A stretch of DNA of 35,533 nt, taken from positions 1 to 35,533 of the forward strand of contig SKQI01000248.1 of assembly GCA_007119095.1 (NCBI GenBank). The letters are read 5' to 3'. The DNA comes from Wenzhouxiangella sp. (GTDB lineage: Bacteria > Pseudomonadota > Gammaproteobacteria > Xanthomonadales > Wenzhouxiangellaceae). This document shows, piece by piece, positions 1 to 35,533 of the stretch (positions are counted from its first letter, which is position 1; every line of letters starts with the position of its first letter). A program made the position numbers and the translations under genes. A model generated the notes under the pieces. It did no database searches. It was given only the letters and a program-made list of their open reading frames with translations, and had not been told where the DNA came from.

Positions 1-1130
1 CTGCCTTCGATGCCGAGCGTTTCAGCGCCAAGATAGCCGGAGAAATCCGCGACTTTGATCTTGATCGCTATCTGTCTCCGAAGGAAGCACGGAAGTCTGA
101 CCCGTTCATTCATTACGGCATGGCGGCCTGTATTCAGGCCATCGAAGATGCCGGGCTGGAAGCCCAGCCCGCGGCGCCCGAGCGCTTCGGCCTGGCCGTT
201 GGCGCCGGCATAGGCGGTATTCAAACCATCGAAAATGCCTACCAGACCTATCTGGACAGCGGACCAAGGCGAATTTCACCGTTTTTTGTTCCCGGTTGCA
301 TCATCAACATGATCGCCGGGAATGTCTCGATTCGGTATGGGTTCAAGGGTCCGAATATTTCCATCGTGACTGCCTGCACAACCGCAACCCATTGCATCGG
401 TGAAGCCGCTCGGATGATTGCCTACGGCGACGCTGACGTCATGGTTGCCGGCGGCGCAGAATACGGTACGACCCCAACCGCCTACGGTGGCTTTACCGCA
501 GCCCGGGCCTTGTCAACGCGCAATGATGATCCTGAGCGCGCCAGCAGACCATGGGATGTGGACCGAGACGGCTTTGTGCTGAGTAACGGAGCCGGCGTGG
601 TCGTCATCGAGGAACTGGAGCACGCGCGCAAGCGCGGTGCGCGCATTTATGCAGAGCTGGCCGGTTACGGTCGTAGCGCCGATGCCTACCACATCACCTC
701 ACCGCCGGACGGTGGTGAAGGGGCCGCGCGCTGCATGAGCAATGCCATCGAAGATGCGGGCATTGATGCCAGCGACGTCGGCTACATCAACGCCCACGGA
801 ACTTCTACCCAGGTGGGCGACCGGGCGGAATGCGAAGCGATTCGCAGCGTGTTCGGTGCGCATTGCAAAGACTTGATGATCAGCTCGACAAAGTCGATGA
901 CCGGCCATCTGCTGGGTGCCGCCGGCGGCATCGAAGCGGTCATCAGCGTCATGGCACTACATGATGCAGTGATACCGCCGACGATCAACCTTGATCAGCC
1001 CGACCCGGCCTGTGAAGGCCTTCACCTGGTCCCGCATCAGGCACGCGAAGTGAAGGTGGATTACGCGTTATCGAATTCCTTCGGTTTCGGGGGCACGAAC
1101 GGCTCACTGCTGTTGCGGCGTTTCAACTGA
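1..1130 (+). CDS. fabF: Beta-ketoacyl-ACP synthase II (KAS II), 5'-truncated by window edge
   Basis: Elongating condensing enzyme of type II fatty acid synthesis; it condenses malonyl-ACP with acyl-ACP in the cytoplasm. The reading frame is open from base 3 upstream of the listed ATG at 120 (translation AFDAERFSAKIAGEIRDFDL...), which matches the N-terminal third of KAS II, so the ATG at 120 is internal and the true start lies outside the window. Visible thiolase-fold landmarks are the nucleophile cysteine in VTACTTATH (codon 375-377), the histidine in NAHGTST, the KSMTGH lysine/histidine motif and the C-terminal NSFGFGGTN. These give an intact Cys-His-His active site. It sits at the head of the pabB-pabC-mltG-tmk-holB cluster, as fabF does in many gammaproteobacteria. 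FabB is the main alternative; the gene order favours FabF. Confidence 0.95.
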   Translation, partial: AFDAERFSAKIAGEIRDFDLDRYLSPKEARKSDPFIHYGMAACIQAIEDAGLEAQPAAPERFGLAVGAGIGGIQTIENAYQTYLDSGPRRISPFFVPGCIINMIAGNVSIRYGFKGPNISIVTACTTATHCIGEAARMIAYGDADVMVAGGAEYGTTPTAYGGFTAARALSTRNDDPERASRPWDVDRDGFVLSNGAGVVVIEELEHARKRGARIYAELAGYGRSADAYHITSPPDGGEGAARCMSNAIEDAGIDASDVGYINAHGTSTQVGDRAECEAIRSVFGAHCKDLMISSTKSMTGHLLGAAGGIEAVISVMALHDAVIPPTINLDQPDPACEGLHLVPHQAREVKVDYALSNSFGFGGTNGSLLLRRFN

Positions 1131-1132
1131 GC

Positions 1133-1151
1133 AGCGGCGCTGCCGCTTTTT
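1133..1151 (+). terminator. Short intrinsic-terminator-like hairpin between fabF and pabB
   Basis: AGCGGC (1133-1138), loop GCT, then GCCGCT (1142-1147) form a perfect 6-bp GC-rich stem running into five T residues (1147-1151). It begins 3 nt after the fabF stop codon. The stem is short, so it is likely leaky and may act as an attenuator between fabF and the pab genes. No other hairpin is evident in the 26-nt gap. Confidence 0.5.
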
Positions 1152-1156
1152 AGACC

Positions 1157-2491
1157 TTGGCCTGCCTGTTCCCGCTTGAGGAAACGCCTGACCTGCTCGC
1201 TATCCATCGAGCGGAGCCTGATCGCTGGCCTTACCTGTTGGCCAGCTCTTCACAAGGCGGCAATCTGGCGCGCTGGTCCATGCTCTTGTACGCCGATGGT
1301 CCGGTACTGACGCTTGATCAGGCTGGACTGGAAGGTCCGGGTCAGGGCGATACCTTCCTGGACCGGCTGCGGGACTGGACGGGTTTGCCGTCAAAGCCGA
1401 CAGAACCCCTTGCGTTGCCGTTTGCAGGTGGCTGGTTTTTATACCTCGGTTACGAGCTGATTGGCGAAATCGAGCCGACCCTCAGATTGCCTTGCGCCCG
1501 TGACGGCTTACCGACCGCACTGGCCGCGCGCTGCCCGGCAGCCATCGTTATCGACCATATCGAGCACAAGAGCTGGCTGGTTGCTGAAACCTCATCCGAC
1601 CTTGAGCAGGCGCGCTGCGCCATGACAGTCGATCGCTCAGCCGAGGAGCAACAGGATTCCGCCCTTAAGCTGACCCTTCAGGCCGAACCCGGGGTCGACT
1701 TCATGCAAGGGGTGGCGCGGATTCGCGAGTGGATCCTGGACGGAGACGTATTCCAGGTGAATCTGTCGCGGGGCTGGCTTGGTCAATCCACCACGACCCT
1801 GGATCCGGTTTTAATTTACCGCCTGCTTGGCCAGAACAATCCCGCGCCCTTCGCTGGGCTGGCCCGTTTGCCCGGCGGCACTATCCTGAGCTCGTCGCCG
1901 GAACGACTGGTGGAAGTGCGCGGTCGGCAGGTACAAACCCGGCCTATTGCCGGCACTCGGCCGCGCGGCGCATCAGCTGATCAGGATGTGGGTCTCAGCG
2001 AGGAATTGATTGCGCATCCAAAGGAGCGGGCCGAACACATCATGCTGATCGATCTCGAGCGCAACGATCTCGGCCGGGTCTGTGAACCCGGCACGGTGCA
2101 AGTGGATGAGCTGATGATGATCGAAAGCTACGCCCACGTCCATCACATTGTTTCCAATATTCGGGGTCTGCTGCGGCCCGGGGTACATGCCGCTGATGTG
2201 ATCGCGGCCGTTTTTCCTGGCGGCACGATTACCGGCTGCCCGAAAGTAAGATGCATGGAAATCATTGCCGAGCTGGAGCAGCATGGTCGCGGTTTCTACA
2301 CCGGCGCGATGGGCTACCTGGGTCTTGATGGTGGCATGGACCTGAATATCCTGATTCGGAGCATGGCCGTTACCGGGTCCGCGCTCAGCTTCCGAACCGG
2401 CGCCGGTATTGTTGCCGACTCCGAGCCCGCCGCGGAGCTGGCCGAGACCGAAGCAAAGGCGCGCGGCCTGCTGCGAGCCCTGGCCGGATGA
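1157..2491 (+). CDS. pabB: Aminodeoxychorismate synthase component I, PIAGT type
   Basis: Chorismate-binding subunit that converts chorismate plus ammonia (from the PabA glutaminase) to 4-amino-4-deoxychorismate for folate. The 444 aa are usual for the family. The chorismate-binding domain shows DVFQVNLSRG, RPIAGTRPRG (residues 262-271), ELIAHPKERAEH, LIDLERNDLGR, HHIVSNIRG and FPGGTITGCPKVR. The position that is lysine in the classic PIKGT motif is Ala265 here, the residue usually seen in anthranilate synthase. Its partner is the aminodeoxychorismate lyase gene directly downstream (4-nt overlap), which argues for PabB rather than TrpE. The start is TTG at 1157: an in-frame TAG at 1151 excludes anything more than one codon upstream, and no ATG or GTG lies nearby. 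No clear ribosome binding site is visible. Confidence 0.88.
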   Translation: MACLFPLEETPDLLAIHRAEPDRWPYLLASSSQGGNLARWSMLLYADGPVLTLDQAGLEGPGQGDTFLDRLRDWTGLPSKPTEPLALPFAGGWFLYLGYELIGEIEPTLRLPCARDGLPTALAARCPAAIVIDHIEHKSWLVAETSSDLEQARCAMTVDRSAEEQQDSALKLTLQAEPGVDFMQGVARIREWILDGDVFQVNLSRGWLGQSTTTLDPVLIYRLLGQNNPAPFAGLARLPGGTILSSSPERLVEVRGRQVQTRPIAGTRPRGASADQDVGLSEELIAHPKERAEHIMLIDLERNDLGRVCEPGTVQVDELMMIESYAHVHHIVSNIRGLLRPGVHAADVIAAVFPGGTITGCPKVRCMEIIAELEQHGRGFYTGAMGYLGLDGGMDLNILIRSMAVTGSALSFRTGAGIVADSEPAAELAETEAKARGLLRALAG

Positions 2492-3294
2492 GCTCAAGCC
2501 TGGTCAACGGCAAGCTCCAGACTCTGGTGCCCGCGAATGACCGGGCCCTGCTGTATGGTGACGGACTATTCGAAACTGTGGTTTTCCGCGCTGGTCACGC
2601 GCCACTTTGGCCGTTGCACTGGCAGCGCTTCGAGCATGGCTGCCAGGTGCTTGGGCTGCTGTGCCCGGATCCTGAAACGGTGCTGGCGCAATGTCGGCAG
2701 TTGTGTTCTGCAACCGGCATGAGCGTGATTCGTTTCCAGCTAAGCCGCGGCAGCGGCGGACGGGCTTACTGGCCTGACGAACAGGCGCCACCACGCCTGT
2801 TTGTCCAGGGCAGGGCATGGCCGGCTGAAATCAGCGCAGTTCGCCAGCGTGGACTTCGACTGCATAGCTCCAGCGTCCGCCTGGCCAGCGACTCGAGCCT
2901 GGCGGGGTTGAAGCACTGCAATCGGCTCGAGCAGGTCATGGCCGCTCGTGAATGCGCGCGGGCAGGCTTTGACGAGGCGCTGTTGTTCAACGGCCAGGGC
3001 AGGCTGGTCGAAGCCATTGCATCGAACCTGATCCTTGAGCTGGACGGCAAGCTGGTTACGCCGGACGCCGGTTGCGGCGTTGCCGGCGTGGGACTTCGCT
3101 GGATAATGGAGCAAGCGGGACTTGACATTCAGCCGGTCTCGCTTGATTCGGACAGGGTCACTGCCTCGACCAGCATCGTAGTGATAAACTCGGTCGCCGG
3201 TCCTCGCATGGCCGTCGAGCTCGACGGTCGGTCACTGTCTTTTTCGTCGCGCTGTCGCGCGTTACAGCAACTCTGGGTGGATTCACTCTGGTAA
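2488..3294 (+). CDS. pabC: 4-amino-4-deoxychorismate lyase
   Basis: PLP-dependent fold-type IV lyase that splits aminodeoxychorismate into p-aminobenzoate and pyruvate, the step after PabB. The 268-aa product has YGDGLFETVVF near residues 23-33, the PLP-lysine region LAGLKHCNRLEQV (Lys142), and the SNLILE / TPDAGCGVAGV segment typical of PabC and branched-chain aminotransferase relatives. The ATG overlaps the pabB stop (ATGA), and its own TAA overlaps the mltG start (TAATG), so translational coupling is likely. D-amino-acid or branched-chain aminotransferase are family alternatives, but neighbour and motifs favour PabC. Confidence 0.93.
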   Translation: MSSSLVNGKLQTLVPANDRALLYGDGLFETVVFRAGHAPLWPLHWQRFEHGCQVLGLLCPDPETVLAQCRQLCSATGMSVIRFQLSRGSGGRAYWPDEQAPPRLFVQGRAWPAEISAVRQRGLRLHSSSVRLASDSSLAGLKHCNRLEQVMAARECARAGFDEALLFNGQGRLVEAIASNLILELDGKLVTPDAGCGVAGVGLRWIMEQAGLDIQPVSLDSDRVTASTSIVVINSVAGPRMAVELDGRSLSFSSRCRALQQLWVDSLW

Positions 3295-4298
3295 TGATGC
3301 GCAAACTGCTTGCCTTTGTTGCGATCCTTGGGCTCGGCCTGGCGTTGGCATCGGCCTGGCTGCTGCACGATTGGCAGCGCTTCGTCGATCAGCCGGTCAA
3401 CCCGGATAGTGAGCTGACACTTTGGCTGCCCAGCGGCACCAGTTTTCCCGCCCTTGTGCGACAGCTGGAGACCCTTGGGCTGGCATCGTCCCGGCACTGG
3501 CATTGGCGCGTCTGGCCTCGCCTCCACGAACCAGCGCTCCGAGCCGGCGAGTATCGGATCGAGCGCGGCCTGCGCCTGAACGAGCTGGTCGGCGTACTGG
3601 AAAGCGGTCGCGCCGTCGAACACCGTTTTACCATTGTCGAAGGCTGGACCACGGCCCGTCTGCGCCAGGCCCTGGCGGCCGATCCGCGCCTTGCCCAGCT
3701 GACTCGAGAGATGGACGAAGCGGAGCTGATGCGAATGCTGGGCTGCGAGGACTGCCCCAGCGAGGGTCGGTTCCTGCCGGAAACCTATTTTTTCACTCGG
3801 CCCGGCTCGGACCAGGCGCTGCTGACGCGAGCATTCAATGACATGAACGACGCACTCGCCAAAGCCTGGGCACAACGTCAGCCGGATCTGCCGCTTTCCT
3901 CACCTGAAGAACTGCTGGTGCTGGCATCCATTATCGAACGGGAAACCGGCCAGGCTGCCGAGCGGGCCAGGGTAGCCGGTGTGTTTACCCGTCGCCTGCA
4001 GCTGGGCATGCGTTTACAGACCGACCCGACGGTGATCTATGGCATGGGCGATGACTTCGATGGCCGTCTGCTGAGAGCACATTTGCGCATCGACCATCCC
4101 TGGAACACTTATACCCGGCATGGACTGCCGCCAACGGCCATCGCCTTGCCTGGCAGACCGGCGATAGAAGCAGCCGCGAATCCGCAAGACGGAACAGCCT
4201 TGTATTTCGTTGCCCGCGGTGATGGCAGCCACCATTTCTCCGATACGCTGGAGGAACATAACCGGGCCGTCAACCGCTATATCCGGGGGAGACGATGA
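3294..4298 (+). CDS. mltG: Endolytic peptidoglycan transglycosylase MltG (YceG family)
   Basis: Inner-membrane lytic transglycosylase that cuts nascent glycan strands. The 334 aa begin with one transmembrane anchor (residues 4-24), followed by a LysM-like region and the YceG catalytic domain. ASIIERETG contains the presumed catalytic glutamate Glu215, equivalent by alignment to Glu218 of E. coli MltG; LQTDPTVIYGMG and the C-terminal NTYTRHGLPP...ALYFVARGDGSHHFS are also conserved. Overlaps both neighbours by 1-4 nt. The position between pabC and tmk is the same as in E. coli. Confidence 0.95.
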   Translation: MMRKLLAFVAILGLGLALASAWLLHDWQRFVDQPVNPDSELTLWLPSGTSFPALVRQLETLGLASSRHWHWRVWPRLHEPALRAGEYRIERGLRLNELVGVLESGRAVEHRFTIVEGWTTARLRQALAADPRLAQLTREMDEAELMRMLGCEDCPSEGRFLPETYFFTRPGSDQALLTRAFNDMNDALAKAWAQRQPDLPLSSPEELLVLASIIERETGQAAERARVAGVFTRRLQLGMRLQTDPTVIYGMGDDFDGRLLRAHLRIDHPWNTYTRHGLPPTAIALPGRPAIEAAANPQDGTALYFVARGDGSHHFSDTLEEHNRAVNRYIRGRR

Positions 4299-4921
4299 GC
4301 CGCGGTCGCCTGATTACCCTGGAAGGCGGCGAGGGCGCAGGAAAAACCAGCGCGGTCAACTGCATTGCCGAATGGCTACGCAATCAAGGCAGTGATGTCG
4401 TGATCACCCGCGAGCCCGGTGGCACGGCCGCGGCAGAGCGTATTCGCGGCGTGCTTCTGGACCCCGCGACCGGCGATCTGGACCCGCTGACAGAGGCGCT
4501 GCTGATGTTCGCCGCCCGGGTCGAAAATCTGGTTCAGGTCATTCGCCCGGCACTGGCGTCGGGCCGGGATGTGGTGTGCGACCGGTTCACTGACGCCAGT
4601 CGCGCCTACCAGGGTGGCGGCCGACAGCTGGGCATGGGCCCGGTCAACGCGCTGGCTGAGCTGGTCCACCCCGACCTCGCACCTGATCTGACCCTGCTGC
4701 TGGATGTACCCGTGGACATCGGCATGACTCGGATCTCAGGCCGTGGACAGTCGCCAGACCGCTTCGAACAAAACCGCCATGATTTCCTGGAGCGGGTGCG
4801 TCGCAGCTACCTCGACCAGGCCCTGGCCGAGCCCGAGAGGTTCGCCGTCATTGATGCCAGCCCGGCCATTGATCAGGTGCATGACCAGATCATCCATGTG
4901 CTGATGGAGCGACTGACATGA
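4295..4921 (+). CDS. tmk: Thymidylate kinase (dTMP kinase)
   Basis: Phosphorylates dTMP to dTDP for DNA synthesis. The 208-aa product carries the P-loop GGEGAGKT at residues 11-18, the substrate motif DRFTDASRAYQGGGR (96-110), DLTLLLDVP, and a basic LID segment RISGRGQSPDRFE as in the E. coli-type enzyme. Length is normal. The ATG overlaps the mltG stop codon (ATGA), and its TGA overlaps the holB ATG, so it lies in the middle of a translationally coupled set. Confidence 0.96.
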   Translation: MSRGRLITLEGGEGAGKTSAVNCIAEWLRNQGSDVVITREPGGTAAAERIRGVLLDPATGDLDPLTEALLMFAARVENLVQVIRPALASGRDVVCDRFTDASRAYQGGGRQLGMGPVNALAELVHPDLAPDLTLLLDVPVDIGMTRISGRGQSPDRFEQNRHDFLERVRRSYLDQALAEPERFAVIDASPAIDQVHDQIIHVLMERLT

Positions 4922-5883
4922 ACCTGCCGTGGCTTGAAGAGCCGCAGCGGCGACTGGAACAGACGCTGCAGGCCAATCGGCTGGGCCACGCGCCGCTGAT
5001 CTGTGGTCCTGCAGGACTGGGCAAGCTTGAACTGGCGCGGTGGCTGCTTGCCCGCATTCTTTGCCTGTCGCCTGCTGGCGAGGCGCCATGTGGCCAGTGT
5101 CGTTCCTGTGAGTTGCTGGCCAGTGGCAGTCACCCCGACAGCTTTCGGCTGGCTATCCCGGAGGACAAGAAAGAGATTCCGGTCGATGATGTGCGCGGCA
5201 TGATCGCCAGCCTGCAGCTCACGCCCAGGGTGGGTCCAAATCGCGTTGGCCTGATCGAGCCGGCCGAAGCAATGAACCGGAATGCAGCCAATGCCCTGCT
5301 GAAAACCCTGGAGGAGCCGGCGGAAAAAGCCTGGTTGATCCTGGTCAGTCACCAGCCAGGCCGTCTCCCGGCAACGATTCGCAGTCGCTGTCAGAAAATC
5401 GTGATTCGTCCGCCTCATGCCGACCAGGCATCTGCCTGGCTGGTCGACCGTCACCCGTCAATAGAGGGCGCTGATCTTGATCGCGTGCTGACCCTGGCTG
5501 CCGGTGCGCCATTGGCCGCAAGCGCCCTGCTGGCCGGCGATGGACTAGACCATGGCCGACAGATTCTGGAAGGTCTGCTGGCCGTTGCCGCCGGCGGTTC
5601 GGCATCGGCAGTGGCCGACGACAGCTGGCATGCAAGCCCGGAATTGACCTGGCACTGGCTATCGGTATGGATGGCGGCGATCATGCGCCATGCGCAGGGA
5701 CTGCCGGACAGCGCATTGCCTGCGACGTTCAAGCTGCCGGCCGAGCTCGAGCCACAAAGTCTGGCCAGACTATGGGAGCAGAGCCTGGCCGGACGCCGGA
5801 TGTCCACCATGGCCGTGCGCCACGACTTGTTGATTGGCAAATGGCTGCTAGAATGGGCCCGCTGTTTTTCTCCCGGAACCTGA
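4918..5883 (+). CDS. holB: DNA polymerase III subunit delta'
   Basis: Clamp-loader subunit that works with tau/gamma and delta to load the beta clamp. The 321 aa include a P-loop-like GPAGLGKLE (30-38), a zinc-binding cysteine set Cys49, Cys58, Cys61 and Cys64 (CGQCRSC), an ANALLKTLEEP segment and the SRC motif in IRSRCQK (156-158) that supplies the arginine finger to neighbouring clamp-loader subunits. Starts by ATGA overlap with tmk and is followed after 3 nt by pilZ, the order also known from Pseudomonas and Xanthomonas. Confidence 0.95.
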   Translation: MNLPWLEEPQRRLEQTLQANRLGHAPLICGPAGLGKLELARWLLARILCLSPAGEAPCGQCRSCELLASGSHPDSFRLAIPEDKKEIPVDDVRGMIASLQLTPRVGPNRVGLIEPAEAMNRNAANALLKTLEEPAEKAWLILVSHQPGRLPATIRSRCQKIVIRPPHADQASAWLVDRHPSIEGADLDRVLTLAAGAPLAASALLAGDGLDHGRQILEGLLAVAAGGSASAVADDSWHASPELTWHWLSVWMAAIMRHAQGLPDSALPATFKLPAELEPQSLARLWEQSLAGRRMSTMAVRHDLLIGKWLLEWARCFSPGT

Positions 5884-5886
5884 TTC

Positions 5887-6225
5887 ATGGCCCAGAAAGG
5901 CATTCTTTCCTACAACATCGAAACCAAGCAGGAGCTGTATGCTGCGTTCATGCCGTTTCTGATCAACGGTGGGTTGTTCGTGCCAACCAAAAAGAACTTC
6001 AAGCTGGGAGATGAAGTGCTGATTCTGCTCAGCCTGCTCGGCGAAGAGCGTATTGCCATTCCGGGCAAGGTGGCCTGGATAACGCCGCCCGGTTCACAGC
6101 ACAGCATCAACAGTGGTGTCGGCGTTCAGTTTGCCGACAGCCCGGAAGGCACCCAGGCCAATGCCACCATCAGCTCACTGCTGGCCGGCATGCTCGAATC
6201 CGATCGCCCGACCCGGACGATCTGA
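5887..6225 (+). CDS. pilZ: Type IV pilus assembly protein PilZ
   Basis: Small cytoplasmic PilZ-domain protein of 112 aa. Founding-type PilZ is required for type IV pilus biogenesis and acts with PilB and FimX-like proteins. The sequence follows the canonical member closely: AAFMPFLINGGLFVPT, LGDEVLILLSL, IPGKVAWITPPG, GVGVQFADSPEG and the tail SDRPTRTI. The N-terminal RxxxR motif used by c-di-GMP-binding PilZ domains is absent, as expected for this subgroup. It is the last gene of the + strand run and meets a convergent gene 10 nt downstream with no recognisable terminator between. Confidence 0.93.
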   Translation: MAQKGILSYNIETKQELYAAFMPFLINGGLFVPTKKNFKLGDEVLILLSLLGEERIAIPGKVAWITPPGSQHSINSGVGVQFADSPEGTQANATISSLLAGMLESDRPTRTI

Positions 6226-6235
6226 AAAAAACACC

Positions 6236-7387
6236 TCATTCAGCCATTTTCCTGATCACATCGATGGCGGCTTCGAGCTGCTGCATCGGGGTGTAGAAAT
6301 GGGGTGAGAGACGCAGGCAGCGGCCACGAATGGCGGCATGAATTCCGTGCAAGGTCAGCTGCGCCAGGGCGCTCTCCGGATCTACCCCGTCTATCACAAG
6401 GCTGACGATACCCGCGCGGTGCTCCCGCGCTATCGGGCTGGTCAGCCAAATGCGCGGCACTGACTCCAAAGCCTCGGTCAGCAGGTCGGTCCTGTCGAGC
6501 AAGGCCGAGCCGACCCGGTCCATTCCCTGTTCGACCAGCAGCGACACCGATGCTTCCAGACCATGGATAGCGGCAGTATTGAGCGTTCCAGGCTCAAATC
6601 GTCGCGCCGAATTCGGTGGCGTCCAGTCCGGGCGCGAAAAATTGAACGGATCCGGGAACATACGCCAGCCCGGCTCGACCACGTCCAGCAGGGCCCTGGC
6701 CTCGGGCCGGCTCCAGAACAGGGCCAGACCCTCCGGTGCCAGCAGCCACTTGTGCGAACCGGCAACAACAAAATCCGCCTGGACCTGGTCGACATCAAGG
6801 GGCAGGGCACCGAGATGCTGAATGGCGTCGATGCAAAACAGCACGCCGTGCCGGCTGCAGGCCTCGCCCAGGCGCGCGAGATCAAGTCTGTGGCCGTTTT
6901 CGTAGTGCACAGATGAAACGGCGAGCAGGCGCGTGCTGGGCCCGATGGCGGCGATCAGCGAGCGTTCCGGGTCGTGGGTGTCCAGACTGACCGGGCGCGG
7001 TTGTACGCCAAGTCGTTCCAGGGCCATCCAGGGCAGGGTGTTGGAGGGAAAGTCTTCTGCCATGAAGACCACACTGTCACCCGCTTGCCAGTCCAGGCCG
7101 CGGGCAATACGATTCAAGCCGGTGCTGGTGTTGGATACCAGCGCAATATCGTCGGCATTTTCCTGCCCCAGCAGCGACGGTGCCAGCTCTCGAAGACGCT
7201 GCTCGACCTGCAGCCAGCGGCCGTAGCCCAGCGGACCCTGGCTGGCGTTGTCGGACACGAAGTCCTGCATGGCCTTGCTGACCGGCTCAGGCCACGGCGA
7301 AATGGCCGCATGATTCAGCCAGGTACGACGACCAATAACCGGAAAAAGCTCGGCAACCGATGCCGAGGTCGAAGGATTCATTTCCAT
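6236..7387 (-). CDS. Class V PLP-dependent aminotransferase, substrate unknown
   Basis: Fold-type I PLP enzyme of the cysteine desulfurase / isopenicillin-N-epimerase-like group, 383 aa. TWLNHAAISPWP near the N-terminus, SNTSTGLNRIA (85-95) for phosphate binding, His161 (SVHYENG), Asp187 in CIDAIQHLG and the Schiff-base lysine Lys213 in GSHKWLLAPEG are all present, so the enzyme looks active. It lacks the loop cysteine segment needed to call a cysteine desulfurase, and no sulfur or amino acid pathway genes adjoin it. Kynureninase-like or epimerase-like roles are possible. It is transcribed alone, away from the repeat element and convergent with pilZ. Start at Met1 or Met3 (7381) is uncertain. 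Confidence 0.8.
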   Translation of the reverse strand: MEMNPSTSASVAELFPVIGRRTWLNHAAISPWPEPVSKAMQDFVSDNASQGPLGYGRWLQVEQRLRELAPSLLGQENADDIALVSNTSTGLNRIARGLDWQAGDSVVFMAEDFPSNTLPWMALERLGVQPRPVSLDTHDPERSLIAAIGPSTRLLAVSSVHYENGHRLDLARLGEACSRHGVLFCIDAIQHLGALPLDVDQVQADFVVAGSHKWLLAPEGLALFWSRPEARALLDVVEPGWRMFPDPFNFSRPDWTPPNSARRFEPGTLNTAAIHGLEASVSLLVEQGMDRVGSALLDRTDLLTEALESVPRIWLTSPIAREHRAGIVSLVIDGVDPESALAQLTLHGIHAAIRGRCLRLSPHFYTPMQQLEAAIDVIRKMAE

Positions 7388-7471
7388 CCCGGCATCTTAA
7401 CCGCCCGCCGCCGCCCACATGGCACAATCCATGACTTGGTACAGCTCACTTCAGCGCCGGTTGTGGCAGCA

Positions 7472-7774
7472 TCCAAAGCCTTTCCTGATTACGTATGTGT
7501 CTCAGCCATGCCTTCCGCGCGTTGATCGGTCAGCGGGCCTTGTTTGTCAGGCCTTGAGGTGCAGCCGAAGCGCGCAGGGCCAGGCGGATAAAGGGCCGCC
7601 GCCTGTTTGAGCGGAGCGCCCGATAGGGCGTGCAGCGAGTTCGGCGGACCCCGCCTGGACCGAGCACTGCAGGGAATCGGCCGCCCGCAAGGGCGGTCGA
7701 CAAACCGTTGGCCTGACAGACAAGGCCCGCTGACCGATGGCTGAGGTACGTACGTAATCAGGAAACCTTTTGGA
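7472..7774. repeat. Long inverted-repeat element with folded core (REP/MITE-like, possible structured RNA)
   Basis: The two arms match as reverse complements in three blocks: 7472-7495 with 7751-7774 (21 of 24), CTCAGCCAT 7501-7509 with 7737-7745 (9 of 9) and 7525-7553 with 7710-7738 (28 of 29). The left arm carries about 17 extra bases. The roughly 155-base core contains separate hairpins: CAGGCGG/CCGCCTG (7581-7605), CGCCC-GATA-GGGCG (7617-7630), GGCGG-ACC-CCGCC (7643-7655) and a 10-bp stem with a GCAA tetraloop (7677-7700). The layout suggests a mobile palindromic repeat family or a multi-branched RNA. The core's TGTTTGAGCG...GCGAGTTC...GCAGGGAA words resemble, from memory, intergenic repeats common in beta- and gammaproteobacteria. 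Copy number cannot be judged from one window. Confidence 0.8.
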
Positions 7775-7832
7775 CGCAAAGCAGCGAAGCAGCTAAGGTT
7801 TTGAAAAGCTCGCATTCCCTGGCTGCTTTGCG
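7775..7832. repeat. 11-bp perfect inverted repeat adjoining the element
   Basis: CGCAAAGCAGC (7775-7785) is exactly complementary to GCTGCTTTGCG (7822-7832) with a 36-nt spacer. An alternative fold pairs AACCTT (7764-7769) with AAGGTT (7795-7800), which would reach back into the right arm of the large palindrome. The two folds compete for the same bases. Confidence 0.6.
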
Positions 7833-7856
7833 GGCCGAACAATTTGGTTTTTTTAA
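7828..7856 (+). promoter_or_regulatory. Possible sigma-70 promoter of dinB
   Basis: TTGCGG (7828-7833), a 17-nt spacer and TTTAAT (7851-7856; 5 of 6 to TATAAT) lie about 28 nt before the dinB ATG. The -35 box is poor (3 of 6). I saw no LexA-type palindrome here, so SOS control is not supported by the sequence. Confidence 0.3.
7835..7854 (+). terminator. Weak hairpin plus T-run upstream of dinB
   Basis: CCGAA (7835-7839), loop CAA, TTTGG (7843-7847) form a 5-bp stem with one G-T pair, followed by seven T residues (7848-7854). It could end a + strand transcript of the repeat element before dinB. The stem is weak, and the T-run may instead simply be part of the dinB promoter. Confidence 0.3.
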
Positions 7857-7883
7857 TCGACAAGAGATCTTTGCGGACCGCCC

Positions 7884-8987
7884 ATGCGCGCCATCATTCA
7901 CGTTGATATGGATGCCTTCTTTGCCAGCGTGGAGCAGCACGATGATCCGGCCCTGCGTGGCCGTCCAGTGATGGTGGGCGGCGGTAGTCATCGGGGCGTG
8001 GTCGCCGCGGCCAGCTACGAGGCGCGCCAGTTCGGCGTGCGCTCTGCGATGCCGGGCGCGGTGGCGCGCCGCTTGTGCCCACAGGGTGTTTTCGTCAAAT
8101 CACGATTTGCTCGTTATCGCGAAGTGTCTGCCGAAATCTTCACAATCTTCCGTCGCTATACCGACCTGGTGGAAGGGTTGAGTCTGGATGAGGCCTTTCT
8201 CGATGTCAGCGAAGCCGTGCGTCCGGAACGGGGGCTGGAGCAGATCGGCCGGGCCATCAAGCGCGATATCGGCCGTGTCTGTGGGCTCACGGCTTCGGTT
8301 GGCATGGCCCACAACAAGCTGCTGGCCAAGCTCGCTTCCGATTACGACAAGCCTGATGGTTTCACCCTGGTGCGTTTTGAGGATACCCGGCGATTTCTCG
8401 ATCCGCTGCCGATTCGGCGTCTGCCCGGCATTGGTCCGCGCAGCGCCGACAAGCTGCACGATGCCGGCATCTACACCTTGGGCCAGCTCAGAAGGACGCC
8501 GAGTGAGCTGCTGTTCGAGCTATTCGGCGCAACCGGCCTGGAGTTCGCCCGGCGCGCCGCCGGTAAGGATGAGCGTCCGGTCAAGTCAACCCGGGTGCGG
8601 CGTTCGATCAGCCAGGAAAACACATTCAGCCAGGACCATACATCGCTGGCATCGCTGCGGCCTGTTCTGCAGGCACAGTCCGAGCAAGTCGCCGAAACGC
8701 TGGTCAGGAAACAACTGTACGCTCGCACGGTCACCCTCAAACTTCGGTCCAGCCGCTTTTCCACCCTGACCCGAAGTTTGTCTCTGAATGGCTACACCCA
8801 GAGCGCGGATCGGATCAGCGCCACGGCCTTTGAACTGTTGGAAAACTGGGCGGAATGGCGATCTGGTTTTGCCGTTCGCCTGCTCGGTGTCGGCGTCAGC
8901 GGCCTCGAGGCCCAACCAGCCCTCGAAACCATCCTCGATGAAAACCAGGGCTGCAACCAGCCAAGTGCCGATGGCGGAGGCCACTGA
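7884..8987 (+). CDS. dinB: DNA polymerase IV (Y family)
   Basis: Error-prone translesion polymerase, 367 aa. Residues 5-17 HVDMDAFFASVEQ contain the first metal ligand Asp8; GLSLDEAFLDVS supplies Asp102 and Glu103; SYEARQFGVRSAMP is the fingers motif; LASDYDKPDG and the helix-hairpin-helix LPGIGPRSADKL follow, then a little-finger domain. Full length with no C-terminal beta-clamp peptide that I can name with confidence. It is a single gene, convergent with fadD, and its last codons form one arm of a strong hairpin. Confidence 0.95.
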   Translation: MRAIIHVDMDAFFASVEQHDDPALRGRPVMVGGGSHRGVVAAASYEARQFGVRSAMPGAVARRLCPQGVFVKSRFARYREVSAEIFTIFRRYTDLVEGLSLDEAFLDVSEAVRPERGLEQIGRAIKRDIGRVCGLTASVGMAHNKLLAKLASDYDKPDGFTLVRFEDTRRFLDPLPIRRLPGIGPRSADKLHDAGIYTLGQLRRTPSELLFELFGATGLEFARRAAGKDERPVKSTRVRRSISQENTFSQDHTSLASLRPVLQAQSEQVAETLVRKQLYARTVTLKLRSSRFSTLTRSLSLNGYTQSADRISATAFELLENWAEWRSGFAVRLLGVGVSGLEAQPALETILDENQGCNQPSADGGGH

Positions 8988-9000
8988 GGGCCTCCGCCAT
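8971..9000. terminator. 12-bp perfect stem-loop straddling the dinB stop codon
   Basis: ATGGCGGAGGCC (8971-8982), loop ACTGAG, GGCCTCCGCCAT (8989-9000). The loop contains the dinB TGA. There is no T-tract after the stem on either strand, so a simple intrinsic terminator is not supported. It sits between convergent dinB and fadD and may protect 3' ends or act as a two-way weak terminator. A second small inverted repeat (CCCGA/TCGGG, 9021-9036) follows. Confidence 0.6.
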
Positions 9001-9052
9001 CAAAACATCAATCGGAACATCCCGATGATTGTCGGGCTAACGACTTGCCATC

Positions 9053-10741
9053 TCAGCTATCGGAACTGCGCGGTTCGCCAAACTGATCGCGCAGCTCGCG
9101 TCTGAGGATCTTGCCAACATTGGTCTTCGGCAGTTCGTCCACGAACTCGACGTATTTAGGAACCTTGTAGCCGGTCAACTCCTTGCGGCAGTGCTCACGC
9201 ACTTCCTTGACGGTCAGGGATTCGTCCTTGCGCACGACCACGACCTTGACCACTTCGCCCGATTTCTCATCCGGCGCGCCAATCGCGCCGACCTCAAGCA
9301 CTTTCGGGTGAGCAGCGACCACATCCTCGATTTCATTGGGATAGACGTTGAAGCCGGAGACCAGGATCATGTCCTTCTTGCGATCGACGATATAGAAAAA
9401 ACCCTGCTCGTCCATTTTCGCCATGTCACCGGTTTTCAGCCAACCCTCGTCATCAAGCACCTTGGCCGTCTCTTCCGGTCGGTTCCAGTAGCCTTTCATT
9501 ACCTGCGGGCCGTGGACGCACAGCTCGCCGGTTTCGCCGGCCGGCTGAGCATTGCCATCGGGGTCGATGACCTTGCACGAAGTCGAGGAAATCGGCAAAC
9601 CAATGGCGCCGTTGTAATCGGTCAGAGTCATCGGGTTGATGCAGGCTGCCGGCGATGTTTCGGTCAGACCATAGGCTTCGATCAACGGCACACCGGTAAT
9701 CTTTTTCCACTTGTCGGCCACGGCACGCTGTACGGCCATGCCACCGCCGAGGGTCATCCGCAGATTGGAAAAGTCGAGCTCGCTGAAGCCCGGCGTGTTG
9801 AGCAAGCCATTGAACAAGGTATTGACCCCGGTAATGGCGGTGAAATCGACGTTCGACAGTTCCTTGATGAAGCCGGGCATGTCGCGTGGGTTGGTGATCA
9901 GCACGTTGCGACCGCCGAACTTGAGGAAAACCAGGCAGTTGGCCGTCAGGGCAAAGATATGGTAGAGGGGCAGGGCGGTGATGATGGTTTCCGCGCCCGG
10001 ACTGACCCGGTCACCCAGCCAGGCCGAGGACTGCTGCATATTGGCAACCATGTTGCCATGGGTCAGCATGGCTCCCTTGGAAACGCCGGTGGTGCCGCCG
10101 GTGTATTGCAGGAACGCCAAGTCATCATGCCCCAGCTTGGTCGGGGTCAGTTTGGCGCCGGCCCCGTCGGCCAGCACGCGCTTGAAGGGTATCGCGTCGG
10201 GCAGGTTGAACTTCGGCACCATCTTTTTGATGTAGCGAAGCACGAAATTCATGATCGCTCCCTTGGGGAATCCGACCATGTCGCCCATGGTGGTCAAAAT
10301 GACGTGTTCGACATCCGTGTCATCAATGACCGCCTCAAGCACGTTGGCGAAATTCTCGATAATGACGATCGCGCGAGCGCCTGAGTCCTTGAGCTGATGC
10401 TTCAGCTCGCGAGCGGTATACAGCGGGTTGGTATTGACCACGACCAGCCCGGCCCGCAAAGCACCGAACACGGCGATGGGGTACTGCAGCACGTTCGGCA
10501 TCATGATGGCGATACGGTCGCCCGGATTCAGCCCCAGCGCCTGTAGCCGGGCACCAAAAGCGCGGCTGTACTCGTCAACCTGGGCATAGGTGAGGGTGGC
10601 GCCAAAATTCACATAGGCCACCTTGTCTGCATATTCCTGACAACTTTTTTCGATGACCTCGACCACCGAGCTGAATTCGTTCATGTCGATTTCGGCAGGC
10701 ACGTTGGCCGGATACTGGTCAAGCCACGGTTTTTCGGACAT
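9053..10741 (-). CDS. fadD: Long-chain fatty acyl-CoA synthetase
   Basis: Adenylates free fatty acids and transfers them to CoA at the inner face of the inner membrane, the entry step of beta-oxidation and lipid recycling. The 562-aa length equals that of E. coli FadD. Seen in order: the AMP-binding loop [12 protein letters not shown] (213-224), YGLTETSPA, the [12 protein letters not shown] aspartate motif, and the linker and C-domain [22 protein letters not shown], ending with the acyl-transfer region [11 protein letters not shown], which contains the catalytic lysine. Divergent from the GCS2-CBS gene across about 150 bp that hold inverted repeats. Other fad genes are not in the window. Confidence 0.95.
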
Positions 10742-10769
10742 GTTGTTCTACCCTTGTATTTGATCTTTA

Positions 10770-10785
10770 TGGACTACCAAGTCCA
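10770..10785. promoter_or_regulatory. Inverted repeat in the fadD / GCS2-CBS divergent region, possible operator
   Basis: TGGACT-ACCA-AGTCCA is a perfect 6-bp dyad 29 nt upstream of the fadD start, adjoining the 10-bp palindrome CCAAGCTTGG (10783-10792). The position suits a repressor site. It does not match the PsrA or FadR consensus that I know, so the regulator is unknown. Confidence 0.35.
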
Positions 10786-10894
10786 AGCTTGGCATAGCTT
10801 GCGCGCCGACACAAGCAGCGCCCGGATTTGCCCAGGAGACACGAGCCGTTTATCATCGCTGAAACCGACGGCGTGGCCAGGAACAGCGAATCTC

Positions 10895-12808
10895 ATGGGC
10901 GAACAAAACGTACAGCAGACCAGCGACGAAACCACTCGCCGCGCATTCATGAAGGCCTTGCTCGACGAGGTCAGGGCCCTGGAAGACATGCATCAAAACG
11001 GCATGTTCGAGTCCGGGGTGCGTCGTATTGGCGCCGAACAGGAAATGTTTCTGGTCGATCGCGCCGCCCGGCCGGCCCTGACGGCCATGCAGATTCTCGA
11101 ACGCATGGATGACCCCCGTTTCACCCATGAACTGGGGCTATTCAATCTGGAAGCAAACCTGTCACCGCTGGAGTTGGGCGGCAACTGCTTGCGCCAGCTT
11201 GAGGCCGAAACCAACGAGGTGATGGGCATTGCCCGCGACAAGGCAGCCGAGGTCGGGAGCCGAGTCGCCCTGGTCGGCATCCTGCCTACCCTGACGCGCG
11301 AACATCTGAGTCTGGATGCGATCGTTCCCACGGCGCGTTACTTTGCCCTTAACGAGGCTTTGCTGCGTCTTCGGGGCAGCAATTTCCAGATTTCGATCAA
11401 GGGTATTGACCAGCTCAGCTTCAATCATGACAACCTGATGCTGGAGGCCTGCAATACCAGTTTCCAGATCCACTTCCAGGTCGGCCCGGAAGAGTTTGCG
11501 CATCTCTACAACATTGCCCAGGCTGTGACCGGACCGCTGCTGGCCGCGTCGGTCAATTCACCCATTCTGCTGGGCAAACGCCTCTGGCACGAAAGTCGAA
11601 TTGCCGTCTTCGAGCACTCGATTGATGCTCGCTCCGAGGCCCACGCCGCCCGCGGCCACAAGCCCAGGGTTCATTTTGGCGACAGCTGGATCGACGAATC
11701 GGTGATCGAGATTTTCAAGGAAGATATCGCTCGCTTCCGGGTCATTCTCACGACCGAGTTTGAAGATGATCCGATTGGCATGGTGGCTCGAGGCGAGGTA
11801 CCCAAGCTGAACGCACTGCGCTTGCACAATGGTACGGTCTATCGCTGGAATCGCGCCTGTTACGGGATTTCCGACAACGGCAAACCGCATCTGCGCATCG
11901 AAAACCGGGTCATTCCCTCGGGACCAACGGTGTTGGATGAGGTTGGCAACGCCGCTTTCTTTTTCGGCATGATGGCGAAACTCTCTCGCTCGGTCGACGA
12001 TATTCGAGAGCACCTCAGTTTCTCCGACGTCAAGTCGAATTTCTTGGCTGCTGCCCGAGAAGGCATTCGCGCCCAGCAGGTCTGGTTTGATGATCGCCAG
12101 ATGACCGCCCAGGAGCTGGTTCTCGATATTCTGCTGCCACTGGCCAGGGAAGGCCTGACCGAAGCCGGTATCGACAGCGACGATATCGACCGTTACCTGG
12201 GCGCGGTTCAGAAGCGCGTCGAGCGTCGACGCACCGGGGCACGCTGGCAGCTGGAGTCACTGGAGAACATGCGCGGCCAGGGCAGCGCTCACGAGTGCCT
12301 CCGGGCGCTGACCTCCAGCATGCTTGATCAGCAGCACTCGGGCAAACCCATCGCCGATTGGGAGTTGGCCGAATTCTGCCGCAGCCAGGACTGGCGGGAC
12401 AGTTACCGCACCGTTGGTCAATTCATGGCCACCGACCTGTTTACCGTCCGCCCGGACGACATCGTCGACTTCGCCGCCAGCCTGATGGAGTGGCGCTACG
12501 TCCGTCACGTGCCGGTCGAAGACGACTCCGGCCAGTTGCTTGGACTGATCTCGCACCGGCAGCTGCTGCGTCTGATCGCCCGCGGGGGCAAAATGGACCA
12601 AAGCACCATGGTCCGGGACATCATGCGTCCGGACCCGCTGTCCGTCAGCCCTGATACAACAACGGTGGAGGCCATTCGGCTGATGCGTGAGAAACGTCTG
12701 AGCTGTCTCCCTGTGGTCGAAGATGGCAAGCTGGTCGGCCTGGTTACCGAATATGACCTGATCGTGGTCGCCGGCCGCCTGCTGGAAAGCTACCTGGCCG
12801 AAGAATGA
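10895..12808 (+). CDS. Glutamate-cysteine ligase-like (GCS2) protein fused to a CBS domain pair
   Basis: The N-terminal two thirds resemble the GCS2/YbdK carboxylate-amine ligase family: RRIGAEQEMFLVD, ELGLFNLEANLSP, ARYFALNEALLRLRG, EACNTSFQIHFQVG and the LRIENRVIPSGPT segment. The last 130 residues are two CBS domains: MATDLFTVRPDDIV...LLGLISHRQLL (about 505-570) and MRPDPLSVSPDTTTVEAI...LVGLVTEYDLI (about 575-632), which normally bind adenine nucleotides. A ligase gated by adenylate state is a reasonable inference; the substrate is unknown and true GshA activity is not shown. The ORF-track TTG start at 10754 adds 47 unconserved residues; ATG 10895 with AGGA at 10880-10883 is preferred (637 aa). 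The stop overlaps the next start (ATGA). Confidence 0.8.
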   Translation: MGEQNVQQTSDETTRRAFMKALLDEVRALEDMHQNGMFESGVRRIGAEQEMFLVDRAARPALTAMQILERMDDPRFTHELGLFNLEANLSPLELGGNCLRQLEAETNEVMGIARDKAAEVGSRVALVGILPTLTREHLSLDAIVPTARYFALNEALLRLRGSNFQISIKGIDQLSFNHDNLMLEACNTSFQIHFQVGPEEFAHLYNIAQAVTGPLLAASVNSPILLGKRLWHESRIAVFEHSIDARSEAHAARGHKPRVHFGDSWIDESVIEIFKEDIARFRVILTTEFEDDPIGMVARGEVPKLNALRLHNGTVYRWNRACYGISDNGKPHLRIENRVIPSGPTVLDEVGNAAFFFGMMAKLSRSVDDIREHLSFSDVKSNFLAAAREGIRAQQVWFDDRQMTAQELVLDILLPLAREGLTEAGIDSDDIDRYLGAVQKRVERRRTGARWQLESLENMRGQGSAHECLRALTSSMLDQQHSGKPIADWELAEFCRSQDWRDSYRTVGQFMATDLFTVRPDDIVDFAASLMEWRYVRHVPVEDDSGQLLGLISHRQLLRLIARGGKMDQSTMVRDIMRPDPLSVSPDTTTVEAIRLMREKRLSCLPVVEDGKLVGLVTEYDLIVVAGRLLESYLAEE

Positions 12809-13281
12809 GCGCCCGCCCACGCATGGATCGACAGCGGCTGACTGTCGCGGCCATCGTACTGGCCGTGCTTGCAACGCTGCTGCTGGTCGCCTGCGCACCA
12901 CCCTTGCCCGACGAGGAGCTGATCCGTCAGCGCCACGACGATATGGCCCAGGGGCTGGCCGATCGCAGCGCGCGGGCCGTGATGGCACCGTTGGCCGACG
13001 ATTTCAGCGCCGAGACCTGGAATCTCGACTTGCGCGGTGTGCGCCTGTTGCTGGAGCGGGAAATGCGCGCTCACGAGCGCCTGCGTGCCCGCATTCAGGA
13101 TTTTTCGGTCACCCTGCACGGAGAAGCGCGTGCCACTGCTGACTTCCGGCTGATCCTCACCGGCGGCAGCGGTCTCATTCCCGAGCGTGTCCGCGGTTAC
13201 CGCGTTCGAACCGGTTGGCGTCGTGAAGGTTCGGACTGGGTGATGATTTCGGCCAGTTGGGAAGACGTGGTTGGTCAGTGA
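12805..13281 (+). CDS. Small lipoprotein, function unknown
   Basis: The 158-aa product opens with a basic stretch, a hydrophobic segment (residues 12-29) and a lipobox LVAC with Cys30, followed by Ala-Pro, so lipidation and likely outer-membrane sorting are predicted. The rest is a compact alpha/beta region with PLADDFSAETWNLDLRGVRLLL and a C-terminal strand pair GWRREGSDWVMISASWED, which looks like the cone-shaped NTF2/SnoaL fold, though I cannot assign a family. Overlaps the upstream and downstream genes by 4 nt each, so it is cotranslated with the GCS2-CBS protein and the helicase. No function is inferred. Confidence 0.75.
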   Translation: MSARPRMDRQRLTVAAIVLAVLATLLLVACAPPLPDEELIRQRHDDMAQGLADRSARAVMAPLADDFSAETWNLDLRGVRLLLEREMRAHERLRARIQDFSVTLHGEARATADFRLILTGGSGLIPERVRGYRVRTGWRREGSDWVMISASWEDVVGQ

Positions 13282-16200
13282 GTACGGCCATCGGCACCAA
13301 GGCCCTGCCCGAATCCCATCTATCGCCCCGTATCCGACGCTGGTTTGTTGACCGTTACGGCCGACCGACCGCCGTTCAGGCTGCGGCCTGGCCGGTCATT
13401 GCCGCCGGCGACAATGCCCTGGTTGTCGGCGCCACCGGCAGCGGAAAATCACTCGCCGCCTGGCTACCACTGATCGGGCGGCTGGCCGTATCGGGCCATC
13501 AGCGTGGCGTCAGCCTGCTCTACATTTCCCCGTTACGTGCCTTGTCGCGCGATATGGCCAACGGCCTGGAAGCCTGCCTCGAGGGCCTGGCGCGGGTTGA
13601 TTGCCGCGACGGCCAGGTCTTGCAAATCGGCCTGCGCACGGGTGATACCAGGCCGACCGAGCGGGCCAGGCAGCGGCGCTGCCCACCCGACATCCTGCTC
13701 ACCACGCCGGAGAGCCTGTTTGTTCTGCTTGGGAGCCGCGGCGGTCGCGACATGCTGCGCCAGGTGCGCGGTGTGATCGTCGATGAAATCCATGCCCTTG
13801 TCGAAAACAAGCGCGGCGCCCACCTGGCCCTGTCGCTGGAAAGATTGCAAAACCTGACTGGCGAACCCCTGCAGCGGATCGGACTATCCGCCACATCGCG
13901 GCCCAGGCGGCTTGCGGCCGGCTTTCTGGCCGGCGCCGGCCGGTCTTGCAGAATAGTGGGCGATCAGGCCAACACCATCCCGGAGCTCAAGCTTGAGCTG
14001 CCTGACACGCCGCTGGGACCTTTTGCGGGTAGCAACCACTGGGATCAGATCAACAACCGGCTGGTCGTGCTGGCCACGCAACCAGGCAACATGCTGGTGT
14101 TCTGCAATACCCGCTCACAGGTCGAACGGGTCGCCGCGCAGCTGGAAGATCACTTGCCGAATGACGCCCTCGCGGTCCATCACGGCAGCGTTGGCCGCGA
14201 TCGTCGCGAAACCGTGGAACAGGGGATGAAACAGGGTCAGATCAAGGTCGTGGTCTGTTCTTCCTCGCTTGAACTCGGTATTGATATCGGTGTTTTGGAC
14301 AGGGTTTGCCAGCTGGGGGCGCCGAGGGGCATCAACCCCGTCAGACAAAGAGCAGGCAGGGCCAGACATCGCCCCGATGCCGTGCCCCGCCTGCATGCAT
14401 TTCCACTGACCCTGTCCGACCTGCTGGACTGGCAGGCGCTGGCCCAGGCCCTGGGACGCGGCCAGGTTGATGTGCTGCAGCCCTGCCGGGCGCCGCATGA
14501 TGTGCTTTGCCAACACCTTGTCGCGATAGTCGCGGCCGGGCAGGAACAGATCAGCGAAATCTACCGCACGGTCACGCGGGCCTTCCCATGGCGGAAACTG
14601 CCTCTCGAGCAACTGGAGAGCCTGATCGCGATGCTGCACGACGGATTCGTCCCTGGACGCGAAGTCGGGCTTGGCCCGATTATTCGCCTGGGCCCCGATC
14701 GACTGGTTGCTGCAACCGGTGCCGCCCGCATGGCTCTGCTCAATGCCGGCACCATCCCCGAATGGTTCGAATACGAAGTGATTGCGCCCGCTCAGGAGCT
14801 TCGTCTCGGCAAGCTCGACGAAGAATTTGCCTTCGAGTCCTCTCCCGGGCAGATCCTGCAGCTGGGTGGTCAGCATTGGCGCATTCTCAGGGTATTGCCC
14901 GGACGGGTCGAAGTAGAGGATGCCGGCGACGAAACGCCCAACCTGCCGTTCTGGTTTGGTGACGGCAGCGGTCGCAGTACCAGCCTGTCACGCCAGCTTG
15001 GCGTGCTGTTGGGCGCGGCCAATCGCGGCCGCCTGCCCGCAGACCCGCAGTTGGCGGCCTACCTTGCTGAAAGTCGGGCGAGCCTGGGCCGTTTGCCCGA
15101 TGATAGAAGGATCGTTCTGGAACGTTTCTTCGACCCGTCCGGTGACCAGCACCTGGTCATCCACAGCGTGTTCGGCGCCCGTCTGAACCGGGCCTGGGGC
15201 CTTGCCCTGCGCAAGCGCTTCTGCCGCGGCTTCAACTTCGAACTGCAAGCGGCGGCAACGGACAACGGCGTGCTGATTTCACTGGGCGCGGTACACAGTT
15301 TCGATCTCGACGAAGTGCCGGGCTGGTTGAAAGCAAGCCAGCTCAGGGATCTGCTGATCCAGGCCATGCTCGATACCCCGATTTTTCAGACCAGGCTGCG
15401 CTGGTGCGCCAATACCGCCATGGCCATCCAGCGCCGAGATTTTCAGGGCCGGATACCGGCCCAGGTACAGCGCAACCAGACCGAAAACCTGATCGCGAGG
15501 ATCTTCCCCGACCAGCTTGCCTGCCTGGAAAACCTGAGCGGCGAGCGCCGGGTTCCCGATCACCCCCTGGTCGAGCAAGCCCTGCGGGACTGCCTGAATG
15601 AGTACCTGGACCTGACCGGCCTGGAACGACTCTACCGACGCCTGGAGCGTGGCGAGGTGCATGTGCAGGCCGTCGATACAACCTTTCCTTCGCCACTGGC
15701 CATGGCACTCATTCATGCCCCGCGCAACAGCTTCCTGGATCCCGCGGCAGCGGAAGAAAGACGCACACGCAGCTTCGAGCAGCACCCGGACCGGAGAGCA
15801 GCGCCATCGGCCCGACCGCCGGCAGGCAGCTCGCCGGCCTTGAGCAGTGATCGTTTTGAACAACAGTTACTGTCTGCCGGCTATCTGTTGCCGGTCGAGG
15901 CCGAGCGCCAGGTGCTGGGTGCAGCTTTCCTGAAACTGGTACGCGACAGGTCAGCGATCAGCCTGCACCTGAACGCTGGGCAATGCCTCTGGGTTCATGT
16001 CGAGCGCCTGGCCGAAGCCATGGCCATCTGGCCTGATGCCCGGCTGCAGCCGCTGCTGCCGGCCGGGCTGCGGCCATCGCCGGTCAGCGACGCTGACGAA
16101 GCCTTGAGCCGGTTGCTTCTGGGGAGATGCCGCTTGCTCGGAGGGGTAACGGTGGCGCAGCTGGCTGGGGAAAATGGACTCGACATGACATCCATCCATG

Positions 16201-16304
16201 CTGCGTTATTGCGCCTTCGCACTGAAGGGTTGCTGACTTCTCAGGATCAGGGCGACAACGTCGTCTTCAGAGAAAGAAAACCCGCAGCCGTTGCTGCGGG
16301 TTGA
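13278..16304 (+). CDS. lhr: Lhr-type superfamily 2 DEAD/DEAH helicase
   Basis: ATP-dependent 3'-5' nucleic acid helicase of the Lhr-core family, linked in other bacteria to DNA repair. Visible motifs: Walker A GATGSGKS (51-58), motif II DEIH (169-172), motif III SATSRP, and motif VI QRAGRARHR (about 357-365), then the Lhr-specific winged-helix and beta-barrel region with FPWR, WRILRVLPGRVEVEDAGDETPNLPFW and GRSTSLSRQLG. The 1008 aa are longer than the minimal core of about 850 but shorter than E. coli Lhr (about 1540). GTG at 13278 overlaps the lipoprotein stop (GTGA) and is preferred to the TTG at 13257 in the ORF track. No phosphoesterase partner gene adjoins it. The last eight codons form a hairpin shared with the cox operon terminator. 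Confidence 0.88.
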   Translation: MSTAIGTKALPESHLSPRIRRWFVDRYGRPTAVQAAAWPVIAAGDNALVVGATGSGKSLAAWLPLIGRLAVSGHQRGVSLLYISPLRALSRDMANGLEACLEGLARVDCRDGQVLQIGLRTGDTRPTERARQRRCPPDILLTTPESLFVLLGSRGGRDMLRQVRGVIVDEIHALVENKRGAHLALSLERLQNLTGEPLQRIGLSATSRPRRLAAGFLAGAGRSCRIVGDQANTIPELKLELPDTPLGPFAGSNHWDQINNRLVVLATQPGNMLVFCNTRSQVERVAAQLEDHLPNDALAVHHGSVGRDRRETVEQGMKQGQIKVVVCSSSLELGIDIGVLDRVCQLGAPRGINPVRQRAGRARHRPDAVPRLHAFPLTLSDLLDWQALAQALGRGQVDVLQPCRAPHDVLCQHLVAIVAAGQEQISEIYRTVTRAFPWRKLPLEQLESLIAMLHDGFVPGREVGLGPIIRLGPDRLVAATGAARMALLNAGTIPEWFEYEVIAPAQELRLGKLDEEFAFESSPGQILQLGGQHWRILRVLPGRVEVEDAGDETPNLPFWFGDGSGRSTSLSRQLGVLLGAANRGRLPADPQLAAYLAESRASLGRLPDDRRIVLERFFDPSGDQHLVIHSVFGARLNRAWGLALRKRFCRGFNFELQAAATDNGVLISLGAVHSFDLDEVPGWLKASQLRDLLIQAMLDTPIFQTRLRWCANTAMAIQRRDFQGRIPAQVQRNQTENLIARIFPDQLACLENLSGERRVPDHPLVEQALRDCLNEYLDLTGLERLYRRLERGEVHVQAVDTTFPSPLAMALIHAPRNSFLDPAAAEERRTRSFEQHPDRRAAPSARPPAGSSPALSSDRFEQQLLSAGYLLPVEAERQVLGAAFLKLVRDRSAISLHLNAGQCLWVHVERLAEAMAIWPDARLQPLLPAGLRPSPVSDADEALSRLLLGRCRLLGGVTVAQLAGENGLDMTSIHAALLRLRTEGLLTSQDQGDNVVFRERKPAAVAAG
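16268..16302 (-). terminator. Intrinsic terminator of the cox operon, embedded in the 3' end of lhr
   Basis: Read on the minus strand: AACCCGCAGC, loop AACG, GCTGCGGGTT, then TTCTTTCTCT. The stem is a perfect 10 bp (16279-16302) with a pyrimidine/T-rich tail, about 50 nt beyond the coxC stop. On the plus strand the same bases encode the last residues and stop of Lhr and lack a T-tail. Confidence 0.75.
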
Positions 16305-16350
16305 GTCGATTCATTGGAGGGCAACGCGCCCGCCAGCAGCGCCGGCGGCA

Positions 16351-17211
16351 TCAAATCACGTAGACGAACAGGAACAGTCCCAGCCAGACCACGTCAACGA
16401 AGTGCCAGTACCAGGCCGCTGCCTCGAAGCCGAAGTGATTCTTTTTGGTGAAATGACCGAAGGCACAGCGGATGGTAATGATGATCAGCATGATGGTGCC
16501 GATGATCACGTGCAGACCGTGGAAGCCGGTCAGCATGAAAAAAGTGGAGCCGTAAATGCCCGAGCCCAGCGTCAAGCCAAGATCCCGATAGGCATGGACG
16601 TACTCATAACTCTGGATGGCCAGGAAGATGCACGCCAGGACGATGGTCGCCAGCATCCACACCAGCAGGGCGGCGCGCTGGGCGCGCTTCAAGGCCCAGT
16701 GGGCGAGGGTGATGGTGATACCCGATGTCAGCAGAATCAAGGTATTCAACAACGGCAAACCAAACCCGGGGATGGTCTGGAAATCACCACCCAGTGCGGC
16801 CGGGCCGTGAGTCGGCCAGACGGCTTCGAAGCCAGGCCACAGCAGGGCATTGGTCATTGCCCCGGTTCCTTCGCCACCCAGCCAGGGCACGGACAGAATG
16901 CGGGCGTAGAACAGGGCGCCAAAGAACGCGGCAAAGAACATGACCTCGGAGAAAATGAACCAGATCATGCCGTGACGGAACGACAGATCCACCGAGCTGT
17001 TGTAGAGCCCCGCCTGTGACTCGCGGACCACATCGGCAAACCAGCCAAACATCATCAACAAGATGATGGCCACGCCGATCGCGAACAGCCACGGCCCGCT
17101 GGCGCCCTGGTTCAGCCAATTGGCCGCGCCAAGGGCGAAGGTGAATAGCCCCACTGACCCGACAATCGGCCACTTGGCGGTGCTGGGTACGAAATAGCTG
17201 CTCTGTGCCAT
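16351..17211 (-). CDS. coxC: Cytochrome c oxidase subunit III
   Basis: Seven-helix subunit of the aa3/caa3 oxidase; it stabilises subunit I and carries bound lipid. Typical segments are YFVPSTAKWPIVGSVGLF, the helix with WFADVVRESQAG, FIFSEVMFFAAFFGALFYAR, and the C-terminal FHGLHVIIGTIML and AAWYWHFVDVVWLGLFLFVYV. The ORF track starts at a TTG (17235); the ATG at 17211 is preferred because MAQSSYF matches the family N-terminus and an AAGGGAG Shine-Dalgarno sequence (17222-17228) lies 10 nt upstream. That gives 286 aa. Last gene of the operon; no SURF1, ctaA or ctaB follows. Confidence 0.93.
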   Translation of the reverse strand: MAQSSYFVPSTAKWPIVGSVGLFTFALGAANWLNQGASGPWLFAIGVAIILLMMFGWFADVVRESQAGLYNSSVDLSFRHGMIWFIFSEVMFFAAFFGALFYARILSVPWLGGEGTGAMTNALLWPGFEAVWPTHGPAALGGDFQTIPGFGLPLLNTLILLTSGITITLAHWALKRAQRAALLVWMLATIVLACIFLAIQSYEYVHAYRDLGLTLGSGIYGSTFFMLTGFHGLHVIIGTIMLIIITIRCAFGHFTKKNHFGFEAAAWYWHFVDVVWLGLFLFVYVI

Positions 17212-17231
17212 GTTGCGAAAGCTCCCTTGCT

Positions 17232-17792
17232 TCAATTCACCGCGGCAAGCACTGCGGTGGCTTCATCGTTCTTGTAAATGATATAGGACAGCGTCACCAG
17301 TTCGACGCGCTCCGGTAGATTCGGATCAACCACGAACCGTACCGGCATGTCACGCGACTCGCCCGCGCCGAGCAGCTGCTCGGTAAAGCAGAAACACTCG
17401 GTCTTGTTGAAAAACAGCGATGCGCGACCCGGCGAAACACTGGGCACCGCCTGCGCGATCACCGGGTGATCGGCGCGATTGTAGGCGACGTACATGGTTT
17501 CGTAAAGCTTGCCCGGGTGAACGTCCATGAACCGCTGGGTAGGTTCAAAGCGCCAGGGCAGGCCGGAGTTCACGGTCGAAACGAACTGTACTCGAACCTT
17601 CCGATCGTAGTTGATCTCGTCGCTCAGCTCGACCTGAACAGGACCATCGGCAGTTCTGCCACCAATGCCGGTGATTTCACAGAACTTGTCGTACAACGGC
17701 ACCAGCAGATAGCCAAATCCAAACATGGCCACGGCCATCATGGTCAAGCCAATCACGGTCTGCCAGGGTTTCTTGCGCGTTGAAGCAGTCAT
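17232..17792 (-). CDS. ctaG: Cytochrome c oxidase copper assembly protein CtaG/Cox11
   Basis: Membrane-anchored periplasmic copper chaperone that builds the CuB centre of subunit I. The 186 aa start with a single transmembrane helix (about 11-33), then LVPLYDKFCEITG, the beta-rich Cox11 domain with PWRFEPTQ and the copper-binding ECFCFTEQ motif, and end in LSYIIYKND. Sits between the small membrane protein (4-nt overlap) and coxC. Confidence 0.95.
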   Translation of the reverse strand: MTASTRKKPWQTVIGLTMMAVAMFGFGYLLVPLYDKFCEITGIGGRTADGPVQVELSDEINYDRKVRVQFVSTVNSGLPWRFEPTQRFMDVHPGKLYETMYVAYNRADHPVIAQAVPSVSPGRASLFFNKTECFCFTEQLLGAGESRDMPVRFVVDPNLPERVELVTLSYIIYKNDEATAVLAAVN

Positions 17793-17935
17793 GTCAAGAA
17801 ATAGTTGAAAACGCCGCGGCCGACAAAGAACAGATAGATACCCAGCACAACGGCGCCCAGGATCAGCGCGGTGCGTATCACACCGCGCCGACGTTCGTCC
17901 TTGCCTGGCATATCTTTATCCGTTCGATTGGCCAT
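17789..17935 (-). CDS. Small single-span membrane protein between coxA and ctaG (probable oxidase small assembly protein)
   Basis: A 48-aa ORF absent from the supplied track: MANRTDKDMPGKDERRRGVI, then one hydrophobic helix (RTALILGAVVLGIYLFFVG) and a short tail ending NYFLT. It starts 11 nt after the coxA stop, and its TGA overlaps the ctaG ATG (ATGA). The charged N-terminus followed by one helix predicts a cytoplasmic tail. Other beta- and gammaproteobacteria have similarly placed short membrane proteins, named in databases as cytochrome oxidase small assembly proteins; homology here is by position and form, not by alignment. No strong Shine-Dalgarno sequence, so translation may be coupled to coxA. 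Confidence 0.75.
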   Translation of the reverse strand: MANRTDKDMPGKDERRRGVIRTALILGAVVLGIYLFFVGRGVFNYFLT

Positions 17936-17946
17936 CTCGGATGCCA

Positions 17947-19572
17947 CTAGGTCAGCTCATCCTTGTGCACAGCAACACTGTCATCCACCACCGGTGGTGT
18001 GTCGAAAGTGTGCAGCGGGGCAGGAGAGGGCACCGTCCATTCGAGGCCGCGCGCGCCTTCCCATACCTGGGCAGTCGCCTTCTCGCCACCGCGCACGCAT
18101 TGCCAGATGATGTACACAAACAGCAGCTGGCCGAAGCCGTACATGAAGCCGCCAATCGAGGAAATCATGTTGAACTCAGTGAACTGCACAGCGTAGTCCG
18201 GAATCCGACGCGGCATGCCGGCCAGGCCCAGATAATGCTGCGGGAAGAACAGCACGTTGACCCAGATCGTTGACCACCAGAAGTGGATCTTGCCCAGCTT
18301 CTCGTTGTACATGTGGCCGGTCCACTTCGGCAGCCAGTAATAGACCGCTGCCATGATCGCGAAGACCGCCCCGGTGACCAGGACGTAGTGGAAGTGTGCG
18401 ACCACGAAATAAGTGTCGTGGTACTGGAAGTTGGCAGGCACGATGGCAAGCATCAGGCCCGACAAACCGCCAATCGTGAACAGCACGACAAAGCCAAGTG
18501 CGAACAGCATCGGCGTCTCGAAGGTCATCGAGCCGCGCCACATCGTGGCTATCCAGTTGAATATCTTCACCCCGGTCGGGACTGCAATGACCATCGTTGC
18601 ATACATGAAAAACAGCATGGCGCCCAGCGGCATGCCGACGGTGAACATGTGGTGGGCCCAGACGATGAACGACAGAAACGCAATCGATGCCGTGGCGTAG
18701 ACCATCGAGGTGTAGCCGAACAGCCGTTTGCGCGAGAAGGTCGGAATGATTTCGGAAACAATGCCGAAGGCCGGCAGAATCAGAATATAGACCTCGGGGT
18801 GCCCGAAGAACCAGAAGATATGCTGGTACAGCACCGGGTCACCACCACCGGCGGCGTTGAAGAAGCTGGTGCCGAAAAAGCGGTCGGTCAAAAGCATGGT
18901 CACCGCACCAGCCAGGACGGGCATGACCGCGATCAGCAGGAATGCGGTGATCAGCCAGGTCCAGACGAACAGCGGCATGCGCAGCAGGGTCATGCCCGGA
19001 GCACGCATGTTGAGAATCGTGGCAATGATATTGATCGCGCCCATGATGGAGGAGATGCCCATCAGGTGAATGGCGAGAATCACGAAAGCCAGACTGTTGC
19101 CACCCTGCAGCGACAGCGGCGGATACAGCGTCCAGCCGGAAGCGGGCCCACCCGAGGGCATGAACAGGGTCATCAACAGCAGGGTAAAGGCAAACGGCAG
19201 GATCCAGAACGACCAGTTGTTCATTCGCGGAAGAGCCATGTCCGGCGCGCCAATCATCAGCGGCACCATCCAGTTGGCCAGGCCGACGAAGGCAGGCATC
19301 ACAGCGCCGAAGATCATCACCAGCGCGTGCATGGTGGTCATCTGGTTGAAGAACTCAGGGTTGACCAGCTGCAGGCCAGGGGCAAACAGCTCAGCCCGGA
19401 TCACCAGCGCCATGGCGCCGCCAACCAGGAACATGATCAGGGAGAAAACCAGGTACATCGTCCCGATTTCCTTGTGATTGGTCGAAAACACCCAACGAGC
19501 CAGGCCGGTCGGGTGATGTGCGTGATGGTCGTCGTGACTATCGTTGTTGTGCGCGGTGGTTTCGTGACTCAT
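17947..19572 (-). CDS. coxA: Cytochrome c oxidase subunit I (type A heme-copper oxidase)
   Basis: Catalytic subunit with low-spin heme a, heme a3 and CuB; it reduces O2 to water and pumps protons. The 541 aa hold about 12 helices. Ligands seen: His82 (heme a), His258, His307 and His308 (CuB), Tyr262 for the His-Tyr crosslink, His393 (a3) and His395 (heme a). GHPEVY with Glu260 marks the A1 subtype. The N-terminus is unusually His/Asp-rich ([13 protein letters not shown]). A clear AAGGA ribosome binding site (19581-19585) lies 8 nt before the ATG. Preceded by coxB, followed by the 48-aa membrane protein. Confidence 0.97.
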
Positions 19573-19610
19573 TATCTAAATCCTTTCTCAGCCTGGTCCG
19601 ATGCTGCGGT

Positions 19611-20753
19611 TCAGCCCTGATTCAATTCTGCGATGGTGGCCGGTTGCACGACCTCGCCTTCATCCTCGCTCCAGGCGTTGCGCGTGTAGGTCAGCGCAGC
19701 GGCAATATCCTGGGGCTCAAGGCGGCTGCCAAAACCGGTCATTGCCGTGCCCTCGCGGCCGTGCATCACGACATCCAAATGGCTGTTCAAATCGCCAGTG
19801 GGAATGCCATTTCGGGCCAGGGCCGGAAACGCTGGCTCCAGGCCGCTGCCGTCAGATTGATGGCAGGCCGCGCACTGCGCCTGATACACATTGGCGCCGC
19901 GATCCATCAACTCATCACGCGTCCACAGTCGAGCTGCGTCGTGGGCGACATCAGCCATGTCCTGGCGCTGATTCGCGACCCAGGCGTCGTACTCTTCGCG
20001 AGATACGGCTTCAACCACGATTGGCATGAAGCCATGGTCCTTGCCGCAGAGCTCGGCGCACTGGCCGCGATAGACGCCTTCTTCCAGAATGTAGGTCCAG
20101 GCCTCATTCACCATCCCCGGAATGGCATCGCGCTTCCAGCCCAGATCCGGCACCCACCAGGAGTGGATGACGTCATCGGCAGTCAACAGGAAGCGGATGC
20201 GGGTGTTGACCGGGACGACCAGGCGATTGTCGACCTCGAGCAGATAGTTGTCCACGTCGCGCGGGTTAATGCCCGACCCGATTTGGCGCGCCTGGTTGCT
20301 GGCCCGGTCCATGGCCGAGAAGAAGCTGATCTCATCTTCCAGGTAATCGTACTTCCAAAGCCACTGGTACCCGGTGATCTTGATGTTCAACTCGGCGCCA
20401 CCAGTGTCTTCCATGTCGATCAGCACCCGGGTGGCCGGCACCGCCATTACCACCAGAATCAGCACTGGGATGGCAGTCCAGATGATCTCGGCCTTGGTCG
20501 AATGCGAAAAACGCGCAGCTTGGTAACCTTTCGACTTGCGGTGAACCACGATCGAGGTAAACATCGCCGTGAATACCAATACTCCAATCACGGTCACGAT
20601 GGCCAGGATCGTATTGTGCAGCTGATAGACATCCTGACTGTAAGGCGTAACGCCACGCGGCATATTGTCACCGACGGCAAAAATGCCCCAGGTAATCACC
20701 GCAATGACCGCCAGAACGGCCAGGCCTACGATCAGTTCGTTGGTTCTCTTCAT
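19611..20753 (-). CDS. coxB: Cytochrome c oxidase subunit II with fused cytochrome c domain (caa3 type)
   Basis: Accepts electrons at the CuA centre in the periplasm and passes them to subunit I. Two N-terminal helices (about 8-28 and 48-70) are followed by the cupredoxin domain with CuA ligands His197, Cys232, Cys236, His240 and Met243 (CAELCGKDHGFM). A class I cytochrome c domain is fused at the C-terminus: CAACH (294-298), with Met338 as likely sixth ligand. The fusion defines a caa3-type enzyme in which the electron-donating cytochrome is tethered. 380 aa. An AGGTGA ribosome binding site lies 7 nt upstream of the ATG. Confidence 0.96.
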   Translation of the reverse strand: MKRTNELIVGLAVLAVIAVITWGIFAVGDNMPRGVTPYSQDVYQLHNTILAIVTVIGVLVFTAMFTSIVVHRKSKGYQAARFSHSTKAEIIWTAIPVLILVVMAVPATRVLIDMEDTGGAELNIKITGYQWLWKYDYLEDEISFFSAMDRASNQARQIGSGINPRDVDNYLLEVDNRLVVPVNTRIRFLLTADDVIHSWWVPDLGWKRDAIPGMVNEAWTYILEEGVYRGQCAELCGKDHGFMPIVVEAVSREEYDAWVANQRQDMADVAHDAARLWTRDELMDRGANVYQAQCAACHQSDGSGLEPAFPALARNGIPTGDLNSHLDVVMHGREGTAMTGFGSRLEPQDIAAALTYTRNAWSEDEGEVVQPATIAELNQG

Positions 20754-20853
20754 CCTCGAATCACCTGTCGTTATTGATCTTGCAAACCGGTACCGGCAGT
20801 ACCTCTTGCACGCCGCGGGTCGCCATCAGCCACCCTGAACGCATTTTTTTGCC

Positions 20854-20889
20854 ATCCTGATCAGGATCGCTGGGCCATTGGCCCCAGCG
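20854..20889. promoter_or_regulatory. Two adjacent hairpins between DUF2244 gene and coxB
   Basis: ATCCTGATCAGGAT (20854-20867) is a perfect 14-bp palindrome. Directly next to it CGCTGGG-CC-ATT-GG-C-CCCAGCG (20868-20889) forms a 9-bp stem with one bulge. On the minus (cox) strand they are followed by GGC and an A-run, not T residues, so they are not a standard terminator. They may tune coxB expression or mRNA processing, or mark a regulator site. Confidence 0.4.
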
Positions 20890-20908
20890 CAAACACAACG
20901 CGCTGTCT

Positions 20909-21421
20909 TCACTTGCTCTGCCATCGCTGACTGCCTTGCCAGGCACTATGCGATCGCAGGCCTTCCCTGACCGCATTGGCCAGTTCCAGCCGCTCATTCA
21001 CCGGAAGAAACGCACCAATCTGTTGCGTTTCCCCCTTGCAACGAAGCAGCACCCGCTTGTCACCCAGGGCGGCTTCTGCAATTTCAATCCGAACCCAGGC
21101 CGCGGGCCAGCTTCGGCGGATTTTGCGACGAAGATCGTAGTGTTCCACAACCAGATCGTCCGGGCCAACCAGCAAACGTTCCCTGGCCCAGTTTCCCCGC
21201 CATGCCAGCCGCAGACACCAGCCGACGATCAGCAGGTGAACGATCGCGATCACCATGACAGGCCACAAGCCCATGATCAGCGGGAACAGGGCTGCCAGCA
21301 ACGTCACCGCGCTCAAAAGCAAAAAGAACCCGGCCAGTCGATCCAGCGACATGGACAGGTTCGACCTGGCCTCGATGATGCTGTTGCCCGGAGCTTCCGG
21401 GTTGTCCAAGACTTCGATCAC
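20909..21421 (-). CDS. DUF2244 membrane protein upstream of the cox operon
   Basis: The 170-aa protein matches the DUF2244 family in form: a short N-terminal polar part (SIIEARSNLSMS), two close hydrophobic helices (about 29-50 and 52-75) joined by GLWP, then a cytoplasmic-type region with ERLLVGPDDLVVEHYDLRRK and ELANAVREGL. Function is not established. Members are often found next to cytochrome oxidase genes in gammaproteobacteria, so a role in oxidase assembly or membrane homeostasis is only an inference. It starts with GTG at 21421, about 38 nt after a good -10 box, and is probably the first gene of the cox transcript. Confidence 0.8.
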   Translation of the reverse strand: MIEVLDNPEAPGNSIIEARSNLSMSLDRLAGFFLLLSAVTLLAALFPLIMGLWPVMVIAIVHLLIVGWCLRLAWRGNWARERLLVGPDDLVVEHYDLRRKIRRSWPAAWVRIEIAEAALGDKRVLLRCKGETQQIGAFLPVNERLELANAVREGLRSHSAWQGSQRWQSK

Positions 21422-21465
21422 GTTCGCGGTGAGCCATGCTCGATCGGCACTGCGAGTGAGTGCGT

Positions 21466-21495
21466 ATTGTAGCCGATGGGGCGAAAGTACGGCAA
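21466..21495 (-). promoter_or_regulatory. Sigma-70-like promoter of the DUF2244-cox operon
   Basis: On the minus strand TTGCCG (RC of 21490-21495; 4 of 6 to TTGACA), an 18-nt spacer and TACAAT (RC of 21466-21471; 5 of 6) precede the DUF2244 GTG start by about 45 nt. The opposite-strand putA promoter in the same 228-bp region is not clear. Confidence 0.5.
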
Positions 21496-21649
21496 AGGAT
21501 TTTCTTCACTTGCATCAAGGGCCTTGGTCACCACAAGGCGCTCTCGGACGCTGAACCTGACTGTGTCGGGGTGGGCTTTGCAACGGAAAAAGTCCGCCTG
21601 CGTTACACTTCCGGCTTTGAACGTCTGCCACCTTTTCATGGACGCGATT

Positions 21650-24600
21650 ATGAGCACGCCGGATCAGGAATTTGTCATCAACAAGGCCAGTTATGGAGAT
21701 CCGCTGACCGCTGCACTGGAAGCCGCCTGGGCGCTGGACGAAGCCGAGCACGTGCGTTTCCTGCTTGACCAGTGCGGTCTCGATGATGCTGCCAGGTCAA
21801 AAATTCAGGGCAGTGCGTTGAAGCTGGTCGAACGGGTGCGCCAGCGCAGCCGCGATGCCGGCGCGATGGAAGCGTTCATGCGCGAGTACGACCTGTCTTC
21901 CGAGGAAGGCGTTGTCTTGATGTGCCTGGCCGAGGCGCTGCTCAGAATTCCGGACAGCGATACCGCCGAGAAGCTGATCTCGGACAAGCTGTCAGACGCC
22001 AACTGGGAGTCGCACCTCGGAAAAAGCGATTCGCTTTTCGTCAACGCGTCGACCTGGGGTCTTATGCTGACCGGCAAGCTGGTCAGGGTCGGCAGCAGCA
22101 GCAAGCGCGATGTCGGTGCCACCCTGGCAAGAATTGCCAACAAATCGGGCGAGCCCGTCGTCCGCCTGGCCATCCGTCAGGCGATGCGGATCATGGGCCA
22201 TCAATACGTGATGGGACGCAATATCAAGGCGGCGATCGATCGATCACGAAAAAAGGCCAACAGACGCTACCGGTACTCCTTCGACATGCTCGGTGAAGCC
22301 GCGCTGACCGCCGCCGATGCCGAGCGCTATCGCCGAGCCTACGAAGACGCCATCCGCGCCATCGGCAGCAGCACCAGTGTCGAAGACGTGTTCGCCGCCC
22401 CGAGTATTTCAGTCAAGCTGTCGGCGCTGCACCCGCGCTATGAGCATGCCAAGCAGGAACGGGTGCTCGATGAACTGGTCCCGGTGCTGTTGGCGCTTGC
22501 CCGACTGGCAAAAGAGCAGGGCATCGCGCTGACAGTGGACGCCGAGGAAGCCGAGCGCCTGACCCTGTCGCTGCAGGTGTTCGAGAAAGTATTGGCCGAC
22601 CCGTCGTTAGACGGCTGGAACGGTTTGGGGCTGGCTTTGCAGGCCTATCAGAAACGCGCCTGGGCGGCCATCGACTGGCTGGCCGATCGGGCACGACGCA
22701 GCGGCCATCGGATACCCGTTCGCCTGGTCAAGGGCGCCTACTGGGACACCGAAATCAAGTTCGCCCAGGTTGAAGGCCATGCCGACTACCCCGTGTTCAC
22801 CCGCAAGTGCAACACCGACTTGTCCTACCTGGCCTGCGCCAAACACCTGCTCGGCCAGCAGAACGCTTTTTATCCCCAGTTTGCGACTCACAATGCGCAC
22901 ACCATCGCCGCCATTGCCGAAATGGCCGCAGATCGTCGCGATTTCGAATACCAGCGCCTGCATGGCATGGGCCGCGAGCTGTACGAAGAGGTCTTGGACA
23001 ACAATAACTACAACGATGCTTGTCGAGTCTATGCACCGGTTGGCAACCACAAGGATCTGCTGCCCTACCTGGTACGCCGATTGCTGGAAAACGGCGCCAA
23101 TACCTCCTTCGTCAACCGCATCGTTGATGAAAAACTGCCCGCCGAAGAGGTGGTCAACGACCCCATTGCCCAGGTGCAGGCACTGCCGAGCATCCGCCAC
23201 CCGCAAATCCCGCTGCCCCACAGTCTTTACGGGGAAGCTCGCCGGAATTCCGCCGGCATCAATTTCGCCGATCAGCCGGTGCTGGCGGAGCTGAAAACCG
23301 AGATGGACAGTTTCAGCACCCAGACCTGGCAGGCTGCCCCTTTGGGTGGGCAGTGCACCAAGGCCGGCGAGCAGCGTGTACTGGCCCAGCCTACCAACCT
23401 GGATCGGGAGGTCGGGCGGGTCAGCGTCACCAGCCTGGACTGCATCGATGAGGTGATTGCCGCGGCACTGGCCGCTCAACCGGCCTGGGACGGTCGCGGG
23501 GTGGCCGAACGAGCGCAGATTCTGGAGCGTTTCGCCGACGCCCTGGAAGCCAATCGCGGCGAGCTGATGGCGCTGTGCGCGCGCGAAGCCGGAAAAACCC
23601 TGAAGGACGGGATCGCAGAAGTCCGTGAAGCGGCTGATTTTTGCCGCTACTACGCGGCTCGGGCGCGCGCGCTGATGAGCGAGCCGGAAATCCTGGCCGG
23701 ACCAACCGGTGAGCGCAATCAGATCAGCCTGCACGGCAAGGGCGTGTTTGTCTGCATCAGCCCGTGGAACTTCCCGCTGGCCATATTTACCGGCCAGATT
23801 GTGGCCGCCCTGGTCACCGGCAATACCGTGATTGCCAAGCCGGCCGAGCAAACGCCGTTGGTGGCCCACCGGGCCGTCGAGTTGCTGCGAGCAGCCGGCG
23901 TGCCGGACAACGTTCTGTTCTGCCTGCCTGGCGGCGGCGAAACCGGCGCTGCCCTGACCGCTGATCCAAGAATCGCCGGCGTTGCCTTTACCGGCTCCAC
24001 CGCCACTGCGCGCGTGATCAATCGCAGCCTGGCAGAACGCGATGCCCCGCTGGCTACGCTGATTGCCGAAACGGGTGGCCAGAACGCCATGATCGTGGAT
24101 TCATCAGCCCTGCCCGAACAGGTGGTCAGGGACGTGATCCAGTCGGCCTTTCTGAGCGCGGGCCAGCGTTGCTCGGCGCTGCGCATCCTGTGCGTTCAGG
24201 CCGACGTTGCCGATCATGTGCTGACCATGCTGGCCGGTGCCATGGCCGAACTCAAGATTGGCAACCCTGCGCTGCTGGTCAACGACATCGGCCCCGTCAT
24301 CGACGCCTCGCAGCAAAAGATGCTTGCCAGGCATGTTGAACGAATGGAACAGGAAGCAAGACTGATCGCCCGTGTCGATTTGCCCGAGTCGCTGCCTGAG
24401 GGGCACTGGTTCGCGCCCTGCGCCTATGAAATCGACAGCATCAAGCAGCTGACCGGCGAAGTATTTGGCCCGATCCTGCATGTGCTGCGTTACCGCAGCA
24501 AACAGCTCGACGAGGTTATCGATGCAATCAACGGCACCGGTTTCGGTCTGACCCTGGGCGTCCACAGTCGCATTGATCGGGTACAGGACTACATTGCCAG

Positions 24601-24808
24601 CCGGGTCAAGGTGGGCAACGCCTACATCAACCGCAACATGACCGGGGCCGTGGTTGGCGTACAGCCCTTCGGTGGCGAAGGCCTCTCCGGCACCGGGCCC
24701 AAGGCGGGCGGCCCGCACTATCTGCTGCGCATGTGCAACGAACGAACGCTGACCGTGAATACTGCGGCAGTTGGAGGCAACGCTTCTTTGCTGGCGTTGT
24801 CAGACTGA
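21650..24808 (+). CDS. putA: Bifunctional proline dehydrogenase / L-glutamate-gamma-semialdehyde dehydrogenase
   Basis: Oxidises proline to glutamate in two steps: an FAD-dependent PRODH barrel feeding the quinone pool, then an NAD-dependent aldehyde dehydrogenase. PRODH motifs: SVKLSALHPRYE, VKGAYWDTEIK, FATHNAHT, RLHGMGRELYE and GNHKDLLPYLVRRLLENG. Dehydrogenase motifs: SPWNFPLAIFTGQ, FTGSTATAR, AETGGQNA, catalytic Cys841 in SAGQRCSALR, EVFGPILHV and FGGEGLSGTGPKAGGPHY, then the NASLLALSD tail of PutA. There is no N-terminal ribbon-helix-helix domain, so this is the short form that does not repress its own gene. ATG 21650 is preferred (GGA 7 nt upstream; 1052 aa); the ORF-track start at 21476 adds unconserved sequence. 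Confidence 0.95.
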   Translation: MSTPDQEFVINKASYGDPLTAALEAAWALDEAEHVRFLLDQCGLDDAARSKIQGSALKLVERVRQRSRDAGAMEAFMREYDLSSEEGVVLMCLAEALLRIPDSDTAEKLISDKLSDANWESHLGKSDSLFVNASTWGLMLTGKLVRVGSSSKRDVGATLARIANKSGEPVVRLAIRQAMRIMGHQYVMGRNIKAAIDRSRKKANRRYRYSFDMLGEAALTAADAERYRRAYEDAIRAIGSSTSVEDVFAAPSISVKLSALHPRYEHAKQERVLDELVPVLLALARLAKEQGIALTVDAEEAERLTLSLQVFEKVLADPSLDGWNGLGLALQAYQKRAWAAIDWLADRARRSGHRIPVRLVKGAYWDTEIKFAQVEGHADYPVFTRKCNTDLSYLACAKHLLGQQNAFYPQFATHNAHTIAAIAEMAADRRDFEYQRLHGMGRELYEEVLDNNNYNDACRVYAPVGNHKDLLPYLVRRLLENGANTSFVNRIVDEKLPAEEVVNDPIAQVQALPSIRHPQIPLPHSLYGEARRNSAGINFADQPVLAELKTEMDSFSTQTWQAAPLGGQCTKAGEQRVLAQPTNLDREVGRVSVTSLDCIDEVIAAALAAQPAWDGRGVAERAQILERFADALEANRGELMALCAREAGKTLKDGIAEVREAADFCRYYAARARALMSEPEILAGPTGERNQISLHGKGVFVCISPWNFPLAIFTGQIVAALVTGNTVIAKPAEQTPLVAHRAVELLRAAGVPDNVLFCLPGGGETGAALTADPRIAGVAFTGSTATARVINRSLAERDAPLATLIAETGGQNAMIVDSSALPEQVVRDVIQSAFLSAGQRCSALRILCVQADVADHVLTMLAGAMAELKIGNPALLVNDIGPVIDASQQKMLARHVERMEQEARLIARVDLPESLPEGHWFAPCAYEIDSIKQLTGEVFGPILHVLRYRSKQLDEVIDAINGTGFGLTLGVHSRIDRVQDYIASRVKVGNAYINRNMTGAVVGVQPFGGEGLSGTGPKAGGPHYLLRMCNERTLTVNTAAVGGNASLLALSD

Positions 24809-24842
24809 CAGACCCGAACCGAGCGCAGCCAGTTAGCAACGC

Positions 24843-26387
24843 ATGTACGAGAGTTTCTACGGCCTGGACGAGCGCCCGTTTTCGATCACCCCGAATCCGC
24901 GTTTCGTCTATCTGAGCCAACGCCACCAGGATGCGCTGGCTCACCTGCTGTTCGGCGTTGGCCGCGGCGGCAGCGGCGGTTTTGTTCAACTCACCGGCGA
25001 GGTCGGCACGGGCAAGACGACACTGTGTCGGCTGGTTTTGGAGCAAGTCCCCGACAAGACCCGGGTAGCCCTGATTCTCAACCCGATGCTGAGCCCGCCG
25101 GAATTATTGCGGGCGATCTGTGTCGAGCTGGAAATCAACGTGCGCGGTGCGGGTCAGAGCCTGCAGAAACTCCAGGACAGGCTGAACCGCTACCTGCTGG
25201 AGCGCCACGCCGAGGGCGAACGGGTCGTGCTGATCATCGACGAAGCCCAGAACATGAGCCGAGAGTGCCTGGAGCAGGTCAGGTTGCTGACCAACCTGGA
25301 AACAGCGACCGACAAATTGCTCCAGATCATCCTCCTGGGTCAGCCGGAACTGCGCCTGCTGCTGGCCCGGCCGGAGCTTCGGCAGCTGGCCCAGAGGATC
25401 ACCGCCCGATATCACCTGGATCCCCTGAATCAGGATGAAACAGCACACTATGTGCGGCACCGGCTGGCCGTTGCCGGCGCACCGCGCTGCCCGTTCTCCA
25501 GCGATGCCCTGAACGCGCTGTACAAGACCTCCGACGGCGTGCCGCGGCTGATCAATATCATTGCAGATCGTGCGCTGATGGCCGGCTACGCGCATGAAAT
25601 GGAAAAAATCGACCGCCAGACCGTGCATAAAGCGGCACGGGAGGTGGCCGGCGATGACTGGGACGAGGGAACGGGCTGGTTGCGCAGTGCATTGGCCGCA
25701 TCAGTGGTTGCCTGCGTGCTGCTGGGCGGCGGCCTGCTGGGCTGGATGATGATCCAGACCGAAGAAGCCGAAACCGCACCCTCAAGGCCGGCCTGGGTTG
25801 CCATGCTAGAAGACGCCAGCGATCAGTCGGCCTTTGCCGAAATGGCCAGCGCCTGGTCCGGCCTGTCTGTAGGTGAAATCAGTGCAGCCTGCCGCGGCCA
25901 GTCACAGCAGCGAGTCGCCTGCCTGAGCAAGCGCGGAAGCTGGGGCTACATCGAACAGGTCGGCCTGCCTGTCATTCTCAGGCTGGCCGAACCCGATCGC
26001 GCCTACGTGTTCCTGGCCGGCCTCGAGAACAATCACCTGCTGCTGCGTCACCAGGGGCAGGACTACCGAGCACCGCTGCATCACCTCGACCGGCGCTGGC
26101 TGGGTGAGTTTCTGGTCGCCTGGCCGGACGACGGCACTATCCTGCGGCGCGGCGACACCGGCACCATGGTCGAAAGGATGAAGATGCTGGCCGAAGAGGT
26201 TGCCGAACCGCGCTGGACCGGGCAGCGCGATGATCGATATGATGAAGACTTTCAGCGTTGGGTCACCGAGTTCCAGCGCCACCATGGCATCGGCGCAGAT
26301 GGCATGATTGGGCCGGAAACACGCCTGTTTCTGAAGGTGCCACACATTGGCGGTCCAGCCCTGATGACCAACAACGACGGAGTTTAG
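24843..26387 (+). CDS. gspA: GspA/ExeA-type AAA+ ATPase with peptidoglycan-binding domain
   Basis: Inner-membrane ATPase that, with GspB, helps place the type II secretion secretin through the cell wall. The cytoplasmic AAA+ part has YGLDERPFSITPNPRFVY, Walker A GEVGTGKTT (52-60) and Walker B LIIDEAQ (130-136); one transmembrane helix lies near 278-302. The periplasmic part has a C39-peptidase-like non-catalytic region and a C-terminal peptidoglycan-binding motif (LRRGDTGTMVERM...FQRHHGIGADGMIGPET). 514 aa, near the length of Aeromonas ExeA. It is 34 nt after putA and 5 nt before gspB. MSHA- or pilus-associated ExeA paralogues are possible, but the GspB partner supports this call. Confidence 0.88.
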   Translation: MYESFYGLDERPFSITPNPRFVYLSQRHQDALAHLLFGVGRGGSGGFVQLTGEVGTGKTTLCRLVLEQVPDKTRVALILNPMLSPPELLRAICVELEINVRGAGQSLQKLQDRLNRYLLERHAEGERVVLIIDEAQNMSRECLEQVRLLTNLETATDKLLQIILLGQPELRLLLARPELRQLAQRITARYHLDPLNQDETAHYVRHRLAVAGAPRCPFSSDALNALYKTSDGVPRLINIIADRALMAGYAHEMEKIDRQTVHKAAREVAGDDWDEGTGWLRSALAASVVACVLLGGGLLGWMMIQTEEAETAPSRPAWVAMLEDASDQSAFAEMASAWSGLSVGEISAACRGQSQQRVACLSKRGSWGYIEQVGLPVILRLAEPDRAYVFLAGLENNHLLLRHQGQDYRAPLHHLDRRWLGEFLVAWPDDGTILRRGDTGTMVERMKMLAEEVAEPRWTGQRDDRYDEDFQRWVTEFQRHHGIGADGMIGPETRLFLKVPHIGGPALMTNNDGV

Positions 26388-26392
26388 AAAGC

Positions 26393-27439
26393 GTGTCATT
26401 CATTCTTGATGCACTGCGAAAATCTGAAGCGCGCCGGCAGCACGGCGAGGGCCCTGATCTGAGTCGTGCGCCGCGCGGCAATGGCAGCGGCAGTCGTCGC
26501 CGTTCCGGTCCGGGACGCTGGCTGAGCCTGGGGCTCTTGCTGGTCGTCGCGGTCGTGGTGGCCGGTGCCGGCTGGACGGGACGAGACCTGATCACCGGTC
26601 AGATTGCCCAATGGACGGGTTCTGCGCCGACGCAGCCCGACATTCCCCCGGGTCGTCCGTTGCTGGCCGATCAGATTGCGCCGTCGATGGCCCCGTTCGA
26701 TCGGGCCCTGGCTGGACGTATCGATCCGCCGGACAGCGCGCGGGCTGAACGCGAGCGCAGATCCTTGCCTGAGATTCCTGCCGAGCAGCCAGACGATCGG
26801 CGCCAGGCATCAGACATGGATCGCGCGCTGCCGCGTGAAAGAGTGATCAGCGATCCGGAGGAAATCGAGGCTGAATTGGCTCGACGTATCGCGCAAGAGC
26901 AGGCCGCCGGAGAAGCCGGTGACGAACAGACAAGCGAAGCACGCTCCCGCCTGCAGCGTCGTCGCCAGGCACCAATGGATCCAGCTCAAGTCGCCGAAAT
27001 CGAACGCCGGGTGGCAGCTGCTGAAGCACAGCGTCGAGAGCTGGAACGGGAAGCCGAACGGGCCAGCGCGCGCGAAACCGTCGAGCCACCCCGGGTGGCG
27101 GAAATGCCAGACCGGCCGCGCGCGACTGAACCGACTGCCGAGACCGAGCCATCAGTCCCTGCGACCATTCCTGACCGGGGACAGCCATGGCGTCCCTCGG
27201 ACAGTGTCGGCGAGTATGTGCGGGCCTGGGAACTGCCGCTGTCCATTCGGCGGAACATGCCGGAATTAAAGCTCACTATTCACGTCTACTCTGCCGACGA
27301 GGCACAGCGTTTCGTGCTGGTCAACGGTGAGCGCTTCGTTGTCGGCGACCAGCTTGCACAAGGGGCCCAACTGGTGGATATCCGCCGCGAAGGGGCTGTG
27401 GTCGACTTTCGGGATTACAGGTTCCTGCTCGAACCGTGA
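26393..27439 (+). CDS. gspB: GspB-type general secretion assembly protein
   Basis: Partner of GspA in secretin assembly. Starts VSFILDALRKSEARRQ, the hallmark N-terminus of the family, from GTG 26393 with GGAG at 26379-26382; the longer ORF-track start at 26258 is inside gspA and rejected. 348 aa: cytoplasmic tail, one transmembrane helix (about residues 42-60), a long Glu/Arg-rich low-complexity, probably helical spacer (about 110-260), and the conserved C-terminal GspB domain (LPLSIRRNMPELKLTIHVYS...FVLVNGERFVVGDQL...FRDYRFLLEP). The core gsp genes are not in the window. Confidence 0.88.
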   Translation: MSFILDALRKSEARRQHGEGPDLSRAPRGNGSGSRRRSGPGRWLSLGLLLVVAVVVAGAGWTGRDLITGQIAQWTGSAPTQPDIPPGRPLLADQIAPSMAPFDRALAGRIDPPDSARAERERRSLPEIPAEQPDDRRQASDMDRALPRERVISDPEEIEAELARRIAQEQAAGEAGDEQTSEARSRLQRRRQAPMDPAQVAEIERRVAAAEAQRRELEREAERASARETVEPPRVAEMPDRPRATEPTAETEPSVPATIPDRGQPWRPSDSVGEYVRAWELPLSIRRNMPELKLTIHVYSADEAQRFVLVNGERFVVGDQLAQGAQLVDIRREGAVVDFRDYRFLLEP

Positions 27440-28149
27440 ACCAGGCCCTGCGCCTGCAGACATTTCAGCGACGCCGGCAGGCGCGCTGGCCGTGGATGCT
27501 GGTTGCTTTCTGCCTGATCAGCCTGACCATCAAGCTCACCCTGGTGTTGATGGGCCCGGCAACCGCCGATGCATGGCTGCATTTCTGGGGGTTTCGGCCG
27601 GACACCATCATGGCTGTTTTCCACAGTCGGCCTTACAGCGAATGGCTCGATCAGGACATCGCCGGCCTGTTTACCGCGCTATTCATGCATGCCGACTGGT
27701 TGCACATAGCCGGCAACCTCGCCTACCTGTGGGTTTTCGGCATTGCCGTTGAACGAGCCATTGGCCACTGGCGTTTTGCCCTGTTGTTCCTGCTGCTCGG
27801 CGGCCTGGCGAATCTGTTCGTGGCCTGGCGACTGGATGGCACGGACCTGCTGGTGATCGGAGCCAGCGGTGGCGTCTCGGCCATCATCGGCGTTTACCTG
27901 GGATTGTTCCCGACCCGTCGCATGGGCCTGTGGATACCGCTGGGACTGTACCTGCAGTTTGCCAAGGTGCCCGCACTGCTGGTCATCGGCTCCTGGTTCA
28001 CGTTGCATTTGCTCTACAGCGTGTTCGGCCCCATCTCCGAAACCGTTGCCTGGTCGGCCCATGTCGCCGGCTTCCTGCTTGGTGTGCTGGCCGCCTTACT
28101 GCTGCGCCTGTTACCGGGCACTATCCAATTTGCATCCACGGATGACTGA
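27436..28149 (+). CDS. Rhomboid family intramembrane serine protease
   Basis: Polytopic inner-membrane protease, 237 aa. The catalytic dyad is visible: Ser144 in GASGG and His209 in SAHVAGF, with Asn94 in HADWLHIAGNLAYL and helical GxxxG packing. The N-terminal stretch of basic residues (RRRQARWPW) precedes the first helix. Starts with GTG overlapping the gspB stop (GTGA), and DUF1820 follows after 2 nt, so it is cotranscribed with gspAB. Substrates are unknown. A link to secretion-system proteins is suggested only by this context. Confidence 0.9.
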   Translation: MNQALRLQTFQRRRQARWPWMLVAFCLISLTIKLTLVLMGPATADAWLHFWGFRPDTIMAVFHSRPYSEWLDQDIAGLFTALFMHADWLHIAGNLAYLWVFGIAVERAIGHWRFALLFLLLGGLANLFVAWRLDGTDLLVIGASGGVSAIIGVYLGLFPTRRMGLWIPLGLYLQFAKVPALLVIGSWFTLHLLYSVFGPISETVAWSAHVAGFLLGVLAALLLRLLPGTIQFASTDD

Positions 28150-28151
28150 AT

Positions 28152-28466
28152 ATGTACAAGGTTAGTTTTCTCAACCAGGGCAAGGTCTACGAGCTGTTTT
28201 GCAAAAATGTCAGCGGCAGCGAGCTGTCCTATGGTTTCATCGAAATTTCCGACCTGGTTTTTGAAACCGATGACTCGGTGGTCATCGACCCGACCGAAGA
28301 ACGGCTGCGCGAGGAGTTCGAGGACGTGGAGGTGCTGCATGTACCGATGCACGCAGTCATTCGAGTTGAAAAGGTGCGCAAGCGCGGCGCCTGCGTGATC
28401 CGCGATTCAGCCTCAGGCGAAAAAGTCACCCCGCTGCCCCTGGACGGACCGCGCCGCAAGCGCTGA
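28152..28466 (+). CDS. DUF1820 family protein
   Basis: Small soluble protein of 104 aa with the DUF1820 pattern: VSFLNQGKVYELFCKNV, GFIEISDLVFE, VVIDPTEERLREEFE, and LHVPMHAVIRVEKVRKRG near the centre. The C-terminus is basic (PRRKR). The family is widespread in gammaproteobacteria and has no experimentally established role that I know. It follows the rhomboid gene by 2 nt, so it is probably in the same transcript. Confidence 0.85.
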   Translation: MYKVSFLNQGKVYELFCKNVSGSELSYGFIEISDLVFETDDSVVIDPTEERLREEFEDVEVLHVPMHAVIRVEKVRKRGACVIRDSASGEKVTPLPLDGPRRKR

Positions 28467-28497
28467 GCATTTTGCCTGTGGTCGAGAGGGCAGGGCT

Positions 28498-29133
28498 GTG
28501 CTAAGGTTGGCCGCGGTCAATTCCAGCAGCTTTTCGCCCATGCTTTGCAAAGCCCGCCTGAGTCTGTTCACCGCACTGCTGTTTGTTGCCTCACAAGCTG
28601 GCGCAAGCTATCCCGAGTCCCCCCAGGATGATTTCTGGCAAGCGCTGAGCAAGCTCTGCGGGCAGGCTTTCGCCGGCAAGCTCGTTTCCTATGACGAAAC
28701 CATGGACGCCGGCTGGCTGCCTGAGCGCCTGGTCATGCATGTCCGCCGATGTACCGATGGGGAAATTCAGATTCCGCTTCACGTTGGCGAGAACCGATCC
28801 CGCACCTGGGTGCTGACCCGGCTGGACGATGGCATTCGTCTCAAGCATGATCACCGCTACGACAGCGGTGAAGAAGAAGAGATGAGCTGGTACGGCGGTC
28901 ATACCACCGACCCAGGCAGAAGCTGGCGGCAGGTCTTTCCCGTGGACGACTACTCGCGGCTGCTGTTTCTGAACGGCAGCCTGGAGGGCTCGGTTACGAA
29001 TATCTGGTACATGGACGTCAGGCCCGGGGAGCACTTTGCCTACGGACTGACCCGTCTCGGCCGACATTTGCGGGTCGAGTTCGACCTCAGCGAACCGGTC
29101 GATCCGCCACCCGCCCCCTGGGGTCACGAATAA
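28498..29133 (+). CDS. Secreted protein of an uncharacterised conserved family
   Basis: The 211-aa ORF (GTG start) or 197-aa form from ATG 28540 begins with a signal-peptide-like stretch (MLCKARLSLFTALLFVASQAGA, likely cut after AGA). The mature part has DFWQALSKLCGQAFAGKL, MHVRRCTDGEIQIPLHVG, RSRTWVLTRLDDGIRLKHDHRYD, YGGHTTDPG, FPVDDYSRLLF and FAYGLTRLGRHLRVEFDLSEPV. I recall similar hypothetical proteins with the SRTWVLTR...LKHDHRH core in other bacteria, but no function. Two Cys (LCGQ and RRCT) could form a disulphide. The gene is 31 nt after DUF1820 and 27 nt before the AbgT gene. Confidence 0.75.
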   Translation: MLRLAAVNSSSFSPMLCKARLSLFTALLFVASQAGASYPESPQDDFWQALSKLCGQAFAGKLVSYDETMDAGWLPERLVMHVRRCTDGEIQIPLHVGENRSRTWVLTRLDDGIRLKHDHRYDSGEEEEMSWYGGHTTDPGRSWRQVFPVDDYSRLLFLNGSLEGSVTNIWYMDVRPGEHFAYGLTRLGRHLRVEFDLSEPVDPPPAPWGHE

Positions 29134-29160
29134 CCACAAATCCAAGGCACGCTAACCCTC

Positions 29161-30783
29161 ATGAACGAAAAAAACAACGGGGGCACACCCCCGGGCTCCA
29201 GCCCAAACCCTGAATTGCACAAGGTGCTGCCGGGCGAGCGCACCATGCTCGAACGCGCCCTGAACGTGATTGAAGTGGTCGGCAACAAGCTGCCTGATCC
29301 CGCCGTACTGTTTTTCCTGTTGATGGTGGTTGTCTGGGTTTTGTCGGCCATTCTGGCCCCGATCCAGTTCAACGCCGTGCATCCCAGCACCGGCGAGACC
29401 ATTCAGATCATCAACCAGCTGTCCGGCTCTGCGATGGCCGACTTCCTGGTTAACATGGTCTCGGTATTCGTCAATTTCGCCCCCCTGGGCATTGTGCTTG
29501 TCGCGCTGCTTGGGGTAGGGGTTGCCGAGCACACGGGTTTCGTCAACGCCGGTCTGCGCAAGCTGTTGGGCATGACTTCGGTCAGGTTGCTCACACCCAT
29601 GCTGATTCTGGTCGCGATCATCAGTCACACCGCCGCCGACGCCGGCTATGTGGTGGTGATACCGCTGGGCGCGGTGTTGTTCTATGCGGCCGGGCGGCAC
29701 CCGCTGGCCGGCATTGCAGCCGCTTTCGCCGGAGTTTCCGGCGGGTTTTCAGCCAACTTCATTCCGTCGGCCATCGACCCGATGCTGGCCGGCATTACCG
29801 AAGAGGCAGGCCGGGTGCTCGATCCCAGCCTGTTCGTCAACCCGCTGGCCAACTGGTTTTTCATGGCAGCATCCAGCATGGTGGTCATTGCCGTCGGCTG
29901 GTGGCTGACCGATAAAGTTATCGAACCGCGCCTGGTCAAGGACACGCCGGTCGATGGCGACATGTCCGACATGCCAAAAATGGAAGCGCTGTCGGTCAAG
30001 GAAAGCCGCGGTCTTTTCTGGGCGTTGGCCAGCATCGTGTTGTCGCTGATCCTGCTGGCGGTCGCAGTCGGCCTGCCGGGCTCGCCGCTGCGTGATCCCA
30101 ACCCGGACCTGACCATGTTCCAGAGCATCACCTCCTTTGGTGCCCCGGTGATGCGCTCGATCGTGCCGTTGATCTTCATCCTGTTCCTGATTCCGGGCAT
30201 AGTCTACGGCTACGTGGCCGGTACCATCGATGGTCACAAGGACATCATTGCCGGCATGACCAAGGCGATGGAATCGATGGGCTACTACATTGTCATGGCC
30301 TTCTTTGCCGCCCAGTTCATTGCCGCTTTTTCCAGCTCCAACCTGGGCATCCTCGTTGCCGTCAACGGCGCTGATTTCCTGCAGGCCCTGAATCTGCCAG
30401 CCCAGCTGACCATCGTCGGCATCATCGGGTTGACCATGTTCGTCAATCTGTTTGTCGGCTCGGCCTCGGCGAAGTGGCTGATCATCGCGCCGATTTTCGT
30501 ACCCATGCTGATGCAGTTGGGTATTTCGCCGGAACTGACCCAGGCGGCCTATCGCGTCGGTGACTCCACCTCCAATATCGTCACGCCGCTGCTGCCGTAC
30601 TTCCCGCTGATCGTGGTCTTCTGCAAGCGCTACTTCAAAGATGCCGGTATCGGCACCCTGATTTCCATGATGCTGCCGTATGCCATTGCCTTGTCGATCA
30701 TCTGGACGCTATTCCTGCTTCTGTACTGGGCGGTTGGACTCCCGCTGGGGCTGCAGGCCAGCTACACCTACCCACCGACCTGA
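29161..30783 (+). CDS. AbgT family transporter
   Basis: Twelve-helix-type inner-membrane transporter of the p-aminobenzoyl-glutamate (AbgT/MtrF/YdaH) family, 540 aa. Family features: MLERALNVIEVVGNKLPDPAVLFFLLM, the re-entrant-loop SHTAADAGYVVVIPLGA, AGVSGGFSANFIPSAIDPMLAGIT, QFIAAFSSSNLG, and NLFVGSASAKW...YRVGDSTSNIVTPLLPYFPLI. Members either import p-aminobenzoyl-glutamate or export p-aminobenzoate and sulfonamides; sequence alone does not separate these. The pabBC genes in this window are about 26 kb away and not linked. It is likely coexpressed with the secreted protein upstream. Confidence 0.93.
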   Translation: MNEKNNGGTPPGSSPNPELHKVLPGERTMLERALNVIEVVGNKLPDPAVLFFLLMVVVWVLSAILAPIQFNAVHPSTGETIQIINQLSGSAMADFLVNMVSVFVNFAPLGIVLVALLGVGVAEHTGFVNAGLRKLLGMTSVRLLTPMLILVAIISHTAADAGYVVVIPLGAVLFYAAGRHPLAGIAAAFAGVSGGFSANFIPSAIDPMLAGITEEAGRVLDPSLFVNPLANWFFMAASSMVVIAVGWWLTDKVIEPRLVKDTPVDGDMSDMPKMEALSVKESRGLFWALASIVLSLILLAVAVGLPGSPLRDPNPDLTMFQSITSFGAPVMRSIVPLIFILFLIPGIVYGYVAGTIDGHKDIIAGMTKAMESMGYYIVMAFFAAQFIAAFSSSNLGILVAVNGADFLQALNLPAQLTIVGIIGLTMFVNLFVGSASAKWLIIAPIFVPMLMQLGISPELTQAAYRVGDSTSNIVTPLLPYFPLIVVFCKRYFKDAGIGTLISMMLPYAIALSIIWTLFLLLYWAVGLPLGLQASYTYPPT

Positions 30784-30800
30784 TTGGACCGGTCAATTAT

Positions 30801-30825
30801 TCCGGGGCCGCACTTGCGCCCCGGA
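30801..30825. terminator. 8-bp stem-loop after the AbgT gene
   Basis: TCCGGGGC (30801-30808) pairs with GCCCCGGA (30818-30825) across a 9-nt loop, starting 17 nt beyond the AbgT stop. No T-tract follows on the plus strand, so termination by the classic intrinsic route is doubtful; it may protect the mRNA 3' end. Confidence 0.4.
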
Positions 30826-30862
30826 TGACCAAAACACTGCCACTGCTGGAGCTTGAAAAGAC

Positions 30863-31789
30863 GTGGTATTGAGTATTGATCGCGGTCTGCACTGGACCAT
30901 TCTTGTGCTGACCGCCTGGCTTCCCCATGGCTGGCGTGTCAGACTGCGCTATCGCTGGCTTGAAAAACTGCAGCTGCGGCTTTTGGACCGTTCTCAGCTG
31001 CTGATGATTCGGCATCCGAAAACCGGCGGCACCTGGCTGCGGGCAATGCTGACCCACCTGTATGCCCAGCATTACGGCATCTCCCAACGGCGCGTATTCA
31101 AGTCCGATGAATTGGCCCGCCAGAACAAGGCTCTGCCGCGCTGGGCGATCACCAACGGCTCCGCCAGCTGGGAGAAGATTGTCGGCAAACTGTTCGAAGG
31201 CGACTCCGAGCAACTGGCAGGCAAGAAGACCCTGTTCATCGCCCGGCATCCCGGCGACATCGTCGTCAGCTGGTACATTCAGTACACCAAGCGCACCAAA
31301 CGCTTCAAGCGCGAGCTGCTGGAATGGGAGCTGAGCACGCCGATTGACCGCGAGCGCATCAGCCGAGAGGAGTTTATCCGCCATCCTGACCTGGGCCTGC
31401 CCTGGCTGATCCGGTACCACAACTTCTGGGCAGAGCAACTCAAGGGTCGGGAAGATGCCCTGATCGTTCGCTACGAGGATCTGCGACACGACACGGCAGC
31501 GACCCTGCGTCGTATTGCCGATTTCATCGGCGCGCCGTTCAGCGACGAAGAAATCGCCAGCACGGTGGCGTTTGGTGACTTTGACAACATGCGCAAGCTG
31601 GAAAGCAGTAACTATTTCAGTAACAACTCGCTGAAGCTGCGTTCCAGCAGTGATCCCGAGATGCGCAAGGTCCGCCGCGCCCAGGTGGGCGGCTACCGGG
31701 ATGACCTCGATTCGGAAACACTGGCCTGGGTTGACCAGCACATTGCCGACGAACTGGACCCGGTCTTCGGCTACCGAGAAGCGGGGTAG
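30863..31789 (+). CDS. PAPS-dependent sulfotransferase
   Basis: P-loop-like sulfotransferase of 308 aa. The 5'-phosphosulfate-binding loop is RHPKTGGTWLRAML (50-63), the 3'-phosphate motif is FIARHPGDIVVSWY (125-138), followed by RYEDLRHDTAATL and the C-terminal KVRRAQVGGYRDDL segment. The hydrophobic N-terminus (HWTILVLTAWLP) may be a membrane contact. Substrate is unknown: no glycan, lipid or PAPS synthesis gene is adjacent. Start GTG 30863 with GGAG 11 nt upstream. The 3' end overlaps convergent yibQ by 19 bp. Confidence 0.85.
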   Translation: MVLSIDRGLHWTILVLTAWLPHGWRVRLRYRWLEKLQLRLLDRSQLLMIRHPKTGGTWLRAMLTHLYAQHYGISQRRVFKSDELARQNKALPRWAITNGSASWEKIVGKLFEGDSEQLAGKKTLFIARHPGDIVVSWYIQYTKRTKRFKRELLEWELSTPIDRERISREEFIRHPDLGLPWLIRYHNFWAEQLKGREDALIVRYEDLRHDTAATLRRIADFIGAPFSDEEIASTVAFGDFDNMRKLESSNYFSNNSLKLRSSSDPEMRKVRRAQVGGYRDDLDSETLAWVDQHIADELDPVFGYREAG

Positions 31790-32568
31790 GGCGGGTCTTC
31801 CAAGCCGGTCATCAGCGACCGCTGCCGGGTCAGGGCCGATACCGGGACCAATTCGATGCCCTGATCAGCCAGCTGCGGCAAAGCCTGGTTCAGAAATTCA
31901 ATCGTTTCCCGATGTGGATGGCCAATAGCCACCGCCGCGCCGCGCGCCCTAGCCATGGCCAGCAACTGGTTCCAGGCCTGCTCGATTCGCTCGGAATCAA
32001 TATAGTGGTCCAGAAAGACATGGCGCCGAGTCGCCGCCAGGCCGGCGGCCAGCGCCTTGTCTTCGAGTACGGTATCCGGCACGGTCCGACTGTCCAGAAC
32101 GAACAGATTCCGCTCCTGCTCGACATTGAGCTGGCGCAAACCATTGACCAGGCCGGCGACAGCCGTATGGTCACGGGTAAATCGGCTGCCCTGGTGATTA
32201 TTGATACCGACCGCGTTATCCACCCGCATCAGGGCATCGGCCAGATGTCGGGTCACTTTTTCCAGCGGCCAGTCCAGCCCCATGCAGGTCAGGGCCGGCT
32301 CACAGTTATCCTGGTAGACGCCGGCCAGGGGCAAATGGATCAAAACTTCGCGCCCCTGCTCCCCGGCCTGACGTGCCAGGCGTGTTGCTGCCGGCGCCTC
32401 GGGTATGATCGCCACCACGACTCTGGAATCCAGCGCCATGATGGCCTGATCCAGACCATGCTGGTAGCCAAGATCATCCATCACTACGGCGATACGCGGC
32501 GTCTGCGCCGCGGCTACAAGGCCGAATCCAAGCGCCAACAGACCGACAAGCCCCCGACAAATCGGCAT
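31771..32568 (-). CDS. yibQ: Divergent polysaccharide deacetylase family protein (YibQ)
   Basis: Predicted periplasmic NodB-fold protein of 265 aa with a signal peptide (residues 1-21, ...GFGLVAAAQ). VVMDDLGYQHGLD (28-40) holds the aspartate pair, then EVLIHLPL, GINNHQGSRFT, FVLDSRTV and GHPHRETIEFL. The family (DUF610) is found behind envC and ctpA in gammaproteobacteria; its reaction is not established. Start lies 4 nt after the ctpA stop. Its last 19 bases overlap the convergent sulfotransferase gene. Confidence 0.9.
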   Translation of the reverse strand: MPICRGLVGLLALGFGLVAAAQTPRIAVVMDDLGYQHGLDQAIMALDSRVVVAIIPEAPAATRLARQAGEQGREVLIHLPLAGVYQDNCEPALTCMGLDWPLEKVTRHLADALMRVDNAVGINNHQGSRFTRDHTAVAGLVNGLRQLNVEQERNLFVLDSRTVPDTVLEDKALAAGLAATRRHVFLDHYIDSERIEQAWNQLLAMARARGAAVAIGHPHRETIEFLNQALPQLADQGIELVPVSALTRQRSLMTGLEDPPYPASR

Positions 32569-32572
32569 GAAA

Positions 32573-33775
32573 TCAATGATCCTGGACGCGGTTCAGGCGC
32601 TGCGCACTACGAAAAAGCGACACGGCTTTCAGCACCAGCTGGTCCTGCCCGGACTCCGGGTCAATCGTGTAAGAAGCGGCGGCCACGACATCGGGCTCAA
32701 TCCCCTGGGTTTCAATCGCGCGACCGGACGGCGTGAAATAACGTGCCGTGGTCAGGCGAATGCCACCACCATTGCGCAGCGGCCACACGGTCTGTACCGA
32801 GCCCTTGCCGTAGGTGGCCTCGCCCAGAACCACGGCCCGGCCATGATCCTGAAGGGCGCCGGCCACGATTTCCGATGCCGAAGCCGAGCCGTTGTTCACC
32901 AGCACCACCATGGGCACCTCGGCCAGGCGCACCGCCGGACTGGTCGACAAGCGCAGATTTTCATCGGGATTACGGCTTTCGGTGTAGACCACCAGCTTGC
33001 TGGCCAGGAATCGGTCGGCCACCGCGACCGCTGATTGCAACATCCCGCCCGGATTATCCCTGAGGTCCAGCACCAGGCCGGCGGGCAGGCTGTCGGCACG
33101 CTGCATCATGCTCAAAATGTCGTCAAGCTCGCGGGCCGTGTTCTGCTGAAACTGGCGAATCCGGATCACGGCATAGTCTTCCGGCAGATACTCGACGCTG
33201 ACGCTGCTGCGATGGATGATTTCCCGCCGCAAAGCAAACCTCAGCGGCTGCTCCTCCCCCTCTCGTTCAACGGTCAGGGCAACGTCGGTGCCAGGCGTGC
33301 CGCGCAGCCAGTTGCTGGCCTTGCTGGTGTTGTCCGGATTGAGTGTTTCATCATCAATGGCAACAATGCGGTCACCCGGCATCAGGCCGGCGCGCTTGGC
33401 CGGCGAGTCGCCCATGGCATCAATGACCTGCAGGTGATCTTCCTGAATGGCAACGCGAATGCCCAAACCGCCATATCTTCCCGTCGCCTGTTCTTCAACC
33501 CCCTGAAAATCGTCGGCATTCAACCAGGCCGAGTGGACGTCCAGCTCGGATAGCATGCCGCGAATGGCTGCCTCAAGCAGGCGGCGATCATCAATATCGT
33601 CAACATGATGCGATTTGATATAGCCCCAGGCATCGGCGAAGGCACGCAAATCTTCCAGGCCGACCGCCGAAGAACGACTGGAATCTTCGGCCCAGACCGG
33701 CATGGCCAGCGCCAGCAGGCCGGCAAGCAGCCACTGAACTACCTTACGCGAGCGATTGTTCGGGTCAAAACGCAT
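32573..33775 (-). CDS. ctpA: S41 family C-terminal processing protease
   Basis: Periplasmic carboxyl-terminal protease, 400 aa, with an N-terminal signal peptide (ending near ...AMPVWAED). A PDZ domain (YGGLGIRVAIQEDHLQVIDAMGDSPAKRAGLMPGDRIVAID, about 101-141) precedes the catalytic core: LRDNPGG, NNGSASASEIVAGAL with nucleophile Ser299, and the general base Lys324 in TYGKGSVQ. The 25-residue Ser-Lys spacing matches the family. In other gammaproteobacteria such proteases trim peptidoglycan hydrolases and their regulators, which fits envC upstream. Confidence 0.93.
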   Translation of the reverse strand: MRFDPNNRSRKVVQWLLAGLLALAMPVWAEDSSRSSAVGLEDLRAFADAWGYIKSHHVDDIDDRRLLEAAIRGMLSELDVHSAWLNADDFQGVEEQATGRYGGLGIRVAIQEDHLQVIDAMGDSPAKRAGLMPGDRIVAIDDETLNPDNTSKASNWLRGTPGTDVALTVEREGEEQPLRFALRREIIHRSSVSVEYLPEDYAVIRIRQFQQNTARELDDILSMMQRADSLPAGLVLDLRDNPGGMLQSAVAVADRFLASKLVVYTESRNPDENLRLSTSPAVRLAEVPMVVLVNNGSASASEIVAGALQDHGRAVVLGEATYGKGSVQTVWPLRNGGGIRLTTARYFTPSGRAIETQGIEPDVVAAASYTIDPESGQDQLVLKAVSLFRSAQRLNRVQDH

Positions 33776-33831
33776 CGGCCTGTACCGTAACGGTCACGAA
33801 CCCTGAAATCTATCACTTTTCGGCTGCCGAT

Positions 33832-34992
33832 TCATCGTTGAATCCAGCTTGCGGGGTTGATTGGCTGACCATCCCGACGCAGTTCAAAATACAGCCCGGT
33901 CTGTCCGGCGCCGCCGGAATCTCCCACCGTGGCAATGACTTCCGATGGGCGAACCCAGTCGCCAACATCGCGCAGCAGGGCCTCGTTGTGCGCATACAGC
34001 GACATGAAGCCATCACCGTGCTCAAGGATCAAAATCAGCCCGTACCCGCGTAGCCAATCGGCATAAGCGACTCGGCCGTATGCCACCGCCAACACCTCGG
34101 TGCCGGCCGGTGCGTCGAACAGCCATCCATTCCAGACCAGGTCGCCGCTGCGACGCTCTCCAAAGCTCCGCTGTACGCGGCCCCTGGCTAGCGGCGCCGG
34201 CAATTGTCCGCGCAGCTCAGCGATCGGGACCACTTCGGCCTCCGGTGGAATGTCGGCCAGGGCCTGGGCCAGCTCATCAATCAGCTCGGCTAAGTCGGCG
34301 GCTGCCGTTTCCAGCGCAGTCAGCTCTTCCTGGCGCGTTCGAATGCGCTGTTCCAGTTGCGACAGTGCCTGCTGGCGCTCGTCTCGGGCGCGCTCGCTGC
34401 GCTCGATATCCCGAGTCTGCTGCTCGGCCAGTGACTGCAGTTCGGCCTCGCGCTCAACCACGGCCTGGCGATTGGCTTCCAGGGCATCCATGGAAAAAGC
34501 CAGTTGCTCGATGGCCCGCAGCCGCGACCGGGTCAGATAGCCATGGTAGGCAAGGCTGCGGTTGATCGGTCGGGGGTCATCCTGTCCCAGGATCAGGCGC
34601 AGCCGCGATGGGTTCCCCTGCCGATAGGCAATGGCAAGCTGCCCTCCCAGCAAGCTGCTGTTGTCATCGATCTGCTCCTGCAACCGGGATTGTTCAGTGC
34701 CCAAACGGGCGAGCTCTGTGCGCTGGCTGTCGATCAAGGCCAGAGTCTGGCGGCGGGCGCGCTCTGCCGCCGAGACCTCACGCTCGCTGTCAGCCAGCTG
34801 GTCAAGCACGGCATCGCGCTCGCCCAGCGCCGCGCCCAGCCGCTGGCGGATCGCCTCGATCTGCCCCCGCATTTCGTCGAGTTGCGCTTCCAGCGCTTCG
34901 CGATCGGTCGTCTCGGCGCGGCACGCCGACGCCGGCAGAATCGTCGACAGCGCGGTGACGATCAGAGCCAGGGCAAGCGCAGAATGACGCAC
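33832..34992 (-). CDS. envC: Murein hydrolase activator EnvC
   Basis: Periplasmic activator of septal amidases. The 386-aa product has a signal peptide (residues 1-26), a long coiled coil (about 28-250, rich in Glu, Arg, Gln and Ala) and a C-terminal LytM/M23 domain (about 275-384). The domain is degenerate: the first metal motif reads NGWLFD instead of HxxxD, and the last HxH reads YFELR. An activator rather than an active endopeptidase is therefore predicted, as for E. coli EnvC. GTG start at 34992, 10 nt after the gpmI stop; followed by ctpA after a 56-nt gap. Confidence 0.92.
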   Translation of the reverse strand: MRHSALALALIVTALSTILPASACRAETTDREALEAQLDEMRGQIEAIRQRLGAALGERDAVLDQLADSEREVSAAERARRQTLALIDSQRTELARLGTEQSRLQEQIDDNSSLLGGQLAIAYRQGNPSRLRLILGQDDPRPINRSLAYHGYLTRSRLRAIEQLAFSMDALEANRQAVVEREAELQSLAEQQTRDIERSERARDERQQALSQLEQRIRTRQEELTALETAAADLAELIDELAQALADIPPEAEVVPIAELRGQLPAPLARGRVQRSFGERRSGDLVWNGWLFDAPAGTEVLAVAYGRVAYADWLRGYGLILILEHGDGFMSLYAHNEALLRDVGDWVRPSEVIATVGDSGGAGQTGLYFELRRDGQPINPASWIQR

Positions 34993-35002
34993 CGCCAGAC
35001 GA

Positions 35003-35533
35003 TTAGCGCAGCAAGGACTGTCCGCTCATCGCTTCCGGCGCTTCCAGGCCCAGCAAATCGAGCATGGTGGGGGCCAGGTCACGCAGGCTGCCCTGTTCGG
35101 CCAGCGCTGTCTGTCGGGGGCCGACGTATACCAACGGCACCAGGTTGGTGGTATGCGCGGTATGGGCCTGGCCGTTGCTCGGGTCGGTCATCTGCTCGAC
35201 GTTGCCGTGGTCGGCCGTAATCAGCAATTCCCCACCGGCCTCGTGAGTCGCCGCGACCACGGCGCCAAGCAGTTCATCCACCGCCTCAACGGCGGCCACG
35301 GCAGCGTCGAACTTGCCCGAGTGACCGACCATGTCAGGGTTGGCGACATTGGCCACGATCACATCGTACTGTTCGCCCTTGATCGCTTCGACCAGGCGAC
35401 GCGTCAGTTCCGGCGCACTCATCTCCGGCTGAAGATCATAGGTGGCCACCTTCGGCGAGGGAATCAGTTCACGATCTTCGCCATCGAATACGGTCTCTTC
35501 ACCACCGTTGAAGAAGTAGGTCACGTGCGCATA
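35003..35533 (-). CDS. gpmI: 2,3-bisphosphoglycerate-independent phosphoglycerate mutase, C-terminal part
   Basis: Glycolytic enzyme interconverting 3- and 2-phosphoglycerate with Mn ions. Only the last 176 codons are in the window; the frame is open to the edge ([11 protein letters not shown]). Seen: [26 protein letters not shown] (metal ligands) and the C-terminal [18 protein letters not shown]. The N-terminal catalytic serine lies outside, so completeness cannot be judged. First visible gene of the gpmI-envC-ctpA-yibQ set, an arrangement also found in E. coli and relatives. Confidence 0.95.

Follow-up and report, generated by a model that had tools for sequence, protein, structure and literature searches.

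A nested palindrome between an aminotransferase gene and dinB

The window analyzed here is a 35,533-nucleotide stretch of DNA from Wenzhouxiangella sp. (assembly GCA_007119095.1, contig SKQI01000248.1, positions 1 to 35,533; the host genome is referred to as G000). Between a class-V aminotransferase gene (6236-7387, minus strand) and dinB (7884-8987, plus strand), a gap of 496 bp holds a large palindrome, which is formed by two nested inverted repeats: an outer one of 41 nt (7469-7509/7737-7777, 83% complementary) and an inner one of 29 nt (7525-7553/7710-7738, 97% complementary). The plus strand has a folding energy of -193.4 kcal/mol, compared with an average of -123.0 for shuffled sequences (z = -13.6), and the minus strand also departs from its shuffles (z = -10.8). 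These values confirm the structured palindrome of about 300 bp that had been described in an earlier note, made from the sequence alone. Direct reading also recovered two hairpins named there, one capped by GATA and one capped by GCAA, the latter with a stem of 9 bp including one G-U pair. The pairing of the arms was found as claimed, but its outermost paired bases belong to an 8-bp target duplication and to the pre-existing target, and thus lie outside the element itself (Table 1).

Table 1. Features of the element and its flanks, in window coordinates
Feature	Position	Strand	Evidence
Whole non-autonomous IS1595-type element (MITE), 279 bp	7484..7762	+ (orientation of core)	TIR/TSD scan; empty orthologous site in G028
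Left target-site duplication AAGCCTTT	7476..7483	.	7/8 match to right copy; single copy at G028 empty site
Right target-site duplication AAACCTTT	7763..7770	.	TIR/TSD scan; G028 empty site
Left terminal inverted repeat CCTGATTACGTATGTGTCTCAGCCAT	7484..7509	+	Matches both ends of the complete G018 IS (L277)
Right terminal inverted repeat (ATGGCTGAGGTACGTACGTAATCAGG)	7737..7762	-	Inverted repeat; TIR scan
17-nt asymmetric MITE spacer	7510..7526	+	Right-hand in ten other copies; the window copy alone has it left
Left inner arm (long stem P0)	7527..7553	+	Inner inverted repeat; variable yet complementary in other copies
Right inner arm (long stem P0)	7710..7736	+	Inner inverted repeat; comparison of copies
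Conserved structured core (BRE-like module)	7564..7673	+	Covariance model match, 89.7 bits; alignment of 70 relatives; covariation
Core stem A	7580..7658 (7580-7587 with 7651-7658)	+	Two-sided changes in 7-8 of 10 model pairs
Core stem B	7593..7650 (7593-7594/7649-7650, 7596-7601/7642-7647)	+	Covariation
Apical hairpin of core	7611..7636	+	Alignment; covariation
Parts of apical hairpin: GC..GC closing; GNA/GNA internal loop; GATA-capped stem	7611-7612/7635-7636 (closing); 7616-7621/7626-7631 (stem)		
Hairpin with GCAA cap	7678..7699	+	Sequence; stem covaries in related copies, loop not always GNRA

An IS1595-type MITE as the outer part

The element spans 279 bp, has 26-bp terminal inverted repeats (TIRs) and contains no transposase gene. 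Its TIRs are shared with a complete insertion sequence (IS) of the IS1595 family in a related Wenzhouxiangella genome, G018 (L047/L277), which was reached via palindromes that have the same ends without the core. The G018 IS (L277) is 1029 bp long, has the ends CCTGATTACGTA...TACGTAATCAGG and is flanked by a target-site duplication (TSD) matching at 8/8 positions. Its transposase contains a Zn-ribbon domain (PF12760) and an ISXO2-like DDE_Tnp_IS1595 domain (PF12762), and corresponds to the NF033547 IS1595 transposase. A second intact copy of the IS is present in G017.

A target-site duplication, which the earlier note had suggested looking for, flanks the window element as AAGCCTTT/AAACCTTT. 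It comprises 8 bp with 7/8 matches, the single mismatch being as expected after some decay, and related MITE copies have matches of 8/8, 8/8, 7/8, 7/8, 7/8, and 6/8. Re-paired flanks match less: none of 10,000 re-pairings attained the observed mean TSD match, in a set that still held some mis-paired ends, by which the signal is diluted. Members of the IS1595 family usually generate 8-bp TSDs (PMC8101967), and the 8-bp TSD of ISApl4 is in line with this family (PMC12561309). In the nearest relative (G028, 84% identical), the same two genes are neighbors with synteny preserved, the element is missing and the target occurs once (GCATAAAAACCTTTTGGACGC, compared with GCATCCAAAGCCTTT-[element]-AAACCTTTTGGACGC in the window). 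A chance or decayed palindrome with no biological origin has a negligible probability, since it is contradicted by the folding scores, the many related copies, the TSD and the empty site.

Based on the shared 26-bp TIRs, the 8-bp TSD and the empty site in the closest relative, we assign the outer part of the palindrome to an IS1595-type miniature element (MITE), which bears out the MITE-like reading of the earlier note. As in IS1595 insertion sequences and their MITEs, the TIR is shared with a complete element, the 8-bp TSD is A/T-rich and no internal transposase is present. Unlike an IS1595 IS, the window MITE has large palindromic arms nested inside it, around an ancient and conserved core foreign to the IS. 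We did not find an IS1595 transposase in the same genome (G000, a fragmented assembly that is 84% complete), from which we infer mobilization in trans. The insertion of the MITE upstream of both genes' neighboring ends duplicated 8 bp of target, and its most likely mover is a transposase of the IS1595 family that recognized the 26-bp ends in trans. Two relatives carry an intact gene of this kind with the same ends.

The MITE borders another interspersed repeat of shorter length (AAACCTTTTGGACGCAAAGCAGCGAAGCAGC-TAAGGTTTTG, window 7763-7803), which G028 also has at its empty site and which recurs at more than 10 other places in G000 and relatives.

The proposal that the palindrome is multicopy also held. 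The host genome contains two further copies of the core (C11 and C101); the same-genome copies show 97% and 88% identity, and copies are also present in many congeners, with matches in 23 of 60 related genomes. Multicopy, intergenic, hairpin-forming sequences that elsewhere often occur as inverted pairs are also typical of REP/BIME elements (PMC2817692), which are moved by the Y1 transposase RAYT (TnpA_REP). The window element differs from these intergenic palindromic repeats and their opposite-orientation pairs by its far larger size (279 bp compared with a short REP unit), its DDE-type 8-bp TSD and its IS1595 ends. Furthermore, a search with PF01797 (Y1_Tnp) gave no match in the host genome or in two relatives, G006 and G019, all of which bear copies. 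A RAYT-driven origin is therefore very improbable, and the earlier description of the palindrome as REP-like is not supported in this sense.

The core is conserved and covaries

The core, about 110 nt in length, is conserved over Gamma-, Beta- and Deltaproteobacteria, and its alignment over 70 relatives contains 28 invariant columns. Paired arms around a variable core, as initially described, are thus the reverse of what the relatives display: the core is the conserved part, and the arms vary. In an alignment that was not fitted to the structure (A1), the proportion of cells that pair is 89.3% and covariation scores 0.347, compared with 0.110 for shuffled and at most 0.077 for slid controls, so that the proposed check for covariation among aligned copies returned a very strong signal. 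An alignment of 123 distinct sequences that was fitted to the model gave a score of 0.560; its shuffled control reached 0.132, and its slid controls did not exceed 0.092. Within the core, 496 cells are changed on both sides and 27 on one side only, and the 2443 pair cells include only 36 G-T and 11 A-C cells. In Wenzhouxiangella, the apical part is an extended hairpin; most betaproteobacterial copies have just a minimal GCGNAGC there.

For the window and 27 related loci, no Rfam family scored above its gathering threshold, and sub-threshold hits such as CRISPR-DR9 were judged to be chance; a plasmid and phage search with the core returned no match. Core copies often translate as MSERSEF or MFERSEF, but a coding-peptide reading was rejected, because the core varies in length by non-multiples of three and the downstream frame differs between copies. 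We found no paper on this peptide motif.

Some cores carry insertions of their own. A structured repeat of about 70 nt (GGCGAGARCG...GCCGTCGCGCGTG) is inserted in the left part of the core in L034 and L037 and in the apical part in L069, so that these cores are repeats nested in repeats. An insert of similar style, GCGCCGGCAGTGCAAGCCTGGCGGTTTTCGGC...GAGCGCGTGCAGGG, is found in the 3' part of the core in L036, L054 and L056.

Inversion and probable capture of the inner unit

The inner unit of the MITE spans about 214 bp and consists of two arms of about 27 bp around the conserved folded core and a hairpin. It is also found without IS1595 ends in related Wenzhouxiangella-type genomes (e.g. L032, L035, L052, and L055), where the arms have a different sequence and are still complementary. 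The MITE therefore seems to have taken up an older repeat that belongs to a widespread family, although the opposite direction, loss of the inner unit from other contexts, may also apply.

In ten other copies, an asymmetric spacer of 13-19 nt lies to the right of the inner unit; the window copy alone has it on the left. From this swap of sides, it follows that the inner unit is inverted in the window copy. The 17 extra bases in the left arm, previously interpreted as an indel under pairing constraint, are thus the normal MITE spacer next to an inverted unit. A comparable arrangement was seen at the 3' end of etfA (L035, L055, and L106), where three genomes hold the inner unit at an orthologous position and the core is found both ways round.

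Template switching by DNA polymerases is known to homogenize the arms of inverted repeats and to invert their spacers (PMC8604942), as well as to maintain hairpins (PMC8794818). Switching between the inverted arms would probably keep the arms of the present unit complementary and occasionally flip its inside, as suggested by the near absence of G-U pairs and the few one-sided changes. A RecA-type or enzyme-made inversion would be expected to yield the same arrangement. The copies, ends, TSD, empty site, matching IS, conserved core and inversion are all observed directly. Considering all parts jointly, the palindrome is very probably an IS1595-family MITE that carries a structured module; it was most likely moved in trans, the module appears to be captured, and its arms are probably matched by template switching.

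Likely relation to the betaproteobacterial repeat element

The core resembles BRE (Betaproteobacterial repeat element), described by Hot et al. BRE is a mobile-like intergenic repeat of about 90 bp with a GC content of about 69%, which is arranged in tandem in Bordetella, overlaps the 80-nt sRNA bprJ and is present in 29 copies in Polaromonas JS666 (PMC3110155). Our core model has 91 positions and matches 52 times in a draft genome of JS666, compared with the 29 BRE copies described. Since size, host range and GC content agree, the core is likely BRE, in a comparison that was made by description and not by sequence. The loci studied here differ from BRE as described in that most cores form divergent pairs and not tandem arrays, and in that the window copy sits in a gammaproteobacterium and inside a MITE. 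One tandem pair of cores was found in G123; with an N between the units and without the expected Bordetella neighbors, it was not accepted as proof of identity.

In sum, the palindrome is an IS1595-type MITE that holds, in inverted form, an apparently captured copy of a structured repeat found in many bacteria. It would be a clean case of a transposon taking up a second repeat, and the empty site proves that the transposon inserted.

Transcript selection or matching of arms at the DNA level

The alternative that the whole palindrome is a functional structured RNA (an sRNA or a cis-element), in which selection on the transcript would produce both the palindrome and the covariation, appears unlikely. 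It would account for the very strong covariation and for the fixed unpaired motifs, and the excess of G-T over A-C mismatches on the core strand indicates that the plus strand may be the folded one. The sRNA that overlaps the Bordetella repeat (PMC3110155) would add to this if both belong to the same family. However, G-U-type pairs make up less than 2% and one-sided changes are rare, while RNAs that evolve via G-U intermediates should display more cells of both kinds; this scarcity would fit matching of the arms at the DNA level better than an RNA. Presence and absence at orthologous sites together with the TSD characterize mobile DNA, the inside occurs both ways round at the same place, and Rfam contains no match. 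The GNRA loop, previously regarded as typical of folded RNA, is not kept among copies: the stem covaries, but the loop reads GCAA, GAAA, GAAT, TGAT, CAAC, and others. The G-T excess may still leave room for a role of the plus strand, either as RNA or as single-stranded DNA. These observations also call for caution, since palindromic repeats may owe even extreme covariation to template switching and not to RNA function.

Divergent core pairs and the genes between them

Among the matches listed for the core pattern are Variovorax, Polaromonas, Curvibacter, Hylemonella, Desulfosarcina, other Deltaproteobacteria and further taxa. Scattered "hypothetical ORF" repeats in many genomes of Proteobacteria are thereby united in a single structured family. 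In these 8-kb loci from outside the genus, 56 of 59 neighboring cores are divergent, and most pairs are 100-180 bp apart with a central palindrome in between. The genome of Curvibacter PAE-UM, a single scaffold, contains 35 cores at 17 places, all of which are divergent sets, three of them with cargo. Divergent pairs are also present in some Wenzhouxiangella-type genomes (G024, G026, and G034). For a Polaromonas pair of about 540 bp, the surrounding intergenic regions were too diverged for exact boundaries or a TSD. In the draft of Polaromonas JS666 (G060), many cores are located right at contig termini, and the family thus fragments draft assemblies.

Pairs more than 400 bp apart enclose DNA of unusual composition: in all seven examined, the GC content of the enclosed DNA is 46-53%, compared with flank windows that never fall below 59%. 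Most of the enclosed genes have no family match. One low-GC gene (L194:6847-7428 / L301) encodes a GIY-YIG protein (PF22945) that matches the PADLOC model of the PD-T4-3 phage-defense system. Across the genus, the orthologs of this site comprise three genomes without the element (59-bp gap), three with a cargo-free pair (gap of about 485-560 bp) and three with cargo-holding pairs, whose cargos are dissimilar in sequence.

These sites raise the possibility, which we consider plausible but somewhat less probable than its opposite, that the core serves for end recognition in a class of mobile elements that has not been described so far, transposase-less and gene-carrying. Two divergent modules would then form a fixed-site platform, and the module in the window would be one that a MITE has captured. 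With similar reservation, we propose that unrelated low-GC genes, including that of the PD-T4-3-matching GIY-YIG protein, may be gained, lost and swapped between divergent modules across Proteobacteria. The prevalence of divergent neighbors, the Curvibacter sets, the composition of the cargo and the three states of the orthologous site all point in this direction. On the other hand, the pairs have no associated transposase or recombinase and lack a clean TSD, and homologous recombination between conserved halves could swap the cargo; moreover, the window copy is a single module with neither a partner nor cargo. A role as an end module and the MITE explanation of the window palindrome are compatible and not mutually exclusive. 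We found no paper on a cargo-carrying palindromic element in these genera. Cargo exchange by paired modules would be the surprising part for specialists, even though the window copy itself shows none, and such exchange sites with possible defense genes are directly testable.

Integron cassettes, p-dif modules and mobile insertion cassettes likewise exchange small unrelated genes between structured or inverted sites. The present repeat differs from these in being a folded core of about 91 nt in divergent arrangement, and in that the window copy has no cargo. A likeness is found in Desulfosarcina alkanivorans (L220:1732-4529), where three nearly identical cores lie in direct orientation at a spacing of about 1.3 kb, with the toxin-antitoxin genes HicB and HigA/HigB between and beside them, an arrangement that resembles a cassette array.
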